Below, piece by piece: positions 1-64,000 of a stretch of 64,000 nt of DNA. A program made the position numbers and the translations under genes. Source of the DNA: Chloroflexota bacterium (GTDB taxonomy: Bacteria; Chloroflexota; Anaerolineae; UBA2200); contig JAUWJD010000013.1 in assembly GCA_030607875.1 (NCBI GenBank), positions 1-64,000 on the forward strand, in the 5' to 3' direction. How positions within the stretch are numbered: the first letter of the stretch is position 1; every line of letters begins with the position of its first letter. The notes beneath the pieces were generated by a model. That model did no database searches, was not told the DNA's origin, and worked only from the letters and a program-made list of their open reading frames with translations.

Positions 1-120
1 CCCGATCTACGAAAGGAGGTGCTTATCGAAATCGACCTATCCGATGTGCATACCTGGCCTTGCTACTCTTGGCAGGGCCCCGATTCGCCTCCCGCAAAAC
101 AGGCGACACCTTTTGGTTAA
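1..120 (+). CDS. possible 3' end of a gene entering from the left edge
   Basis: Frame 1 is open from the first base to a TAA at 118-120 (39 codons, ending in KQATPFG). It could be the tail of a gene that starts outside the window. An AAAGGAGG-like ribosome-binding sequence at 12-18 followed by GTG at 19 could instead start a 33-residue peptide. No family is recognised. Weak call, based only on an open frame at a contig edge. Confidence 0.2.
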   Translation, partial: PDLRKEVLIEIDLSDVHTWPCYSWQGPDSPPAKQATPFG

Positions 121-220
121 CTCACCGGGTTCTATTCAAGCTGAACGAGGAGAAACATGGCCGCAAAACGGGAATTGCTGATACAGAATGTTTCTGGTTT
201 GTGCAAGTCTTGGCTGCTTA

Positions 221-277
221 TACAGAGAGCTTCTGCATTATCATCCCCGGGGGCCTTTTATGCAGAGGAGTTCTGTA
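221..277. repeat. imperfect inverted repeat upstream of membrane protein
   Basis: Arms at 221-237 (TACAGAGAGCTTCTGCA) and 261-277 pair over 17 positions with about four mismatches around a GC-rich loop. It lies about 50 nt before the start of the membrane protein gene and could fold in its leader or end the preceding transcript. Function unknown. Confidence 0.35.
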
Positions 278-326
278 TGAGTATATGTTACACTGAACAT
301 CGATTCATTAACCTAGGAGGCGGACC

Positions 327-752
327 ATGCGTTTTCCGCACAAACGACGTTATACCCTGCTCTTCGTCATCACCATCATCCCGGCAGTACTGCTGGCGTC
401 CTTTTTCCTGTTCTTGGGCGTAGTTAATCTCATCAGCCCGGATGTTCCCGAGAGAGCACTGGCCGAGAACACCCTTGTTTGCGCCATGTTGATCCTAACT
501 GCAGCCGTTCTGATCTACGCGCTCTTTCGCCCTTACTCGGGTGGTTTCTTTCTGTGTATCTGTGCCGTGCCCTTCGGCTTCATTTTCAATGCTTTCCACC
601 TCTCCAATGCTCTCTACCCCTCTAGGGAAGTCGGCTATGCCCCTTTTTGGTCCGCCATAACCGGTCTGGTCCTGCTGCTTGGTGTGCTGTCCGTCATCCG
701 CGGTCGTCTCTCCCGACGGACAGCCTCAGAAGCCCCCGCACAAGCTTCTTGA
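327..752 (+). CDS. small four-helix membrane protein, function unknown
   Basis: The product is 141 residues. Four hydrophobic segments are visible at about residues 9-31, 45-65, 70-91 and 103-125, with a short basic, Ser/Ala-rich tail, so it is an integral inner-membrane protein. The ATG at 327 is preceded by a clear Shine-Dalgarno (CTAGGAGG, 313-320), which decides the start over open frames beginning further upstream. I recognise no family and see no catalytic motif. The stop codon is followed within 15 nt by another ribosome-binding site and ATG that give only a 14-codon reading frame. Confidence 0.7.
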   Translation: MRFPHKRRYTLLFVITIIPAVLLASFFLFLGVVNLISPDVPERALAENTLVCAMLILTAAVLIYALFRPYSGGFFLCICAVPFGFIFNAFHLSNALYPSREVGYAPFWSAITGLVLLLGVLSVIRGRLSRRTASEAPAQAS

Positions 753-766
753 AGGAGCGAGACTAC

Positions 767-811
767 ATGAACATCGTTTTCTACCTCTCTGGGGAAGTCG
801 GCCTGAGGTAG
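767..811 (+). pseudogene. aborted reading frame behind a strong ribosome-binding site
   Basis: GAAGGAG at 751-757 is well placed for the ATG at 767, yet the frame reads only MNIVFYLSGEVGLR before TAG at 809-811. It looks like the 5' stub of a second gene of the operon that lost its body, with repeats and an intron-like sequence following. A translated short peptide is the alternative. Confidence 0.3.
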
Positions 812-918
812 TGACGCGGCTTTGGATTCAGGAGAACAGTCCAGGGTGTTGTGGTGAGCTGATGAGTCGATAGCAGACAGCAACATATGCGGAACTGGGA
901 TTGGTCTAACAAATCGCT

Positions 919-1085
919 GGTGTGTCCTGCGAAGCGTCTTGAGCAAAGCGAAAGGCTGAAAAGCTGTCATCTGCTAACCGGTGCAAGTCCAGTCGTGGTA
1001 ACTGCCAGGGGGCCACGTAGTGGCGTGACCTAATGTGCGAAACCGAACTAGCCACGGTGGCAAGCAAGCGATTTACAGAGTACTG
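919..1085 (+). ncRNA. possible group II intron 5' fragment (domain I-like)
   Basis: The stretch opens with GTGTGTCC and contains blocks resembling bacterial group II intron domain I: AAGCGAAAGG near 955, GGTGCAAGTCC near 981, TAACTGCC near 999 and GTGCGAAACCGAA near 1036. No intron-encoded reverse transcriptase and no domain V follow, so it would be a truncated remnant. The resemblance was judged by eye; an Rfam covariance search would decide it. Confidence 0.35.
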
Positions 1086-1195
1086 CGTCAACAGTTCGTC
1101 CCGCTCGACGGGATCGCTAAACTTGAGCACCTGTTTTCACACAGCAATCTGACCAAAGAGGTTTAGCCACCTTCGGTGCACCAAGCAGTAAACCT
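1083..1195 (+). repeat. mosaic repeat, copy A
   Basis: It contains CAGTTCGTCCCGC, then an inner palindromic block beginning GCTAAACT (1113) and ending GGTTTAGC (1160-1167), then CACCTTCGGTGCACC and AAGCAGTA. The same modules, in other arrangements, occur near 16.76-16.86 kb and 19.96-20.16 kb. There is no ORF of its own. Confidence 0.45.
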
Positions 1196-1670
1196 GTTCG
1201 CCAGTAGTTCGTTTCCCTTGGGCGCGGCTTATCTCCCTTTCGCCGGGCTTCCACGATGGTGTGTAGGTCTGCTTCCGAATCTGCCTTTCCCCTTCCGTGC
1301 GAGTACACCATCGGATCACCGCTCGCCCACCGCGTCTTGCGAAATCTCTAGCCACTCTGAGCAGACACAGTCTGATTCTCACATCACTCGCTGGAATGAT
1401 CAGAAGTAGGCTCCTCTCGCAAGTCCCAACACACAGAAGCCCACTGACTCTTTTGAGCCAACAGGGAAGCCGTCGTAAGCTCCACATAGGCGTTGACGTC
1501 TCGATGTTGTTGTTTCATTGTTTGGTGTCACCGGGAATACTCATGTCAGAGCGCCTTGCTGGATCCCCGCCTACTCCACTGGCTCATAGTACTGAATTGC
1601 TTCTCCCTCACCACGCAGGTCCCGCCTCTGCGAAGCGACCGGAGGAAGTCCCCGAAGCATAGCGGAGTGG
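1196..1670. other. intergenic stretch with nothing recognisable
   Basis: No convincing gene is present. Open frames exist on both strands but have no ribosome-binding site and overlap one another. This looks like decayed DNA between the intron-like fragment and the repeat cluster. Confidence 0.4.
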
Positions 1671-1671
1671 G

Positions 1672-1740
1672 GCGTCCTGCCATCTGCGAAGCGTCCTGCC
1701 ATCTTTGGGGCAGGGCATTGAGGCAGGGCATTGAGGCAGG
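1672..1740. repeat. short tandem repeats
   Basis: GCGTCCTGCCATCT occurs twice (1672-1685 and 1691-1704). A 13-bp unit, CAGGGCATTGAGG, occurs twice in tandem (1711-1723 and 1724-1736) with a decayed third copy behind it. These are simple slippage-type repeats. Confidence 0.6.
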
Positions 1741-2090
1741 GTAGTGGGGCGGGGCGGCCATTCCGAGAAGCACACATCACAGCCCACAACAGGCATCCCC
1801 ACCACTGCCCGTCCGCTCCGCGCGCCTGCTGCAGAGACCTGGCGCCGTGTCGTCACGGCTTGGCCCGCATCCAATACCACAGACCCTGCGCCCCCCCCAG
1901 AGGCTGCACAGGGAACAGAGGGAACAGAGCGGCTTTCGATGGCTCTGCTTCCTCTGCACTCCCTGTGTACTGCGCGCAGCGTCAGGGTTCTGCGGCCTTC
2001 GCGAAGCACCTCCCGTCATAGCCATCGCCTTCCTCTGGGTATCCTCTCCCCAGAGACGATGCGGCGAGACCTTCGGCGGTCGCCCGAAGG

Positions 2091-2120
2091 TGCCCACGGG
2101 TGCCCACGGGTGCCCACGGG
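2091..2120 (+). repeat. 10-bp perfect tandem triplication
   Basis: TGCCCACGGG is repeated exactly three times (2091-2100, 2101-2110, 2111-2120), then followed by GCATGCAGAGCACATGCAGA. The latter recurs on the opposite strand near 19.98-20.01 kb. Confidence 0.7.
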
Positions 2121-2215
2121 GCATGCAGAGCACATGCAGAGCACGGACTGTCGCTATCTCTCAGGCGAGGCCGCGTGTTTGGCGGTGACATATGGGTAAT
2201 CACCCGTGCGAACTC

Positions 2216-2244
2216 TTGACAGAGCAGTGCTTTCGTGGTATACT
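2216..2244 (+). promoter_or_regulatory. sigma-70-type promoter of first P-domain gene
   Basis: TTGACA (2216-2221) and TATACT (2239-2244) are separated by exactly 17 bp. Transcription should begin near 2251, leaving an untranslated leader of about 290 nt before the ATG at 2542. Confidence 0.75.
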
Positions 2245-2250
2245 GAAAGG

Positions 2251-2541
2251 CAATCCAGGCATTGCCACACCGGCCGTGGTACGGTTCTCGTGGCAGCTCT
2301 ATCTCATATCCTGACGCCAGCCCAGACCGGTGGACAAACTGTGGCTGGCGTTTGTCTTGCTAACTTCTCAGATGGATTGCTCTCCCGATGCTGCCAGGTT
2401 ATGGGATGCACAAACACTTCTCGATCGGCCCTATGTGAGGAACACAGACGTCTCTATCCTGGCCGCTTGGACACAACTTCTTGGCTCATCAGATGCAGAG
2501 GATTCCGCTGTGGGAACAACAAGCAAAAAAGGAGGGGGAAA
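2251..2541 (+). ncRNA. conserved structured 5' leader, copy 1
   Basis: The leader is alignable over its length with the one at 4222-4508. It includes a stem ACGCCAGCC (2314-2322) with GGCTGGCGT (2343-2351), an invariant block GAACACAGACGTCTCTATC, and AAAGGAGGGGGAAA just before the start. In the other copy the stem's second arm changes to give a G-U pair, so pairing is kept. Open frames run through it, but substitutions between copies fall almost evenly on the three codon positions, which argues for RNA, not protein. No known riboswitch class was recognised. Confidence 0.5.
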
Positions 2542-3810
2542 ATGAGACAGCTCTTGGCAAGTAGGAATCTCAGGTTGTGGGGCATTCGATTGACATGGGT
2601 CTTGCTGCTATTGGCAACGTTGGGCTCGGGAGTGGTCTATGCTCAGGACGGCGAGGAGCAGCCTGAGCCTGACACGCCTCTTGCTCAGCCAGAGAGAACG
2701 AGTTTACCTCTTGTGCCCGTGGATATGGTCTATGTGGCAGAGGTGGCGGTTGCAACGGTTGCCCAACTCGAGCAGTTGTTGGCGATGGGGCATGCCTGTG
2801 CGGACCTTGGCGTCTGCTCTCTGGAGGTTAGCGGGGACGAACTGTCGGCGCTGAAGGAAGCTGGCCTGGAGGTCGCCGTGGTGGAGCAGGCCATCAAGTT
2901 CTCAAGCGAGGCTCCTGAGGCTCCGCCGCCACCTCAACCTTCGCGATATGGGGTCAATACCACTAACTATAACATCCCCGACCGCACTGCGGGCGGGTAT
3001 GGCTTCAACTGGTCATTTGTCGACATTGCGGGAGCGACGGCGGGGGCCAGGGTGACCAAGGTGAAGTACACGGTCCGGATTGTGCACTCGTGGGTTGGCG
3101 ATCTGCTGGTCAAGCTGGGGCACGCCTCCCCAACATACGTTACCGTGTGGAACCGGCTCGGAGGCACCACTGACGGCGGCAATGACGATGACACGGCCAA
3201 CGATAACGACATCTTTCTGAACGGCCGCTGGGAGTACACTGCCTTTGACGACGACTTGGTCAACCAGAGGTGGTATCTGAACGTCTGGGACCAGGCCTAT
3301 GGAGACACGGGCTACATTGACTACTTCCAGCTCTGGGTCTATTACCGCGCCAATCAGCCGCCGACCAATGGCCTCGTCAACCCGAACAGCGGCAACTCGA
3401 ACTGCGGACAGCTTGTGTACTTTTACACCTACCACTACGACAATGATGGCAATGGCGACATCAAGGCTGCCCGGTTCCACGTCGGTCGCAATTCAGCGCC
3501 CAAGTCGTTGGCCGGAAATGCCGTGTTCAACTACCACGTGCCCAGCAACACGCTCAGGATCCGCAACAACAACGGCACTAAATGGTGGGGCGGCAAGACG
3601 GTAGGAAGTCTCAACGTGGTGCAGAACGCCCAGGCCAAAGTCTACTGTAACCTGACTACGGTGACCAAGGCCGGCAACATGATACGGGTGCGCTGGGCGG
3701 TTGTGTTCAAGTGTACGTTCAGGTCGACCAAGAAGATGTACACAAAGACCAGGGACCAGTGGGGAGCGGCTACGCCGCTGCAGCAGAAGGGTACCTGGAG
3801 GGTCAACTAG
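2542..3810 (+). CDS. secreted protein with proprotein-convertase P-domain, paralogue 1
   Basis: The product is 422 residues. A signal peptide covers residues 1 to about 34 (basic start, Leu-rich core, ending VVYAQ). Next come an acidic/Pro linker and a region (about 60-120) that resembles prodomains: EVAVATVAQLEQLL and SALKEAG. A beta-sandwich P-domain of about 140 residues follows, with VRIVHSWVGDLLVKLGH, WNRLGG, Asp-rich DDDTANDNDIF and GDTGYIDYFQLWVYY. The C-terminal 120 residues (from RFHVGRNSAP) match no family I know and are nearly identical in the neighbouring paralogue. No catalytic triad is present, so it is probably an exported structural or binding protein. The start at 2542 is set by AAAGGAGGGGG and by the signal peptide; the frame is open upstream but would bury the signal. 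Confidence 0.75.
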   Translation: MRQLLASRNLRLWGIRLTWVLLLLATLGSGVVYAQDGEEQPEPDTPLAQPERTSLPLVPVDMVYVAEVAVATVAQLEQLLAMGHACADLGVCSLEVSGDELSALKEAGLEVAVVEQAIKFSSEAPEAPPPPQPSRYGVNTTNYNIPDRTAGGYGFNWSFVDIAGATAGARVTKVKYTVRIVHSWVGDLLVKLGHASPTYVTVWNRLGGTTDGGNDDDTANDNDIFLNGRWEYTAFDDDLVNQRWYLNVWDQAYGDTGYIDYFQLWVYYRANQPPTNGLVNPNSGNSNCGQLVYFYTYHYDNDGNGDIKAARFHVGRNSAPKSLAGNAVFNYHVPSNTLRIRNNNGTKWWGGKTVGSLNVVQNAQAKVYCNLTTVTKAGNMIRVRWAVVFKCTFRSTKKMYTKTRDQWGAATPLQQKGTWRVN

Positions 3811-3857
3811 CTTCGACACGGCAGTGCACCGAACCGGTGGCGTTGTAGGTGAGTTCA

Positions 3858-3896
3858 AGGCCAGGGTCCGCTATGCAGCACGGAGGGCCCTGGCCT
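3858..3896 (+). terminator. terminator-like hairpin after paralogue 1
   Basis: AGGCCAGGG (3858-3866) pairs with CCCTGGCCT (3888-3896) around a 21-nt loop. ATATGGGGCCCTTTT follows. The arrangement is repeated after paralogue 2. Confidence 0.5.
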
Positions 3897-3935
3897 ATCA
3901 TATGGGGCCCTTTTGCCGGCTGCCGCCCAAGCCGG

Positions 3936-4180
3936 GCCGGTGCCTCCTTCGACTTGCCCCGTGTCCCATACCACAGACCCCGCGCTCCCCAGAGGCTACA
4001 CAGCGAACAGAGGGTACAGAGGGAGCAGAGGGAGCAGAGCGGCCTTCGATGGCTCTGCTTCCTCTGCACTCCCTGTGTACTGCGCGCAGCGTCAGGGTTC
4101 TGCGACCTTCGCGAAGCACCGCGCTATCTCTCAGGCGAGGCCGCGTGCTCGGCGGTGAGATGTGGGTTGTCACCAGACGC
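3936..4180 (+). repeat. palindromic CAGAG-rich repeat upstream of paralogue 2
   Basis: Left arm CACAGCGAACAGAGG and right arm CCTCTGCACTCCCTGTG form a long imperfect hairpin. TCAGGGTTCTGCGACC and a block containing CAGGCGAGGCCGCGTG follow. The same sequence stands at 1905-2010 and 2157-2192. The last block recurs inverted at 58497-58545, so it is a dispersed repeat and not only part of the tandem duplication. Confidence 0.65.
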
Positions 4181-4186
4181 GAGCTT

Positions 4187-4215
4187 TTGACACAGCAGTG
4201 CTTTCGTGGTATGAT
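4187..4215 (+). promoter_or_regulatory. sigma-70-type promoter of second P-domain gene
   Basis: TTGACA (4187-4192) and TATGAT (4210-4215) have a 17-bp spacer, at the same position relative to the gene as in the first copy. The -10 differs by one base from the first copy and may be a little weaker. Confidence 0.7.
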
Positions 4216-4221
4216 TAGAGT

Positions 4222-4508
4222 AATCGAGGCATCGCTACCTCGGCCGTGGTGCGGCTCTCGTGGCAGCTCCATTTCAGATCCTGACGCCAGCCCGGTTCGG
4301 TGGATGAGCCGTGGCTGGTGTTTGTCGTGTTACTTTCTCAGACTGAGCGATGTCCCGATCCTGTCAGGTTATCGGACGGACAAGCACTACTCGAACGGCC
4401 CTTGGTGAGGAACACAGACGTCTCTATCATGCCTGCTTGGACACAAGTGCTTGCTTTTTCAGAGGCAGAGGGTCCCGCTGTGGGAATGACAAGAAAAGGA
4501 GGGGGAAA
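4222..4508 (+). ncRNA. conserved structured 5' leader, copy 2
   Basis: It corresponds to the leader at 2251-2541. The stem is ACGCCAGCC (4284-4292) with GGCTGGTGT (4313-4321), one pair changed to G-U. The CAGACGTCTCTATC block is unchanged. The 3' end carries AAAAGGAGGGGGAAA directly before the ATG. Confidence 0.5.
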
Positions 4509-5792
4509 ATGAGACAGCTCTTGGCACGTGGGAAGCTCACGTTGTGGGGCATTCGTTTGACATTGGTGTTGCTGCTTGTGGCAACGTTGGGCTCGGGAGT
4601 GGTCTATGCTCAGGAGGGCCCAGACGTGGCGGAGACAGAACTGAGCGGCGAGCCGACAGAGGAATCTGCTGATGCCCCGGAGCGAACAAGGGTACCACTT
4701 GCTCCGGTGGATACGATCTACGTGGCAGAGGTGGCGGTGGCAACGGCTGCGCAACTGGAGCAGTTGTTGGCGATGGGGTATGCCTGTGCGGACCTTGGGG
4801 CCTGCCGGCTGGAGGTGAGCGGGGACGAACTGTCAGCGCTGAAGGAAGCAGGCCTGGAGGTCGTGGTGGTGGAGCAGGCCATCAAGTTCTCCACCGAGGC
4901 TCCTGAGGCTGCGGCGATGGCTGAGGCTTGGCGGTATGGCTGGAACGGCGGCAATATTTGGATCCCGGACGGCGCCGGGTCTGCGGGGAGTGGTGCCGTC
5001 GTCGGAGGAGCGCCGGCAGGGTCCGTGGTGACCAGGATCAGGTACGAAATGCGAATTGTGCACACGTATCCCGGCGATCTTGTGGTCAAGCTGGGACACG
5101 ACAACCCGGCCAGGTATATCACCATATGGAACCGGCTCGGAGGCACCGATGACGGCGGCTTTGACGATGACGCGGCCTCTGATGAGGACATCTTCCTGAA
5201 CAACCGCTGGGAGAATGTCTTCTTTGACGGCGACTTTGTCAACCAGACATGGTGGATGTACGCCTGGGACAAGGCTGCGGTCGACACGGGCTACATTGAC
5301 TACATAGAGGTCTGGGTCTACTACAACGTGGGCAACAACCCGCCGTTCAATGGTGCTATCAACCCGAACAATGGCGGCGCTGCCTGTGGGACCATCCGCT
5401 ACTTCGTCACCTACCACTACGACAATGACGGTTGCAACGACTTGAAGGCTTGCCGGTTCCACGTCGGGCGCAATTCAGCGCCCAAGTCGTTGGCCGGGAA
5501 TGCCGTGTTCAACTACCACGTGCCCAGCAACACGCTCAGGATCCGCAACAACAACGGCACGAAATGGTGGGGCGGCAGGCCGGTTGGGAGTATGAACGTG
5601 GTGCAGAACAACCAGGCCAAAGTGTACTGTAACCTGACTACGGTGACCAGGATTGGCAACATGATACGGGTGCGCTGGGCCGTCGAGTTCAAGTGTACGT
5701 TCAGGGGCGGCAAGAAGATGTACCTCAAGACCAGGGACAGGCAGGGAGCGGCTGCGCCGCTGAAACAGAAGGGTACCTGGACTGTCTGGTAG
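4509..5792 (+). CDS. secreted protein with proprotein-convertase P-domain, paralogue 2
   Basis: The product is 427 residues with the same layout as its upstream paralogue: signal peptide (1-34), Glu-rich linker, prodomain-like region, P-domain (about 140-275, with MRIVHTYPGDLVVKLGH, WNRLGG, GFDDDAASDEDIF and VDTGYIDYIEVWVYY) and the unknown C-terminal module. The P-domains differ at many residues, while the C-terminal module (from CRFHVGRNSAP) and its DNA are almost unchanged, suggesting gene conversion or strong constraint on that part. The protein should be exported; Asp-rich loops suggest calcium binding, as in other P-domains. No enzyme domain is present. The start follows the same ribosome-binding site as copy 1. 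Confidence 0.75.
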   Translation: MRQLLARGKLTLWGIRLTLVLLLVATLGSGVVYAQEGPDVAETELSGEPTEESADAPERTRVPLAPVDTIYVAEVAVATAAQLEQLLAMGYACADLGACRLEVSGDELSALKEAGLEVVVVEQAIKFSTEAPEAAAMAEAWRYGWNGGNIWIPDGAGSAGSGAVVGGAPAGSVVTRIRYEMRIVHTYPGDLVVKLGHDNPARYITIWNRLGGTDDGGFDDDAASDEDIFLNNRWENVFFDGDFVNQTWWMYAWDKAAVDTGYIDYIEVWVYYNVGNNPPFNGAINPNNGGAACGTIRYFVTYHYDNDGCNDLKACRFHVGRNSAPKSLAGNAVFNYHVPSNTLRIRNNNGTKWWGGRPVGSMNVVQNNQAKVYCNLTTVTRIGNMIRVRWAVEFKCTFRGGKKMYLKTRDRQGAAAPLKQKGTWTVW

Positions 5793-5837
5793 CTTCGACA
5801 AGGCAGTGCACCGAATCGGTGGCGTTGTAAGCGAGTT

Positions 5838-5880
5838 CAAGGCCAGGGTTCGCCATGCAGCACGGCGGGCCCTGGCCTTG
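5838..5880 (+). terminator. terminator-like hairpin after paralogue 2
   Basis: CAAGGCCAGGG (5838-5848) pairs perfectly with CCCTGGCCTTG (5870-5880), with ATATGGGGCCCTTTT behind. It has two more pairs than in copy 1. Confidence 0.55.
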
Positions 5881-5910
5881 CATATGGGGCCCTTTTGCCC
5901 TTGCCTTTGC

Positions 5911-6376
5911 TGGGCGCTACCTCCTTCGACTTGCCTGTTCCCATACTACAGAGACTACACAGACTACAGAGTGCAAACGGGCCTGTGAAACGAGTTTGCT
6001 GCGATGAGCAATTCGGACCGATTTACGCGTCGCTGTACTTGAATGATTCTTCGTATCTTTCGTGGCATTTAGTGAGTTCCGTGTGCCAGCACCGAGTTCT
6101 GGCTAAACTCCAGCAGGCCTGTTACCTAGTCTGTCATTGCGAGAGAAGCGAAGCAATCTCCACTTGGGAAAAGGGGATTGCTCATCTGCACCCTGTTCGG
6201 GCCACAATCTCGCCGCCGTCCGTCGCGAGCGACACATACTGGTGCGGGAGCGCGACCTTGCCACAACCCTGTATCTTGTACCCGTGATTTGACCAAATAG
6301 AACATCTGTGCCGTGCTCCCACCCATGACAACTTGCAGCAACACACCCACCACCCACTACCCGCTACCCACTCACC
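5911..6376. repeat. intergenic repeat cluster without a gene
   Basis: It holds a short-period block (ACTACAGAGACTACACAGAC, 5945-5964) and a palindromic element at 6133-6161 (GTCATTGCGAGAGAAGCGAA then GCAATCTCC), of a type scattered in many bacterial genomes. A periodic C-rich block (CACCCACCACCCACTACC) runs from about 6340. No coding region was seen. Confidence 0.5.
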
Positions 6377-6380
6377 CAGT

Positions 6381-6409
6381 TTGACAAAATCGCAGTTCTA
6401 TCATATACT
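6381..6409 (+). promoter_or_regulatory. promoter of PadR regulator 1
   Basis: TTGACA (6381-6386), 17-bp spacer, TATACT (6404-6409). The predicted start of transcription is about 6416, just upstream of the palindromic operator. Confidence 0.75.
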
Positions 6410-6420
6410 TGGATCCAATG

Positions 6421-6436
6421 ATATTGAATTCAATAT
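6421..6436. promoter_or_regulatory. perfect 16-bp operator palindrome
   Basis: ATATTGAATTCAATAT is a perfect palindrome, and AATTCAATTGG directly behind repeats its half. It lies between the -10 box and the ribosome-binding site of the PadR gene, where a bound dimer would block transcription. Autoregulation is inferred. Confidence 0.65.
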
Positions 6437-6460
6437 AATTCAATTGGAGAGGTTCACCAC

Positions 6461-7048
6461 ATGGGATCAAGGCAGGCTCACGCAGGGGATAAGCACGGCT
6501 CTCGCTGCAACGGAGAAGCTCGAGAATGCCATCATCACCGCTCAGAAAGAGCGCGCATGTGGCGTGAGCAGGTGCGGCGCTTCTTGGAGCTTGAGGGGCA
6601 CGAACATTGGTTCTTCGGTGGGCGGCGCTTTTTGGCCTGGTGGGCCCCCGGCGGCCCGCCCTCCGTCAATCCATTTGTGGGCTTGATGCTCAGCAAAGGC
6701 GGCGGAATCTTGCCTCTTTTGGTCCTGCACCTGCTGTCGGAAGGCCATCGCTATGGCAATGACATCATGCGCAGGATCGAGGCGCACACCATGGGTACCT
6801 GGGCGGGCAATCCCGGTGCCATCTATCCCTTGCTGCGCTTGCTCGAGCGGCAGGGGTTGCTCAAGGGTGAGTGGCAAGACCAGACCAAGCGAACGCGCCG
6901 CATATACCAACTGACGAAGGCTGGCCGGGAAGAGCACGCCACGCTGAAAGAACTGCTCAAACCTGGACTGCAGGAAGCTGTTGAGGTCATGCAAGCGCTT
7001 TTTGACGAACTGTATGGAGAGGCAGAGGCCACTGCTGAGCAGCAATAG
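6461..7048 (+). CDS. PadR-family transcriptional regulator 1
   Basis: The product is 195 residues. The winged-helix core is at about 80-160: GILPLLVLHLLSEGHRYG, then GNPGAIYPLLRLLERQGLL and TRRIYQLTKAGREE, typical of PadR. A C-terminal helix (about 165-190) should make the dimer arm. The first 60 residues are unusual, His/Cys/Arg-rich and then Trp/Phe/Gly-rich (HWFFGGRRFLAWW), and could sense a ligand or metal. ATG 6461 follows GGAGAGG (6446-6452) at 8 nt. PadR proteins usually repress their own promoter and a neighbouring transport or envelope gene; here the next gene is a 78-residue protein. Confidence 0.85.
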   Translation: MGSRQAHAGDKHGSRCNGEARECHHHRSERARMWREQVRRFLELEGHEHWFFGGRRFLAWWAPGGPPSVNPFVGLMLSKGGGILPLLVLHLLSEGHRYGNDIMRRIEAHTMGTWAGNPGAIYPLLRLLERQGLLKGEWQDQTKRTRRIYQLTKAGREEHATLKELLKPGLQEAVEVMQALFDELYGEAEATAEQQ

Positions 7049-7075
7049 CGTACTGCTTGACCATGGGATGAAGGC

Positions 7076-7102
7076 AATGGGCCGACTTGCTGTCGGCCCA
7101 TT
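7076..7102 (+). terminator. hairpin between PadR 1 and the next gene
   Basis: AATGGGCCGAC (7076-7086) pairs perfectly with GTCGGCCCATT (7092-7102) around TTGCT. There is no T-run, so it may attenuate or protect RNA instead of terminating fully. Confidence 0.5.
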
Positions 7103-7278
7103 GGAAGGCAGTGCGTCTCCAGCACCCCCTGGGACCCGGGCGGGGTACGTGGGGGGGGCTGTGTACTGCCAGATACCGGGGTTCCCGGGCCGGGCACATG
7201 CCTTCATTGTGATTGTAGCACAGGTGATGGCAGATGCCAAGGTTCGCTGGGAGCCTCAGCGAAAGGAGGTGAGAGAGA

Positions 7279-7515
7279 ATGGAGAAGGTGATCACAGAAT
7301 GCCGAGTCGTCGAGACCGATGATGGGTTTCGTATCGAGGTGAAGGGCGACAAGGAAGCCATACGCGCCTGGATCAAGCACTTCCGGCCGTGGTCTCGGAT
7401 GCGCCGAGCACGCCGCTTTGCCTTCGATCCATGTGGCCCCTTTGGGTGGCACCATGGATTCTGGCATTGCGGACACGAGGAAGGCGCAGAGCCCGAGCAA
7501 GAGAAGGAGGAATAG
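7279..7515 (+). CDS. 78-residue protein following PadR
   Basis: Hypothetical protein with a charged N-terminal half that could form a beta-alpha fold (MEKVITECRVVETDDGFRI), then an Arg/Trp/His-rich stretch (WSRMRRARRF, GWHHGFWHCGH) and a Glu-rich tail. AAAGGAGGTG (7262-7271) is placed 7 nt before the ATG. It lies 230 bp behind the PadR gene and probably shares its transcript. The aromatic/His run resembles the unusual N-terminus of the PadR protein, so the two may belong to one response. No family recognised. Confidence 0.65.
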   Translation: MEKVITECRVVETDDGFRIEVKGDKEAIRAWIKHFRPWSRMRRARRFAFDPCGPFGWHHGFWHCGHEEGAEPEQEKEE

Positions 7516-7558
7516 CCAGCCTGCTGTAGGTTATGGCCGATCTTGCCGAACAGGGTGA

Positions 7559-7592
7559 AATGGAGCGGGTGCATGATTGCGCCCGCTCCATT
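7559..7592. terminator. bidirectional terminator between convergent genes
   Basis: AATGGAGCGGGTGC (7559-7572) pairs with GCGCCCGCTCCATT (7579-7592), a 14-bp stem with one G-T pair. It ends right at the miaB stop codon, so it can serve both the 78-residue gene and miaB. Confidence 0.65.
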
Positions 7593-8903
7593 CTACTCCC
7601 TGGATGACGATGCGCTGTCCTGCTCGGCCAATCGGCCTTGCATAGACCAGGGCCCGGCCCAGGTGATCTGCACTTTTGCCAGTCGGCCTCGCCAGTTGGC
7701 TCCGTCCTCAAAAAAGACCAGCTTGTTGGTCAGCGTGCGCCCTTTCCACTTGCCGCGCCGGCGTTCTTCTACCCACACTTCCACCGTGCGTTGTTGCAAG
7801 GTGGCGTTGATCTCCGCTGCGATCTGAGTCTGCAATTCCTCCAGCAGGGCGCGCCGTCGCTCCTTTTCTCCCGCTGACACATCGTCTGGCAGCCGCGCCG
7901 CCGGCGTGCCGGGGCGGGGGGAGTACTTGGCGATGTGTACGGCGTCAAAGCGTTTGGAGGCCAGCAGGTCATACGTGGCCTGGAACTGGGCCTCGTCTTC
8001 GCCTGGAAAACCCACGATGACGTCCGTGGCGATGCTGCAGCCCGGCACCTGTTCGCGGATTCTTGCCACCAACTCGTGATACTCCGCCACCGTGTAGTTG
8101 CGCCCCATTCGGCGCAAGATTTGGTCGTCGCCCGACTGCACAGGCAGCTCGAAATGGGGGCAAGCCTTGGGCAAGGATGCTACGGTGCGGATCAGCTTTG
8201 GTGTAATGTGGCCTGGATGTGAGGTCAGAAAACGGATACGCCATAACCCTTCGAAGCGGTGCACTGCTGTCAGGACGTCCGCCAAATCTGGCGCACCAGC
8301 GCCCATGTCCTGGCCGTATGCATCCACGTTTTGGCCCAGGAGGGTGACTTCACGCGCTCCTCGCCCCACCACCCAGTCCCGTACCTCCGTCAGGATGTCT
8401 GGCAAGGGCCGGCTTTGCTGCCTGCCGCGGCGCAAGCGCACGATGCAGTACGTGCAGTGGTGGTCGCAGCCGTAGGAGATGGGCACGAAAGCAGACACAG
8501 GCTGTGAGGTCGGGTAGGGGACGATTTCCCGCGTGCTGTCGCGCGGCGTAGCCGGCGCACGTTCGCGCACCCACTCCAGCAGGCCGGAGATGTCCGAGGG
8601 TTGGAAGAAAGCATCCACGTAGGGAAAGCGGGCCTGCAAGGCTGTCCTATCGTCAACAAAGCAGCCCATGACCACCAGAGAGGCTTGAGAGTTGTGGCGC
8701 TTTAGATGCTTGAGCGAAGTCAGCCGTCCTACTACTTTGTCTTCCGCGCTCTGCCGCACCACGCAGGTGATCAATGCCACTAGGTCTGCTCCCCTGGGGG
8801 CAGAAGTGGGCACAAAGCCCATCTCCTGCAGCCCCTGTCCCACTCTGGCGGCATCTGCAGCGTTCATCTGGCAGCCGATAGTCCACAGATAGTACTGTCT
8901 CAT
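7593..8903 (-). CDS. miaB: tRNA (N6-isopentenyl adenosine-37-C2)-methylthiotransferase
   Basis: The product is 436 residues, normal for MiaB. It adds a methylthio group to i6A37 of tRNAs reading U-starting codons. The N-terminal domain holds Cys11 (GCQMN), Cys47 and Cys81 for the auxiliary 4Fe-4S cluster. The radical-SAM motif is C146-DHH-C150-TY-C153, followed by RRGRQQSRP. A TRAM-like domain closes the protein (WVEERRRGKWKGRT). I chose the start at 8903 because residues before it do not match the family and because a promoter lies 7 bp upstream, so the mRNA would be leaderless. MtaB-type enzymes of the same family are the alternative. Confidence 0.88.
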   Translation of the reverse strand: MRQYYLWTIGCQMNAADAARVGQGLQEMGFVPTSAPRGADLVALITCVVRQSAEDKVVGRLTSLKHLKRHNSQASLVVMGCFVDDRTALQARFPYVDAFFQPSDISGLLEWVRERAPATPRDSTREIVPYPTSQPVSAFVPISYGCDHHCTYCIVRLRRGRQQSRPLPDILTEVRDWVVGRGAREVTLLGQNVDAYGQDMGAGAPDLADVLTAVHRFEGLWRIRFLTSHPGHITPKLIRTVASLPKACPHFELPVQSGDDQILRRMGRNYTVAEYHELVARIREQVPGCSIATDVIVGFPGEDEAQFQATYDLLASKRFDAVHIAKYSPRPGTPAARLPDDVSAGEKERRRALLEELQTQIAAEINATLQQRTVEVWVEERRRGKWKGRTLTNKLVFFEDGANWRGRLAKVQITWAGPWSMQGRLAEQDSASSSRE

Positions 8904-8910
8904 GACCGGT

Positions 8911-8939
8911 AATTTAGCGGCGCTTTGGGTTTTTGTCAA
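8911..8939 (-). promoter_or_regulatory. miaB promoter giving a leaderless transcript
   Basis: On the minus strand TTGACA (8939-8934), a 17-bp spacer and TAAATT (8916-8911) end only 7 nt before the ATG at 8903. There is no room for a ribosome-binding site. Confidence 0.6.
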
Positions 8940-8991
8940 GCCTCTGGTACGGTTGGTCGGACGGCGCAGACTTTTCTTTTGCACACCGTTG

Positions 8992-9000
8992 TGGTACAAT
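8992..9000 (+). promoter_or_regulatory. extended -10 promoter of rhomboid operon
   Basis: TGGTACAAT at 8992-9000 is an extended -10 element. No good -35 is found 17 bp upstream. It lies 32 bp before the rhomboid start. Confidence 0.45.
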
Positions 9001-9031
9001 GGTGGTGTAAACTGCTGCTCGGAGGGCGTCC

Positions 9032-9694
9032 ATGATCCCAATACGCGATATCAACCCCACCCGTCGCTTCCCGTTGGTCACTGTTATACTCATCGTGCTC
9101 AACGTCATCGTTTTTGTCTTCGAATTGATGCTGCCTTCTGAAAGTATGCTTGATTCCTTTGCCTACACCTGGGGCCTGGTTCCCTATGAATTGATGCAAC
9201 TCGACCCGTGGGCCATCATCACGGTGTTCACTTCCATGTTCCTGCACGGCGGGTTCATGCACCTGGCCAGCAATATGCTGTACCTGTGGATTTTTGGGGA
9301 TAACATCGAGTTTGCACTGGGCTCTTTCCGCTTTATCATTTTCTACCTGCTGTGTGGCATCGGAGCGGCCCTGGGCCAAGTGCTGATAAACCCCAGCTCC
9401 ACCGTGCCCATGATCGGTGCGAGTGGGGCCGTTTCGGGCGTTCTGGGAGCCTACCTCTTGCTGTACCCACGCGCTGAGGTAGAGACGCTCGTCTTTCTGG
9501 GGTACTTTGTGCGTCTGATCAGGCTGCCAGCGCTGGTCGTTTTGGGCCTGTGGATTTTCCTGCAGCTCTCCAGTGGTTTGCTGTCCTTGGGCATGGAGGC
9601 TACCGGTGGAGTAGCCTTTTTCGCACACATCGGTGGCTTTCTCTCCGGGCTTGCGCTGGTGGTTCTGCTTAGGCGACGCAGGTGGTGGGAATAG
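9032..9694 (+). CDS. rhomboid family intramembrane serine protease
   Basis: The product is 220 residues. It cleaves membrane helices of substrate proteins within the bilayer. Catalytic serine is S131 in GASGAVSG and catalytic histidine is H199 in FFAHIGG; HGGFMHLASNMLYLW (72-86) is the conserved loop and helix. About six hydrophobic segments are visible. The N-terminus begins IPIRDINPT, common in bacterial rhomboids of this size. The last bases overlap the start of the zinc-ribbon gene, so the two are probably co-transcribed and translationally coupled. Substrate unknown. Confidence 0.85.
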   Translation: MIPIRDINPTRRFPLVTVILIVLNVIVFVFELMLPSESMLDSFAYTWGLVPYELMQLDPWAIITVFTSMFLHGGFMHLASNMLYLWIFGDNIEFALGSFRFIIFYLLCGIGAALGQVLINPSSTVPMIGASGAVSGVLGAYLLLYPRAEVETLVFLGYFVRLIRLPALVVLGLWIFLQLSSGLLSLGMEATGGVAFFAHIGGFLSGLALVVLLRRRRWWE

Positions 9695-10401
9695 TGGCAA
9701 AAGCAGGACAAATCCTCTACCGGCTGCAGTTGCTGGACACTGAGTTGTCAGAACAGTTGAGCAAACTTCGCGAAGCGCAGGCTTTGTTGGGCGAGAGCGC
9801 AGAGCTTCGTTCCGCGCGCCGTGCGCTCAAAAAGGCGAGCGAGGAGTTGACTACCTGCGGCGGACGTCTCCGTGAGCTGGAGATGGATTTGAGGCGTGTG
9901 AATGATCGCATCGCCGCCACTAGAGACCGTCTCTACGGTGGCCGGGTGACCAATCCCAAAGAGCTCTCTGGACTGCAGCAGGATTTCGATTACTCCAAAC
10001 GCACGCGCGAGAAGCTGGAAGACCAGGTTCTGACGGCCATGGTCGTGGTTGAGGACTGCGAGAAGTCGCTGGCGGATGCCACGGGTCGACTGGCCGACGT
10101 GCAAAAGGCCTGGCAAGAGCAGCAGGAATCTCTGACTGCCCGCCTCGGACGGCTGCAAGCCAGCATTGCTGCCCTCAGGGATCAGCGAGAAGGTGTAGCA
10201 GTTTTGCTGGGGGCCGGTGATCTGGCTCTCTATCAGGAGTTGAAGCGGAGGAAAGGCGGGCGCGCGGTGGTGCTGCTGGTGGGGCAGATGTGCCAGGGCT
10301 GTCGCGTGACTCTGCCCACGAGCAAGGCACAGCTCGTGCGCAGAGGCGCCGACCTGATTACGTGCGCCCACTGCGGACGCATTCTGACTACGGAATCGTA
10401 G
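9694..10401 (+). CDS. coiled-coil protein with C4 zinc ribbon
   Basis: The product is 235 residues. Residues about 10-165 are a long antiparallel coiled coil with the segment YGGRVTNPKELSGLQQD at the bend, as in the CdsZ/zf-RING_7 family. A C-terminal zinc ribbon has Cys200-QG-Cys203 and Cys224-AH-Cys227. Family members are thought to bind nucleic acid or the translation apparatus, but the role is not settled. GTG at 9694 overlaps the rhomboid stop (TAGTG), which suggests coupling; a GTG at 9682 is also possible. Confidence 0.75.
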   Translation: MAKAGQILYRLQLLDTELSEQLSKLREAQALLGESAELRSARRALKKASEELTTCGGRLRELEMDLRRVNDRIAATRDRLYGGRVTNPKELSGLQQDFDYSKRTREKLEDQVLTAMVVVEDCEKSLADATGRLADVQKAWQEQQESLTARLGRLQASIAALRDQREGVAVLLGAGDLALYQELKRRKGGRAVVLLVGQMCQGCRVTLPTSKAQLVRRGADLITCAHCGRILTTES

Positions 10402-10550
10402 ACTTGACCACTGCCTAGCTCAAGCCCGGTTGTCCGCGAAGGGTAAACTGGGAACCCTTGACCAGAGTCTGGCGTCCTGAAAGGGAGCGCTGGCGGGGCA
10501 AGGCGTTTCTCTCTTGTTCTGCAAGGATGCAGACCATTGCCAAAGGGGGT

Positions 10551-11759
10551 ATGATGGGTCGGATCGCGGTGCCGCAGGCGGGAGACCTCCCGCGCTCTGC
10601 CGATGTTGTCATCGTGGGAGGGGGTGTGACTGGCTGTGCAACTGCTTTCTATGCTGCCGAAGCAGGTTTTGACACAGTGGTTCTGGAACGGAGGGACGGC
10701 CTCGGCACGCTGACCACTGCAGCGTCGGAGGAGTGCTTCCGGGCGCAGTTCGATGAACCCGAAAACATCAAGATGATGCTCGAGAGCATCGCTGTGTTCG
10801 AGGATTTTGCCGCGGTCATTCGTATTCCTGGCTACGACATTGACGTCCATCAGCGAGGCTATCTGTTCTTGACTGCTGAGGAAGACGGTCCAGAACTGCT
10901 GAAGAAACGAGTGCAGCGTCAGTGCACTCTCGGCCTGTCAGATGTTGAGCTTCTCGACGGCGATGAGGTGCGGCAACGCTTCCCCTTTGTAGGGCCAACT
11001 GTGAGCGCCGCTGCGTTTCGTGCCAGGGACGGCTGGCTTTCGGCACATGAGTTGACCTATGGCTTTGCCAAGGGTAGCTCGGCGCTTTTTGCCTTGCGGA
11101 CGGCTGCCCAAGGGATACGACTGGACGCACATGGCGTTGCCGCTGTCGTGACCGAGCGGGGTGAGGTTTCGACCCGTTGTGTCGTAGTAGCGGCCGGGCC
11201 ATTTTCGAGTCTTGTCTCGTCCTGGGCCGGCGTGCAGTTACCGCTAACCCGCCTGCGCCGGCAGAAGGTGGTGCTGTCCAATGTCTCTCGCGTCCCGCCT
11301 GATGCTCCCATGACCATTGATCAGGACACCGGAGTCTATTGGCGGCCCGAAGTTGGAGGAGCGACGCTGGGCTGGGCTTTGCCTGAGGAGCCAAGTGAGC
11401 CTATGGAACGGGTTCCCACCGACTGGACGTTTCCGGCCGTCGTGCTCGATGGTGCTGCCCGGCTCGTGCCCTTCTGGAGCCAGGCCGCAGAAACGCTGAC
11501 CCGGGACAACGTGTTCCTCACTGCTGGGCAGTATACCTGCACACCAGACCACAAACCAATCATCGGACCCTGGCGCTCTCTTCCTGGCCTGTTCTTCAAC
11601 GTGGGCTATAGCGGCCACGGTATCATGGCCAGCCCAGGCGGGGCGAGGTTGCTGGTCGATCTGATCATCGACCCCAACGCCGATGCCGAGAATCCGTTCC
11701 GATCCGGGCGCTTTGCTGAAGCTGGTGCCAGCGTCCGTGCGGAAGGCATGGTGATCTAG
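10551..11759 (+). CDS. FAD-dependent oxidoreductase (DAO / sarcosine-oxidase-like)
   Basis: The product is about 402 residues. The N-terminal dinucleotide-binding motif is DVVIVGGGVTGCATAFYAAE followed by an acidic end of the second strand (VLERR). The C-terminal region has PDHKPIIGP and FNVGYSGHGIMASPGGARLL, typical of DAO-fold flavoproteins that oxidise secondary or tertiary amino groups. AAAGGGGG (10542-10549) sets the start at 10551 or 10554. The substrate is unknown: sarcosine, dimethylglycine, proline-like amines and D-amino acids are all possible. It is followed in the same direction by the ATPase-propeller gene after 34 bp. Confidence 0.75.
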   Translation: MMGRIAVPQAGDLPRSADVVIVGGGVTGCATAFYAAEAGFDTVVLERRDGLGTLTTAASEECFRAQFDEPENIKMMLESIAVFEDFAAVIRIPGYDIDVHQRGYLFLTAEEDGPELLKKRVQRQCTLGLSDVELLDGDEVRQRFPFVGPTVSAAAFRARDGWLSAHELTYGFAKGSSALFALRTAAQGIRLDAHGVAAVVTERGEVSTRCVVVAAGPFSSLVSSWAGVQLPLTRLRRQKVVLSNVSRVPPDAPMTIDQDTGVYWRPEVGGATLGWALPEEPSEPMERVPTDWTFPAVVLDGAARLVPFWSQAAETLTRDNVFLTAGQYTCTPDHKPIIGPWRSLPGLFFNVGYSGHGIMASPGGARLLVDLIIDPNADAENPFRSGRFAEAGASVRAEGMVI

Positions 11760-11793
11760 GTTTGGTGTAGGCTGTTGATTCTCAGACGGAGTC

Positions 11794-13932
11794 ATGATGT
11801 TGTTAGGTAATCCATACGTTGTTGACCGGCCATTGGCCGAGGGTGATGCCTTTGTCGGCCGGTACAAGCTGCTGGCGGAAGTGGTGCAAGGCGTACGACG
11901 CGGACGGCAGCTTGTGCTAGTCTATGGCTCTGACCGTATGGGCAAGACTTCCTTCTTGCGGCACTTGGTGCAGGAGCTCTCTGCGGAGTTCTTGGTCGTA
12001 AATGTGGATTGGACCTGGCCAGAGGATGGCGATGCCTCGCCTGAGAGAGAGCGTGAGGTCGCAGAACTGGCCATGCAGGACCTCCGCAGCAGGATAGCCG
12101 AGAAGCTCGGTGCAGCGTACGGGCAACCTGTAGCCGAGTCTCCCGACTCGAGTCCGTCAGGAGGGAGCCTGACTGCCGCGCTCGGCGCATTGCACGACCG
12201 AGAGGTCGTTATCCTGGTCGATGGCCTGTCTTTGCAGCATCTTCGCGGCAAAGCCGGTGCCGAGTTTGTGGCGCGCTGGCAGGAATGGATAAGCTCCGTG
12301 CCCGGAGCGCACTTTGTGGTCACGGTGAATGGCACGCTGGAAGGCGCAATCATTTTCGCTCCTGCCCTGGCTTCTCTCCCTGCGGTCCAGCTCACAGGCT
12401 TTGCCCTGGAGGAGACGGAGGACCTGCTGTTTAGGCTGGCAAAGGGCAGGCTGACGTACGATTTCGCTGCCATACGGCGTATCTGGGAACTGACCTCAGG
12501 CCACCCATATTTCGTGCAGCTTTTTGGCTATCAGTTGTTCAATGTGTTATCGGGCGGGAGGCGTGTCAGGGTTCCGGATGTTGAGCAGATCGTCCAGGAC
12601 GTGGTCACTGCGGGGCACCCGGTCATGGATGGGATCTGGTCGAGCTTTTCTCCGCAGGCCCAGGTGCTGCTGGCTCTTTCGAATGAACTGAAAGGCCGTC
12701 ACGGGGTGCTCGCCGTGCGCGACCTGCAAGATGTGGCGTGCCTGCAGGGCGTGGAACTGTCGGTGTCAACTATCGAAGCAGGTCTGGCGGAGTGTCTGGC
12801 CAAAGGCGTCCTGCGCCGGCTGAGTGCAGACAGCTATCCCTTCTTCACTGAGCTGTTCCGATTGTGGCTTGCCAAGTACAAGCCGACGGCGCAGACGCTG
12901 GTCGATCTCAAGTTTCGCAAGCATCTGGCGGTTCCTCGCACTTCCACAGCGGTTCGGCGCCGCGCCCGAGGGAGCACTATTGGATTGTCGCTCGCTGGAC
13001 TGGCAGTGGTGACTGCCGTCATCGTGCTGTGGAACATGCGTGGTGCTGCTCAACGGCTATCGATGGGCGCTCTGCCAACCTCGACTCCTCCTCCATTGGC
13101 CACACGCGCTACTCTGGTTATCGGCCCCGCCATGGGTCGCATTGCTTACATGGCCAAGGACGATGCGGATGCGACGTGGGACGTCTGGCTCATGCGCGGC
13201 GACGGCTCAGATCCCCAACGTTTGACCGATGACCCAGCAGATGACATGTCTCCGACGTGGTCGGCGGATGGCAAGTTCCTCGCCTTTGTCTCAGATCGGG
13301 ATGGCCATCGGGAGATCTATGTCATGAAGGCGGACGGAACGCAGCAGATCAACCTGACACATCACCCATCTGAGGATTGGACACCTGCCTGGTCGCCCGA
13401 TGGCACCAGTATCGCCTTTTCTTCCTATCGGGACGGCAACTGGGAAATCTATGTCATGGCAGCAGACGGGTCGGATCCCATGCGGCTGACCTTCGACAGC
13501 GCGGCGGACTATGGACCCTGCTGGTCCCCGGACAGCCAGCAGATCGCTTTCCATTCCAATCGCGACGAGAACTGGGAGATCTATGTAGTCACTCGTGACG
13601 GGGAAGGCTTGTGGCGTTTGACTGAGGACGAAGCCACTGACTTTGGCCCTGCCTGGTCGCCAAACGGCGAGGGAATCGCTTTCGAGAGCTATCGCGACGG
13701 CAATATGGAGATCTACCTCATGGCTATCGACGGCTCGGAGCCGCGGAACATCAGCGATGACCCTTACTCCAACGAGCACGGACCGGCGTGGGCCAGGGAC
13801 GGCACCAAGTTGTTCTACTTCTCCAATCGCGATGGGGGGTGGGATATCTTCGTCATGAACCCCGATGGGACGGAGAAGGCGAACCTGACCCTCAGCTCTG
13901 CTGTGGAGCACGGCCCAGAATGGCACGAGTAG
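11794..13932 (+). CDS. AAA/STAND-like ATPase fused through a membrane helix to a TolB-like propeller
   Basis: The product is 712 residues. P-loop YGSDRMGKTSFL (K51) and Walker-B-like REVVILVDGLS lie in an archaeal-type ATPase domain (about 20-370), with the usual winged-helix-like part behind it. One transmembrane helix is at about 396-416 (IGLSLAGLAVVTAVIVLW). Residues 440-712 hold six PD40/WD40-like blades (repeats of SPDG.. IAF.S.RDG..EIYVM..DG), which should form a six-bladed propeller outside the membrane. The architecture suggests a receptor that senses something outside and drives a nucleotide-dependent switch inside. The kinase-like gene follows after 48 bp and may be its partner. Confidence 0.8.
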   Translation: MMLLGNPYVVDRPLAEGDAFVGRYKLLAEVVQGVRRGRQLVLVYGSDRMGKTSFLRHLVQELSAEFLVVNVDWTWPEDGDASPEREREVAELAMQDLRSRIAEKLGAAYGQPVAESPDSSPSGGSLTAALGALHDREVVILVDGLSLQHLRGKAGAEFVARWQEWISSVPGAHFVVTVNGTLEGAIIFAPALASLPAVQLTGFALEETEDLLFRLAKGRLTYDFAAIRRIWELTSGHPYFVQLFGYQLFNVLSGGRRVRVPDVEQIVQDVVTAGHPVMDGIWSSFSPQAQVLLALSNELKGRHGVLAVRDLQDVACLQGVELSVSTIEAGLAECLAKGVLRRLSADSYPFFTELFRLWLAKYKPTAQTLVDLKFRKHLAVPRTSTAVRRRARGSTIGLSLAGLAVVTAVIVLWNMRGAAQRLSMGALPTSTPPPLATRATLVIGPAMGRIAYMAKDDADATWDVWLMRGDGSDPQRLTDDPADDMSPTWSADGKFLAFVSDRDGHREIYVMKADGTQQINLTHHPSEDWTPAWSPDGTSIAFSSYRDGNWEIYVMAADGSDPMRLTFDSAADYGPCWSPDSQQIAFHSNRDENWEIYVVTRDGEGLWRLTEDEATDFGPAWSPNGEGIAFESYRDGNMEIYLMAIDGSEPRNISDDPYSNEHGPAWARDGTKLFYFSNRDGGWDIFVMNPDGTEKANLTLSSAVEHGPEWHE

Positions 13933-13980
13933 GTGGCGGTTCGTTTCTCGATCGCCGTGAGGTGAAGAAGGGGGGAGCGA

Positions 13981-14955
13981 ATGAGTGACATGCAAGTAGA
14001 TCTGGATTTGCTGCGCGAGTTCGAACAGGGACTGGACCCTCGCTATCCTGAACGCAGCAAGGTGCCGGCGCGCGTGCTGGGCTATGGAGAGATCAGCACC
14101 GTCTTTGCCATCGAGGTGGACGGAGTGCGTGACCTGGCATTCAAGCGCCTGCCCATCTTCCACACCACTGGGGAGATGGAGCAGTATCAGGCTGCACATG
14201 AGGAGTACAACCGCTTGCTGGAAGAAGAAATCGGCCTGCACATGCCAGCACACGGGCACGTTGCCTTTCTTTGCGATACCGGACGTCCCATCTTCTACAT
14301 CATCCAGAAACAACTGCCCTATTCCTCCGTTGGCAACCGGGCCATGCACCTGTTGCCCCGCGAGGACACGCTGGCCCTGGTCCGCCAGATTCTCCTGGAA
14401 CTGAGCAAGGTCTGGAGCTTTAACGCGAGGCAGGATCGTCTGCAGGTGGCCCTTGATGGGCAGATCTCCAATTGGTGCATCGAAGGTTTTGACCCACAGA
14501 ACCCTCGTCTGAAAGAGGGCGCTTCTCTCTGGTATGTGGACACGAGCACGCCCCTCTTCCGCGTTCAGGGCGTCGAACAACTGGACCCAGAGCTGTTCTT
14601 GCGCAGCGCCCCTTCCTTCCTGGCCTGGGTGCTGCGGCTGCTCTTCCTGGAAGACGTGGTCAACCGCTACTATGACTTTCATCGCGTAGCGGTGGACCTG
14701 GTGGCCAACTTTTACAAGGAGCAGCGCCCTGACATGATCCCCGATTTGGTGGAGCGGGTCAATGACTTCTTTGCGCAGGAAGTGGCGCATCTGGGGGTGC
14801 AGCCCATCACCGAGAAAGAAGTGCGCTCCTACTATCGGGAGGATGCCTTGATCTGGTCGCTCTATCTGTCGATGCGCAAGGTAGATCGATTCATCCACAC
14901 ACGTCTGCTGCGCAGGGAGTACCCCTACATCTTGCCGGGGACGATTGTTCGGTAG
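13981..14955 (+). CDS. kinase-like protein (DUF6206-like)
   Basis: The product is 324 residues. It begins with a protein-kinase-like N-lobe: ARVLGYGEISTVF as the glycine loop and LAFKRLPIF for the ATP-binding lysine. A hinge-like segment (IIQKQLPYSS) and WYVDTSTPLFRVQG in the place of the DFG region follow. The HRD-like motif is replaced by GQISNWCI, so the chemistry is uncertain. It resembles DUF6206 proteins, but this assignment is from memory. GGGGGAG (13971-13977) sits just before the start. It lies 48 bp behind the ATPase-propeller gene and may act in the same signalling unit. Confidence 0.6.
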   Translation: MSDMQVDLDLLREFEQGLDPRYPERSKVPARVLGYGEISTVFAIEVDGVRDLAFKRLPIFHTTGEMEQYQAAHEEYNRLLEEEIGLHMPAHGHVAFLCDTGRPIFYIIQKQLPYSSVGNRAMHLLPREDTLALVRQILLELSKVWSFNARQDRLQVALDGQISNWCIEGFDPQNPRLKEGASLWYVDTSTPLFRVQGVEQLDPELFLRSAPSFLAWVLRLLFLEDVVNRYYDFHRVAVDLVANFYKEQRPDMIPDLVERVNDFFAQEVAHLGVQPITEKEVRSYYREDALIWSLYLSMRKVDRFIHTRLLRREYPYILPGTIVR

Positions 14956-14978
14956 AGACCAGTACGCGCCCGTGCCCA

Positions 14979-15035
14979 GTAGAGACGTAGCATGAGCCCA
15001 GGCCCAGGTAGAGACGTAGCATGCTACGTCTCTAC
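14979..15035. repeat. 28-bp perfect palindrome and its direct half-copy
   Basis: 15008-15035 is a perfect palindrome whose left half is GTAGAGACGTAGCA. The same half with two more bases stands at 14979-14994. It could stop transcription from the kinase-like gene or be one of the short dispersed palindromes common in this kind of genome. No T-run. Confidence 0.6.
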
Positions 15036-15062
15036 TGCGGTATGCCGCGGTAGGAGGTACCG

Positions 15063-16319
15063 ATGTCGCTCATTGCACAGCATTCCGAAGACGAAATCAT
15101 CGCCAGGTTCGCCCGCCACGTTTCCAGTGGCAAAGCCGAGTTCTTCGCCCAGGCCGGCATTGACTTTGTCTTCGGCAAGCGCAAAGGTGTCTACATCTGG
15201 GACGTGACAGGAGAGCAGAAGCTGATCGACTGCCACTGCAACGGTGGGGTTTTCAACCTGGGACACCACAACGCGCGCATTATCGCTGCGTTGCAAAAGG
15301 CGCTGACCGAATTGGACATCGGCAACCACCATTTTATCAGTGAGCATCGTGCTTTGCTCGCCGAACGTCTGACCTCTCTCTGCCCTGGCGACCTGAAGCG
15401 GGTGATCTTTGGCGTGGGGGGTGGCGAAGCCATAGATATGGCGATCAAGTTGGCCCGCGGGCATACTGGCCGGCCCAAGGTGATCTCGGCGCAGGGAGGA
15501 TACCATGGCCATACCGGCCTGGCTTTGGCCGCGGGGGATGAGCAGTACCGCAAGCCTTTTGAGCCGTTGTCGCCTGGCTTTGTGCAGGTGCCCTTCGGCG
15601 ACCTGCAGGCTCTCGAAGCGGCCATCGATGAGCAGACCGCCGCAGTGATCTTTGAGACCATCCCGGCCACGCTGGGCATCGTTGTGCCGCCTGAGGGCTT
15701 CTTTTCTGGCATGCGCGAGTTGTGCGACCGCCACGGTGTTGTAATGATCATCGACGAAGTGCAGAGCGGCCTGGGCCGCTGTGGTGCCGTGTGGGGTATC
15801 GACACCTACGGCGTGGTTCCGGACATCATCGTCACTGCCAAGGGGCTTTCTGGCGGCATTTACCCCATGTCCGCCACCATCTACCGTGAGCACCTCAACC
15901 CCTTCCTGCACCAGCACCCCTTCATCCACATCTCCACCACGGGCGGGGCAGAGGTGGGCTGCTATGCCGCTCTGGAAGTGCTGGACATGCTGCAGGAGCC
16001 AGTCTTTCTAGAGCACGTGCGCGAAATGGCCAAACTGTTCAGTGATGGCCTGGCCGAGCTGCAGGAGAGGCATTCCGGCGTGTTGGTGGAGGTCCGCCAG
16101 CGGGGAATGATGATGGGCTTGAAGTGGGCCAGCGAGATGTGTGGTCCTTTGATGACCATGGCTGGTTTCCACCACGGCCTGCTCACCATCTATGCCAACC
16201 ACGACCAGTCGGTGAACCAGTTCCTCCCGCCCCTGACCATCCAGGAGGACGAGGCCAGGCAGGTACTCTCCATACTGGATCGCATGATGAGTTGGCTGGA
16301 AGGAGTGCTCCAGGCCTGA
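15063..16319 (+). CDS. class III pyridoxal-phosphate aminotransferase
   Basis: The product is 418 residues. It transfers an amino group between an omega-amino donor and a 2-oxo acid. GGGEAIDMAIKLAR and AQGGYHGHTG bind the cofactor phosphate and ring; IIDEVQSGLGR (near 230) holds the conserved Asp; the Schiff-base lysine is in TAKGLSGGIYPM (about 260). The family includes acetylornithine, 4-aminobutyrate, ornithine and taurine transaminases, and the substrate cannot be chosen from motifs alone. TAGGAGGTACCG precedes the ATG. It stands alone between the kinase-like gene and a repeat-rich stretch. Confidence 0.82.
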   Translation: MSLIAQHSEDEIIARFARHVSSGKAEFFAQAGIDFVFGKRKGVYIWDVTGEQKLIDCHCNGGVFNLGHHNARIIAALQKALTELDIGNHHFISEHRALLAERLTSLCPGDLKRVIFGVGGGEAIDMAIKLARGHTGRPKVISAQGGYHGHTGLALAAGDEQYRKPFEPLSPGFVQVPFGDLQALEAAIDEQTAAVIFETIPATLGIVVPPEGFFSGMRELCDRHGVVMIIDEVQSGLGRCGAVWGIDTYGVVPDIIVTAKGLSGGIYPMSATIYREHLNPFLHQHPFIHISTTGGAEVGCYAALEVLDMLQEPVFLEHVREMAKLFSDGLAELQERHSGVLVEVRQRGMMMGLKWASEMCGPLMTMAGFHHGLLTIYANHDQSVNQFLPPLTIQEDEARQVLSILDRMMSWLEGVLQA

Positions 16320-16606
16320 GATCGCGGCTTCCAGCCTGGTGCTGTGCCCCAATCGGCTTGAGCCAATTCCTATGTCTTCAGCCGGTACCCGCCTGGACCA
16401 GGGTGATCGGATACTCAAGAGCTGCCGCCAAACGTGTTTCCAGGCGAGGGCGGCGCAGGACTCCCTTACGCTGCCGGGGCGGGATCAGTTGGCTCTGGAT
16501 GACCAGGTCTTGAAGTGGCATTGCGCTCAGATTGGAGCGCAAAACATGCGGGCTGGCAACAGGGATCGCTAGAAGCGTGTTTGGACAAGCCTACAGGGTA
16601 CTGCAT
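16320..16606. other. intergenic stretch with nothing recognisable
   Basis: About 290 bp after the aminotransferase with no plausible gene, promoter or terminator. Open frames are short and lack ribosome-binding sites. Confidence 0.4.
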
Positions 16607-16756
16607 TTACACTGAGTCGGTCCTTTGATACATGACTTGCTGGTTGGCGTTGGTGAAGACGGACTTTGGCTGAGGCCAGTCGCTGGCGGCAATGCTTTCG
16701 ATGTGGGCCATAGCTGCTTGAAACTGTGCTCGTACGGTAGGGTCGTGGATGCGGGC
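16607..16756 (-). pseudogene. possible C-terminal remnant of a gene
   Basis: On the minus strand a frame ending in TAA at 16609-16607 reads like real protein (IHDPTVRAQFQAAMAHIE, then SDWPQPKSVFTNANQQ) but has no start. It runs back into repeat copy B, which seems to have cut it off. Weak call, from amino-acid composition only. Confidence 0.2.
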
Positions 16757-16856
16757 ACAACTGCTAAACTCCGGCAGTCGTTTTCATGTGATAATCGAGC
16801 CAAGGGGGTTTGGCAATGCCGTCAACGCGGCACGAACGGTTGATGCACGAAGCAGT
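16757..16856 (+). repeat. mosaic repeat, copy B
   Basis: It contains GCTAAACTCCGGCAGTCGTT, then ATGTGATAATCGAGCCAA, then CACGAACGGTTGATGCACGA and AGCAGTAG. The same blocks stand in reverse orientation at 19960-20160, where an extra segment of about 100 bp is inserted before the last block. Confidence 0.65.
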
Positions 16857-16890
16857 AGACCCCAAAAGTTTGCCAAAGCCTTTGGGGTCT
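16857..16890 (-). terminator. AGACCCC-type hairpin after small membrane protein
   Basis: AGACCCCAAA (16857-16866) pairs with TTTGGGGTCT (16881-16890). It lies 15 bp behind the stop codon of the minus-strand small membrane protein and can end its transcript. Related hairpins stand at 17188-17217 and 31538-31636. Confidence 0.5.
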
Positions 16891-16905
16891 GCCAAATGGA
16901 TTGCA

Positions 16906-17076
16906 CTAGAAGCCTTTGGTGGTATTGCCCAGAAACAGCAAGATATAGCCCAGCAGGATCAGCCAGAAGGCATAGGGCGCTGCGGGGGCCAGGCCAGCGA
17001 ACTTGCCCAGCAGGCCCAATGCTACCAGGACGACGCTGATCATGAAAGTGGCCTTTGTGGGTCGCGAAAGCCGCAT
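16906..17076 (-). CDS. 56-residue two-helix membrane protein
   Basis: The frame from ATG (17076-17074) to TAG (16908-16906) has a near-perfect ribosome-binding site (AAAGGAGGTG on the minus strand, about 17094-17085). The product begins MRLSRPTKATFMISVVLVAL and has two hydrophobic helices (about 9-29 and 34-51) separated by a short Ala/Pro loop, ending NTTKGF. Small proteins with this plan (basic start, FW..VLLG in the second helix) are common in Chloroflexota; their role is unknown. A hairpin follows. It is easily missed because it is under 60 residues. Confidence 0.7.
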   Translation of the reverse strand: MRLSRPTKATFMISVVLVALGLLGKFAGLAPAAPYAFWLILLGYILLFLGNTTKGF

Positions 17077-17116
17077 CCGAATTCACCTCCTTTCTTCCAC
17101 GCGTTCAAGATCAGGA

Positions 17117-17181
17117 GCTCGTAGTGATGGCTTCAGCCGTTGTGGAGACGGGGGGCGCGACCAAAGTCGCCACTATGCATG
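17117..17181. repeat. imperfect palindromic repeat (GCGACCAAAGTCG type)
   Basis: The right part, GCGACCAAAGTCGCCACTAT followed by GCATG (17157-17181), pairs loosely with GTAGTGATGGCTTCAGCCGT (17121-17140). A close copy of the right part stands at 24565-24589. It is a dispersed short palindrome. Confidence 0.5.
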
Positions 17182-17187
17182 TACACA

Positions 17188-17217
17188 AGACCCCAGAAGA
17201 CTCTGACCTTTGGGTCT
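17188..17217 (-). terminator. AGACCC-type hairpin at end of glycoside hydrolase gene
   Basis: AGACCCCA (17188-17195) pairs with TTGGGTCT (17210-17217), one mismatch. It overlaps the stop codon of the minus-strand gene. Confidence 0.4.
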
Positions 17218-18449
17218 CATGGCTGCCTGCTGGCCGCCTGAATCACTTTCCACACCGGGTCCTCCGCAAAGTAGCCGTACACGCTGCAAAAGTATTGGAT
17301 GTGGCTGCCCATGTCCACACCGCCGTGGGCGTACTCCCACAGCAGGTAGCCGTCAATGCCCGCCTCCAGGCTGTGTTGGATGTCTACGGCGACAGCCTGG
17401 GCACGGCGTTGCAGGGCATCCCCACCCAATGGCTGGCAGCTTTCGTCGTGGCCGCGCATCGCCGTCTCTCCCAGGTAGAGTGGCTTGCCCAGTTCGCGGG
17501 CGATGGCGATCTCCTTATCCAGCTCTCCCTGAGCAAGCTTGCCCACTTCGTTGTGCACGCTCACTACGTCGATGGTGTCCAGAGCGTGTATGCGGCGGAA
17601 GGTGGCGATTGCCTGCGGTGAGAATCCAGCGCGCTGCGTGCCAACGGCGACCAGGTGGTTGGGATCCAGCCGCTTTACCGCTTGCGACGTCACCTGCGCC
17701 CAATGGTAGAGTGCATCCCAGCAGTCTTGGCCCGAGTCCTTGGCCGGGCAAGTGGGTTCATTCATCAGCTCCCACATCAGCACTTCGGGGCGCTCAGCAA
17801 AGCGCCCCACGATGCGGCGGATGTGGGGCAGGTCTTTGGTCAGGTACTCAACCCGGAACCAGTGGCCGCTCTCCTGCCCGAAAAAGTCCTGTAGCGTGAG
17901 CACCACACGGATATCGTACTCGCGCGCCAGGTCCAGCATGCGCTCTACGCGATCCAGGTCGCACCAGGGTTCAACCCATACCCGGATGGCCTGTACGCCG
18001 TTTGCCGCCAGGTAGGCGACGGTTTTCTCCATTCCCTCTTCGGGGAAGAATGGCCCGGCCAGATAGGACACATTCACCCCGATGAAGGTGTACGGCTGCC
18101 CATCGAGTTGAAGGTTCTCCCCCCGTCGCCTCACAAAGCCGCGCGATGCGCCCAGGGAAGGGGAGCCAGCACTGGCAGATCGAGGCCTCGGCAGCGGCAG
18201 CAGTGCCGAGAATGCCTTGTCCAACGGTGATGGAGAGAATTGTAGGCTGGGGATCAGGAGGGGGATGAACACGTGGTAGGGCTGCTGGATCCCAGGCAGG
18301 TATACCCTGGACTGTTGCGACGTGGTTGTGGGCAACTGTCCCTGGGCATGGCCTGACGCCATGTGGGTCAAGATCACCAGCAAACAGGCCAGGGCCAGCC
18401 AGGTTGCCTTGCGGATGCAATTTCCGGGTGGGCGTACTCTTGGTGTCAT
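17217..18449 (-). CDS. secreted glycoside hydrolase, GH5-like (mannanase/cellulase fold)
   Basis: The product is 410 residues. A signal peptide or membrane anchor lies at about 13-36, then a Pro/Ser-rich linker with RVYLPGIQQ and FIPLLIP. The (beta/alpha)8 domain starts near 110 (LQLDGQPYTFIGVNVSYL). Catalytic acid/base is E231 in LMWELMNEP, nucleophile E328 in PLYLGETAM; SVHNE (297-301) and LLWEYAHGG (369-377) fit the family. It likely hydrolyses beta-mannan or another beta-linked glycan outside the cell. The start at 18449 follows GAGAGGGACAGGA; an upstream in-frame ATG would push the signal inward. The promoter is at 18470-18498. Confidence 0.78.
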   Translation of the reverse strand: MTPRVRPPGNCIRKATWLALACLLVILTHMASGHAQGQLPTTTSQQSRVYLPGIQQPYHVFIPLLIPSLQFSPSPLDKAFSALLPLPRPRSASAGSPSLGASRGFVRRRGENLQLDGQPYTFIGVNVSYLAGPFFPEEGMEKTVAYLAANGVQAIRVWVEPWCDLDRVERMLDLAREYDIRVVLTLQDFFGQESGHWFRVEYLTKDLPHIRRIVGRFAERPEVLMWELMNEPTCPAKDSGQDCWDALYHWAQVTSQAVKRLDPNHLVAVGTQRAGFSPQAIATFRRIHALDTIDVVSVHNEVGKLAQGELDKEIAIARELGKPLYLGETAMRGHDESCQPLGGDALQRRAQAVAVDIQHSLEAGIDGYLLWEYAHGGVDMGSHIQYFCSVYGYFAEDPVWKVIQAASRQP

Positions 18450-18469
18450 TCCTGTCCCTCTCGGATCCC

Positions 18470-18498
18470 ATTGTAGGCCAAGAATCACACAGCAGCAA
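18470..18498 (-). promoter_or_regulatory. promoter of glycoside hydrolase gene
   Basis: On the minus strand TTGCTG (18498-18493), 17-bp spacer, TACAAT (18475-18470), about 20 bp before the chosen start. Confidence 0.5.
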
Positions 18499-18531
18499 AT
18501 GCCTGCGGTTTGGCAAAAGCTCAGCTCGGTT

Positions 18532-18560
18532 TTGACCCCATGAAGGAGATAATCCATAAT
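18532..18560 (+). promoter_or_regulatory. promoter of CAP-domain gene
   Basis: TTGACC (18532-18537), 17-bp spacer, CATAAT (18555-18560). It diverges from the hydrolase promoter. Confidence 0.5.
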
Positions 18561-18644
18561 ACGTGGCCAAGCCTTGTGGACATGGCTACGCCGTCCGATG
18601 CGACCTCATCTGTTGGCAGGAGACAACGCTTGGAGGCATTCGAG

Positions 18645-19874
18645 ATGACGATGAGAAGACGCAGCATGTGCTTTGGTCTGGCCCTGTGCCTACTGCTGGG
18701 CTTGCTGGGGACGGTGATTGCTGCGCCGCCTAATCCACACAGCAGGCCGAAGTTGGGCACGCCCGTCTTCCTACAGCAGCCCCCTGTTGCCCTGGCCTAT
18801 TCGGGCTGTGGTGGTGTGATCGCGCCGACGGTCCGGGCGGACTATGAGCAGCAGGTAGTCGAGCGCGTGAACGCCATCCGTGCTTCCCATGGACTGCCAC
18901 CTCTGAAGCGGGTGACGCCCCTGGATCAGGCCGCGCGGTACCACGCTACCGACATGGGGCAGGACGACTACTTCGACCACGACAGCTATGACCGCAGCGG
19001 AGGAAATCTGGTCTTTGCCTGTGGCTGGGATGCACGGATCCGTTCCTACTACACCAACTGGGCGAGCATCGCGGAGAACATTGCTGCTGGATATCCCACC
19101 CCGCAGAGCGTCATGGATGACTGGATGGACAGTGCAGGGCACCGGGACAACATCCTCCGCTCCGCCGCCTGGGAGATCGGCGTGGGCTACTACGAGGGCA
19201 GTGGGCAATACCGCCGCTACTGGGTCCAGGATTTCGGGCGAAGGCACGGTGTGTACCCACTGATCATCAACCGCGAGGCCGCCTCCACCAACTCGCCGAA
19301 CGTCTTCCTGTACATCCACGGTCAGTGGAATTCGATGCGCCTGCGCAACGACAAGGGGTCTTGGACTGCCTGGCAGCCCTTCCGCTCAACGCTCAACTGG
19401 ACGTTGCGCAGCGCGGAAGGCACCCGCACGGTGTGGGTCGAGTTGCGCAGCGGCAACCAGACCGCAACCAGCAGCGATATGATCTACCTTACTGCGCCAG
19501 CTACCCTGGGCAACCTCCCCGATGCGGTGGAGTTCACCTACAGCATCCCTGACGGGCAGCTGTTTCCCCGATCCTACCGCGTGGGGCCTCAGAACGTAGG
19601 CAACGACGTCCCGCTCACCTGGCAATTGAGCACGTCCGGAACGTGGTTCAGGCTCTCCACTACGCAGGGCATCACGCCTCACTCGTTCTGGATCATCCCT
19701 GCCACTTTCAATACCAACAGCCCAGCCACCTACAGCGGTACGGTCACGGTGACGGTTGTGGATCCTGCTGGGGTAGCCGGATCTCCGCACACCATTCGCC
19801 TGACGCTGCGCGTAGTCAATGCGCGCTACCACTACGCGTATCTCCCTGTCGTTGTGAAGAGTCACCTACGCTGA
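18645..19874 (+). CDS. secreted CAP/SCP-domain protein
   Basis: The product is 409 residues. Signal peptide 1-26 (RRRSMCFGLALCLLLGLLG). The CAP domain covers about 65-205, with H100 and E144 (SIAENIAAGYPTPQSV) and H166 (DSAGHRDNI) as the conserved cavity residues. Bacterial CAP proteins are extracellular, some metal-binding and some acting on lipids or glycans; the role here is open. A middle beta-domain and a C-terminal Ig/BACON-like domain follow. The end, YHYAYLPVVVK, is a motif often seen at the end of exported Chloroflexota proteins. The start follows TTGGAGG (18630-18636). Confidence 0.8.
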   Translation: MTMRRRSMCFGLALCLLLGLLGTVIAAPPNPHSRPKLGTPVFLQQPPVALAYSGCGGVIAPTVRADYEQQVVERVNAIRASHGLPPLKRVTPLDQAARYHATDMGQDDYFDHDSYDRSGGNLVFACGWDARIRSYYTNWASIAENIAAGYPTPQSVMDDWMDSAGHRDNILRSAAWEIGVGYYEGSGQYRRYWVQDFGRRHGVYPLIINREAASTNSPNVFLYIHGQWNSMRLRNDKGSWTAWQPFRSTLNWTLRSAEGTRTVWVELRSGNQTATSSDMIYLTAPATLGNLPDAVEFTYSIPDGQLFPRSYRVGPQNVGNDVPLTWQLSTSGTWFRLSTTQGITPHSFWIIPATFNTNSPATYSGTVTVTVVDPAGVAGSPHTIRLTLRVVNARYHYAYLPVVVKSHLR

Positions 19875-19959
19875 TGTAGCGCTCGCTACGAACCTTTTTG
19901 CATGTTGTTCGCAGTAGTGGGTAGCTGTGTAGATGATGCGGACGAATTACCTACTGCTT

Positions 19960-20160
19960 CGTGCACCAACAGTTCGTGCTCTGCATGTGCTCTGCATGCC
20001 CCGTGGGCACCTGCGGGCGACGGGCGACCTCCGAAGGTCTTGGCAAAGGCAAGGCCGCAGGCGACAGTTCGTCCCGCACCGACGGGATGGCGTTGATGGG
20101 ATTGCTTAAGCCCTTTGGCTCGATTATCACATAGAAACGACTGCCGGAGTTTAGCAACCT
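19960..20160 (-). repeat. mosaic repeat, copy C (with inserted module)
   Basis: Reverse complement of copy B: ATGTGATAATCGAGCC and GCTAAACTCCGGCAGTCG are shared, and AAGCAGTAG at the far end. A module of about 100 bp containing CTTCGGAGGTCGCC and CATGCAGAGCACATGCAGAG is inserted. That module also stands at 2070-2145. The block CAGTTCGTCCCGC is shared with copy A. Confidence 0.6.
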
Positions 20161-20180
20161 TCGGCGCAGTACTCTGTAAT

Positions 20181-20203
20181 AGCCCGCTGGAAGCGGGCTT
20201 TAT
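20181..20203. terminator. bidirectional intrinsic terminator
   Basis: AGCCCGCT (20181-20188), GGA loop, AGCGGGCT (20192-20199), then TTAT. It lies between the convergent CAP-domain and SpoIID genes. Confidence 0.6.
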
Positions 20204-20232
20204 GCCTTCAGCTCGGCGCACATGGGAGCGTG

Positions 20233-23200
20233 TTATCCGCCCCACTCGCCTGGACAGCTTCGTCCGAGGTTACTACTCACCAGAATAAGGTCTCTTACGT
20301 CGACCTGCCCGTCGGCATTGATGTCAGCGTAGGGATTGCGCCCCACGTTGCCCAGGCTGGAGGCGACGATGATCAGGTCCAACAAGTTGACGGTGCAATC
20401 GGCGTTCGCGTCACCGGCTCGGAGCGTGAGATCGGGCAGCATGGTCTCAGCTCCGGCTGAGACGACAACCTCTTCCCGATGGGCCTCCAGGTAGCCAGGC
20501 ATGCGCACTGTCACCGCATAGACGCCGCCCAACAAGTCAAGCAGCAGATAACTGCCATCCGTGCTGGTGGTGGTCAAGGCGACATCGGCAATGCGAACCG
20601 TTGCCCCATGCTGCAGGCTGCGCCCCTGCAGGTTGACCCGGCCGCGGATCCAGCCAAGTCGAGGCTCCTCCGTAGGTGTGGGGCTTGGGATAGGGGTCGG
20701 TGAAGCCGTCGGCGTCCGTGTCTGCGTAGCCGTAGGTGTTGCTGTAGGCGATGCGGTTGCTGTCGCTGTAGCGCTTGCGGCAGGACTCGGCGTGGAGCTT
20801 GGCGTAGCGGCCGGCGTCGGTGTCTGCGTCAGCGTCTCCGTCTGCGTAGCCGTAGGTATCGCCGTAGGCGATGCGGTGGGGCTCAATGTCGGGCTTGGCG
20901 TGGCCGTGGTGATCAGAGTCTGCGTAGCCTTGGGCGAAGCGGTCGCCGTGGCGGTCGGTATCGGTGTGGGCAAGGCGTATGCCGTGCTCTCTCCCATGTT
21001 CGCCGCACGGTCCGCAATGCGGAACCGCAAGTGGCTGCCCTCGACCTCAGGCGCGCTGACCAATACGATGCTTGTGGTACCCTCCGTGGCGGTGAGCGTT
21101 GCTGTCTGCCACGTTCCCCAGCTCTCGCCACCGTCTCCTGAAGTGGCGAACTCGGCGCTGCCTACCTGCAAGCCGGATAGTTCGTCACGCACTTGCGCGT
21201 GTCTGCCATCCCAGCCTAGCCACTGCGGTGGCTCGGTGTCCAGGACCACGCTGGTCGAGTACACCGGGGAGACGTTGCCTGCAGCATCAATGTAGCGCAC
21301 GGCGACCTCCTTGGGCCCGTCCCCTCCGGACAGCGTCCACTGTGCGTTCTGGGCATAGGCGCGTGGCGAGCTGAAGAGGTACACGCGGTCCAGGTACAGG
21401 TCGCTCTGCGCGGTGTAGAAGGTGCGGAACTCGAGGCCGTAGCTGTCGTGCCGGTAGTAGCTAAAGTCCAGGTATGGTTCCTGATAGGCAAGCCTCCGTG
21501 CGAAATCCTGGCCCGTAAGATCCTTGCTGACGTGGGTGTTCCGGCCAAAGTTGTCACTCACATCTATCATGGCTACGCGGGCAGCGGTCCCGTCGTCTGC
21601 CGTCTTCAGCCGGAAGAAGACGCGGTAGCTGCGACCAGTAGGCAGTTCCTTGAAATAGGGCCCGTACCACCAGCCAGCCGGGTCACTGCCGGCAGGTCCC
21701 ATCCAGGCCTGGCCGTTCCATGCATCCGCATCGCTGACCTGGCCGCCGGTCTGGTGGGGCATGTCCTCACCTTCCCAGTGCCAGCCGTTGCTGAACAGCA
21801 TCTGCGCGGCGTCGTCGGCCCAGGTCTCTAGAGTGACTTGCCGTGCGTTGTGGAAGGTGGGCCCGCTGAGACTGCCGGCAGGTTGTGCGTGGTCAACATT
21901 GACTGTCACAGTGTGCTCTGCCCGCAAGTCAACGGCTGTGCGCGCCTGCACGCGCAGTTCATGTGGCCCGCTGCCTACGCTGTTGGTGTTCCACTTCCAG
22001 GAGAATGGTGCGCTGGTGTCGGCGGCCTTCCATGTTCCATCGACATAGAAATCAACCCGGGTTGCCCGGGGGCTGGCAGTGACCGAGCAGTCCACCATAC
22101 CGCCCACCTCCTCCCCCGCAATGGGTGCGTCTATGCGCACGTTGGGTGGGATCTGAGCCATGCGTGCCAGGGCTGCCTGCCGAATCGCTGGCAACCGCGC
22201 ATAGGCATATCTGCCGGGGCAGGTAGTCTGTGCCCCGTCTCGATGGCCCATCACCTTGGGCAGATCTTGGTCAATGAAGAAGCCGTGTCCGGTGGGGTCC
22301 ACAAAGTGCAGGTTGCCCTTCCAGGCGACCATCTCCACCAGCGACTCTTCGGCGGCGGTGGGCAGTTCAACTTCGTCGTAGTTGCCGATGACTGAGAGGC
22401 CGATGGAGCCCCAGGCGTACTGCTTGGCGTGTCCGCCGACCACGCCTTCTCCACCCCTGCGGCCCTCATAGATGCGTCCTTGGGCATCGATCAGGTAGTT
22501 GTACCCGATGTCACCCCAGCCACGCGTTACACCATGGTAATAGTAGATGGCACGCACCGTAGCCGCGGGATCCAGGCCGCCGTTGGGCGTAGCGGTGTGA
22601 TGGATAACGAACTCGCGTATGGGCCGGTATTCTGGCGGCCAGTTCCACAGGCTTTCATCCGCTCCCCATGCGGCACGCGAAATGATGACCGGTCCCCCCT
22701 CCGGGGGCGAGATGGAAATGGCCAGCGCCTGGTCGGCCGTCGGGCCGATGCGCGAGTCGATGGCAATCAGCGTCAGCGAAGCCAGCATTGGGCTGAGTCC
22801 AGTCTGGCTGCTGGCAAGAGTGAGGCGGTACTGCAGGTAGGGCCCGCGCAAGTAGATCAATTCGCCGTAGTCGAGGAGAGTCTCTTCGCGCTCGGCGTCC
22901 ATCGGCGGCACCACCTGCCAGTCGAACCAGGTGCTGCCGTCGGTGCTGCTGCGCAAAGCGATGGACAGATCCGTCCCCGGGGGCACCTTGCTCAGCCAGT
23001 GGGAGCCGATGGCCACGAACTCGATGGGCGCCAGTTTGATCGTAGAAGTGTACACACCATAGGTGTGGTCTGCCGCCAGCCTCACTTCACCGTCGCCTTC
23101 GCTGGTCAATACCGTGTTGTAGCCCACACCCTGGGAGAAATCGGCCAGCGTGCTCTGGGTCCACTGCCAACCCTGCGTGCTCTGGGGTGGTGGCTGCGGT

Positions 23201-24633
23201 GTGGGCGTCGGCAGTGCGGTGTCGCGCAGGCGCACCGTCGGCCCGCTCAGCGTACCGCTTGCGGGGAGAGACACTGCTGGATTATAGCCATCCTCGAAGC
23301 GAAAGGCGTAGGTGTGGGTGCCAACGGGTAACAAGGTGCTGTAGCGGTAAAGTGTGCTGCCGCCTCCCGCGCCTGGCACCGCGCTCATGCTGTAGGTGTG
23401 GCTGTCGATGTACAGGTTAGCCGCGATCGGCGGATCGGCACCCTCATAGAGCACCTCGTAGGTGAACAGCGTGGCCGTATCGCCCTCCTCGGGAAGGGCG
23501 CGACCGTTGCTCAAACTGTGTGGTGGCAGCGCGCTCACCTGCACGTCGGTGTAATAGTGCATCAAGATTTCGGCATAGCTGTGCCCGCTTTCGGCCAGCA
23601 CACGTGCCCCCTGCTGGCACATGCCTACCCCATGTCCGTAGAAGAGGTTGAAGCCACATGGGCAGGAGACGCTGCGGCAATAGGGCAGGGCGGCCTGCCA
23701 GACGTCCTCCGAGTTGTGGGTGTGCCCGTCGCAGTGGGCGTAGAAGAAAGCGCGGATGATATTGCCGGCGTGGGTTGCGGCCACGTTGTGCGTTCTGTCT
23801 ACCGCCTGGTCGGTGGTTTGGTAGTGTATCGGGCTCCACACCTGGCAATGCTCGGTAGTGCAGACATCCGCCCCGACGTCTGCGTGACGGTGCGAGGTTG
23901 CGGCATAACAGCGCGCAGCGACGGCCTGGGCCTTCAACGCCTCCATTGGCCAGTAGGGAGGCATCTCACTGGGCAGCACTCCTTTGATATACTCATCAAA
24001 GCCCATGACTACAACGATGCCGTCCAGCATCAAGACGCGAATGGTGGCGGGGAGCTGGGTCAGGCCAGTTGCGGCAAAGCCTTCGGCCCGCACCGCCTCC
24101 AGTTCTTCAGCCGACAGTTGAGGGCCCGCAGTCTGGCGAAAGATCTCGTCGAGTGTTGCACGCTGTTCAGGGGAGGGCGAGACCAGGACCATGGCAAAGT
24201 CAACCGTGGTAGCCCTGTCCTGGCGCGCTCTCTGGCGGGTCATGGACATGGCGATGTATCCCTCTGCCTGGACGCGCACTTCATACGTGCCCGGAGCGAC
24301 GAGGAGGCTGTAGCGTCCCTCCGCGTCAGTGGTCGTCTGGGCGTCGCCAGCAGTGACCCATGCACCGGCAATGGGCTGCTGGCTGAGCACATCGGTTACT
24401 CGTCCGTCGAGGGTGCCTGTTTGTGCGCGGACCAATACTTTGCCAGCAGGCCACAGCAGCCCTCCCACCAGCATCAAGAGCATGGCCAACGCGAGCATGT
24501 GCCGCAGCGAATGGCCGTTTATCACGCCATTCGCAGTGTCAACCTTGGTCGTTATGGCCTTGGAGCGACCAAAGTCGTCACTGCGCATGCAGGATCTCGA
24601 CGTATTGATCGCTTTCTGCAAGATCTCGTTCAT
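20233..24633 (-). CDS. giant exported SpoIID / PGRP-amidase / dockerin protein
   Basis: The product is 1466 residues. A membrane anchor or signal lies at about 45-70, then a carboxypeptidase-regulatory-like beta-domain (74-155). A SpoIID-like domain (about 195-365) carries YIKGVLPSEMP, LKAQAVAARCYA and GHGVGMCQQGA. A long beta-rich part follows, then an N-acetylmuramoyl-L-alanine amidase/PGRP domain (about 645-800; SRAAWGADES, FVIHHTATPN, GYNYLIDAQGRIYEGR, GHRDGAQTTCPG). Beyond are Ig-like and carbohydrate-binding-like domains, a Thr/Pro/Ala-rich linker (about 1215-1330), a second regulatory-like beta-domain, and a dockerin (1404-1466; GDANADCTVNLLDLI and ADINADGQVDVRDLILVSSN). It should act on peptidoglycan outside the membrane. 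The ATG overlaps the sirtuin stop (ATGA). A dispersed palindrome (24565-24589) lies inside the N-terminal coding part. Confidence 0.82.
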   Translation of the reverse strand: MNEILQKAINTSRSCMRSDDFGRSKAITTKVDTANGVINGHSLRHMLALAMLLMLVGGLLWPAGKVLVRAQTGTLDGRVTDVLSQQPIAGAWVTAGDAQTTTDAEGRYSLLVAPGTYEVRVQAEGYIAMSMTRQRARQDRATTVDFAMVLVSPSPEQRATLDEIFRQTAGPQLSAEELEAVRAEGFAATGLTQLPATIRVLMLDGIVVVMGFDEYIKGVLPSEMPPYWPMEALKAQAVAARCYAATSHRHADVGADVCTTEHCQVWSPIHYQTTDQAVDRTHNVAATHAGNIIRAFFYAHCDGHTHNSEDVWQAALPYCRSVSCPCGFNLFYGHGVGMCQQGARVLAESGHSYAEILMHYYTDVQVSALPPHSLSNGRALPEEGDTATLFTYEVLYEGADPPIAANLYIDSHTYSMSAVPGAGGGSTLYRYSTLLPVGTHTYAFRFEDGYNPAVSLPASGTLSGPTVRLRDTALPTPTPQPPPQSTQGWQWTQSTLADFSQGVGYNTVLTSEGDGEVRLAADHTYGVYTSTIKLAPIEFVAIGSHWLSKVPPGTDLSIALRSSTDGSTWFDWQVVPPMDAEREETLLDYGELIYLRGPYLQYRLTLASSQTGLSPMLASLTLIAIDSRIGPTADQALAISISPPEGGPVIISRAAWGADESLWNWPPEYRPIREFVIHHTATPNGGLDPAATVRAIYYYHGVTRGWGDIGYNYLIDAQGRIYEGRRGGEGVVGGHAKQYAWGSIGLSVIGNYDEVELPTAAEESLVEMVAWKGNLHFVDPTGHGFFIDQDLPKVMGHRDGAQTTCPGRYAYARLPAIRQAALARMAQIPPNVRIDAPIAGEEVGGMVDCSVTASPRATRVDFYVDGTWKAADTSAPFSWKWNTNSVGSGPHELRVQARTAVDLRAEHTVTVNVDHAQPAGSLSGPTFHNARQVTLETWADDAAQMLFSNGWHWEGEDMPHQTGGQVSDADAWNGQAWMGPAGSDPAGWWYGPYFKELPTGRSYRVFFRLKTADDGTAARVAMIDVSDNFGRNTHVSKDLTGQDFARRLAYQEPYLDFSYYRHDSYGLEFRTFYTAQSDLYLDRVYLFSSPRAYAQNAQWTLSGGDGPKEVAVRYIDAAGNVSPVYSTSVVLDTEPPQWLGWDGRHAQVRDELSGLQVGSAEFATSGDGGESWGTWQTATLTATEGTTSIVLVSAPEVEGSHLRFRIADRAANMGESTAYALPTPIPTATATASPKATQTLITTATPSPTLSPTASPTAIPTATQTETLTQTPTPAATPSSTPSPAASATATATASPTATPTATQTRTPTASPTPIPSPTPTEEPRLGWIRGRVNLQGRSLQHGATVRIADVALTTTSTDGSYLLLDLLGGVYAVTVRMPGYLEAHREEVVVSAGAETMLPDLTLRAGDANADCTVNLLDLIIVASSLGNVGRNPYADINADGQVDVRDLILVSSNLGRSCPGEWGG
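24565..24589. repeat. GCGACCAAAGTCG repeat inside a coding region
   Basis: GCGACCAAAGTCGTCACTGC and GCATG match 17157-17181 except for about four positions. The copy lies within the first 25 codons of the SpoIID gene. Confidence 0.5.
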
Positions 24634-25403
24634 GTGCTTCCTTTGAGCTCCCTCACTCTAGCGGCGATCTGCGGGAGGATGACCGCTACATCCTCATGGA
24701 TGACGACAGCAGCCTGTGTATCCATCACCGTGGGCTGGTAGTTGACCAGGATCACTTCTGCTCCGTGCTGCCTGGCACGCATCGGCAGCCCCGCGGCCGG
24801 GTAGACTTCCAGCGAAGAGCCAGTGACCAACATGACGTCGCAACGTTCTGTCTCCTGCTCGGCTTCCAGCAGCACGTCCATGGGCAGCAGCTCACCGAAG
24901 AGCACCACGTCGGGCTTGAGCAGGCCGCTGCAGGCCGGGCAATGCGGGACCTCGCCGCTGGCCACGAAGGCTGGCCACAACTCGTGACTGGGCACCTTGT
25001 GGCCGCAAGCTGTGCAGGTGGCGCTGCGCACGCTGCCGTGCAGCTCCAATACGCGCTGGGAGCCTGCTTTGTGATGCAGTTCGTCGATGTTCTGGGTAAT
25101 AACGGCTTTGAGCACGCCGATCCGCTCCAGGTCCGCCAGCGCGGTGTGTGCAGGGTTGGGCCGTGCCTCCATCATCTGTTTGGCCAGGGGGCGGATCCAA
25201 TCGTAGAAAGCCTGCGGGTTGTGCTGGAAACCATAGATGGAAGCCACCACCATCGGATCCACTTGTTCCCACAGCCCAGAGCCTGGGCTGCGAAAGTCAG
25301 GCACGCCGGAAGGCGTGCTGTGACCAGCGCCCGTAAGCGCCACCGCATGCTGGCTGGCGGCCAGGATTTCGGCGGCCCGTTGTATCTCGTCCTCAAAAGG
25401 CAT
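24630..25403 (-). CDS. cobB: sirtuin-type NAD-dependent protein deacylase
   Basis: The product is 257 residues. It removes acyl groups from lysines using NAD. GAGHSTPSGVPDFRSP (26-41) binds NAD, TQNIDELHHKAG and the catalytic His in LELHGS follow, and a zinc site is formed by CTACGH and HCPACSG. KPDVVLFGELLP and GSSLEVYPAAGLP complete the family pattern. It overlaps the downstream SpoIID gene by 4 nt, so they are translated together. Upstream, in the same direction, lie the GxxExxY element and endonuclease V, so the original operon was probably nfi-sirtuin-SpoIID. Confidence 0.88.
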   Translation of the reverse strand: MPFEDEIQRAAEILAASQHAVALTGAGHSTPSGVPDFRSPGSGLWEQVDPMVVASIYGFQHNPQAFYDWIRPLAKQMMEARPNPAHTALADLERIGVLKAVITQNIDELHHKAGSQRVLELHGSVRSATCTACGHKVPSHELWPAFVASGEVPHCPACSGLLKPDVVLFGELLPMDVLLEAEQETERCDVMLVTGSSLEVYPAAGLPMRARQHGAEVILVNYQPTVMDTQAAVVIHEDVAVILPQIAARVRELKGST

Positions 25404-25425
25404 GTCTCACTCCTGGTAGCCTATC

Positions 25426-25981
25426 CAACACAAAGACACAAAGACACGAAGACACAAAGAGCGAAATATGAACAAAACGGATGAATGGCTTTCTGTCATT
25501 ATGTTCTGGCTGCTGACTGCCTTGCTTCCCCTCCCTCTGAAGATCAGCGAATGACCCGTTTGATGCCATTCTTGATGAGAGGCACGTTGAAGTTGATCAG
25601 GTAGCCAAGCCGTTTGCCGGTCAGTTTCAGTTGGGTTAGGATCTGTGCCAGGAACACGGGATTGTACCTCTCGGCCGCTTTCAGTTCACAGATAACCGAG
25701 TCCTCGATAAGCACGTCCAAACGCAGACCTTCGTCAAACTTGAGTCCATCGTAAATAATGGGCACCTTTACCTGTCGCTGGAAAGCCAGGCCGCGTTTCC
25801 CAAGCTCGTGGCAGAAGCACACTTCATAGACATTCTCTAAAAGTGATGGGCCAAGGGCGCTGTGTACTGCATAAGCGGCCTTGACCACTGCCTTGCCAAT
25901 GCTTTCCTCTTTATCTGACAGCGGCGCAAACTCCATCCGAATCTCCCCTTTGTGTCCTTGTGTCTTCGTGTCTTGGTGTTG
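25426..25981 (-). mobile_element. putative small mobile element with 34-bp inverted repeats
   Basis: The left end (25426-25459; CAACACAAAGACACAAAGAC then ACGAAGACACAAAG) and the right end (25948-25981, inverted) match at 30 of 34 positions. The ends are themselves periodic (ACACAAAG / ACACGAAG every 9 bp). The only gene inside is the GxxExxY nuclease-like protein. The right end stops 2 bp before the nfi stop codon and the left end 22 bp before the sirtuin start, so the unit sits neatly between two genes of one direction. No clear target duplication was seen. Mobility is inferred. Confidence 0.55.
25544..25936 (-). CDS. GxxExxY protein (PD-(D/E)XK nuclease-like)
   Basis: The product is 130 residues, the full family length. 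The signature region reads GPSLLENVYE, with Ser31 where the first Gly of GxxExxY is expected; E34 and Y37 are kept. RLDVLIEDSVICELKAAE holds D74 and E84-x-K86, the PD-(D/E)XK-type metal site. LTQLKLTGKRLGYLINFN is the usual C-terminal strand-helix pair. The biological role of the family is unknown; the fold predicts a nuclease or a recombination function. It is enclosed by 34-bp inverted repeats and interrupts a likely nfi-sirtuin operon. Confidence 0.8.
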   Translation of the reverse strand: MEFAPLSDKEESIGKAVVKAAYAVHSALGPSLLENVYEVCFCHELGKRGLAFQRQVKVPIIYDGLKFDEGLRLDVLIEDSVICELKAAERYNPVFLAQILTQLKLTGKRLGYLINFNVPLIKNGIKRVIR

Positions 25982-25983
25982 AA

Positions 25984-26679
25984 TCAGAAGAGCGTCTCTT
26001 GCTCGGCGCGGATGCCAGGCAGCTTGGCCCCGCCAGCAACCTTGTGCGCCCAGCGGATCGGCTCGGGCAGGCGGTAGCCCATGCCGCAGCGCAGAATATA
26101 GTCCACGGCGGTCGCCAGGTCAACCTTGTGCCCTATTGAAATAAAGACGGGTTTGACGTTCTCCCTCGTACGCAACACTGCGCCGATGATTTCGCCCTGG
26201 TGGTACAGCTCGCTGTAGTCGCCCACCTTGGGGCCGACTTGGACATAGTCGCCGACCAGCCTCGACTTGGCACATCCGATGCTGGGCCTGTCCATGATCA
26301 CGCCAATGTGGGTGGCGATGCCCATGCGGCGTGGGTGGGCCAGCCCCTGTCCGTCAAAGATGAACAGGTCGGGCTCGATTTGCAGGCTCTCGAGGGCTGC
26401 CAAGATGGCTGGCCCTTCGCGGAAGGTCAGCAGGCCAGGGATGTAGGGGACAGTGAGCGGCAGATCGGCCTCTGCAGCCTCCAATGGCTGCAAATCTGGG
26501 AAGCCTAGCACTACAATGGCAGCGTGGGCACGCTGGCCGGCGGTGCTGACATCCACACCGGCTACCGTGCGCACTGGGCCTAACTCGTTGCGGGTCACCA
26601 CCTTGCTGTGCAGCTCCCTCTGCACCTGGATGGCAGCCTTTGGGGCCAAGTCCCACTTGTGCGGCGCTTGCACTTGCAT
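25984..26679 (-). CDS. nfi: endonuclease V (deoxyinosine 3' endonuclease)
   Basis: The product is 231 residues. It nicks DNA near deoxyinosine to start repair of deaminated adenine. D43 in VAGVDVS, the PYIPGLLTFREGP wedge (79-90), D109 in FIFDGQGLAHPRRMG and K138 in CAKSRLVG are all present, so the enzyme should be active. SIGHKVDLATAVDYIL closes the fold. The ATG at 26679 was chosen because sequence upstream of it lies in the promoter. Promoter at 26711-26739. The stop codon is only 2 bp from the right end of the GxxExxY element. Confidence 0.9.
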   Translation of the reverse strand: MQVQAPHKWDLAPKAAIQVQRELHSKVVTRNELGPVRTVAGVDVSTAGQRAHAAIVVLGFPDLQPLEAAEADLPLTVPYIPGLLTFREGPAILAALESLQIEPDLFIFDGQGLAHPRRMGIATHIGVIMDRPSIGCAKSRLVGDYVQVGPKVGDYSELYHQGEIIGAVLRTRENVKPVFISIGHKVDLATAVDYILRCGMGYRLPEPIRWAHKVAGGAKLPGIRAEQETLF

Positions 26680-26710
26680 GGTGCTCTCCGTGTTACGTTT
26701 AGGTGAACAC

Positions 26711-26739
26711 AGTATAGCGCATCTGACGTCGCTGGTCAA
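26711..26739 (-). promoter_or_regulatory. nfi promoter
   Basis: On the minus strand TTGACC (26739-26734), 17-bp spacer, TATACT (26716-26711). Confidence 0.7.
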
Positions 26740-26740
26740 A

Positions 26741-26813
26741 GTGCGAGACACGGATACACGGATATACGGATCGCCATACTGGTGCGAAATCCTGTCCGGT
26801 CCGTGCCTCGCAC
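26741..26813. repeat. palindromic 73-bp element between divergent promoters
   Basis: GTGCGAGACACGGA (26741-26754) and TCCGTGCCTCGCAC (26800-26813) pair at 13 of 14 positions. The inside starts with a 9-bp periodic block (ACACGGATACACGGATATAC). The -35 boxes of nfi and of PadR 2 lie directly outside its two ends. Confidence 0.6.
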
Positions 26814-26816
26814 GAT

Positions 26817-26845
26817 TTGACAAATCCGGCAAAGTGTGCTATACT
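26817..26845 (+). promoter_or_regulatory. promoter of PadR regulator 2
   Basis: TTGACA (26817-26822), 17-bp spacer, TATACT (26840-26845). Confidence 0.75.
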
Positions 26846-26850
26846 TGCCT

Positions 26851-26875
26851 ATGTACATAGATAATCTATGTACAT
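26851..26875. promoter_or_regulatory. perfect PadR operator palindrome
   Basis: ATGTACATAGAT and ATCTATGTACAT are perfect 12-bp arms around one A. The site lies at the predicted transcription start and matches the ATGTA..TACAT pattern known for PadR binding sites. Confidence 0.75.
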
Positions 26876-26891
26876 TGAAAGGGGTTGCACC

Positions 26892-27242
26892 ATGCCGCCG
26901 GAGAGGGATTTGCGCAGGGGCAGTGTCCAGGTTCTCATCCTCGGCCTGCTGCAAGAAAAACCGATGTACGGCTACCAACTCAGCAAGGAATTGCGGCGGC
27001 GCAGCAAAGGCTATTTCGAATTCAAAGAAGGCACCTTGTACCCGGCGCTGCACCGCATGGAGAAAGAGGGCCTGCTCCGTGGTGAGTGGCAGGTGGTGGA
27101 GGAGGGCCCCTCGCGCAAGTATTACCACCTGACGGACAAGGGCCGCGAGGAACTAGTCCGTTCGCGGCAGGAGTGGGCCACCTTCGCCGACCAGTTGCTG
27201 GCCTTGCTGGGCCGGCCAGGCAGCCAGACTGCGGAAGGCTGA
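26892..27242 (+). CDS. PadR-family transcriptional regulator 2
   Basis: The product is 116 residues, a compact PadR. The winged helix (about 8-85) has RGSVQVLILGLLQEKPMYG, FKEGTLYPALHRMEKEGLL and RKYYHLTDKGREEL; a short C-terminal helix forms the dimer. ATG 26892 follows GAAAGGGG; an in-frame ATG at 26868 lies inside the operator and is rejected. It probably represses its own transcript, which continues into an exported protein, a HAAS-type membrane protein and further membrane proteins. Confidence 0.85.
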   Translation: MPPERDLRRGSVQVLILGLLQEKPMYGYQLSKELRRRSKGYFEFKEGTLYPALHRMEKEGLLRGEWQVVEEGPSRKYYHLTDKGREELVRSRQEWATFADQLLALLGRPGSQTAEG

Positions 27243-27284
27243 TGTTATTAGCACTGCTGGGCAAACACGAAAGGAGGATGGTGG

Positions 27285-27680
27285 ATGAAGCGCCAAGTGT
27301 TGTTGGGGTTGGCACTGCTGTCTGCCGTTGCGATCGCCCTCGGCGGAGCCTATATCCATTCCAGAGCGCACTTGCAGGCTCTGCAAAGTCAAGCGGCATA
27401 TCCAAGCCCCGAGGAAGGAATGCGTGCGTTTGTCGCCGACAGCTACACCGGCTTGCAGAAGGTGGAGATCGTACACGCTGGCCAGGACTTGCCGTTACTG
27501 CCCAAGCTGTGGTTCGTTGAGGCCTGGGTCTGGGCGGACCGCCGCGCAGATGGCAAAGCGGTGAAGACAGAAGGGGACAACCCAGGCTGCTTCTTCTTGC
27601 GTCTGGAAGAGGGATGGGTTCTGGTTCCAGAAAGCCGCTGTCCGGAACTGCTTGCCCTTGGCATGCGTCTCTTTGGTTGA
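27285..27680 (+). CDS. exported or anchored protein of 131 residues
   Basis: Hypothetical protein. An N-terminal hydrophobic segment (about 5-24, VLLGLALLSAVAIALGGAYI) is a signal or anchor. The rest is soluble with two cysteines, one in NPGCFFLRLEEGWVLVPES and one in SRCPELL, that may form a disulfide outside. AAAGGAGGATGG (27270-27281) precedes the ATG. It follows PadR 2 by 42 bp, so it is likely part of the regulated transcript. Confidence 0.65.
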   Translation: MKRQVLLGLALLSAVAIALGGAYIHSRAHLQALQSQAAYPSPEEGMRAFVADSYTGLQKVEIVHAGQDLPLLPKLWFVEAWVWADRRADGKAVKTEGDNPGCFFLRLEEGWVLVPESRCPELLALGMRLFG

Positions 27681-27767
27681 TGAAGCATGTGATAAGCTGA
27701 CATTCGCCAAGCGCGGCGCTCTGCGTTATGATCTGCTCTGACTTTGATTCTGGTTTAGGAGGGCTCA

Positions 27768-28256
27768 GTGTCTAATGCCGATCTAGAGGGCCTGCTGTCC
27801 CGGATCCGTGCCCAGATGGACCTGGATAGCGAAACCGAACACGAGGTGCTGACTGAAATCCGCAGCCATCTCAAAGAGGCCCTGACCGAGGCCAAGGCCA
27901 GAGGCCTGGATCAGGCGGAGGCCCTGGCTTACGTCGCGAGGCGTTTCGGCCCGGGCGAGGAAGTTGGCCGCGGGCTGCAGGACGCCCACGCTGGCTGGGG
28001 CACTGCCGATGGAGTTGTCGCTGCCGGGCTGCCGGCCCTCTGTGCGCTCGTGCTGCGCTGGCTCGTGTTCGCCCCTGACGGTACGGCTTTGGGGTGGCCG
28101 GAATTGCTCAATCGTCCCTCCTTCTGGGTCATCGCTTTGCTGATGCTGCTCATCCCCCTGCTCAAATTTGGGCGCTGGCGCTACGCAGTGGCTGGCTGGG
28201 TCATCTTCTGGGCCCTGGCGGTGGTCTTTGTGACTTGGCCATCCCTGCGCTGGTAA
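27768..28256 (+). CDS. membrane protein with HAAS-like N-terminal domain
   Basis: The product is 162 residues, GTG start behind GGAGGG. Residues 1-70 are charged and helical (LSRIRAQMDLDSETEHEVL and AYVARRFGPGEEVGR), like the HAAS/DUF1700 domain that commonly follows PadR genes and is thought to pair with the regulator or another membrane protein. Three hydrophobic segments follow (about 82-100, 119-135, 138-158). Its place behind PadR 2 supports a shared envelope-stress or transport role. Confidence 0.7.
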   Translation: MSNADLEGLLSRIRAQMDLDSETEHEVLTEIRSHLKEALTEAKARGLDQAEALAYVARRFGPGEEVGRGLQDAHAGWGTADGVVAAGLPALCALVLRWLVFAPDGTALGWPELLNRPSFWVIALLMLLIPLLKFGRWRYAVAGWVIFWALAVVFVTWPSLRW

Positions 28257-28385
28257 GTAGGGGCGAGGCATTTTTGGGCGCGACTTGCTGTGGACCAAGG
28301 CGAACGCACCATGCCTTGATTGTGCAAGAGCGTCTAGCGGATGAAATGCCTCGCCCCTACGATAGGAATAGGAGGAAACAAACAC

Positions 28386-29075
28386 ATGAACGATTTGGCA
28401 GTCATCGAGACCATCCTTCGCAACCGCTACCACTTCTTCGTTGAAATCCGCGACGGAGTGCAGCTCCAGGCCAAGATGCGGGCGATGCTGGTCTCCAGCG
28501 TCATCTTCCTGGCGCTGTATGGGGCGGTGCTGGGCTCAACGCACAGCCTGTGGCAGGCGATGAGTTCGGCGGTCAAGCTGCCCATTCTCTTCCTGGCTAC
28601 GGTGATCGTCTGTTCGCCGACGCTGTACTTCTTCAACGTGCTCTTTGGCTCCAACCAGAGCCTGACGCAGAACGTGGCCCTGATGCTGACGGCAATCACC
28701 GTGACTGCGGTGCTGCTGCTCGCCTTTACACCCATTGTGCTCTTTTTCCTGCTGACCACCAGCGGCTACCAGTTCTTCAAGCTGCTCAACGTCGGCATCT
28801 TCACCGCCAGTGGCTGGATGGGCGTGCTTTTCCTCAGCCAGGGAATGAGGATTGTCGCCGCAGCAGGCAAGCAAGGCGCCAGCGCCAGGCGCAACGTGGT
28901 GCGGCTGTGGATCCTGCTTTATGCCTTTGTCGGCAGCCAGATGGCCTGGACGCTGCGCCCCTTTATCGGCGCGCCGAGCATGAAGTTCGAGCTGTTCCGC
29001 CAGTTGGGTGGCAACTTCTACTCCAACATCTTTGCCAGTATAGGCGAGATGCTCGGCTTTTTCGTGGTGCGATAG
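28386..29075 (+). CDS. polytopic membrane protein, function unknown
   Basis: The product is 229 residues with about six hydrophobic segments (the first near 38-58, the last near 175-195). N-terminal region MNDLAVIETILRNRYHFF is cytoplasmic; GFFVVR ends the protein. AGGAGGAAACAAACAC precedes the ATG. Small proteins of this kind with a charged N-terminus and Yip1-like helices occur in several phyla without known function. The next gene starts 10 bp behind, so the two form an operon. Confidence 0.65.
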   Translation: MNDLAVIETILRNRYHFFVEIRDGVQLQAKMRAMLVSSVIFLALYGAVLGSTHSLWQAMSSAVKLPILFLATVIVCSPTLYFFNVLFGSNQSLTQNVALMLTAITVTAVLLLAFTPIVLFFLLTTSGYQFFKLLNVGIFTASGWMGVLFLSQGMRIVAAAGKQGASARRNVVRLWILLYAFVGSQMAWTLRPFIGAPSMKFELFRQLGGNFYSNIFASIGEMLGFFVVR

Positions 29076-29084
29076 GAGGTGGAC

Positions 29085-29861
29085 ATGGCCGGTAAGACAC
29101 CTGAACAGAAGCCGCTCGCCTCGGACAGGCTCCTGGATCTGCTGCTGGATGCTCTGCAGGAGCGGCAGGCGGCACGGCAGGGCAGGGCTGCTGGGCCGAC
29201 TAGAGCACCTGAGCCGCTGCCGGCGCAACCCGCTGCACCCCCGAAGGCTCCGCGGTCCGCCCTGGCGGTAGGCAAGAGAAAACCTGCAGCCCGGAAGCCT
29301 CAGTCAAGACCTGGCCCTGGCGAGGAAGGTTGGGAGCCACCGCCCAAGCTGCCCCCTATCCATCTAGAGCGAGTGCTGGTACGCTTTCTGGCCTTGATCG
29401 TGGTGCTCATCATTGCATTCAACGTGCCCGTGACCCGCTATGGTGTGAGCCTGGCGCGCATCATGCCCGACTCTGCCTCGCTGATCATCCGCGACGGCCT
29501 GATCCTGAAGGGCAGCGGCCCAGAGATCTACAAGCTGCAGGACGACAAGTTGCGCTGGATCAGCAGCCTGGACGCCTTCGAGCACCTGGGTTTGAGGTGG
29601 GGCGACGTGCGCGTGGTCGAGGACCACTTCCTGGACCATTTCGAGAAGGGGCCACCGATACACGTATTGCTCAAGTGCCTGGACAGCCCGCACATCTACC
29701 GGCTGGAGAATCAGCAGAAGCGTTGGATCCAGGACATCGACACCTTCCTGGCCGAGGGCCATGTCTGGGACGACGTGCGCTTTGTGGACTGTGAGTACCT
29801 GCGGGGGATTCCCGACGGCCCGCCCATCCCCGAAGATGCTGGTCCGCCGCCGCAGCCCTAG
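29085..29861 (+). CDS. single-pass protein with repeated WI-type module
   Basis: The product is 258 residues. A long Ala/Pro/Arg-rich cytoplasmic part (1-95) is followed by one membrane helix (about 101-117, LVRFLALIVVLIIAFNV) and an outer part with two copies of a module of about 45 residues: IYKLQDDKLRWISSLDAFEHLG and IYRLENQQKRWIQDIDTF, each ending in a G(P)PI motif. The tail is Pro-rich (DAGPPPQP). AGGAGGTGG precedes the start. A second copy of its last 49 codons stands alone at 31377-31528. Function unknown. Confidence 0.65.
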   Translation: MAGKTPEQKPLASDRLLDLLLDALQERQAARQGRAAGPTRAPEPLPAQPAAPPKAPRSALAVGKRKPAARKPQSRPGPGEEGWEPPPKLPPIHLERVLVRFLALIVVLIIAFNVPVTRYGVSLARIMPDSASLIIRDGLILKGSGPEIYKLQDDKLRWISSLDAFEHLGLRWGDVRVVEDHFLDHFEKGPPIHVLLKCLDSPHIYRLENQQKRWIQDIDTFLAEGHVWDDVRFVDCEYLRGIPDGPPIPEDAGPPPQP

Positions 29862-30390
29862 CTGAGACGACACACACCATGCCATGGTGGCTCCTCGCCA
29901 GCCCCGCCGCAGAGGGAGAGCGCACAGAGAAGGCCCAGGTTAGCACGAGGAGCGTGGGCCTCTGTCGGTTTGAGCGCTGTGACTCTGCACGGACAAGACA
30001 GCCTGACTGACGACCGGAGGCGAGTACAGAGCACGGCCCTTCGGACTGCCAGGCGCAACAATTCGACGACGGCGACTCGCTCAGTCACGGAGAAGAGGGC
30101 CTCCGAACGAGCCTGTCCTGTAGGGCGGCTTGACTGTCCAGCGGCCTGGAGCCTGGGCGCTAGTTCTGCCTGGGCGGATCAGCGGAGTCTGAAGGGGCGG
30201 CTGTGCCCGTCTTCCCTGCCACTCTGTATCCTCTGGGGGCGGCACGACCACCGGCAGGCGCCTCCGTCAGTGCACTCAACAGGCTGGTGTCTTCCCCAAC
30301 TGGCATTGCCCTCTGTCTCATTTCGGGAGCTGCTGAAGCTGGTGTATAATGTGGTTGGCAAAGCGAAGTGAGTCAACAAGGAGGCTAACT
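29862..30390. other. 530-bp intergenic region
   Basis: No gene recognised. A hairpin (AGAAGGCCCA near 29930 with TGGGCCTCT near 29955) can end the previous operon. The -10-like TATAAT at 30345-30350 is probably used by the next gene; no matching -35 is clear. The GC-rich middle shows nothing recognisable. Confidence 0.4.
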
Positions 30391-31248
30391 ATGAACAAGC
30401 ACGCATTGCTCATCATCGTGGTCATCGCTGTGTTACTTGCCCTCACGGGCGCCGTATCGGGCGCGCGTCCGCAGATAGGGCCCTTCACGACCGAGGGCGA
30501 CACTACTGTGTTGCAGTTCGAGCCCTTGACCGATAGCCTATTCCCCAGCCAATTCAAGTTCCACCTCATGGCCCAGGGCGGGGCAGATGGCTTCTTCGAC
30601 GGTGCTTTCACCTTCGAGGAATGGGGCATAGTCGACTTTGGGTCCGGTTATGGTGCCAATCATGGACTGATGACCATCACCACCGACGACGGGGAGGCCG
30701 ACTTTCGCTTTGACGGCCAGACCAATTCGGTTGACGTCTGGGGCACCTTTGCCGTCCTTGACGGCAGCAGCGGCTTCAAAGGGCTCAGGGGCGAAGGGTG
30801 GTTTAGAGGCAACGCTGACTACGTGTTCACCGTCTATTACGAACCCTGTGGCGGACACAGTGGCACCGCTTGTCCTGCTGGCCAATGCTTCGCCCACGGC
30901 GGCGATCTGACAATGAAGAAGCAGGAGGTCAGGTGGCAGCTCACCAACTACGGCGACGAGCGGATCACAATAGATAGCGTTACGTTCTTCTGGCCGGTGG
31001 ACAACGGCCCGCTGACCGGGGTGACGCTGGGCAAGAAGATCTACGAGGGAGCCCTGAACCCCTCCTGGGCCACGCTCGACACGGGTTGGGCAGGCGCAGA
31101 CAAGAGTCGTCAGATCAACCAGGGCCAGACGAAGGAGCTCCAGTTCGAGTTCACGAACGTGGTCAGCACTGACCCCAGCGGCTACACGATCCTGGTCCAG
31201 TTCGCCGAGGGCTGTGCGGCGACGGCGGTCGCCTTCACCAACCCATAA
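30391..31248 (+). CDS. exported protein of unknown function, 285 residues
   Basis: A signal peptide covers residues 1-25 (ALLIIVVIAVLLALTGAVSG). The first half (about 30-150) looks beta-rich, like allene-oxide-cyclase or DUF3224-type barrels (FTTEGDTTVLQFE, GGADGFFDGAFTF, GSSGFKGLRGEGWF). The C-terminal half (about 180-285) resembles an Ig-like or cellulose-binding beta-sandwich (VRWQLTNYGDERITIDSVTF, LDTGWAGADKSRQI). Four Cys near 150-170 and 275 may form disulfides. AAGGAGGC precedes ATG 30391. Exported, probably binding or structural. Confidence 0.6.
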   Translation: MNKHALLIIVVIAVLLALTGAVSGARPQIGPFTTEGDTTVLQFEPLTDSLFPSQFKFHLMAQGGADGFFDGAFTFEEWGIVDFGSGYGANHGLMTITTDDGEADFRFDGQTNSVDVWGTFAVLDGSSGFKGLRGEGWFRGNADYVFTVYYEPCGGHSGTACPAGQCFAHGGDLTMKKQEVRWQLTNYGDERITIDSVTFFWPVDNGPLTGVTLGKKIYEGALNPSWATLDTGWAGADKSRQINQGQTKELQFEFTNVVSTDPSGYTILVQFAEGCAATAVAFTNP

Positions 31249-31376
31249 CCACAGACTTGCGAAGCCGCCGAAAAGCGCGGCAGCGAAGCACTTTCGGGGA
31301 TGTCTGTGTCAAGGGCGCATCGGGGGACATGGATCCGCCTTCGACCCTGCCTCCCATCCAGTGGCTGGGTGGAGAC

Positions 31377-31528
31377 CCAGCAGAAGCGCTGGGTCAAGGA
31401 TATCGACACCTTCCTGGCCGAGGGCCATGTCTGGGACGATGTGCGCTTCGTGGACTGTGAGTACCTGCGGAGGATTCCCGACGGCCCGCCCATCCCCGAA
31501 GATGCTGGTCCGCCGCCGCAGCCGTAGA
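31377..31528 (+). pseudogene. duplicated C-terminal fragment of the WI-module gene
   Basis: From QQKRWVKDIDTF to DAGPPPQP the sequence repeats residues 212-258 of the protein encoded at 29085-29861 with only a few changes (WV for WI, K for Q, R for G). There is no start or signal, and upstream sequence is unrelated, so it is a displaced copy of a gene end, 1.6 kb away from its source. Confidence 0.75.
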
Positions 31529-31537
31529 GCATAGTGA

Positions 31538-31636
31538 AGACCTTTGGGGTTTGTGTGCAGTAGGAGCGGTGCCGCTCTCCGGTGCGTGGCACCACATTAG
31601 AGCTGCTTCACCTCGCCAGGGACACCCCAAAGGTCT
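31538..31636. repeat. 13-bp perfect inverted repeat (AGACCTTTGGGGT)
   Basis: AGACCTTTGGGGT (31538-31550) and ACCCCAAAGGTCT (31624-31636) enclose two small hairpins (GGAGCGG..CCGCTCT and GGTGC..GCACC). It resembles the AGACCCC hairpins near 16.9 and 17.2 kb. Confidence 0.5.
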
Positions 31637-31746
31637 CAGCTCACTGTAAGCCGAACGGCGGAGACGAGAACGGCCCTGACGCAATCGGCGCCTCCGCCGT
31701 TTTGTGCTATTATCCTGTGCAGTGTGCAACGGGGGAGGGGGGAATC

Positions 31747-32448
31747 GTGGAAAAGAGAAGGAAGATTTGGGGAAAGCGACCGTTTCAGTTGACAATGATG
31801 GCCTGCGCTCAGTTCGTCGTGCTGACTGCGCTCGCCATGCTGATATACCCTGGTGGCGGTAGGGCCGATCCAACGTCGCGCGGATACTCCTTCTTCAGCA
31901 ATTTCTTCAGCGAACTGGGCCTCACCGTGACGAGGAGTGGCACGCCGAACTCGGTGTCTGCCATCCTGTTTGTCACCGCCCTGACCCTGGCCGGCCTGGG
32001 GCTGGTGCTGTTCTTCGTCGCTGCGCCGCAGTTCTTTTGGCAGAGGCGTACCCTGCGTGCGCTCAGTGTCCTGGGGTCGGTCCTTGGCGTGATCTCTGGA
32101 CTATGCTACGTGGGCGTGGCCTTCACTCCAGCCAACCTGTATCCCGTGGCGCATGGCCGGTTCACGCTGTGGGCCTTTCAGGCACTCCTGGTCGTGGCTG
32201 TGTTCTACTCCGCTGCCACTTTGCTCAACCCGGGTTATCCCAAGGTCTATGCCCTTGTGTACACCCTGTTTGCTGCGCTGCTGGCTGGCTACGTCTGGCT
32301 GATGATGAGCGGCCCAGGCTTTGGCACCGCACGGGGTGTGGTGATTCAGGCCACGGGGCAGAAGATCATCGTCTATGCGGTTATTGTCTGTATGTTCATC
32401 CAGAGTTACGGTGCAGTGCGGTTGCGGCGGCGGGGCTTTGAGGCATAG
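31747..32448 (+). CDS. polytopic membrane protein (DUF998-like)
   Basis: The product is 233 residues with about six transmembrane helices. Conserved features are SFFSNFFSELG after the first helix and CYVGVAFTPANLYPVAHGRF in the middle, which fit DUF998-type proteins of unknown function. GTG at 31747 follows a purine-rich GGGGGAGGGGGG run. TATTAT near 31709 may be the -10 box. It stands alone between repeats. Confidence 0.65.
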   Translation: MEKRRKIWGKRPFQLTMMACAQFVVLTALAMLIYPGGGRADPTSRGYSFFSNFFSELGLTVTRSGTPNSVSAILFVTALTLAGLGLVLFFVAAPQFFWQRRTLRALSVLGSVLGVISGLCYVGVAFTPANLYPVAHGRFTLWAFQALLVVAVFYSAATLLNPGYPKVYALVYTLFAALLAGYVWLMMSGPGFGTARGVVIQATGQKIIVYAVIVCMFIQSYGAVRLRRRGFEA

Positions 32449-32474
32449 TGCAACAGAGACAGCAAACACGAAGG

Positions 32475-32514
32475 TACGAAGAACTGAAAAGGGTTTTCTT
32501 GGTGTTTCTCAGAT
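32475..32514. repeat. short palindrome of the ACACGAAG type
   Basis: AAACACGAAG pairs with CTTGGTGTTT around a smaller hairpin GAAAA-GGG-TTTTC. It looks like a minimal relative of the ends of the GxxExxY element and lies between convergent genes, where it could terminate transcripts. Confidence 0.4.
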
Positions 32515-32517
32515 TCG

Positions 32518-33330
32518 CTAGCCCAGCGCAACGTCGAGGATCATCATCACCGTGAAGCCGACCATCGCGCCCATGGTGGCCACGTCCGTGCTCGTGTCGC
32601 GCTGCGACTCGGGGATTAACTCCTCGACCACCACAAAGATCATTGCCCCGGCGGCAAAGGCCAGCGCGTAGGGCAGGATGGGCCGGGCCACCAGGACCGC
32701 TCCTGCGCCCAGCACTCCAGCGATGGGCTCAACGACTGCCGAAAGCTGCCCATACCAGAAGCTTCTCAAGGGTGACGTCCCCTCGCGGCGCAGCGGCATG
32801 GAGACAGCCATTCCCTCCGGAAAGTTCTGAATGCCGATGCCAATGGCCAGAGCAATGGCTCCAGCCAGGGTGGCCGAGGGCAGGCCAGCAGCCACCGCTC
32901 CGAAGGCCACGCCCACAGCCAAGCCCTCGGGAAAGTTGTGTAGAGTGATGGCCAGAATGAGCAGTGTTACCCGCCTCCACGCGGTGTGGATGCCCTCCGC
33001 TTCCTCCATCGGAGCACCGAGGTGCAGGTGCGGCAGCACCATATCGATGCCGCGCAGGAACACGCCGCCCAGCAGAAAGCCCACCGCCGCCGGCACCCAC
33101 GCCGGCACCGCCTGCCCTTTGGACATCTCGATGGCCGGGGCAAGCAGCGACCAGTAGCTGGCGGCGATCATCACCCCAGCGGCAAAGCCAAGCATGGCGT
33201 CCAGTGTCTTTCTGCTCACGTCGCGTGCGGTAAAGACCACCGCAGCACCCAGGGCGGTCAGCCCCCAGGTGAAGCACGTGGCCAGCAGGGCTTGCAGCAC
33301 AGGATGCATGTTTTGCAGAGCATCAACCAT
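32518..33330 (-). CDS. ZIP-family divalent metal transporter
   Basis: The product is 270 residues with eight predicted helices. Metal-binding helices contain HNFPEGLAVG and QNFPEGMAVS, the hallmark of ZupT/GufA-type ZIP proteins that import zinc, iron or manganese. The cytoplasmic loop between helices 3 and 4 has LPHLHLG with histidines. FVVVEELIPES is the conserved helix 7. Divergent or neighbouring regulators are not visible. The start is preceded on the minus strand by a weak purine stretch. Confidence 0.85.
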   Translation of the reverse strand: MVDALQNMHPVLQALLATCFTWGLTALGAAVVFTARDVSRKTLDAMLGFAAGVMIAASYWSLLAPAIEMSKGQAVPAWVPAAVGFLLGGVFLRGIDMVLPHLHLGAPMEEAEGIHTAWRRVTLLILAITLHNFPEGLAVGVAFGAVAAGLPSATLAGAIALAIGIGIQNFPEGMAVSMPLRREGTSPLRSFWYGQLSAVVEPIAGVLGAGAVLVARPILPYALAFAAGAMIFVVVEELIPESQRDTSTDVATMGAMVGFTVMMILDVALG

Positions 33331-33449
33331 GGTTTACCTCGTTCTATCCTGACGGTTCTCGGCCGTCGTCTCCAGGTACCCTGCTACTACCACATTCACC
33401 GCAGAGTTCTTCCTTCATGCCTCTGCGTGCTCTGCGGTAAAGAGTGTCC
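33331..33449. other. short spacer with a CACCGCAGAG palindrome
   Basis: ACCGCAGAG (about 33390) and CTCTGCGGT (about 33430) form an inverted repeat in the spacer between the ZIP gene start and the mutS stop. It belongs to the short-period palindromes seen throughout the window. Confidence 0.4.
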
Positions 33450-36032
<2,583 letters not shown>

Positions 36033-36073
36033 GTCGCTCTCTCCAGTCAGCTTGTGGTTTGTCAGACAAGGCA

Positions 36074-36102
36074 AGTATAGCCGACAAGCATGGCGCTGTC
36101 AA
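36074..36102 (-). promoter_or_regulatory. mutS promoter
   Basis: On the minus strand TTGACA (36102-36097), 17-bp spacer, TATACT (36079-36074), about 35 nt of leader. Confidence 0.75.
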
Positions 36103-36288
36103 AGAGCACCACACGGATACATGGATTGGATAGCCACACTACATGGATTTAGGGATGGCCTCTGCGTGGCAAGAGTGAGAGAGCCGAGTGCAGAAAGGTA
36201 ACGTGGGGACACCTGTTCCAAGTTGGCATGTGCGCGGCGCACCCGGTGCACTTTGGGTGACCGGGTGCGCCCTGGGAGGTCGAGCGTT
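36103..36288. repeat. spacer with short-period block and 12-bp stem
   Basis: CACACGGATACATGGATTGG (36110-36129) is another short-period block. GGCGCACCCGGT (36236-36247) and ACCGGGTGCGCC (36260-36271) form a perfect 12-bp stem upstream of the next promoter. No gene. Confidence 0.5.
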
Positions 36289-36317
36289 TTGACAAGCTCA
36301 TTCTTCGGGAGTAGAAT
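36289..36317 (+). promoter_or_regulatory. promoter of the IS-interrupted gene
   Basis: TTGACA (36289-36294), 17-bp spacer, TAGAAT (36312-36317), then a leader of about 160 nt. Confidence 0.65.
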
Positions 36318-36818
36318 TGGATTGCATGGGTGCGTTGGCTGTTTCTGTAGGGAGCAGCGATAGCGCATCTTGCTTTCCCGCCGTCTCCTCGGCCAGCTCT
36401 CGTATTGAATCAGTGGAAGCGCAACTGGCCTTACCTTGCCGACTTGATTGGGTGAGTGGATTGACCCCTCCCTGGAGGAGAAATGAAAGATAAAACGCCG
36501 TCCATTGAACAGTGGAAAGATCTGTACGATGCAGCAATAGAGTTTAAGCAAATCGAGTGTTGGGACTGGATGTGGGATTCTGACATATTTGGAGTGCAGA
36601 ATCCAGCCAGTGGCGAGATCGGTTACTGCTGCGTAATGGGCAGATTGGGTGAGTATTTTGCTTTGGCTCTTTATCTAGGCACTGCAGGGCTAGAAGGGTA
36701 TCGGAGGCTTGCAGCGGAAGAGCCTTTGCCATCTGATATGGATGCACTCCGACAGGAGTGTCTGATGGCCTCATTTGGAGGTAGGGAATTCTTGCAGAAG
36801 CAGGATTCTCAAGTGATC

Positions 36819-38598
36819 ACTCATGGTTCGCTCATTTTCAGGGCGGTTTTGAAGAATCGGTACAGAGTCTGGTGTAGATGTCCGGTGAGAAATCTAGCAA
36901 TGCCAGGATACGGAGTTGCAGCTTAGAGAGTGGAGTGAGATGACGGCGAGTTTGATGCAGCTCCTGAATGACCGTCAGAGTAATCTCCTGAAAGGCTTCC
37001 AGGAGGCGCTCTGCCGTGGGCCGGGTTGTGGCCCGCTTGGGATTCCCAGCGTACAGTCCGGCCAACTCGGCGTGTTCCGCTGCCAGGCGGCGGCGGGCCA
37101 CGAACTCCAGCAGCGTCAGTACCCGCAACCCAATGGACCGCAACCGCATCAACCCTGTGGCATGGTCGTCGCGCTGCAGATACATGGGTGTCAGAGACAA
37201 CGGTCTGCCTTTCAGCCGTCCAAAGGCTCGCGCAATGATGTACTCGCTGCGGTAGGCCAGCGCCGCGCGGGTCAGGGGGAGCAGCTCTGCTGGCTGGTTG
37301 GTGGCATATACCCGCCAACCCTTTTGACGCAGGACCGTTTCCACTGCTGCCTTGTCCACTTCGCTGGTCACCCGGACCTCTCGCTCCACTCGTACCGTTG
37401 CTGGCCGTCCCTGGTAGCGCCGTACTGTGCGTTCGTGTACCGTTTCCTGGTAGCTCAAGTGCAGCAATCCCTGAACCTTGTACCGCTCCAGGATCGCTTC
37501 TGCCGCCTGGCGCAGGGGCTCTGCTTCTTGCCCTTCCGCCGTTCGTTGAGGGCTGCCAGCGCTGCCTGAGCCTTCGCCAACCGCTTCCGCAAGCCCCGTT
37601 CAGCAGTCCGGGCCTGCTTGTGAGAGCGTATCACCAGACGCCGTTCTGTCCAGGTGACGGTCTTCCCCTCTACCACCGCTGTCAATGTCTCCTCTCGTTC
37701 GTAGGCCTCAGCAATGAGTTCCCGTTCGCCCTTCTTCTCCCGGTAGATGGGGCTCAATGCCTGTTCTCCTGTCCAGATCGGGCTCAGGTAGGCCTTCAGC
37801 TTCTGCGGAGGCAGCTGGGTCTCGGACAATGGGCACAGGTAGAAGTCCCCTCCGGCCTGCACAAAGGCGCGCGTCTGCCGAGCCGCCATCTTGCAGTCTC
37901 CGACGTACAGCAACCCTCGACGTCCAAGGCTCTCCCGCACCCGCGTGATGGCTGGAATGTACAAGGGGTCATCGGCCCGATTCCCGGACAGCACATCGGT
38001 GACCAAAGGCATACCCAGAGGGTCCAGGGCCGCCAGCATAACCTTCACTTGCCGCAGGTCAGGCCGCCGATCCTTACTGTAACCCAACTGGAACAAGCCG
38101 TCAGCAGTCACGCGCCAGTAGCCGCTGGCAGTCGTGCTGTCCAGCCGTACCCGCTCCGTGCTCAGGTCGTACACCCGCAGCAGACGCCGGTTCAGCCCAT
38201 CCTCGAAACAATCCCATCGCCTGTCATCACTCAAGGCGCGCAGCACATCCCCCAGCCGGTCATCGGTAAAGTCCAGGACGCGTACCGCCTGTCGGGTGCA
38301 ACCGCACAGCGTGTCCAGCCGTTTCTCCGCCCAGGGACGAACGTGGTTCAGCCGATGGTCGCCACGGGACAGAATGTGGGTCAGCCAGACCATGGCCACC
38401 CATCCTGGGCTGAGACCTTGCCAATTGCCGTGGGTTGGAAAGTGCTCGTCCAGCAAGGGTTGTACGCCCATGCGCTCCTGTTGAGCCAGCAGCAGAGGAG
38501 CATCATCAACGCGTTCACTGATCACGGTAAGCGTCTCGGTCATACCGAGAGCTTACCTCAATTCTCCAAACTCGTCCAGATTCGAGCGAACCATGAGT
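36819..38598 (-). mobile_element. insertion sequence, IS1634-like (IS4 superfamily)
   Basis: Perfect 15-bp terminal inverted repeats: ACTCATGGTTCGCTC (36819-36833) and its complement (38584-38598). The flanks repeat GATC (36815-36818 and 38599-38602); because GTGATCAC is itself palindromic the duplication may be 4 to 6 bp. Length 1780 bp, with one transposase gene on the minus strand, broken by a frameshift. Confidence 0.88.
36838..38543 (-). pseudogene. IS1634-like transposase, frameshifted
   Basis: The first part (38543 to about 37500) carries the DDE-type core: VRLDSTTASGYW with the first Asp, LYVGDCKMAARQTR with the second, and the ERELIAEAYERE region for the Glu. Near 37510 the frame breaks after LNERRKGKKQ; the homologous continuation (EAEPLRQAAEAILERYKVQG, then SYQETVHERTVRRYQG) is in the -1 frame and runs to the stop at 36838. 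No A-rich slippery heptamer is seen at the junction, so it is more likely a one-base mutation than programmed frameshifting. The element may be immobile. Confidence 0.8.
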
Positions 38599-39326
38599 GA
38601 TCAAGACGCTGGGTCTGAAATTCAGAGGTCGCCATGCATGGCCGTTGTTCAGGAGCTATCGTCCTGGTTATCAGCCCTGGTATTTAACGAGTGAAGAGGC
38701 GAGATACCTGACGCTGGCTTTGCACCAGGCAATTGATGTCGCTCTGCGCTTCCAGGATGATCCAGACATGCTTACTCCACCTGTAGAGAATCAGTATCTG
38801 GTTCGAGTGCCTGAGAAAAGCAAAGGTGGTCTACACTGGAAGGATGAGTGGTTGGAACCGCGTCCCTTGGAAAGAGCGGAGATTGTTCCGGAACCCGTTG
38901 ATGCTAATCGTTTGCAGCGAATCAATAAGACGATGCCCCAACGCCGAGGAGTTTGGGAGTTCGATTTCTTCTATTCCCCCATGGCAGGGGGAGATAGGGG
39001 AGAAAGGCCTTACTATCCCTATGTGATCTTTTGTGTGGAGCAGGACTCTGGTTTCATATTGGCCTGTGACTTGGCTGAAGCTGGGGAGCCGGTATCTGGG
39101 TTTGCAGAGAACCTCCTAAGATTAGCAGAGCGCGCAAAGTTCCTGCCCCAAGAGATATGGGTCAGGAGAGAAGAGGCCTACAAGCTGCTCGAGCCCATTG
39201 CTCCCAGGCTGGAGATCGAATTGAGAAATGTCAAAAGGCTCACGGCATTGGAGCAAGCCCAAGCTGGCATGTTCCAGTTTCTCATGAGGTGAGAGAATCC
39301 CTGGCTCCCCATCAGGAGGTGACTAG

Positions 39327-39950
39327 ATGGTAGAAGAATACTCAGACCAAGAACTGGATGAAATCCTGGACAAGGTTCACAAGTGGGGTGTGGCCTTCTC
39401 GAATAGCAAGTACTATCAGCAATTGACCGAAGAGCAGCAATGGGAATCGGAAGGCGTCATTATGTTCTTTGCCGAATACATGTATTCCTACCCTGGATTG
39501 CCGCCTGAAGCATGGAATGCGGTGGGGCTTGACGAATGTTGTCTGGACATATTGCCCGGAAAGGTCAGCGCGGGCCAAAGTTTTTTCAAGGCAACTGCTC
39601 CGGTACTGTCGGCGTTCTTTACCTTCCTGGCGGAAAGGCGCCTGCTGAGAAGGGCTGCAGCACTTGCCAAAAAAGTTGCCCGGATTGACAAGCAAATTGT
39701 CAGAGCAGCGTCCGATCCGAGGAGGTGGGGAATGGCGAAATCCCTTGTCATGGCTGCCATGGATGCTGGCGTTGACGTGACAGATGAAGAGGAGATGGCT
39801 GCATTCACGGCGTCTCTCAACCTGCAACGAGCTCTCGGCTTGCCAGCGCAGACCAACATCGAGCCTGCCCCCAAGATAGGCAGGAATGACCCCTGTCCCT
39901 GCGGCAGCGGCAAGAAGTATAAGCACTGCTGCGGACGACGTGATCGTTAG
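39327..39950 (+). CDS. SEC-C motif protein
   Basis: The product is 207 residues. The C-terminal SEC-C zinc motif is [18 protein letters not shown], which binds zinc and in SecA contacts SecB or the ribosome. The N-terminal 170 residues are helical, without known domain ([39 protein letters not shown]). AGGAGGTGACTAG precedes the ATG. It lies 34 bp behind the IS-split gene and probably formed an operon with it. Confidence 0.75.
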
Positions 39951-40002
39951 AGCGTGTCTGAGCGATGGTAGCCGTGGCACTGCTATGCAAAGGCCGCTTC
40001 TA

Positions 40003-40071
40003 ATCCACAGATTACGCAGATTGCACGGGTTGGGGAACTAGGAATCGGCGGAGTCTGTGTAATCTGCGGAT
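40003..40071. repeat. inverted repeat of the ACAGATTAC type
   Basis: ATCCACAGATTACGCAGATT (40003-40022) and the complement of AGTCTGTGTAATCTGCGGAT (40052-40071) match at 17 of 20 positions. Its right arm encodes the last residues of the aldo/keto reductase fragment, so the repeat landed in the gene end. Confidence 0.6.
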
Positions 40072-40271
40072 AGATCGTACCTGGCCTTCTCCCGCCGGTA
40101 GAGGGCGATGGACTTCTCCATCATCTCCAGGATCGGCAGCCCATACGGGCACTTTTCCTCACATTCGCCGCGTTTCTCACAGTCTGCGGCTGCCTTGTCC
40201 ACCAGCTCCACCAGGAAGTGGACAAAGCCGCGCAGCAGCCCGCGGTGTTGGCATTCATCGGCAAAGTACAT
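40038..40271 (-). pseudogene. C-terminal fragment of a 4Fe-4S aldo/keto reductase
   Basis: Seventy-seven codons. CEKRGECEEKCPYGLPI is the ferredoxin-like tail of ferredoxin-type aldo/keto reductases; FVHFLVELVDKAAADC precedes it as in full-length proteins. The catalytic barrel (about 250-300 residues) is missing upstream, and the last residues come from an inverted repeat. A remnant, not a working gene. Confidence 0.65.
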
Positions 40272-40354
40272 CAGTCGTCAAATGAAAGACATCCGCTCCG
40301 GATATGAGATGCGGACGTCTTCTACATTCGCAGAGGATGTGAGTGCTCAGCCGC

Positions 40355-40561
40355 CTATGCCGACACTGCGAACTCCACAGGCAACAGTCTCTCCAGGTTC
40401 AGGTGCCTTGAAGCGTCCACAATCTCAATACCCACAATTCCGCCATCTGCTCCGATGTCCAATACGATGTCCTCAGCGACGCGCCTGTTAACCACATCTT
40501 GCTCTCGATCATCGAACTGTATCTCAAGCAGGTCGATCTGGCTATCATAAACGATACGTAT
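40355..40561 (-). CDS. DUF2283 protein without a standard start codon
   Basis: The frame reads IRIVYDSQIDLLEIQF, then VAEDIVLDIGADGG and IVGIEIVDASRHL, a typical small DUF2283 protein (68 residues). Family members begin M(K/R)IVYDS; here the equivalent codon is ATA (40561-40559), with GAGGA placed 5 nt before it. Either ATA is used, or an upstream ATG at about 40619 adds 19 residues, or the gene is dead. DUF2283 proteins are often small antitoxin-like or orphan proteins; no toxin is seen beside it. Confidence 0.55.
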   Translation of the reverse strand: MRIVYDSQIDLLEIQFDDREQDVVNRRVAEDIVLDIGADGGIVGIEIVDASRHLNLERLLPVEFAVSA

Positions 40562-40778
40562 CCTCTTCCTCGTGTGCCTCTGTGATTTGAGCGCGAGAGC
40601 ACCAAGGCGAGCATAGCACATGTTGCAGGGTCTGACAAAGCGCAGCACAGCTAGCGACGTTGTGCTGCTCGTGAGCGCAAACTTCAGTGGCTTGCAGCGT
40701 GCTGAGCCAAATCCTACACAGATCAGGATCATCTTTGTGTCTTTGTGGTTTGGCCCTACCCCTGCGCTCGGAGACATG

Positions 40779-40787
40779 TGGTATAAT
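40779..40787 (+). promoter_or_regulatory. extended -10 promoter of hydroxyacid dehydrogenase gene
   Basis: TGGTATAAT (40779-40787). No clear -35. The ATG at 40822 follows GGAGGACAC. Confidence 0.55.
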
Positions 40788-40821
40788 GCACGCGACATCG
40801 CAGAGCAAACGGAGGACACAC

Positions 40822-41718
40822 ATGGCGAAAGAGAAGATCGGCTTCATCGGCCTGGGAATCATGGGCCGGCCAATGGCCACGCACCTGCTGCGTGGCGGGC
40901 ATCCGATGGTAGTGTACAATCGCACACCGTCGAAGGTGGAGCCCCTGGTGGCGCTTGGGGCGGAGGCGGGCAGGAACTGCACCGACGTGGCGGAGAGGAG
41001 TGAGGTGGTTATCTCCATGGTGGGCGATTCGCCGGATGTGGAGTGCGTCTACCTGGGCGACGAAGGGGTGCTGGTGGGTGCTAGGCCGGGCACGCTGCTG
41101 ATCGACATGTCCACCATCTCGCCGGTGGTTGCAGTGAAGGTGGCCACGGCAGCGGCGGGAAACGGCTGCCCGATGCTGGATGCCCCGGTCTCGGGTGGTG
41201 ACGTGGGGGCGAAGAACGCCACCCTGTCCATCATGGTCGGCGGTGAGCCGCACGTTTTCGAGCGGGCCAGGCCCATCTTCGAGTTGCTAGGCACTCCAGT
41301 CCTGTGCGGTCCATCCGGCGCCGGACAGACGGTCAAGGCCTGCAATCAGATTCAGGTGGCGCTCAATTTCATCGGTATGGCCGAGGCGCTGGTCCTGGGC
41401 GCCAAGGCCGGGGTCGATCCGGGCATCGTGGTCAAGGTGCTCAGCGCGGGATACGCGCAGTCGAAGGTGATGGACGTGCGCGGCACGAGGATTATCCAGG
41501 GCGATTTTGAACCTGGCTTCCGCAGCCGCTTCCACTACAAGGACCTGAACATCATCCGCGAGGCGGCACGGGCTTTCCAATGCAGCCTGCCAGCATCCGC
41601 TCTGGCCCACGAGCTGTTCAGCGCCATGTTGGCCAACGGCTGGGGCGACCTGGACCATTCGGCGGTGATCAAGGTCATCGAGTCGCTGTCGAACGTGGAG
41701 GCTCGTTTCGGGGAGTGA
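40822..41718 (+). CDS. 3-hydroxyisobutyrate-dehydrogenase-type oxidoreductase
   Basis: The product is 298 residues. It oxidises a beta-hydroxyacid or reduces tartronate semialdehyde with NAD(P). Nucleotide-binding motif IGFIGLGIMGRPMATHL (6-22) with VVYNRTPSK behind, suggesting NADP use through the Asn-Arg-Thr end. Substrate motif DAPVSGGDVGAKNATL and the catalytic lysine in QTVKACNQIQ (about 172) are present. Substrate may be 3-hydroxyisobutyrate, glycerate/tartronate semialdehyde or a similar acid. nadE follows 41 bp downstream, so the two may be co-transcribed. Confidence 0.85.
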   Translation: MAKEKIGFIGLGIMGRPMATHLLRGGHPMVVYNRTPSKVEPLVALGAEAGRNCTDVAERSEVVISMVGDSPDVECVYLGDEGVLVGARPGTLLIDMSTISPVVAVKVATAAAGNGCPMLDAPVSGGDVGAKNATLSIMVGGEPHVFERARPIFELLGTPVLCGPSGAGQTVKACNQIQVALNFIGMAEALVLGAKAGVDPGIVVKVLSAGYAQSKVMDVRGTRIIQGDFEPGFRSRFHYKDLNIIREAARAFQCSLPASALAHELFSAMLANGWGDLDHSAVIKVIESLSNVEARFGE

Positions 41719-41759
41719 CGGGTGACGGGGAGCCTGTTGTAGGGAGAGGGACTGTCATA

Positions 41760-42773
41760 GTGGGCGGCCGATCTACACAGCAAGGGCAAGGGAACAGCGC
41801 GCTTGAGCAGACGGATATGTGGGCTGGGCTGCAGATCGATGCGGCAATCGTGGCACGGCAGATCGAGGCGTTCGTGTGTTGCGAGGTCAGGCGTCTGGGC
41901 AAACGCGGTGTGGTCATCGGCCTCAGCGGCGGGTTGGATTCCAGCACCTGCGCCTACCTCTGTGTCCGCGCCCTGGGCGTGAAGCGCGTGCACGGCCTCA
42001 TCCTGCCCGAACGAGACAGCTATGCACGCAACATGGAGCATGCGCGCCTGGTTGCGGAACGCCTCGGCGTGCGTGTCGAAGAGCGTGACATAACTCCTGT
42101 ACTGCGCCAGGTCGGCATCTACGAGTCGGTACCCGCCAGCGTGGCGGGCAACCGGGGCTTGCTGGAGACAGGCATTCGCTGGCTCGTGCGGCTGACCCGC
42201 CGCACTTCTGCCTACAGTTGGGCCATGGGCCTCTACTACAACCAGAACCCAGGCTTGCTCGGGCGGCTGGTGCGGCGCTTTTTCCCCAGGGTGGTCGGTT
42301 CGATCTTCACCTTCGCTCTGACCAAGCCGCGCGTGCGCATGGTGATGCTCTACCACGCCGCGGCGAGGCACAACGCCCTGGTGGTGGGCACACTGGATCG
42401 CACCGAGTGGACCACGGGCTTCTACGAGCCGCATGGCGATGGCGCGTCAGATATCCAGTTGCTGGTTCACCTCTACAAGACCCAGATTCGTGAACTGGCT
42501 TGCTATCTGGGCGTGCCCCAGGAGATCATCAACAAGCCCTCGTCGGGCGATCTGGCGGCTGGCTTGCCCAACGAAGCGCTGCTCGGCCTCAGCTACGAGC
42601 AACTGGACTGCGTGCTGTATGGCTTGAACCATGGCATTTCTGAGCGAGCGATTATGGGCCGGGCAGGAGTTGCGCGTCGTGCCCTGCGCGACATTCGCCA
42701 GGCCATGGCCGTGTCCGACCTGCGGCGGTCGCTGCCCATGCGTCTGCCGGATGCGGATGCCCGTCTACAGTGA
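41760..42773 (+). CDS. nadE: NAD synthetase (ammonia-dependent type)
   Basis: The product is about 337 residues from GTG 41760 (AGGGAGAGGG upstream); ATG 41817 would give 318. It amidates deamido-NAD with ATP. The PP-loop GLSGGLDSST (54-63) activates the substrate by adenylation. GTLDRTEWTTGFYEPHGDGA and the loop NKPSSGDLAAGLPNE match NadE. It is longer than the usual 250-275 residues by an inserted segment after the PP-loop (VSIYES-type region with YSWAMGLYYNQNPGLLG), which could alter regulation. No glutaminase domain. Confidence 0.8.
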   Translation: MGGRSTQQGQGNSALEQTDMWAGLQIDAAIVARQIEAFVCCEVRRLGKRGVVIGLSGGLDSSTCAYLCVRALGVKRVHGLILPERDSYARNMEHARLVAERLGVRVEERDITPVLRQVGIYESVPASVAGNRGLLETGIRWLVRLTRRTSAYSWAMGLYYNQNPGLLGRLVRRFFPRVVGSIFTFALTKPRVRMVMLYHAAARHNALVVGTLDRTEWTTGFYEPHGDGASDIQLLVHLYKTQIRELACYLGVPQEIINKPSSGDLAAGLPNEALLGLSYEQLDCVLYGLNHGISERAIMGRAGVARRALRDIRQAMAVSDLRRSLPMRLPDADARLQ

Positions 42774-42962
42774 CTGGCCGCATGGAAGCGCGGAGCCTAC
42801 GGAGAACCCTTGACAGTGGCTGAGATCGTCACTGAGCGGGTGGTCTGGCAGCAGATGCGTTCCGCCAAGCGGACAAACCTCGTCGGTGCGAGGCGAACGG
42901 CGGGTGATGGGCGCGGCCCGTGTCCGATTGTCCGTTTCGGCAAAGCCCATCCGTTGACCACT
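42774..42962. other. spacer between nadE and TIR remnant
   Basis: About 190 bp with no gene. It leads into a promoter-like pair just upstream of the TIR remnant. Confidence 0.3.
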
Positions 42963-42991
42963 TCGACAACCCTACACGCACGTGCTACGAT
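42963..42991 (+). promoter_or_regulatory. promoter-like pair before the TIR remnant
   Basis: TCGACA (42963-42968), 17-bp spacer, TACGAT (42986-42991), with TG upstream of the -10. Confidence 0.35.
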
Positions 42992-43059
42992 TGTGACATA
43001 ACGACAGCGCAGGCCGCGTTCTCTACGCGGCGTTCCGTATTGGCTGCAGAGGTGGGCCA

Positions 43060-43282
43060 TGGCGCAGGCAAAGCCGCTGTACGAGCACGACATCCTTATC
43101 AGCCACAGCCAGCGCGACGAGGACTGGGTGCACAACCGGCTCCAGCTGCGTCGGCCGGCGCAAGTTGGGCGTGTGCGTCGACACGGAGTGCTTTCGCCGG
43201 GGGCTGTGAGATTCTCAACGAGATGACACACGTGGTGTCCACCAGCGAGTCCGCCATCTTGCAGGCAGACACTGGGGAATAG
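43060..43282 (+). pseudogene. remnant of a TIR-domain gene
   Basis: The ATG frame reads YEHDILISHSQRDEDWVHNR, the first strand and helix of a TIR domain. It then shifts frame: the continuation KLGVCVDTECFRRG is in another frame and is followed by a stop, after which EILNEMTHVVSTSESAIL restores the pattern up to a TAG. These are the usual beta-A, beta-B and alpha segments of TIR domains in multidomain NTPase proteins. At least one frameshift and one stop make it non-functional; anything downstream of the TIR domain is lost. Confidence 0.6.
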
Positions 43283-43638
43283 AGACAGGCCAGCCTCATG
43301 AGCGAAGTTGGCCTGTCTGCAGTATGGGCGCTGCTGCCGTCCTCATCCGCTGCTGGCCCCGCTCAGGCCACCCTCGCCGGCCGAGCGTAACAGAAGGCAC
43401 GATTCCCTCTGGTGGCATGGCCAGCGGAAACCGCACCGACTGCAACCCCAGGACGCGCTTGGCTTGGTGCGTGCATATCGACTTCAGGACGAACCTTCCC
43501 GGACGCTCAAGACATTCACGCCAGTCAAGATCGCCTCCTAGAGCGCCACAGTGATCGCGTAGCGCTTGTTCAGGCTTCTGACAAAGCTGGCCGTCGGAGA
43601 CTGTGGTCAAACTGAAGCACATCGCATTGATTCAAAAT
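43283..43638. other. 355-bp intergenic stretch
   Basis: Nothing convincing. It may contain the decayed rest of the TIR gene, but no domain is recognisable in any frame. Confidence 0.35.
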
Positions 43639-43667
43639 TTGACAAGTAGAAAGATTTGTGATAGAAT
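43639..43667 (+). promoter_or_regulatory. promoter of deoR gene and possibly of the sugar locus
   Basis: TTGACA (43639-43644), 17-bp spacer, TAGAAT (43662-43667). About 170 nt of leader follow, starting with TCGAAATATATCGA (43684-43697), an inverted repeat with TCGA arms that may be the DeoR operator. Confidence 0.65.
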
Positions 43668-43841
43668 GAAACAGTAAGCAATCGAAATATATCGAATCAT
43701 TCCGAACATTCCCGTCCGCATTTGTTGGGAAGCGCCTGCCCGCTGTTCTTTGGCCTCGGGTATCTGCACAGCGGACGAACTCGGGTCGGCAAGCAGGAAG
43801 TCATATGAGTCAACGCGAGGCACGCCGTCGAAAGGAGCTAC

Positions 43842-44606
43842 ATGTTTCCTGCAGAGCGACGGATGATCATAATGACAACGCTCGAGCAACGAGGGAGCGT
43901 CTCGGTAGCCGAGTTAGTCGAGCAGTTTGGGGTATCTGCCGTCACTATTCGCAAGGACCTTGATGTACTGGCTGACTCCGGGCTGATCAAACGCTCCCAT
44001 GGCGGCGCTATCCTCAGAAGAGACCGCCCTTTCACGCTGTCCTACGAGCATCGCGGAGCAGAGTTCCTGAGTGAGAAAGAGGCCATTGGCAAAGCCGCGG
44101 CTGCATTGGTTCGTCCGAAAGAGAAGATCGTCATTGACTGCGGCACTACTACAATTCACCTAGCAAACAACCTCGGCTCTATCGGGGCTCTCCGATGTAT
44201 AACAAACGATCTGCAGATTGCGCTCGCGCTCGCCGTATGGCCTCAGATCACAGTGCAACTAACGGCGGGCGTTGTACGTGGTCCGACTATGCCCCTGTGG
44301 GGTCCGGCCTGCCGGCGCAGCATCCTGAGCTTCCATGAAGCGGACAAAACTTTTCTCTCCATCAGTGGCATTAGCCTAGAGGCGGGTCTGACGAATACCT
44401 ATTCTGTTGAGGTTAGCGCAAAGCGGGCCATGATGCAAGTGGCGCGAGAGACGATCTTGATGGTCGACTCTGGCAAGTTCGGCAAGATTGCCTCAGCCTT
44501 CGTTGCTGACCTGGATGCGGTGCACGCGGTCATCACCGGGCGCCAGGCACCACCTGAGATGGTGGATCGCCTCTCGGAAATGGGAATTGAAGTCATACTC
44601 GTCTGA
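43842..44606 (+). CDS. DeoR/GlpR-family transcriptional regulator
   Basis: The product is 254 residues. N-terminal helix-turn-helix (about 6-57; VSVAELVEQFGVSAVTIRKD then LIKRSHGGA) and a C-terminal sugar-phosphate sensor domain (EKIVIDCGTTTIHLAN, VDSGKFGK). Members repress sugar operons until a phosphorylated sugar binds. AAAGGAGC precedes the ATG. It is the first gene of a 20-kb sugar-catabolism locus and is the likely local regulator. Confidence 0.88.
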   Translation: MFPAERRMIIMTTLEQRGSVSVAELVEQFGVSAVTIRKDLDVLADSGLIKRSHGGAILRRDRPFTLSYEHRGAEFLSEKEAIGKAAAALVRPKEKIVIDCGTTTIHLANNLGSIGALRCITNDLQIALALAVWPQITVQLTAGVVRGPTMPLWGPACRRSILSFHEADKTFLSISGISLEAGLTNTYSVEVSAKRAMMQVARETILMVDSGKFGKIASAFVADLDAVHAVITGRQAPPEMVDRLSEMGIEVILV

Positions 44607-44746
44607 TTGCGGTCCTGCTGACGACAGGGCCTGCGGCGAGTGCGCCAGCACCGCGGCTGAGGAAGCAATGCCGTCCTGTGGCAAGAACCACTCGCCGTGC
44701 TGGGTTCGGACCGTCAAGACAGAGAATCAAATTGCAGGAGGTGCCG

Positions 44747-46132
44747 ATGAGCAGGAATGAGTTCACAAAACCACGGGTGGCTGTTCTGACCGTTGTCGCT
44801 CCGCGGGAGTACACGGGCAATCTCCCCGAGGCGCAGAAGCAGGTGCGTGAGGGTTTGGAAGCGCGTGGCTGTGAAGTGCTGATGCCTGTCGAATATCTCT
44901 ACGATGAGAACCAGGTGGTTGAGCAGTTCACTCAGTTGCAGCCCCAGGCGGACCTGGTGGTATTCTTTATTGGCACATGGTTCTACGGACCGGCAGTGGT
45001 TACGCCCATCCGTCGGGCCAGAAAACCGTGCGTGATCTGGAGCATGACCACCATCCCCAACTTTGCCCTCGGCGGTGCCGTAGTGGCCAAGTACACGCTG
45101 CAGGAGATGGGCATCCCTTTCAAGTTCCTGGCTGGGTTGCCGACCGAGCCTGATATGCTCGACGCAGTGGCCAGTCGGGCGCGTGCAGCGACCGTCGTGA
45201 ACAAGCTGGATGGCGCCAAGTTCGGACGCCTCGGTGGCACCAGCATGGGCATGTACAACGCCAACATCGATGAGATCTACTGGAAAAACATCACCGGTCT
45301 GGACATTGTGCACATCGGCAGCATCCAGATTGCCAGGTACATCGAGCGCCTGGATGAGGCCCAGGCTCGCCAGGTGCTGAAGAGGGTCAAGATCAGTGTG
45401 GGCAAGATCGTCGAGCGCAACGAAGAGACAGGTGATACGCTCACCGATGATGACCTTCTCATGCAGAGCAAGATCTATCTGGCCCTGCGTGAGATCATCA
45501 GCGCCAACAACTTGGTCGCCCTTGGCAACAAGTGCCAGCCGGAACTCTGCTCGGACTATGTCGGGCTAGGGTACACAGGTTGCGTTGCCCACGCGATGCT
45601 GAACGACGACGGTGTTCCTTGTGCCTGTGAATCCGACATGCCAGCAACGATCACCATGTACGTCTTGAGCCAGATCGCAAGGCAGACGGTCTATTTTGGT
45701 GACCTCAACTCGTTGGTCAAGGAAGAGAACGTAGCGCGCTTCATCAACTGCGGATTCGCCCCCTTTTCCATGGCTGCTTCCAAGGAGGACATAACCCTGT
45801 GGCCGGTATCTCCGGGTATGGGGCTGCCGGGTAAAGCTCGTGGCGCTTGCACCGGTTTCGCGCTAAAACCTGGACGAGTAACATTGGCCAAGCTCGGAGG
45901 CGGAAAGGGAACTGCACGCATGCACATCGCTAGCGGTGAATGTATGCCCTGGCCAATGGCCCCTGCTGGAGAGTGGCCCACCCACTTTCCGCAGGCGCCG
46001 GTCAAACTGGACGGTGACCTAACGACCTTCGTAGAGAAGACCATTGGACAACACTATATTCTCGCCTACGGAGACTATAAGCGCGAGTTGGTCGACTTTT
46101 GCGAGATTCTTGGTATCAATGCCGATCTGTAG
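44747..46132 (+). CDS. L-fucose/L-arabinose-isomerase-like protein
   Basis: The product is 461 residues. The fold and motif order match the fucose/arabinose isomerase superfamily: N-terminal Rossmann-like domain (DLVVFFIGTWFYGPAVV), GGTSMGMYNAN, CQPELC, and the metal ligands Glu-Asp in CACESDMPAT (about 294-301), with a late His in TARMHIASGE. It should interconvert an aldose and a ketose with Mn or a similar ion. The exact sugar is unknown; the neighbours suggest a pentose, hexose or modified sugar. CAGGAGGTGCCG precedes ATG 44747. Genes downstream follow closely. Confidence 0.72.
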   Translation: MSRNEFTKPRVAVLTVVAPREYTGNLPEAQKQVREGLEARGCEVLMPVEYLYDENQVVEQFTQLQPQADLVVFFIGTWFYGPAVVTPIRRARKPCVIWSMTTIPNFALGGAVVAKYTLQEMGIPFKFLAGLPTEPDMLDAVASRARAATVVNKLDGAKFGRLGGTSMGMYNANIDEIYWKNITGLDIVHIGSIQIARYIERLDEAQARQVLKRVKISVGKIVERNEETGDTLTDDDLLMQSKIYLALREIISANNLVALGNKCQPELCSDYVGLGYTGCVAHAMLNDDGVPCACESDMPATITMYVLSQIARQTVYFGDLNSLVKEENVARFINCGFAPFSMAASKEDITLWPVSPGMGLPGKARGACTGFALKPGRVTLAKLGGGKGTARMHIASGECMPWPMAPAGEWPTHFPQAPVKLDGDLTTFVEKTIGQHYILAYGDYKRELVDFCEILGINADL

Positions 46133-46153
46133 CGCAGCCCCAGGGATAGGTTC

Positions 46154-46711
46154 ATGAAGTTCAGCAACGCAGCCCGAATCGTGCACAAAGAGATCGCAGA
46201 GGCGCTCGCGCTTGTGGACGACACGCAGATCGATGTCTTGGTCTCTGCTCTGGTCGCGGCTCCGCGCATCTTTGTCGCAGGCGCGGGGCGCGTGGGCCTG
46301 GCATCGCGGGCTTTTGCCATGCGCCTGATGCACCTAGGCCTGAAGGTATTCTTTGTCGGCGATGTGACGACCCCTGCTATCGGGCCTGGCGATCTGCTGC
46401 TGATCTGCTCTGGGTCTGGTGAAACCGCATCCATTGCTCTGATTGCGGATCTGGCTGCAAAGTGCGGGGCAGAGATTGCCACCATCACCCGCGACCCCGA
46501 GGCCCACATCGGGCGAAGGGCCAAGACCGTGGTGCAGTTGATGGTGGCGGACGCAGGCGGCAAGCAGCGCTTGACCTCCCCTGTCCAGCCCATGACATCC
46601 TTGTTTGAGCAGAGTCTCTTCCTGCTGCTGGACGCGGTGGTCTTGGGGAGGATGAGCAGCCTGGGGCAGACGGACGCCACGATGCGACAGCGACACAACA
46701 ACTTGGAGTGA
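46154..46711 (+). CDS. hxlB: 6-phospho-3-hexuloisomerase-like SIS protein
   Basis: The product is 185 residues with a single SIS domain: IFVAGAGRVGLASRAFAMRL (39-58), LLICSGSGETASI for the sugar-phosphate site and the C-terminal LFEQSLFLLLDAVV helix. It resembles PHI of the ribulose monophosphate pathway, which converts arabino-3-hexulose-6-phosphate to fructose-6-phosphate. The usual partner hexulose-phosphate synthase is absent, so another ketose-phosphate may be its substrate. The stop overlaps the next start (GTGA). Confidence 0.78.
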   Translation: MKFSNAARIVHKEIAEALALVDDTQIDVLVSALVAAPRIFVAGAGRVGLASRAFAMRLMHLGLKVFFVGDVTTPAIGPGDLLLICSGSGETASIALIADLAAKCGAEIATITRDPEAHIGRRAKTVVQLMVADAGGKQRLTSPVQPMTSLFEQSLFLLLDAVVLGRMSSLGQTDATMRQRHNNLE

Positions 46712-47784
46712 GATTGGGGATGCACGGCGATCTACCGCTGATGATGAAAGCTGGTGTGCTGCATGCCATCAATGACATCCGTTGCGAGGCAGTGCCTACT
46801 CCTGAGCCCGGTCCTGGCGAGGCCATTGTGCGTGTGCGTGCCTGCGGAATCTGTGGTTCGGACGTGGCGCGCGTCTTTGAGACTGGCATGTACAACATGC
46901 CAGACATTCCTGGACACGAGTTCGCGGGTGAGGTTGCTGCTGTTGGCAGCGGCGTCACAGACGTATCGCTGGGCGACGCCGTGGCCGTGATTCCGCTGGT
47001 AGAGTGTGGCGAATGCCCTTCCTGCCTTGTTGGCGAGTATTCGCAATGCGATAACTACGACTACCTGGGCTCTCGCTCACCAGGCGGTTTCGCTGAGTAC
47101 GTCAAGGCGCCCGCTAAGAATCTAGTTCGCCTGCCGCCAAGTCTGGACGCCGAAGCAGGAGCGTTCACCGAAGTGATGGCCGTAGCACTGCACGCGCTGC
47201 GCCGCACGGGAGGCCTTCGGGGAGGGGAGCGGGTTGGTGTGTTTGGAGCGGGTACAGTAGGGCTGCTCGCTGCTCAGTGGGCCAAAGTTCTTGGGGCGCA
47301 GTCTGTTTGCTGTGTAGATGTAATCCCCTCCAAGCTGGAACTGGCCCAGAGGCTAGGCGTTGATCTGTGCATCAATGCCAGGGCATCGGATGTGTCTGTT
47401 GAACTTTCAGAGTGGACTCACGGCAAAGGGGTGCAGGTTGCGATCGAGGCCTCGGGTGCCAATGCCGCTCTCGCGCAAGCGATCACTAGCGCGTCGAAGG
47501 GCGGCAAGCTCGTGCTGGTCGGCAGGCAGGAACAAGGCGTGCAGTTGGAGGCAAAGACCTTCGAAGCCATCCTGCGCCGGCAGCTCAATATCTTCGGAAC
47601 GTGGGCTTGGTCCCGGCTTCCCAAGTCGGAGTGGGAGACTGTCCTGGCGTACGCCTCGCAGGGAGCGATTCAGACCAAACCGTTGATCAGCCATCGCTAC
47701 ACCATCACGCAGGTGCAGGAGGCATTCCAGATGATTGCTGCAGGCCAAGAGCCGTACCTCAAAGTCCTTTTTGTCTTTCCATAG
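46708..47784 (+). CDS. zinc-dependent medium-chain dehydrogenase 1 (polyol / galactitol-phosphate type)
   Basis: The product is 358 residues from GTG 46708, which overlaps the hxlB stop by 4 nt; ATGs at 46720 and 46741 are alternatives. Catalytic zinc ligands C49 (CGSD) and H70-E71 (GHE); structural zinc C100, C103, C106 and C114. NAD-binding GAGTVGLLAAQWAK. FGTWAWSRLPKSEWE near the end resembles galactitol-1-phosphate dehydrogenases. It should oxidise a sugar alcohol, sugar or phosphate with NAD. Confidence 0.8.
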   Translation: MRLGMHGDLPLMMKAGVLHAINDIRCEAVPTPEPGPGEAIVRVRACGICGSDVARVFETGMYNMPDIPGHEFAGEVAAVGSGVTDVSLGDAVAVIPLVECGECPSCLVGEYSQCDNYDYLGSRSPGGFAEYVKAPAKNLVRLPPSLDAEAGAFTEVMAVALHALRRTGGLRGGERVGVFGAGTVGLLAAQWAKVLGAQSVCCVDVIPSKLELAQRLGVDLCINARASDVSVELSEWTHGKGVQVAIEASGANAALAQAITSASKGGKLVLVGRQEQGVQLEAKTFEAILRRQLNIFGTWAWSRLPKSEWETVLAYASQGAIQTKPLISHRYTITQVQEAFQMIAAGQEPYLKVLFVFP

Positions 47785-47805
47785 AGCGGAAAAAGGGGAT
47801 CACAC

Positions 47806-48846
47806 ATGAAGGCTGCCGTCGTCGAGGAGCTGGGAAAGGTTCGCGTAAAAGAAGTTGAGATGCCCCGCTTGCTGCCTGCCAGTATTCTGGTCCGCGTTAG
47901 GGCTTGCGCCATCTGTGGCTCGGACATCCGCATCATCTACAAAGGGGACCGGCGGGCTCGCCTCCCGATGATCATCGGCCATGAGATGTCCGGAGAGGTG
48001 GTCGATGTCGGCACAGAGGTGAAGGGTTATGCAGTCGGTGATCGCGTTGTGGTTGCACCAGGCGTTTCATGTGGCGAATGCTATTGCTGCCGCAAAGGCT
48101 GGCAGAACTTGTGCATCAACATGATCTCTATTGGCTACTTCTGGCCCGGCAGTTTCGCCGAGTACATGGTCCCGCCTCCCCGCGCGCTCACAGAGGGCTT
48201 TGTAAACAAGATCCCAGAGACCTTGTCCTTTCTCGAAGCCGCTCTGGCGGAGCCACTGGCATGCTGCATCAACGGTCAGAACTTGCTGCGCGTTTGTATG
48301 TCGGATACAGTGGCCGTGATCGGCGCTGGACCGATCGGCCTGATGCACGCCCTGTTGGCTCTGGAGCGCGGCTGTGACAAGGTGATGATCGTGCAGCGCT
48401 CCAAGCACCGCTTGGACGTGGCGCGCAGGCTGGTCAAGGCACACGCGTTCATCTCGACGATGGACGAGAATGCCGTGGAACGCGTACGTGAGGAGACCAA
48501 AGCCCGCGGTGCGGACGTGGTCATCGTCGCCGCCTCGTCCAAGGACGCCCAGCAGATGGCGCTGGAGATGGTTGGCCTCCGCGGGCGAGTGAGCTATTTC
48601 GGTGGCCTGAACCATGGCGATGCAATGGTTCCTCTTGACAGCAATCTGATCCACTACAAGGAGTGCATGGTCACCGGAGCGTCATCCAGCACCAGCGAGC
48701 AGAACCAGGAGGCTCTCCGTCTCCTGGCGTCAGGAGCGATCGATGGCCACACTCTGATCTCGCATCAGTATCCATTGGAGGAGATCGGTGCAGCGCTGGA
48801 GATGGTGCGCAGCAAGCAGGGGTTGAAGGTGGTGGTGGTTCCGTAG
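47806..48846 (+). CDS. zinc-dependent medium-chain dehydrogenase 2 (sorbitol-dehydrogenase-like)
   Basis: The product is 346 residues. Zinc ligands C37 (CGSD) and H59-E60; structural Cys C89, C92, C95 and C103. NAD motif GAGPIGLMHALLALE. The segment SIGYFWPGSFAEYMVPP and NKIPETLSFLEAALAEPLAC fit polyol and threonine dehydrogenases. It starts 21 bp behind dehydrogenase 1 and is only about 30% alike by eye, so it is not a recent duplicate. Oxidation of a second hydroxyl in the same route is plausible. Confidence 0.8.
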   Translation: MKAAVVEELGKVRVKEVEMPRLLPASILVRVRACAICGSDIRIIYKGDRRARLPMIIGHEMSGEVVDVGTEVKGYAVGDRVVVAPGVSCGECYCCRKGWQNLCINMISIGYFWPGSFAEYMVPPPRALTEGFVNKIPETLSFLEAALAEPLACCINGQNLLRVCMSDTVAVIGAGPIGLMHALLALERGCDKVMIVQRSKHRLDVARRLVKAHAFISTMDENAVERVREETKARGADVVIVAASSKDAQQMALEMVGLRGRVSYFGGLNHGDAMVPLDSNLIHYKECMVTGASSSTSEQNQEALRLLASGAIDGHTLISHQYPLEEIGAALEMVRSKQGLKVVVVP

Positions 48847-48905
48847 GGGTAGTTCCATAGATGTTCGCAGCTTCACTGACGCATGCAGAACAGCAGGGAG
48901 AAGGC

Positions 48906-50417
48906 ATGGTGCAAGACAGAGAAACATCAAGCCCAGAGATGAATCTTGAGGTTGAGGGAGTCTGGAAAGCGTTCCCCGGCGTGCAGGCTCTCGCCGATGT
49001 CAGCCTGCAGGTCCGTCGTAACGAAGTCCACGCTGTGGTCGGCGAAAACGGCGCCGGAAAGTCCACGCTGATGAACATCCTCTCTGGCGTGTACGCAGCG
49101 GATCGTGGTCGCATCTTTCTGGAAGGACAAGAGATACGCCCCGCCAACCCTAAGCACGCCTACAATCTCGGCATCAGCATCGTCCACCAGGAGAACAGTC
49201 TGTGCAGCAACATGACCATTGCAGAGAACATCTTTGTGCACGACATCCCGTCGCGTTGGGCAGGGCTTGTAGACCGGAGGAGGCTGGGCGCACAGACGCA
49301 GGCCATGTTGGAGATGTTCAAGATCAGGGCGAGCCCCGAGACACTGGTGCGCGAACTGAGCGTCGGGCAGCAGCAGCTCGGGGAGGTTGCAAAGGCGTTG
49401 GCCTGCCAGTGCAAGGTGTTGATCCTGGACGAGCCCACGTCCGCGCTGACCGATCACGAGTCGGCAATCCTGTTCGACCGCGTTCGGCAGATGCGAGCAC
49501 AGGGCACCAGCGTGATCTACATCAGTCACAGGCTGCATGAGGTGTTTCGACTGGCGGATCGTGTGACCGTGCTACGTGACGGTCGGGGCGTCGGCACACA
49601 GCACATCTCCGAGACAGATGTCCAAGCCATTGTCAGGATGATGGTGGGTCGCGAGATCAGCCAGTTCTACCCGGACAAGGGCGAGGGCCATGGGGTGCCA
49701 GTATTGCAGGTCTGCCATCTGACTCACGAAGGCAGTTTCGAAGACATCAACTTCGATTTGCATCGAGGCGAGATCCTTGGCGTTGCCGGGCTCATTGGGG
49801 CCGGGCGGACTGCAATGGCGCTGGCCATATTCGGCGCCGTTCCGGGTGTGAAGGGTGAGATCTTGATTGATGGTAAGCTGGTGACGATCGATTCCCCCAA
49901 CAAAGCAATCGATCTGGGCATGAGCTATTTGCCAGAGAACAGAAGAGAAGAGGGCTTGTTCCTGGATATGACTGTGCAGGCCAACATCATTTCGTCGCAT
50001 CTTGACGCATTTGCCACGGGCCCTCTCATGGACCCGCTTAAGGAACGCTCCGAGGCCCAGCGCTTTGTTGATGCCCTGTCTATCCGCACGCCTAGCATCT
50101 TGCAGAAAGTGCTGAATCTCAGCGGTGGCAACCAACAGAAGGTGGTGGTGGGCAAATGGCTATCGACCAAGCCCAGGATTCTGCTGGTGGATGAGCCCAC
50201 GAGGGGTATTGATGTCGGTACCAAGGCAGAGATCCACAATCTGCTGCGCGAACTTGCCAACGAAGGGGTTGCCGTGCTGATGATCTCCTCAGAATTGCCG
50301 GAGATCCTGGGCATGAGCGATCGGATCCTGGTAATGCATGAGGGCCGCGTGATGGGAGTCCTGCCGGCAGATGAGGCCAGTGAAGACGCGGTCATGTCGC
50401 TCGCCATAGGCTCGTGA
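48906..50417 (+). CDS. sugar ABC transporter ATP-binding protein (RbsA/MglA type)
   Basis: The product is 503 residues with two fused ATPase domains. Domain 1 has Walker A GENGAGKST (47-55), LSVGQQQLGEVAKAL and LILDEPTSALTD. Domain 2 has the usual degenerate P-loop GLIGAGRTAMAL, then LSGGNQQKVVVGKWL and LLVDEPTRGIDVG. It powers uptake through the permease encoded next. ATG 48906 follows AGGGAGAAGG; ATG 48861 in frame is less likely. Confidence 0.9.
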   Translation: MVQDRETSSPEMNLEVEGVWKAFPGVQALADVSLQVRRNEVHAVVGENGAGKSTLMNILSGVYAADRGRIFLEGQEIRPANPKHAYNLGISIVHQENSLCSNMTIAENIFVHDIPSRWAGLVDRRRLGAQTQAMLEMFKIRASPETLVRELSVGQQQLGEVAKALACQCKVLILDEPTSALTDHESAILFDRVRQMRAQGTSVIYISHRLHEVFRLADRVTVLRDGRGVGTQHISETDVQAIVRMMVGREISQFYPDKGEGHGVPVLQVCHLTHEGSFEDINFDLHRGEILGVAGLIGAGRTAMALAIFGAVPGVKGEILIDGKLVTIDSPNKAIDLGMSYLPENRREEGLFLDMTVQANIISSHLDAFATGPLMDPLKERSEAQRFVDALSIRTPSILQKVLNLSGGNQQKVVVGKWLSTKPRILLVDEPTRGIDVGTKAEIHNLLRELANEGVAVLMISSELPEILGMSDRILVMHEGRVMGVLPADEASEDAVMSLAIGS

Positions 50418-50463
50418 TCCGTGGGGACATGGCGGTTGTAGAAAGGAGTCTCACAGAATTAGC

Positions 50464-51462
50464 ATGGCAACTGAAGAGATGGACCGTGCAGAAGAAGGCA
50501 AAGGACCAGTGTGGCGAACTGTTCTGACAAGAGTGATGAGGGTGCGGGAAGCCGCTCTAATGCTCTTCCTCTTGCTGGTCTCTTTTGTCCTGACCTTGTC
50601 AACTCCCTATTTCCTGACACTGCAGAACATGCGGGTTATCCTGACAGGGCTGGCGCTCGATGCCGTTATTGCCGTAGGCATGACGATCACTCTTGTGTCC
50701 GGGGGTATTGATCTCTCCGTCGGCTCAGTTTTTGCCTGCAGCGGCATCGTTGTGGCAAAACTGATCAATGTCGGCTTCCCGGTCTGGAGCGCGGTTCTTG
50801 TGGCGGTGCTGGTTGGCCTGGGGTGGGGATTGCTCACCGGCCTTCTTATCACCAAGGTCGGCATCAATCCGCTCATCAGCACACTTGGCACCATGGGAAT
50901 GGCGCGGGGTGTGGTCTATGTCATCACCTCAGGCAGGGTGCTCGCGGGGTTGCCTGACAGCTTCCAGAGGGTCGGTCAGGGAAGGATCCTCGGCGTCCCC
51001 AATGTCATCTGGATGGCAGCCGTGGTGGTCCTGACAGGCGACTTTCTTCTGAGGCGGTCCAGAATGCTGCGCCAGGTATTCTACGTCGGAGGCAATGAGA
51101 GAGCTGCCAGGCTTTCGGGCATCAACATCAATCGCGTGAAACTGGGAGTCTATGCTATCACAGCCCTGTTGTCCGGTGCGGCAGGCGTCGTCGAAACTTC
51201 ACGTTTCGCCTCGGCAATCTCGCCCATGGGTACAGGCAAGGAGCTGACGGCGATCTCGGCCTGTGTTATTGGAGGTGCTAGCCTCTCTGGCGGTGAAGGA
51301 ACGGTCCTGGGAGCCTTTTTCGGTTTGTTGCTGCTGGGTCTCATCCGTGATGGTCTCATCCTGAACGATGTCTCGGTGTATTGGCAGCAGTTGATTCAGG
51401 CGGCGATTCTGGTGCTGGCGGTGGCTTTTGATGTCCTTACGCGGCGACGTCGCAATGTGTGA
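50464..51462 (+). CDS. sugar ABC transporter permease (RbsC type)
   Basis: The product is 332 residues with about nine to ten hydrophobic segments. GMTITLVSGGIDLSVGSVFA and GNERAARLSGIN, ACVIGGASLSGGEGTVLGA are hallmarks of RbsC-like permeases. It forms the channel for the sugar. AAAGGAG lies unusually far from the ATG (15 nt), so the start may differ or translation may be weak. The gene for the binding lipoprotein follows after a 212-bp gap. Confidence 0.9.
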   Translation: MATEEMDRAEEGKGPVWRTVLTRVMRVREAALMLFLLLVSFVLTLSTPYFLTLQNMRVILTGLALDAVIAVGMTITLVSGGIDLSVGSVFACSGIVVAKLINVGFPVWSAVLVAVLVGLGWGLLTGLLITKVGINPLISTLGTMGMARGVVYVITSGRVLAGLPDSFQRVGQGRILGVPNVIWMAAVVVLTGDFLLRRSRMLRQVFYVGGNERAARLSGININRVKLGVYAITALLSGAAGVVETSRFASAISPMGTGKELTAISACVIGGASLSGGEGTVLGAFFGLLLLGLIRDGLILNDVSVYWQQLIQAAILVLAVAFDVLTRRRRNV

Positions 51463-51674
51463 CCTCGCGTGGAAATCCCGGCGGCACGCTACCATGCGCA
51501 GCCTGAGCGAGTGCTCCGGAAAGCGCGCTACTCAGACGGTATTCCGGGCACTTTGAGCGAAAGGAGGTGTGAGAAACGGAGCAGAATTGTTGAAGGTTTG
51601 TGACCCATCCGTCTGGTGCTCAAGCACACGCTTGGCCACTACAATCGACACAACTTGAAGAGGAGGAAACAAAG

Positions 51675-52667
51675 GTGAAATCGCTACGGAACGTAGTGTT
51701 CATGGCACTGGCCTTGCTGATGGTGGTGCTACCATTGGCTGGCTGTGCCCCAACGGCTACTCCCACACCTGCAGCTCCGACGAGCAAGGGTGTGGTGCTA
51801 AAGGGAGTTGAGCCATTCCCCGACGAGCGGTACGTGATGGTCACCTTCCTGTCGGGCATCGAGTTCTGGGTGCCGGCCAGAGAAGGCATGGAAGCCGCCG
51901 CCGAGATGTTGGGTGTCAAGGCTGTGTACCAAGGCACTGAGAAGTATGACGCCCAGGCTCAGGCCACAGTCCTCGAGCAGGTCATCGCGACCAAGCCGAC
52001 CGGCATCATTACCACTGCTCAGAACCCCGACGCGCTAAAGCCCTACGTCGATCAGGCCATCGACGCTGGGATCTCAGTGGTGATGTTCGACTCGGACTCT
52101 CCGCAAAGCAAGCGCCCGGTTTTCTTGGCTACGGACAACTACGCCGCAGGCGCGAAGGCCGCTATGCGCATGGGCCAACTCACCGGTGGGACGGGCAAGG
52201 TGGCAACCATCACCAAGCCTGGCCAGCTCAACCTGGATCTGCGTGCCGCGGGCTTTGCCGACACGATCAAGGCGCAGTTCCCAGGGATGGAAGTCGTCGG
52301 CGAATGTGAGGGGTTGGGCGACTACACGGCTGCAGCCAAGTGCGCGGCCGAGTTCCTCCAGGCGCACCCGGACCTGGCCGGCATTTTCAGCACAGGGTCC
52401 GAAGGTGGACCCGGTTCGGTGCAAGCCTTCCGCGAAGCCGGTAAGCTTGGGGACATCAAGATCGTCGGCTTTGACATCGACCAGGCCACGATCGAGGGCA
52501 TCGAGAACGGCAACATCGACGGTACCATTGTGCAGGCAGCCTGGAATATGGGTTACTGGGGCATGATGATGTGCTGGGCCCAGGCCCACAATCTGTCCAC
52601 ACTTCCGTCCGTCATCGACACAGGTGTGTTCGTAGTCGACAAGACCAACGTAGGAGAGTGGAAATAA
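51675..52667 (+). CDS. sugar-binding lipoprotein of ABC importer (RbsB type)
   Basis: The product is 330 residues. Signal peptide and lipobox LAGC with Cys24 as the lipidated residue, then a Thr/Pro/Ala linker. The periplasmic-binding-protein-like domain shows GIEFWVPAREGMEAAAEMLG, PTGIITTAQNP, VVMFDSDSP, FLATDNYAAGAKAAMRMG and KIVGFDIDQATIEGI. It captures the substrate outside the membrane. GTG 51675 follows AGGAGGAAACAAAG. A strong hairpin stands directly after the stop and may stabilise its mRNA for higher expression than the permease. Confidence 0.9.
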   Translation: MKSLRNVVFMALALLMVVLPLAGCAPTATPTPAAPTSKGVVLKGVEPFPDERYVMVTFLSGIEFWVPAREGMEAAAEMLGVKAVYQGTEKYDAQAQATVLEQVIATKPTGIITTAQNPDALKPYVDQAIDAGISVVMFDSDSPQSKRPVFLATDNYAAGAKAAMRMGQLTGGTGKVATITKPGQLNLDLRAAGFADTIKAQFPGMEVVGECEGLGDYTAAAKCAAEFLQAHPDLAGIFSTGSEGGPGSVQAFREAGKLGDIKIVGFDIDQATIEGIENGNIDGTIVQAAWNMGYWGMMMCWAQAHNLSTLPSVIDTGVFVVDKTNVGEWK

Positions 52668-52675
52668 GGCATGGA

Positions 52676-52710
52676 GTGGAATCGATGGAGCTTGCTTCCA
52701 TCGATTCCAC
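52676..52710 (+). promoter_or_regulatory. 14-bp stem directly after binding-protein gene
   Basis: GTGGAATCGATGGA (52676-52689) pairs perfectly with TCCATCGATTCCAC (52697-52710) around a 7-nt loop, 8 nt behind the TAA. No T-run. Such hairpins in importer operons limit 3' decay and downstream read-through. Confidence 0.65.
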
Positions 52711-52754
52711 TTCCTTCAGTTGGACAAACGCATACGCCGGGGAAAGGGGATCCG

Positions 52755-53879
52755 ATGGAGATCAAGATTGCACAAGTCGGCACCGGCTTCATGGGCAAGA
52801 CCCACAGCATTGCCTACCGGGTACTGTCCACCTTTGTGCCTGCCGGCGTGAAAGTGAAGCTCCAAGTCCTGGCCGACGTGACCGAGGAACTGGCGCGGGA
52901 CGGGGCCCGCAAGTTTGGGTACGAGAATTGGGTCGTCGGCTGGGAAAAGATCTTTGACCACGACATTGATGCCGTCGACATCGTGACTCCTAATGATGTG
53001 CATCCTGCCATTGCCATTGAGGCTGCTCGCCGAGGCAAGCACGTCATCTGCGAAAAGCCCTTGGCGATCAACGTTGCCAAGACGCGGGAAATGGTCGAAG
53101 CAGTGGAAAAGGCGGGTGTGGTCAACATGGTTTGCTTCAACTACCGCCAGATTCCAGCCGTGGTGATGGCCAAGAAGCTGATCGACGAGGGAGCCATCGG
53201 CAAGCTCTATCACTTTCGGGCCCAGTACCTGCAGGACTGGTGTGTGGACCCTGAAAGCCCCTTTGTCTGGCGCTTCCAGGCGTCCAGAGCGGGTTCAGGA
53301 AGCCTGGGCGACATCGGTTCTCACGCTATCGACTATGCGCGCTACCTGGTGGGTGAGTTCGACGAGGTCGTTGCCCTTACAGAGACATTTGTCAAAGAGC
53401 GCCCCCTGCCAGGGGCCAGGGATGTACACCCAGTGGACGTCGATGATGCAGTCAATATGCTCATCCGTTTCAAGAACGGGGCCATCGGCTGCCTGGAAGC
53501 CAGCCGCTTCTGCTACGGCCGCAAGAACTACCTTACCTTCGAGGTCAACGGCAGTCAGGGCTCGCTCTATTTCGATTGGGAACACTGCAATGATTTGTTT
53601 TTCTATTCAGCCAGGGATCGTGAGGATCGCCAGGGCTACCGCGACATCAAGATTGGCCCCATGCACCCCCACGCCGAGGCTTTGTGGCCCATCCCTGGAA
53701 TCAACATGGCGTATGTGGAAACGGCCATCCTGCAGGCCAAAGAGTTTGTGACGGCCATCGTGGAAGGGCGGCAGGCCGTTCCGAGCTTCCGCGACGGGCT
53801 GCAAGTTGCCTCTATCATGGAGGCAGTCCTGCAATCGGCTGCCACCGGAAGCTGGACCAAAGTGCCGCTGGTTGTTTAG
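52755..53879 (+). CDS. Gfo/Idh/MocA-family dehydrogenase
   Basis: The product is 374 residues. Nucleotide-binding QVGTGFMGKTHSIAY (7-21), the EKPLA motif at 100-104 (lysine 101 for catalysis), and the DIGSHAIDYARYLVG region with Asp and His of the active site. It oxidises or reduces a sugar or inositol-like ring carbon with NAD(P). AAAGGGGATCCG precedes ATG 52755. It begins the second half of the operon together with isomerases, so oxidation at C1, C2 or C3 of the imported sugar is likely. Confidence 0.85.
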   Translation: MEIKIAQVGTGFMGKTHSIAYRVLSTFVPAGVKVKLQVLADVTEELARDGARKFGYENWVVGWEKIFDHDIDAVDIVTPNDVHPAIAIEAARRGKHVICEKPLAINVAKTREMVEAVEKAGVVNMVCFNYRQIPAVVMAKKLIDEGAIGKLYHFRAQYLQDWCVDPESPFVWRFQASRAGSGSLGDIGSHAIDYARYLVGEFDEVVALTETFVKERPLPGARDVHPVDVDDAVNMLIRFKNGAIGCLEASRFCYGRKNYLTFEVNGSQGSLYFDWEHCNDLFFYSARDREDRQGYRDIKIGPMHPHAEALWPIPGINMAYVETAILQAKEFVTAIVEGRQAVPSFRDGLQVASIMEAVLQSAATGSWTKVPLVV

Positions 53880-53918
53880 GAGTGGCCCCTCTACTGACAA
53901 GCAAAGAAGGGAGGAAAC

Positions 53919-54830
53919 ATGAAGGGGAAGATATCCATCGGAACTTCGGCTTTCGCGATGGGGGTGTATGCCGACAACCCTATCCCGTTTCCCAAAGTTG
54001 TGGCACGTCTCGGTGAGCTGGGCTTTGACGGACTGGAACTGCCAGCCAACAGGGGCTATGGCTCTTTGGAGGACTGGCCGGACACCGCCGCCCGCAAGCG
54101 GCTGATGAAACATGTCGGCGATCATGGTCTAGAGATTTCTTCCTACGGCGCCGACCTCAGCTCGGCACCATTCTACAGCAACGACACCAAAGTACGGGCT
54201 GCGGCCAGAGATGTATTCACGCGGAGCATCGAGCTGTGCGTCGACTGCAACATCCCCGTCATCCGCGTGGACACGTTGTCCGAGCCGCCCTATCCCGAGG
54301 GAGTGACGTATGAGGATGCGTGGAAGCGCGCGGTCGAGGCCTTCCGCGATCACTCGGAGGTGGCGCAGGAAGCTGGGGTTGTGGTGGCCTGGGAGTTTGA
54401 GCCGGGGTTCATGTTCAACAAGCCCAGCGAGGTACTGCACATGATGGAGGAGGTCAACCACGAGAACTTTACGACCATGTTTGACTTCTGTCACGCCAAC
54501 ATGGTCGCCGCCGTTGGCTCTCGCCAGATTCCGCCCACAGAAACCTTGCCGGGAGGTGCACCAGAGCTGGCCCGCAAGCTCAGCGGACAGATCGGCTTCG
54601 TGCACCTGATCGATTCGGACGGCACGCTGCACGATAACCTGACCAGCACCCATGCACCCTTCGGCACGGGAGTTCTGGACATGCACGAGATGATGCAGGC
54701 TGTGCTGGACGCCGGATATGAGGGGCCATGGTGGACCATCGACCTGTGCTTCTGGGCTGGAGCGTGGGAGGAACTGGAACCCAGCCTCGAGTTCATGCGT
54801 GGGCTATTAAAGGATTTCAATCTGCTGTAG
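53919..54830 (+). CDS. sugar phosphate isomerase/epimerase-like TIM barrel 1
   Basis: The product is 303 residues of the xylose-isomerase-like barrel family. GELGFDGLELPANRGYG for the first strand, VVVAWEFEPGFMF with Glu, TTMFDFCHANM with Asp and His, and GFVHLIDSDGTLHD give the usual metal-binding set. It probably epimerises or isomerises a keto sugar or dehydrates a keto acid. GGGAGGAAAC precedes ATG. First of three related barrels in this locus. Confidence 0.78.
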   Translation: MKGKISIGTSAFAMGVYADNPIPFPKVVARLGELGFDGLELPANRGYGSLEDWPDTAARKRLMKHVGDHGLEISSYGADLSSAPFYSNDTKVRAAARDVFTRSIELCVDCNIPVIRVDTLSEPPYPEGVTYEDAWKRAVEAFRDHSEVAQEAGVVVAWEFEPGFMFNKPSEVLHMMEEVNHENFTTMFDFCHANMVAAVGSRQIPPTETLPGGAPELARKLSGQIGFVHLIDSDGTLHDNLTSTHAPFGTGVLDMHEMMQAVLDAGYEGPWWTIDLCFWAGAWEELEPSLEFMRGLLKDFNLL

Positions 54831-54853
54831 AGGTGATGGAGGAGGAGCAAACT

Positions 54854-55930
54854 GTGAAAGGGACGATGAAGGCTCAGGTTTTCTATGAACCGTTTGTGAT
54901 GAAGTATGAGGAAGTACGGATCCCCACCCTGCGCGCCGACCAGGTGTTGATTCGGGTGCGAGCCTGCGGCATCTGTGGCTCAGACAACGCCTATTATCGT
55001 GGCAAGAGCCCGCTAGAAACGCCGACGGGCAAGGGGCCGCTGATCTTGGGGCACGAGTTCAGCGGCGAGATCGCCGAGCTTGGCGACATTCCGAAGGAAC
55101 AGGGTTTGTTCAAGGTCGGAGATCGGGTGACCGTCAACCCGGTGCAATACTGCGGGGCATGCGAGCACTGTCTGCGGGGGCTTACCAACCTGTGTGAGTT
55201 TGGCGGTGGGCGGGGTGCCTCCAGCGATGGGGCTTTTGCCGAGTACGCTGTGAGCAAGTACCAGAACCTGTGGAAGATACCTGACGATCTCGCTTTTCCA
55301 CAGGCATCTATGGCCGAGCCACTGGCCTGTGGCACGTATGGCGTCATGAACATGAATGTCAACCTGGGAGACACCGCAGCAGTCATCGGACCGGGTCCCA
55401 TTGGCTCAATGATGGTGCGCATGATCAAAGCCATGGGGGCCAGCAAGGTCTATCTGATTGGCACCCGCGACTACCGCCTGCACGCTGGCCAGAAGTTCGG
55501 TGCTGACGTGCTGATGAACACCAAGGCCAAGGATTCTCCCTACTACGTCGAGGATGTCGTGGCCAAAGTTGCTGAACTCACCGGTGGCAAGATGCTTGAT
55601 CGGGTCATCACTGCAACTGCCAATGCAGAGGCCATGCAGCAAGCATTGGAGATTTCTGGCAAGGCATCGAGAGTGGTATTCTTCGGACTGCCGGGAGAGG
55701 GGGACGAAGTGAGGGTGCCAGCGCTCAGGAGCATCTTCTCAGACAAGACCATCCGCTTCTCCTGGCTGGCGCCCACTAGCTGGCCGACTGCCACGAAGGC
55801 GCTGTTCTCCGGGATGCTCGATCCCGCACTGCTGATCACCCATCATTTCCCGTTGAAGGATCTGGTACACGCGCTGGATTTCGTTCAGGAGCGCCGCGAT
55901 AATGTGATCAAGGCTGTGATCGAGCCATGA
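54854..55930 (+). CDS. zinc-dependent medium-chain dehydrogenase 3
   Basis: The product is 358 residues from GTG 54854 behind GGAGGAGGAG. Catalytic zinc C41 (CGSD) and H67-E68; structural Cys C100, C103, C106 and C114. NAD motif GPGPIGSMMVRMIKAMG. The ends FSDKTIRFSWLAPTSWPTA and HHFPLKDLVHALDFV resemble sorbitol/threonine dehydrogenases. Larger than the other three by insertions (KGPL and GDIPKEQGLF). Substrate unknown. Confidence 0.8.
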   Translation: MKGTMKAQVFYEPFVMKYEEVRIPTLRADQVLIRVRACGICGSDNAYYRGKSPLETPTGKGPLILGHEFSGEIAELGDIPKEQGLFKVGDRVTVNPVQYCGACEHCLRGLTNLCEFGGGRGASSDGAFAEYAVSKYQNLWKIPDDLAFPQASMAEPLACGTYGVMNMNVNLGDTAAVIGPGPIGSMMVRMIKAMGASKVYLIGTRDYRLHAGQKFGADVLMNTKAKDSPYYVEDVVAKVAELTGGKMLDRVITATANAEAMQQALEISGKASRVVFFGLPGEGDEVRVPALRSIFSDKTIRFSWLAPTSWPTATKALFSGMLDPALLITHHFPLKDLVHALDFVQERRDNVIKAVIEP

Positions 55931-55961
55931 CTACTGAGAAGCAAGGCTGGGAGGAAAGGCG

Positions 55962-56450
55962 ATGGCCACTGTTGAGGTCCCGGTAGTTAGACTAACCCCA
56001 GAAACGTTCGGTGATCTGGGCACTGTAGTGTACAAGCCAGACACTGAACCGACAGTCACTCGCCCTGGGCTGCGTTTCTGGAGCCGTGTAGGAGCGATGG
56101 AAATTCCGGGCGAAGTCGAAATGGGCATCTTGGAATTGACGGCCCAGGAGTTTGTCTTCGATCACATGGAGCGCCACGTCCACACGCCCGAGATGTTCAT
56201 CCCGATTGAAGGCGTTGCAGTAATGCCCATCGGTCTGGGCAGCGGCCCGGATGGCTTCCCATGGCCGGAGGAGATTCGCGGTTACCTGATTGACTCCACG
56301 ACGTCGATTATCATAAGGCCTGGAGTGTGGCACTGGATTCCCTACCCTCTCACATCAGTGGCGAGCTATCTGATCCCTGCTCTGGTGGGCACGCCTACAG
56401 ATGACAGGGAGGTCCGGCCACTGGATCAACCGTTACGTTTCAAATTGTGA
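55962..56450 (+). CDS. ureidoglycolate-lyase-like cupin
   Basis: The product is 162 residues. HMERHVHTPEMFIPIEG has the His and Glu pattern of cupins, and GVWHWIPYPLTS closes the barrel; the length fits AllA. True ureidoglycolate lyase would be odd here because no other allantoin genes are near. In this setting it may be a mutarotase or lyase acting on a sugar acid. AAGGCG precedes the ATG. Confidence 0.65.
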   Translation: MATVEVPVVRLTPETFGDLGTVVYKPDTEPTVTRPGLRFWSRVGAMEIPGEVEMGILELTAQEFVFDHMERHVHTPEMFIPIEGVAVMPIGLGSGPDGFPWPEEIRGYLIDSTTSIIIRPGVWHWIPYPLTSVASYLIPALVGTPTDDREVRPLDQPLRFKL

Positions 56451-56463
56451 AAGGAGAATGATC

Positions 56464-57450
56464 ATGAAGCTTGGTGTGTTCACCGTAATGTACAACGAAA
56501 AGCCACTGGAAGAGGTGGCAAAGTACGTCTCCAGTCTTGGGTATGAAATGGTTGAGTTGGCTGCGTGGAGGTCCAGCGGTCATCTCGACATCGACAAGGT
56601 TCTGTCGGACAAGAGCTACCGCACCGGCTTGTTGGACATGCTGAAGAAGTACGGCCTCGAGATCTCGGCGCTCAGCAATCATCTGGACGGTCAGCTCATC
56701 CTCGGGCCGCTGGATTGGACCACCGACGGCTGGGCCCCGATGAAGGATCCTGATGAGAAGGTGAAGTGGGCCATCGAGCGCATGAAGGACACCGCACGGG
56801 CTGCAGCCGCATTGGGAGTGAATGTCGTCGTGGGCTTCACCGGTTCGCAGGTGTGGGGCCAGTGGTATTCCTTCCCCGAGGACAACATCAAGGCCTATGA
56901 GCAGGCCTGGAAGGTGTTTGCCGAGCGCTGGCACCCTATCTTGGATGTGTTCAAACAGGAAGGCGTCAAGTTCGCTCTGGAAGTGCACCCCACCGAGATT
57001 GCCTACAACATCGAGACGGCAGCGGATTGTCTGGCGGCGATCGAAAACCGACCCGAGTTCGGCTTCAACTTCGATCCGAGCCACTTTGTGTGGCAAATGA
57101 TCGATCCCGTGATCTTTATCAAGGAGTTCGGAAAACGCATCTACCACGCCCATGCCAAGGATTCCGAGCTGCAGAAGGATGCGCTCGCCCGCTCTGGCGT
57201 GATCCCCAACGGACCGTGGATGCGTCCGGATCGTGGCTTTCGCTTCCGCGTGCCAGGATGGGGCGACATCAACTGGCGACGCATCATGACTGCGCTGCTG
57301 ATGGTGAGCTATGACTATGTCCTGTCCTACGAGCACGAGGATCCGGTCATGTCGCGTGAAGATGGTGTTGAGAAGAACATCGAATTCCTAAAGCCGCTGA
57401 TCATCAAGAGCCCCAACTTGGATTGGGGGGTCTGGTGGGAGAAGGAATAG
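56464..57450 (+). CDS. sugar phosphate isomerase/epimerase-like TIM barrel 2
   Basis: The product is 328 residues. KLGVFTVMYNEKPLEEVAKY starts the barrel; VKFALEVHPTEIAYN gives the Glu, FNFDPSHFVWQMIDP the Asp and His, RIYHAHAKDSEL the next His, and VLSYEHEDPV the late Glu. All metal ligands are present. AAAGGAG lies 8 nt before ATG 56464; ATG 56458 is closer and less likely. Family members include myo-inosose dehydratase and keto-sugar epimerases. Confidence 0.8.
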   Translation: MKLGVFTVMYNEKPLEEVAKYVSSLGYEMVELAAWRSSGHLDIDKVLSDKSYRTGLLDMLKKYGLEISALSNHLDGQLILGPLDWTTDGWAPMKDPDEKVKWAIERMKDTARAAAALGVNVVVGFTGSQVWGQWYSFPEDNIKAYEQAWKVFAERWHPILDVFKQEGVKFALEVHPTEIAYNIETAADCLAAIENRPEFGFNFDPSHFVWQMIDPVIFIKEFGKRIYHAHAKDSELQKDALARSGVIPNGPWMRPDRGFRFRVPGWGDINWRRIMTALLMVSYDYVLSYEHEDPVMSREDGVEKNIEFLKPLIIKSPNLDWGVWWEKE

Positions 57451-57519
57451 TCGGCGTTGTCGGAGCGACTGGTCAGGCAGTTTCTCAGACTCAACAACAC
57501 TGAAGGAGGGATCTAGGAC

Positions 57520-58374
57520 ATGAGTATCAAGTACGGAGTGAACACACAGACATGGGTGGGTGGTTTTGCACCCAAGGATTTCCCCCTCGTCGAGAGGGCA
57601 GCCAAGATAGGGTTCGACGTGATCGAGATCTCCTACGGAGAGAGTGAGACCGTCTTCGACGCCAAGGCTCTGAAGGAGCTGCTGGACGAACACGGGCTGG
57701 ATGTGATCATGTGTGGGTACATCGCCACTGATCGCGACATCACCAGCACCGATCCCAGCGTGCGAGCCAGGGGAATGCAGTATTTCCGCAACGCGGGCGA
57801 GACGGCCGCCATTCTGGGGGCGCGCATGTTTGCCGGCCCGCTGTATGCCGAGATATTCCGTGGCCGCTGGCTCCCGGAGGCCGAGCGCAGGGCGGAGTGG
57901 GAGCGCAGCGTGAAGGCGTTGACGGAGGCCGGGGCCATCTGTGCTGACTACGGCGTCACCATCGGCCTGGAACCGCTCAATCGCTTCGAGACGGACTTTC
58001 TGAACACAGCACACGATGCGGTGCGGTTCGTGGAGGCGGTCGACCACCCGAACGTCAAGATCCACCTCGATACCTTCCACATGAACCTTGAGGAGAAGAG
58101 CCACGGCGACGCCATCCGGGAGGCGGGGGAGCATCTGGTGCATTTCCACGCTAACTGCAATGATCGAGGCACTCCAGGTTCGGGGCACATCCCCTGGCAG
58201 GATGTAGCTACTGCGCTGAAGGATGTGGGCTACTCCGGGACTATATCGATTGAGGGCTTTTCGCCCTACGACAAAGGTCTCGTCAACGGCGGCAAGATCT
58301 GGCGCCCTGTAGCCAAGACACAGGATGAAGTAGCGATCGAGGGGCTCAAGTTCCTCAAGCAGTTGTTGTCTTAG
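57520..58374 (+). CDS. D-tagatose/D-psicose 3-epimerase-like TIM barrel 3
   Basis: The product is 284 residues. GLEPLNRFETDFLNT (Glu), VKIHLDTFHMNLEE (Asp, His), HFHANCNDRGTPGSGHIPW (His, Arg) and ISIEGFSP (Glu) match D-tagatose 3-epimerase-type enzymes, which invert C3 of free ketohexoses or ketopentoses. GAAGGAGGGATCTAGGAC precedes ATG. Its presence supports a ketose as a pathway intermediate. Confidence 0.8.
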   Translation: MSIKYGVNTQTWVGGFAPKDFPLVERAAKIGFDVIEISYGESETVFDAKALKELLDEHGLDVIMCGYIATDRDITSTDPSVRARGMQYFRNAGETAAILGARMFAGPLYAEIFRGRWLPEAERRAEWERSVKALTEAGAICADYGVTIGLEPLNRFETDFLNTAHDAVRFVEAVDHPNVKIHLDTFHMNLEEKSHGDAIREAGEHLVHFHANCNDRGTPGSGHIPWQDVATALKDVGYSGTISIEGFSPYDKGLVNGGKIWRPVAKTQDEVAIEGLKFLKQLLS

Positions 58375-58451
58375 GCACAGCGCCTGGCAGGTTCTTTGTC
58401 CGAGCAGAATCGCATTACTGTAGTCCACCGAGAACTTTGCGGGTGGGCTGC

Positions 58452-58904
58452 AACACGAAGACACGAAGACACCGAAGGTCAAGGGAACTTGGTGTCGTGA
58501 CTACCTACATCTCACCGCTGAGCACACAGCCTCGCCTGAGAGATGGCGACAGCCGAAGGGCTCGTCGTAGATCTTGCGAAGGCAAGGCCGGAGGCGATGG
58601 CTACGACGGGGGACGCTTCGCGAAGGTCGCGGAGAGGATCAAGGAAAGGCCTTCTGTGCGCACTTCCTTGCCTTGGCGGCGAGACAAGGTGCGCTCTCTG
58701 CGGTGAACAGAAGAGCCGCCACTATGCTCGCTTTCCGAGATGTGGGTAGTCACCGGAACTTGTCATTTGGCCTGTCTTCGTGCGGCAGTGACACCGCAGC
58801 CTGGCAGCCAGACGAGAGCCAGCCCGGGCGTGGCTGCAGTGGTTGCTGTCATTCCTTGATCTCAGCGTTATTCAGAGCTTGGTGTTTTCGAGTCTTTGTG
58901 TTAG
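58452..58904. repeat. gene-less element with 26-bp inverted ends
   Basis: AACACGAAGACACGAAGACA then CCGAAG (58452-58477) and the complement of 58878-58904 match at about 21 of 26 positions. The ends resemble those of the GxxExxY element (25426-25981). Inside is an inverted copy of the CAGGCGAGG repeat (58497-58545) and no gene. It could be a deletion derivative that moves with help from a full element. Confidence 0.5.
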
Positions 58905-58968
58905 GGTTTGGGGCAATCACTAAGTAACGCATAACCTCTGCGATTCCGTTTGGGACAAAGAGGGCCAG

Positions 58969-59751
58969 ATGAGTACCAAACTTGAACAGCGGGTAGCTGT
59001 GGTGACGGGCGGTGGCAGCGGGATTGGGGCGTGCATCTGCAGCGCGTTTGCGATGCAGGGCGCCGCGGTGGCTGTGACCGATGTGCGGCTGGAGGCCGCA
59101 GAAAAGGTCGCCTCTGAGATCCGCGAGGTGCAAGGTCGTGCAACCGCATGGTCATTTGACGTCTCGGATCGACAAGCGGTCGAACGTGTCGCTGATGAGA
59201 TTGAGAAGGAACTGGGCCCACTGGATATCTGGGTGAACAATGCTGGCATCTCACGGATCGTGCCTTTTCTCGAGTGCAGCGATGAGTTGTGGGATCTGAT
59301 ACAACGGATCAACCTGAAAGGCACTTTCATCGGCTCGCAGGTGGCAATTCGGCGCATGCTGCCACGCAAGCGGGGCGTGATCTTGAATATGTCGTCCCAA
59401 TCCGGCAAGGTTGGGAACAGCCATTACGCCGCCTATTGCGCGAGCAAGTTTGGAATCATCGGGCTGACGCAGTCGCTGGCTGTGGAATTCGCCGCGGACG
59501 GAATCCGGGTGAATTCGCTCTGTCCTGGCGTAGCTCTTACGCCGCTCTGGGATGAGCAGCTCGAAGATTATGCACGCAAGCGCAAGTTGAAACCCAAGGA
59601 TGTGCAGTCCCATTTCGAAAGCAAGATTCCTATCGGCAGGCTGTGTTCCTGTGAGGACGTAGCCCGCTTGGCCGTGTTCTTGGCCAGTGACGATGCTGCG
59701 TACATCACTGGACAGGCCGTAAACGTATCTGGCGGTTCGGTGATGCACTGA
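58969..59751 (+). CDS. short-chain dehydrogenase/reductase
   Basis: The product is 260 residues. VVTGGGSGIGACI (11-23) binds NAD(P), NNAG at 90-93, S143 and YCASK with Y156 and K160 form the active site. DVRLEAAEK with Asp at the end of strand 2 suggests NAD. It resembles sorbitol-6-phosphate and other polyol dehydrogenases. GAGGGCCAG precedes ATG. The gap of about 600 bp before it contains repeats, so a new promoter may serve this last part of the locus. Confidence 0.85.
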   Translation: MSTKLEQRVAVVTGGGSGIGACICSAFAMQGAAVAVTDVRLEAAEKVASEIREVQGRATAWSFDVSDRQAVERVADEIEKELGPLDIWVNNAGISRIVPFLECSDELWDLIQRINLKGTFIGSQVAIRRMLPRKRGVILNMSSQSGKVGNSHYAAYCASKFGIIGLTQSLAVEFAADGIRVNSLCPGVALTPLWDEQLEDYARKRKLKPKDVQSHFESKIPIGRLCSCEDVARLAVFLASDDAAYITGQAVNVSGGSVMH

Positions 59752-59987
59752 ATAGAACTGCACGAATGCTGCGTGATGAGCCAAAGGTGTCCATCGCGGG
59801 CGATCTTGTTCCCCAATATGCGATCCCACTTTGCTGGACTCTCGCCAATCTGCACACAAGGGTCAAGCCGAAGGCCGTTTCTGGCCGTCTTGGCTCCACA
59901 TGATGTGGCAGCATCAATGATATGCTGCTACATATGTCGGGTCGAGGCAAATGGACAGAGTCTGGGTAATCAGGGAGGCGATCAAAC
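59752..59987. other. 236-bp spacer before transaldolase gene
   Basis: No gene or clear promoter. GGGAGGC at 59970-59976 is the ribosome-binding site of the next gene. Confidence 0.35.
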
Positions 59988-60737
59988 ATGGAGCTATTCC
60001 TCGACACAGCCAAGATCGATGAGATCCGCGAGGTAGTGAAAATGGGGCTCATCAGCGGAGTGACCACCAACCCCAGCTTGATGCTGCGCTCGGGTCGTGC
60101 AGACTACAAAGAGGTCACGCGCGAAATCTGCTATCTGGTACAGGACCGCATCCACGCCGAGGTTGTAGGTACCGATGCGGACGGAATGATCGCCGAAGCG
60201 AAACAGATTGCCACCTGGTCACCGCACGCAGTGGTCAAGATCCCTCCCACAGCCGCCGGCTTGGCTGCCATGAAGCAGGTCAGCCAGGAGGAGGTAGACC
60301 TAAGTCGGCTGTGTCAGGGCTGCCCCTGGTTCGGCAAGTGCGGCACCGACATTGACATCGCACGTGACTTGGCCGCCACCTGGGGCATTCGCATCACTGC
60401 GACGCTCGTTTTCTCGCCCAACCAGGCCTTGTTCGCTGCTACCGCTGGCGCCAGCTTTGTAGCGCCTTTCGTCGGCAGGCTTGATGACATTGGCGGCGAC
60501 GGAATTGAGGTCGTGGCCGACATCGCCCGGATCTTTGACACCTATGGCATCGAGACCCAGATCATTGCTGCCAGCATCCGCCATCCACTGCACATTACCC
60601 AGGCTGCACTGGCTGGCGCAGACATTGCCACCGTTCCCTACCCCGTGCTGCTGAAGGCACTCAAGCATCCGCTGACTCGCAGCGTGTTGGAGCATTTCCT
60701 GGCTGACTGGGCTCGAGTCCAAGACCTAGTCCAGTAG
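59988..60737 (+). CDS. transaldolase / fructose-6-phosphate-aldolase-like protein with Cys-rich insert
   Basis: The product is 249 residues. MELFLDTAKIDEIREVVKMG and SGVTTNPSL start the barrel; VVKIPPT holds the Schiff-base lysine K84; TLVFSPNQALFAATAGASFV and SPFVGR-type APFVGRLDDI are conserved; ITAASIRH-type IIAASIRHP closes it. Between LAAMK and ITATLVFS lie about 30 extra residues with C109-QG-C112-PWFGK-C118, which ordinary members of about 215-220 residues lack. It may bind a metal or Fe-S cluster or be a redox switch. The enzyme should cleave or transfer a three-carbon unit of a ketose phosphate. Confidence 0.8.
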   Translation: MELFLDTAKIDEIREVVKMGLISGVTTNPSLMLRSGRADYKEVTREICYLVQDRIHAEVVGTDADGMIAEAKQIATWSPHAVVKIPPTAAGLAAMKQVSQEEVDLSRLCQGCPWFGKCGTDIDIARDLAATWGIRITATLVFSPNQALFAATAGASFVAPFVGRLDDIGGDGIEVVADIARIFDTYGIETQIIAASIRHPLHITQAALAGADIATVPYPVLLKALKHPLTRSVLEHFLADWARVQDLVQ

Positions 60738-60911
60738 TCACATCGTCCTGCAGATCGATAGTCGGAGAATCACACCTGCCTTCTCAAGCCATGGACTGGG
60801 GGACCCAGAGCCAACGTTCCGGCCGACCAAGAGACCACCGACTAGCACGCTAGTCGACCAACAGACTGGCTGGTAGAGAACAGAAGGAGACTGGATCGAG
60901 TATCCGCAGCT
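60738..60911. other. intergenic stretch with small palindrome
   Basis: GACTAGCACGCTAGTC (about 60839-60854) has 6-bp arms and may be a regulator site. No gene. Confidence 0.35.
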
Positions 60912-61136
60912 ATGGAAAAGATTGGTATCCCCGGACGAGACGCCTACGACCTGCCGACCAGCGCTGAGCGTTTCGCGTGTGGGGCCTCAACGAGCGACAC
61001 CAATAGCAAGAGTGATGGTACTATGTTTCTAGAGACACTTCCGCTGACGAGTGACGGACAACTGTCTTCTCGCCAGTCTGACGTACCTTCTGGATCCGAC
61101 AGACCGCTTTTTCCAGAAATGAGTTGTACAACGTGA
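60912..61136 (+). pseudogene. 5' stub of an unknown enzyme gene
   Basis: Behind GAAGGAGACTGG the frame starts MEKIGIPGRDAYDLPTSAER, which looks like the conserved start of a family I have seen near sugar and amino-acid genes but cannot name. After about 25 residues the sequence becomes Ser/Thr-rich and loses that character, ending at 74 codons. Probably a truncated gene. Confidence 0.3.
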
Positions 61137-61250
61137 AACAGTGCTGGGTATCATCAGCGGTAACGCATGACTTTGCCGCTCCATTCAGTGATGGCCAGCA
61201 CCCTCTTGCAGGCATTCTGCACTACAGTGGCCATGGGAGGTCAACCCGCT

Positions 61251-62264
61251 GTGAAAGTTGCCATGCTTGAAGCTGCGCATAGACTCGTCTTGCGCCAGGT
61301 TCCCATCCCTGCTGTCCGCCCCGGCTGTGTGTTGATCCGCATAGCGGCTTGTGGGATCTGCGGAACAGACGTTGCGCTGTTCGAAGGGCGCTTGCCAGTC
61401 ATTCTCCCGTACAGTCTCGGCCACGAGTACGTGGGCACCGTAGTGGAAGTGGGCCGCGATGTGCGCGGCTTTGCCCCAGGCGACCGCGTTGCGGTCAACC
61501 CCAATGCCTACTGTGGCGTCTGCAGCTTCTGCAGGCGCGGGCAGGTGCACCTGTGCAAGAACCGCTCCACCTCCCGTTTCAAGTCCAACGGCGGCCTCGC
61601 CGAGTATACGGTTGTCTCCGATAACATCGTACATCACTTGCCAGAGACATTGCCTTTCCCCGAGGCGGCATTTGCGGAACCGCTCTCGTGTGCTCTGCAC
61701 GCCCTGGACAGGGTTCGCTTCCTGCCGGGAGATCGTGCCCTGGTTCTGGGCGCTGGGACGATGGGGCTGCTGATGCTCCAGCTCTTGCTCAACGCAGGTG
61801 CACCGGGCGTGGCCGTCAGCGAACCGATGGCCGTGCGCCGCGAACACGCGGCCCGGCTGAAGGCCGACCTGGTGCTGGATCCGTTGGGCGAAAACGTTGC
61901 CGCCAAGGTCAGGCCTTTCGCTCCGGATGGCCTGCAACTGGTGGTCGAGTGCAGCGGAAACTCCGACGCTGCTGTGCTTGGACTGACGCTGTTGGAGCGC
62001 GGTGGCACGCTGCTCTTGGTGGGTCTCGGAGCCCCAAGGGAGGAAATCGCCGTCCGCCCCAATGATCTGGTGGAAAGGGAGCTGGCCATAGTGGGCACTG
62101 TACTCAATCCCTTCAGCTTTGCCCGCGCCATTGAGCTGCTGCACGCGGGGAGGCTGCAGGTGCGGGAGTTGATCACGCCCTTCAGCCTGGACCAGGTTGT
62201 GGACGCGATCACTGCGGCGCAGACGGGGAACACAGTCAAGAGCATGGTGTTGAATGCTGACTGA
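61251..62264 (+). CDS. zinc-dependent medium-chain dehydrogenase 4
   Basis: The product is 337 residues from GTG 61251; GGGAGG lies 10 nt upstream. Catalytic zinc C37 (CGTD) and H58-E59; structural Cys C88, C91, C94 and C102. NAD motif GAGTMGLLMLQLLLNAG. FKSNGGLAEYTVV and FAEPLSCALHALD fit the sorbitol-dehydrogenase group. The FGGY kinase gene starts 22 bp downstream, so the two form a unit: oxidation of a polyol to a ketose, then phosphorylation. Confidence 0.82.
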   Translation: MKVAMLEAAHRLVLRQVPIPAVRPGCVLIRIAACGICGTDVALFEGRLPVILPYSLGHEYVGTVVEVGRDVRGFAPGDRVAVNPNAYCGVCSFCRRGQVHLCKNRSTSRFKSNGGLAEYTVVSDNIVHHLPETLPFPEAAFAEPLSCALHALDRVRFLPGDRALVLGAGTMGLLMLQLLLNAGAPGVAVSEPMAVRREHAARLKADLVLDPLGENVAAKVRPFAPDGLQLVVECSGNSDAAVLGLTLLERGGTLLLVGLGAPREEIAVRPNDLVERELAIVGTVLNPFSFARAIELLHAGRLQVRELITPFSLDQVVDAITAAQTGNTVKSMVLNAD

Positions 62265-62286
62265 GACAGAGAGGAGGTGAGCGGAT

Positions 62287-63798
62287 TTGGTCTACCTGAT
62301 CGGACTGGATGTCGGTACGACAAATCTCAAGGTTATTGTCTACGATGTAGAGCAGAAAGCACAGAGCGTTTACAGCTGCCCCACCCGCACCCACTATCCC
62401 AGGCCAGGGTGGGCTGAATACTACGCCGAGGAGCTCTGGACCGATATGGCAGCCCTGCTGCGTCAGGCGGTTAGGCAGTTGCCTGAAGCGGCTGCGGTCA
62501 AAGGCGTTTCAGTGGCCAGCATGGGGGAGGCGGGGCTGCTGGTCGACGCTCAAGGACGTGCTCTCTCGCCGATGATCGCCTGGTTCGACACGCGCGCTAA
62601 AGCCCAGAGCCACTGGTGGAGGGAACAGGTAGGGCAGGTCGAGGTCTATGCCGTGACTGGACATCCCATTCATCCTTCCTTTGGTGTCAACAAGCTCATG
62701 TGGCTGCGCGAACACGAAGCCGAGGCCTACGCGGGTGCCGCCTACTGGCTCTCCGCCGAGGATTGGTTCCTGCACAAACTGAGTGGCGTCGCGGCCACCG
62801 ACTATTCTGTGGCTTCGCGCACCATGGTTTTTGACGTCGCTGCACATCAGTGGTCGGCAGCTCTCCTGGAAAGGGCTGGTCTCCGTCCGGAGCTGATGCC
62901 TCCCGCATACTGTGGCGGCACAGCCATTGGCCAGGTCACCAAGGAGGCTGCGCAGGAAACTGGGCTTGCGCAAGGAACTGCGGTGGTTACGGGGGGCCAT
63001 GACCACATCTGCGCTTCGTTTGCCGTCGGGGCGTTCAAGCCTGGCGCACTGATGGACTCGACAGGAACGAGCGAGTCGCTGATCTTGACAATCCCTAAAG
63101 TGCTCACGTCGGCGGAGATGTGCCGTCAGAATTTTGCCCAAGAGTGCCACGTCGTAGCCAATCGATATGGGGGTCTGGCCGGTTTCCCTGTCTCGGGGTA
63201 CCTGGTGGAGTGGGTCAACCGGCTGCTGGAGCACGGCGACATCGCTCCAGACTTTGGTCTGGCGGAAGCTGCCGCCGTGCCTTCGGGATCGGAGGGACTC
63301 CTTTTCTTGCCTCACCTGAGAGGCTCTGGGAGCCCCAGCTTTGATCCTTCATGCCGCGGCGCGCTGATCGGACTGACCGCAGATCATGGGCGCGGGCACC
63401 TGTTGCGTGCAGCCATAGAGGGAGCCTGCTACGAGTTGAAGAGCAACATCCTTGCCCTGGAGTCGGCCGTGGGTTGCCAGGTGGAGAAGGTCTATGCGGT
63501 GGGCAAAGTGACCCAAAGCGATCTCTGGCTCCAGATCAAGGCGGATGTCAGCGGCAAGGAGCTGATCGTACCCAAGGTTCGGGAAGCAGCCGGATTGGGT
63601 GCTGCACTTCTGGCCGGTCTGGGAGCCGGGCTGTTCCGGTCTCCCGGTGAGGCGATTGCGTCGCTCGCTGCGGGCTACTCGGAAACGAAGCCGGAACCTG
63701 AGCAGGTGCTCTTCTACGAGCATCAATACGATGCCTTCTACAGCAAGATCTACCCGGCGCTGAGGGAGTTGCACCATGCGCTGGCCGAGCAGCCGTAG
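62287..63798 (+). CDS. FGGY-family carbohydrate kinase (xylulokinase-like)
   Basis: The product is 503 residues, TTG start behind GAGGAGGTGAGCG. LIGLDVGTTNLKVIVYD binds ATP phosphate; MIAWFDTRAK, TGHPIHPSFGVNKLMWL and LSAEDWFLHKLSG are as in xylulokinases; VTGGHDHICASFAVG has the catalytic Asp-type region and ALMDSTGTSESL the second phosphate loop. FLPHLRGSGSPSFDP and GKVTQSDLWLQIKADVSG complete it. It phosphorylates a ketose such as xylulose, or a related sugar. The VGGG of typical kinases is VGKV here, which is odd. Confidence 0.85.
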   Translation: MVYLIGLDVGTTNLKVIVYDVEQKAQSVYSCPTRTHYPRPGWAEYYAEELWTDMAALLRQAVRQLPEAAAVKGVSVASMGEAGLLVDAQGRALSPMIAWFDTRAKAQSHWWREQVGQVEVYAVTGHPIHPSFGVNKLMWLREHEAEAYAGAAYWLSAEDWFLHKLSGVAATDYSVASRTMVFDVAAHQWSAALLERAGLRPELMPPAYCGGTAIGQVTKEAAQETGLAQGTAVVTGGHDHICASFAVGAFKPGALMDSTGTSESLILTIPKVLTSAEMCRQNFAQECHVVANRYGGLAGFPVSGYLVEWVNRLLEHGDIAPDFGLAEAAAVPSGSEGLLFLPHLRGSGSPSFDPSCRGALIGLTADHGRGHLLRAAIEGACYELKSNILALESAVGCQVEKVYAVGKVTQSDLWLQIKADVSGKELIVPKVREAAGLGAALLAGLGAGLFRSPGEAIASLAAGYSETKPEPEQVLFYEHQYDAFYSKIYPALRELHHALAEQP

Positions 63799-64000
63799 GC
63801 TGCCATGGCCGCCGAGCCAGAAGCTGGCTAGCATAGGCACCCTCCACACGAGGCTGTGAACTGTCTCGCCATCGACTTGGCGAGGCTGCGCGCGGTCAGC
63901 ACGGACTACACGGACTCAACTGCTCTGCCAAGAGTCTGGACGCCCTGCGTAGTGAAGCGCCCTTCCATCTACAGATAGCGCCCCGTCGAGCAGGATGAAC
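63799..64000. other. end of window: hairpin and short-period repeat
   Basis: CTCGCCA (63865-63871) pairs with TGGCGAG (63878-63884), a weak terminator candidate for the kinase gene. CACGGACTACACGGACTC (63899-63916) is another short-period block. No gene. Confidence 0.4.

Follow-up and report, generated by a model that had tools for sequence, protein, structure and literature searches.

A small GxxExxY nuclease gene between inverted arrays of tandem units: a putative mobile cassette in Chloroflexota

Introduction

Homing endonucleases of the PD-(D/E)XK class are known, I-Ssp6803I being one example. A described association of small enzymes with short repeats, and the reference system here, is that of the RAYT transposases and their REP/REPIN repeats (PMC3116915, PMC2817692). 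The intervening sequences of 23S rRNA are about 0.4–0.5 kb long, carry an S23/four-helix-bundle open reading frame and have terminal inverted repeats (PMC4990558). Intergenic direct repeats of the 7-nt unit TAACTGA occur in Beggiatoaceae, and regulatory roles are suggested for them (PMC4679880).

GxxExxY proteins are widespread in bacteria. In the open-access literature the name GxxExxY came up in just two papers, one of which touches on it in passing, and searches on GxxExxY, PF13366 and flanked nuclease elements gave no account of array ends; no function is assigned to the family. For the short repeat sequences, the same literature yielded primer lists only. Here we analyse a GxxExxY gene in a 64-kb stretch of Chloroflexota DNA (the window). 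We read it as very probably part of a mobile cassette of roughly 0.5 kb, in which a small PD-(D/E)XK nuclease gene lies between two inverted arrays of putative binding units.

Materials and Methods

GxxExxY genes and their flanks were gathered from 301 genomes of the phylum and from 80 named records, mostly Bacteroidota. Arms were scored by aligning the left flank to the reverse complement of the right flank, which was possible for 181 usable genes; 210 positions within the same loci served as controls. The genomes are mostly draft metagenome assemblies, and many of the comparisons are phylogenetically non-independent.

Results

The nfi–sirtuin junction

The gene lies between nfi and a sirtuin gene, with the following features.

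24630–25403, minus strand: sirtuin gene, host flank, co-directional
25426–25981, no strand: whole putative cassette, from outer array end to outer array end (arm match and empty sites in relatives)
25428–25460, plus strand: sirtuin-side array, read inward as ACACAAAG ACACAAAG ACACGAAG ACACAAAG, 8-bp period
25544–25936, minus strand: GxxExxY gene, 130 aa, PD-(D/E)XK nuclease fold (TIGR04256, PF13366, alignment, AlphaFold2 model)
25948–25979, minus strand: nfi-side array, inverted, ACACCAAG ACACGAAG ACACAAGG ACACAAAG
25984–26679, minus strand: nfi (endonuclease V), host flank, co-directional, start set at ATG

An earlier note on this DNA had described 34-bp ends matching in inverted orientation at 30 of 34 positions, which holds for 25426–25459 against 25948–25981. 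All but one of the four mismatches concern base 4 of the CACNAAG unit, a position that is free across the family, and the arms retain 86% inverted identity once lengthened to 37 bp. When the 500-bp flanks are aligned in inverted orientation, the score is 49, against a maximum of 31 in 2000 dinucleotide shuffles, and the exact pattern ACACNAAGACACNAAG has six matches in the window's genome and none for the reversed control pattern. The 9-bp period given earlier has to be corrected: the unit of this cassette is ACACNAAG, with a period of 8 bp. A different 8-bp array, ACACGGAT in three copies, lies upstream of nfi (window 26748–26771).

As previously noted, the GxxExxY gene is the only gene inside; being the sole open reading frame between the arms, it leaves no classical IS/DDE transposase there. 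The nfi, GxxExxY and sirtuin genes share one reading direction, and the site lies between protein genes, not within rRNA. The distances to the neighbouring genes, 2 bp on the nfi side and 22 bp on the sirtuin side, stand as first described, but the two coding ends differ in kind: that of nfi is the 3′ end, at the stop codon, and that of the sirtuin gene is the 5′ end, at the start codon.

The encoded protein is a clear member of its family, scoring 129 bits against TIGR04256 (cut-off 35) and 126.6 bits against PDDEXK_3, PF13366 (cut-off 22). These are its only profile matches, and a HUH/Y1 tyrosine transposase domain is absent. Residues G29, E34, Y37, D74, E84, K86 and Q98 are invariant in an alignment of 65 sequences; since the active-site residues are among the conserved positions, catalysis is probably retained. 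An AlphaFold2 model (pLDDT 95.6) has weak matches to solved folds, the nearest being lambda exonuclease and the Cas4-like SSO0001. A sequence search of solved structures returned nothing, and a PADLOC search gave no match to a known defence family.

Arms around other GxxExxY genes

GxxExxY genes occur in 59 of the 301 sampled genomes of the phylum, and also in Bacteroidota and others. In this sample, skewed to close relatives of the window protein and to best-scoring genes, 65% of the 181 genes reach an inverted score of at least 30, against 2.4% of the 210 controls; a score of 34 is reached by 54% and 0%, respectively, and the medians are 34 and 21. Such enrichment of flanking repeats is what the earlier note had proposed to look for. 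On the strength of the control positions we reject a terminator or a chance repeat. Uma2, another PD-(D/E)XK family, has arms at score 28 in 4% of cases, ruling out that arms are a general property of PD-(D/E)XK genes. About 35% of the 181 genes lack arms at the threshold, including loci of Planktothrix, Celaenobacter and Litoribacter. Arms are present in cultured isolates as well (Tangfeifania, Belliella).

The arms are tandem arrays of three to four units each, inverted on either side of the gene, with a best lag of 8 in 65, of 9 in 33 and of 10 in 15 of 120 left arms. Under a simple ORF rule, both neighbours are co-directional with the GxxExxY gene in 84 of 116 cases and both opposed in 3; the median distance of the outer arm is 12 bp from the preceding stop and 33 bp from the following start. 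Two readings offer themselves: polar insertion, or survival limited to copies that are read through from an operon. Direct words of at least 4 bp at the borders number 15 against about 9 expected, which amounts to no clear target-site duplication. The outer side of the 5′ arm has T-runs and that of the 3′ arm has A-runs, and an Rfam search of the elements gave no match. Neither phage copies nor close plasmid copies were found; distant relatives are present on seven plasmids. Some GxxExxY domains are located in open frames of 530–570 residues (G028:C20, G224:C34, G072:C12, G255:C10, G046:C5:426906), possibly fusions or a distinct subfamily.

Unit code and its pairing with the nuclease

The unit has the consensus CRC-N-RA-K, 7 bp followed by a spacer of 1–3 bp, in versions that include CACNAAG, CACNAAA, CACNGAG, CACNGAT, CACNAAT, CGCNAAG, CGCNGAT (as CGCAGAT or CGCGGAT) and CGCNAAT. 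The versions at both ends of an element match but differ from one element to another, so the single repeat first proposed as a general end was too narrow, ACACNAAG being one among many unit types. A score of 28 is reached by 70% of own-arm pairs against 4.2% after right flanks are swapped within a genome, and these swaps rule out a genome-wide repeat effect.

The more alike two proteins are, the more alike are their units; this holds inside single genomes, from one genome to another and across both sets. Unit type is correlated with the nuclease (Mantel r 0.47, a value matched by 0 of 5000 within-genome permutations). On a maximum-likelihood tree of 117 proteins, 31 unit-class changes are required against 64 with shuffled labels; in Chloroflexota, shuffles within genomes give a minimum of 34 changes against 27 observed (0 of 300 as low). 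As unit type tracks the nuclease lineage, the enzyme may well recognise its repeat; however, gene and arms are linked, so joint inheritance alone would account for part of the covariation. A search for residues co-varying with unit bases yielded no more than seven independent pairs.

Substitutions between elements whose proteins are 70–93% identical are distributed unevenly over the unit: C1, C3, R5 and A6 differ in 0.5–2.5%, positions 2 and 7 in 12–14% and the central N (position 4) in 59%, with spacers at 27% and interstitial DNA at 30%, rates that come from non-independent pairs with units found by pattern in one member of each. Since the core bases are kept and the central base is free, this resembles the footprint of a protein-binding site rather than a stem. 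At the N position, the arms of one element agree in register at 0.58 and out of register at 0.60; with no in-register matching and near-saturation there, pairing itself does not appear to be the conserved trait. On the agreement at N and the footprint we reject an RNA stem as that trait; the pattern is accounted for if a protein recognises each unit, but not if a stem is conserved. Recognition by the nuclease of its own arms, through their unit type, is in our view probable.

Empty, occupied and exchanged sites

Genes for nfi and sirtuin are neighbours across many Chloroflexota (L202–L228), forming a conserved pair. The empty sites anticipated by the earlier note do exist: many relatives, members of the same family and order among them, have nfi and the sirtuin gene side by side and no GxxExxY gene at the junction. 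The two closest relatives (G304, G301) have a gap of about 65 bp with one array-like stretch (ACCACGAAGG...), possibly a remnant.

Elsewhere, three loci in three genomes (L051, L056, L089) are about 80–87% identical from GCCAC to GTGGC, that is, from arm to arm, and are flanked outside the arms by unrelated sequence. One genome carries two copies that are 89% identical (L049 and L061). At one junction, with flanks 95–98% identical, L018 holds a CACAGAG cassette and L150 a CGCGGAT cassette with nucleases 43% identical; at another, L155, L163, L166 and L172 (CACGAAG) correspond to L183 (CGCTGAT), with nucleases 37–44% identical. The L018/L150 junction adjoins a DISARM-type methylase gene (weak DrmMI match). 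Within one Chloroflexota family (L305–L334), this DISARM-like junction holds cassettes of three unit classes; it is empty (0–30 bp) in L317, L320, L325, L330 and L333, and in other relatives contains a gene-less hairpin (L309) or repeats (L311, L323). It resembles a carousel, a minisatellite being among its occupants. Overall, some empty junctions retain an array or hairpin and others do not.

Comparison of these sites shows that the gene and both arrays come, go and are exchanged together, as a single evolutionary unit, at junctions between co-directional genes. A mobile cassette is thus very probable, in agreement with the compact mobile element postulated earlier: arms are enriched around other GxxExxY genes, nfi–sirtuin sites without the gene exist, and homology runs from arm to arm in three genomes. 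Because arms are enriched elsewhere and relatives have a gene-free site, neither of the two outcomes that the earlier note had named as contradicting it was obtained.

Gene-less arrays and hairpins

Cassette-type units are also found in the window apart from the nfi–sirtuin junction.

32465–32507, no strand: short, weak gene-less hairpin of cassette units (CACGAAGGTACGAAG ... CTTGGTG)
40731–40750, minus strand: single two-unit array CACAAAGACACAAAG
58453–58901, no strand: second inverted pair of CACNAAG-type units, about 440 bp apart, a decayed or gene-less relative

A TIGR04256 search at 58453–58901 gave no match, and no GxxExxY gene lies inside. A dispersed repeat (...GAAGATCTTG..GAAGGCAAGGCC..GGCGACGGCT.CGACGGGGGAC) is common to window 58540–58620 and L005 1676–1770 of the same genome, adjoining array elements in both.

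Dispersed gene-less hairpins, consisting of an array, a short loop and an inverted array (L292, L294, L295, L298, L300–L302), sit in intergenic space, often directly after stop codons. Of 301 genomes, 27 contain strict triple arrays of CACNGAG, and 20 of these 27 are GxxExxY-positive (p=1e-10). More than two such arrays are present in 8 of the 11 genomes that carry the matching nuclease class, in 3 of 31 with other classes and in 2 of 242 gene-free genomes. The association is weaker for CACNAAG arrays (5 of 8 genomes, p=0.009), and a strict three-unit dispersed CACNAAG array is present in one of 13 class-matched Chloroflexota genomes and absent from the other 12. Some genomes (G015, G295, G177) have arrays with no detected GxxExxY gene. 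Cassette-type units also form long minisatellites (CTTTGCGTT, CACCAAGT, CACCGAGT) in L311 and in contigs C187 and C40 of G295. A selenocysteine tRNA of the window's genome (Rfam RF01852; L291 506–601) has a dispersed array hairpin about 150 bp away.

A four-helix-bundle family with the same layout

Genes of the family TIGR02436, which we take to be the S23 family, likewise have inverted tandem arrays on both sides; a score of 28 is reached at 50% of 30 loci (L231–L260, e.g., L249, L250, L233 and, in the window's genome, L240). Their arms have a 7-bp period in 15 of 16 cases and CRCNRAK units in 0 of 16, with units such as TCAGTGA, TTAGCGG and GGGTAGC. TIGR02436 co-occurs with GxxExxY in 23 of 29 GxxExxY genomes (p=1e-7). 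Judged by its arms, it may constitute a parallel cassette system with a code of its own. TIGR02436 has no nuclease motifs, so a nuclease is dispensable for the shared layout, and some other factor may underlie movement.

Discussion

Taken as a whole, the following reading is in our view more likely than not. There are strong grounds for inferring that the nuclease is specific for its own unit type and recognises it in duplex DNA. It would then cut at the arrays, and the cassette, as well as the gene-less hairpins in trans, would move when the cut product is repaired or integrated. Such logic would be akin to that of RAYT transposases and REPIN hairpins, although the chemistry is unrelated. We put the part in which nuclease catalysis drives movement at even odds, mainly because of the layout shared with TIGR02436. 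More tentatively, and with slightly less than an even chance, these cassettes may represent a new class of autonomous bacterial mobile elements: unaided, a 130-residue PD-(D/E)XK nuclease would recognise the end units, move itself and spread hairpins, while its specificity diversifies to give several code pairs per genome; the four-helix-bundle elements would be a parallel 7-bp class.

A homing-type process is unlikely but has a real share of the probability: arrays or hairpins would be resident, the nuclease would cut them, and the gene would be copied in from a gene-bearing template by break repair through array homology, so that movement would be gene conversion between arrays and not insertion into naive DNA. 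It would fit the junction where one relative has a hairpin and others have cassettes, the replacement of cassettes of different classes within nearly identical flanks, the single array-like stretch left in G304 and G301, and the lack of clear target-site duplications. However, other relatives are array-free at the same junctions (0–30 bp), which implies that arrays also come in with the cassette; array homology would be missing for cassettes of another unit class, and self-cutting of the arms would require control. Distinctly unlikely, in our estimate, is a passive-cargo reading, in which a trans-acting or host factor moves non-autonomous elements that end in the arrays, and GxxExxY rides along as a possibly beneficial or addictive passenger. 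The four-helix-bundle family, with its identical layout and its co-occurrence with GxxExxY, speaks for passive cargo, as do arrays in some genomes with no GxxExxY match, but array type tracks the nuclease clade inside multi-element genomes, and the repeat codes of the two gene families are disjoint (8–10 bp against 7 bp).

The inverted arms, the prevalence of co-directional neighbours and the position just past a stop codon would also be expected if the arms paired in the transcript and were processed, e.g., by RNase III, making insertion into operons harmless as with 23S rRNA intervening sequences. We regard this as improbable given the absence of in-register matching at the near-saturated free base and the lack of Rfam matches, and the orientation bias is equally expected if only expressed copies persist. 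That ordinary regulatory or structural repeats, such as terminators or REP-like sites, stand beside GxxExxY genes by chance is highly improbable: although the hairpins are intergenic and often directly follow stop codons, controls and Uma2 genes lack arms, arms match their own partner only, homology begins and ends at the arms, and the order of T-run and A-run is wrong for an intrinsic terminator.

If the mobile cassette is accepted, GxxExxY proteins become tied to it, and it accounts for a set of abundant intergenic repeats. Several pairs of nuclease and target unit per genome would make up a natural collection of small, putatively sequence-specific nucleases. A further question then arises, namely why the cassette layout is shared by a four-helix-bundle family.

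Among known systems, the Beggiatoaceae TAACTGA repeats are short, tandem and intergenic, and are similar to the sibling unit TCAGTTA; unlike for the four-helix-bundle cassettes, the available part of that report (PMC4679880) mentions no flanked gene or four-helix-bundle protein. Like 23S rRNA intervening sequences, the GxxExxY cassette has a length of about 0.4–0.5 kb, one small open reading frame and terminal inverted repeats, but it sits between protein genes, ends in tandem arrays and encodes a nuclease. It shares the nuclease fold class with PD-(D/E)XK homing endonucleases, and selfish spread by site-specific cutting is plausible for it too; unlike them, it has no intron or intein, and its presumed recognition units remain unsplit inside both ends. 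As in the RAYT/REPIN system, a small nuclease-type gene lies between inverted copies of a repeat, gene-less inverted doublets are dispersed as intergenic hairpins, and the repeat class matches the enzyme class (clearly for CACNGAG, weakly for CACNAAG). However, the enzyme is a PD-(D/E)XK protein and not a HUH/Y1 tyrosine enzyme, the ends consist of three to four degenerate tandem units with a free central base, the units vary among elements of one genome, and cassettes swap at a junction. With the HUH enzyme absent, the cassette would work like a RAYT/REPIN pair without thereby being a member of that system.
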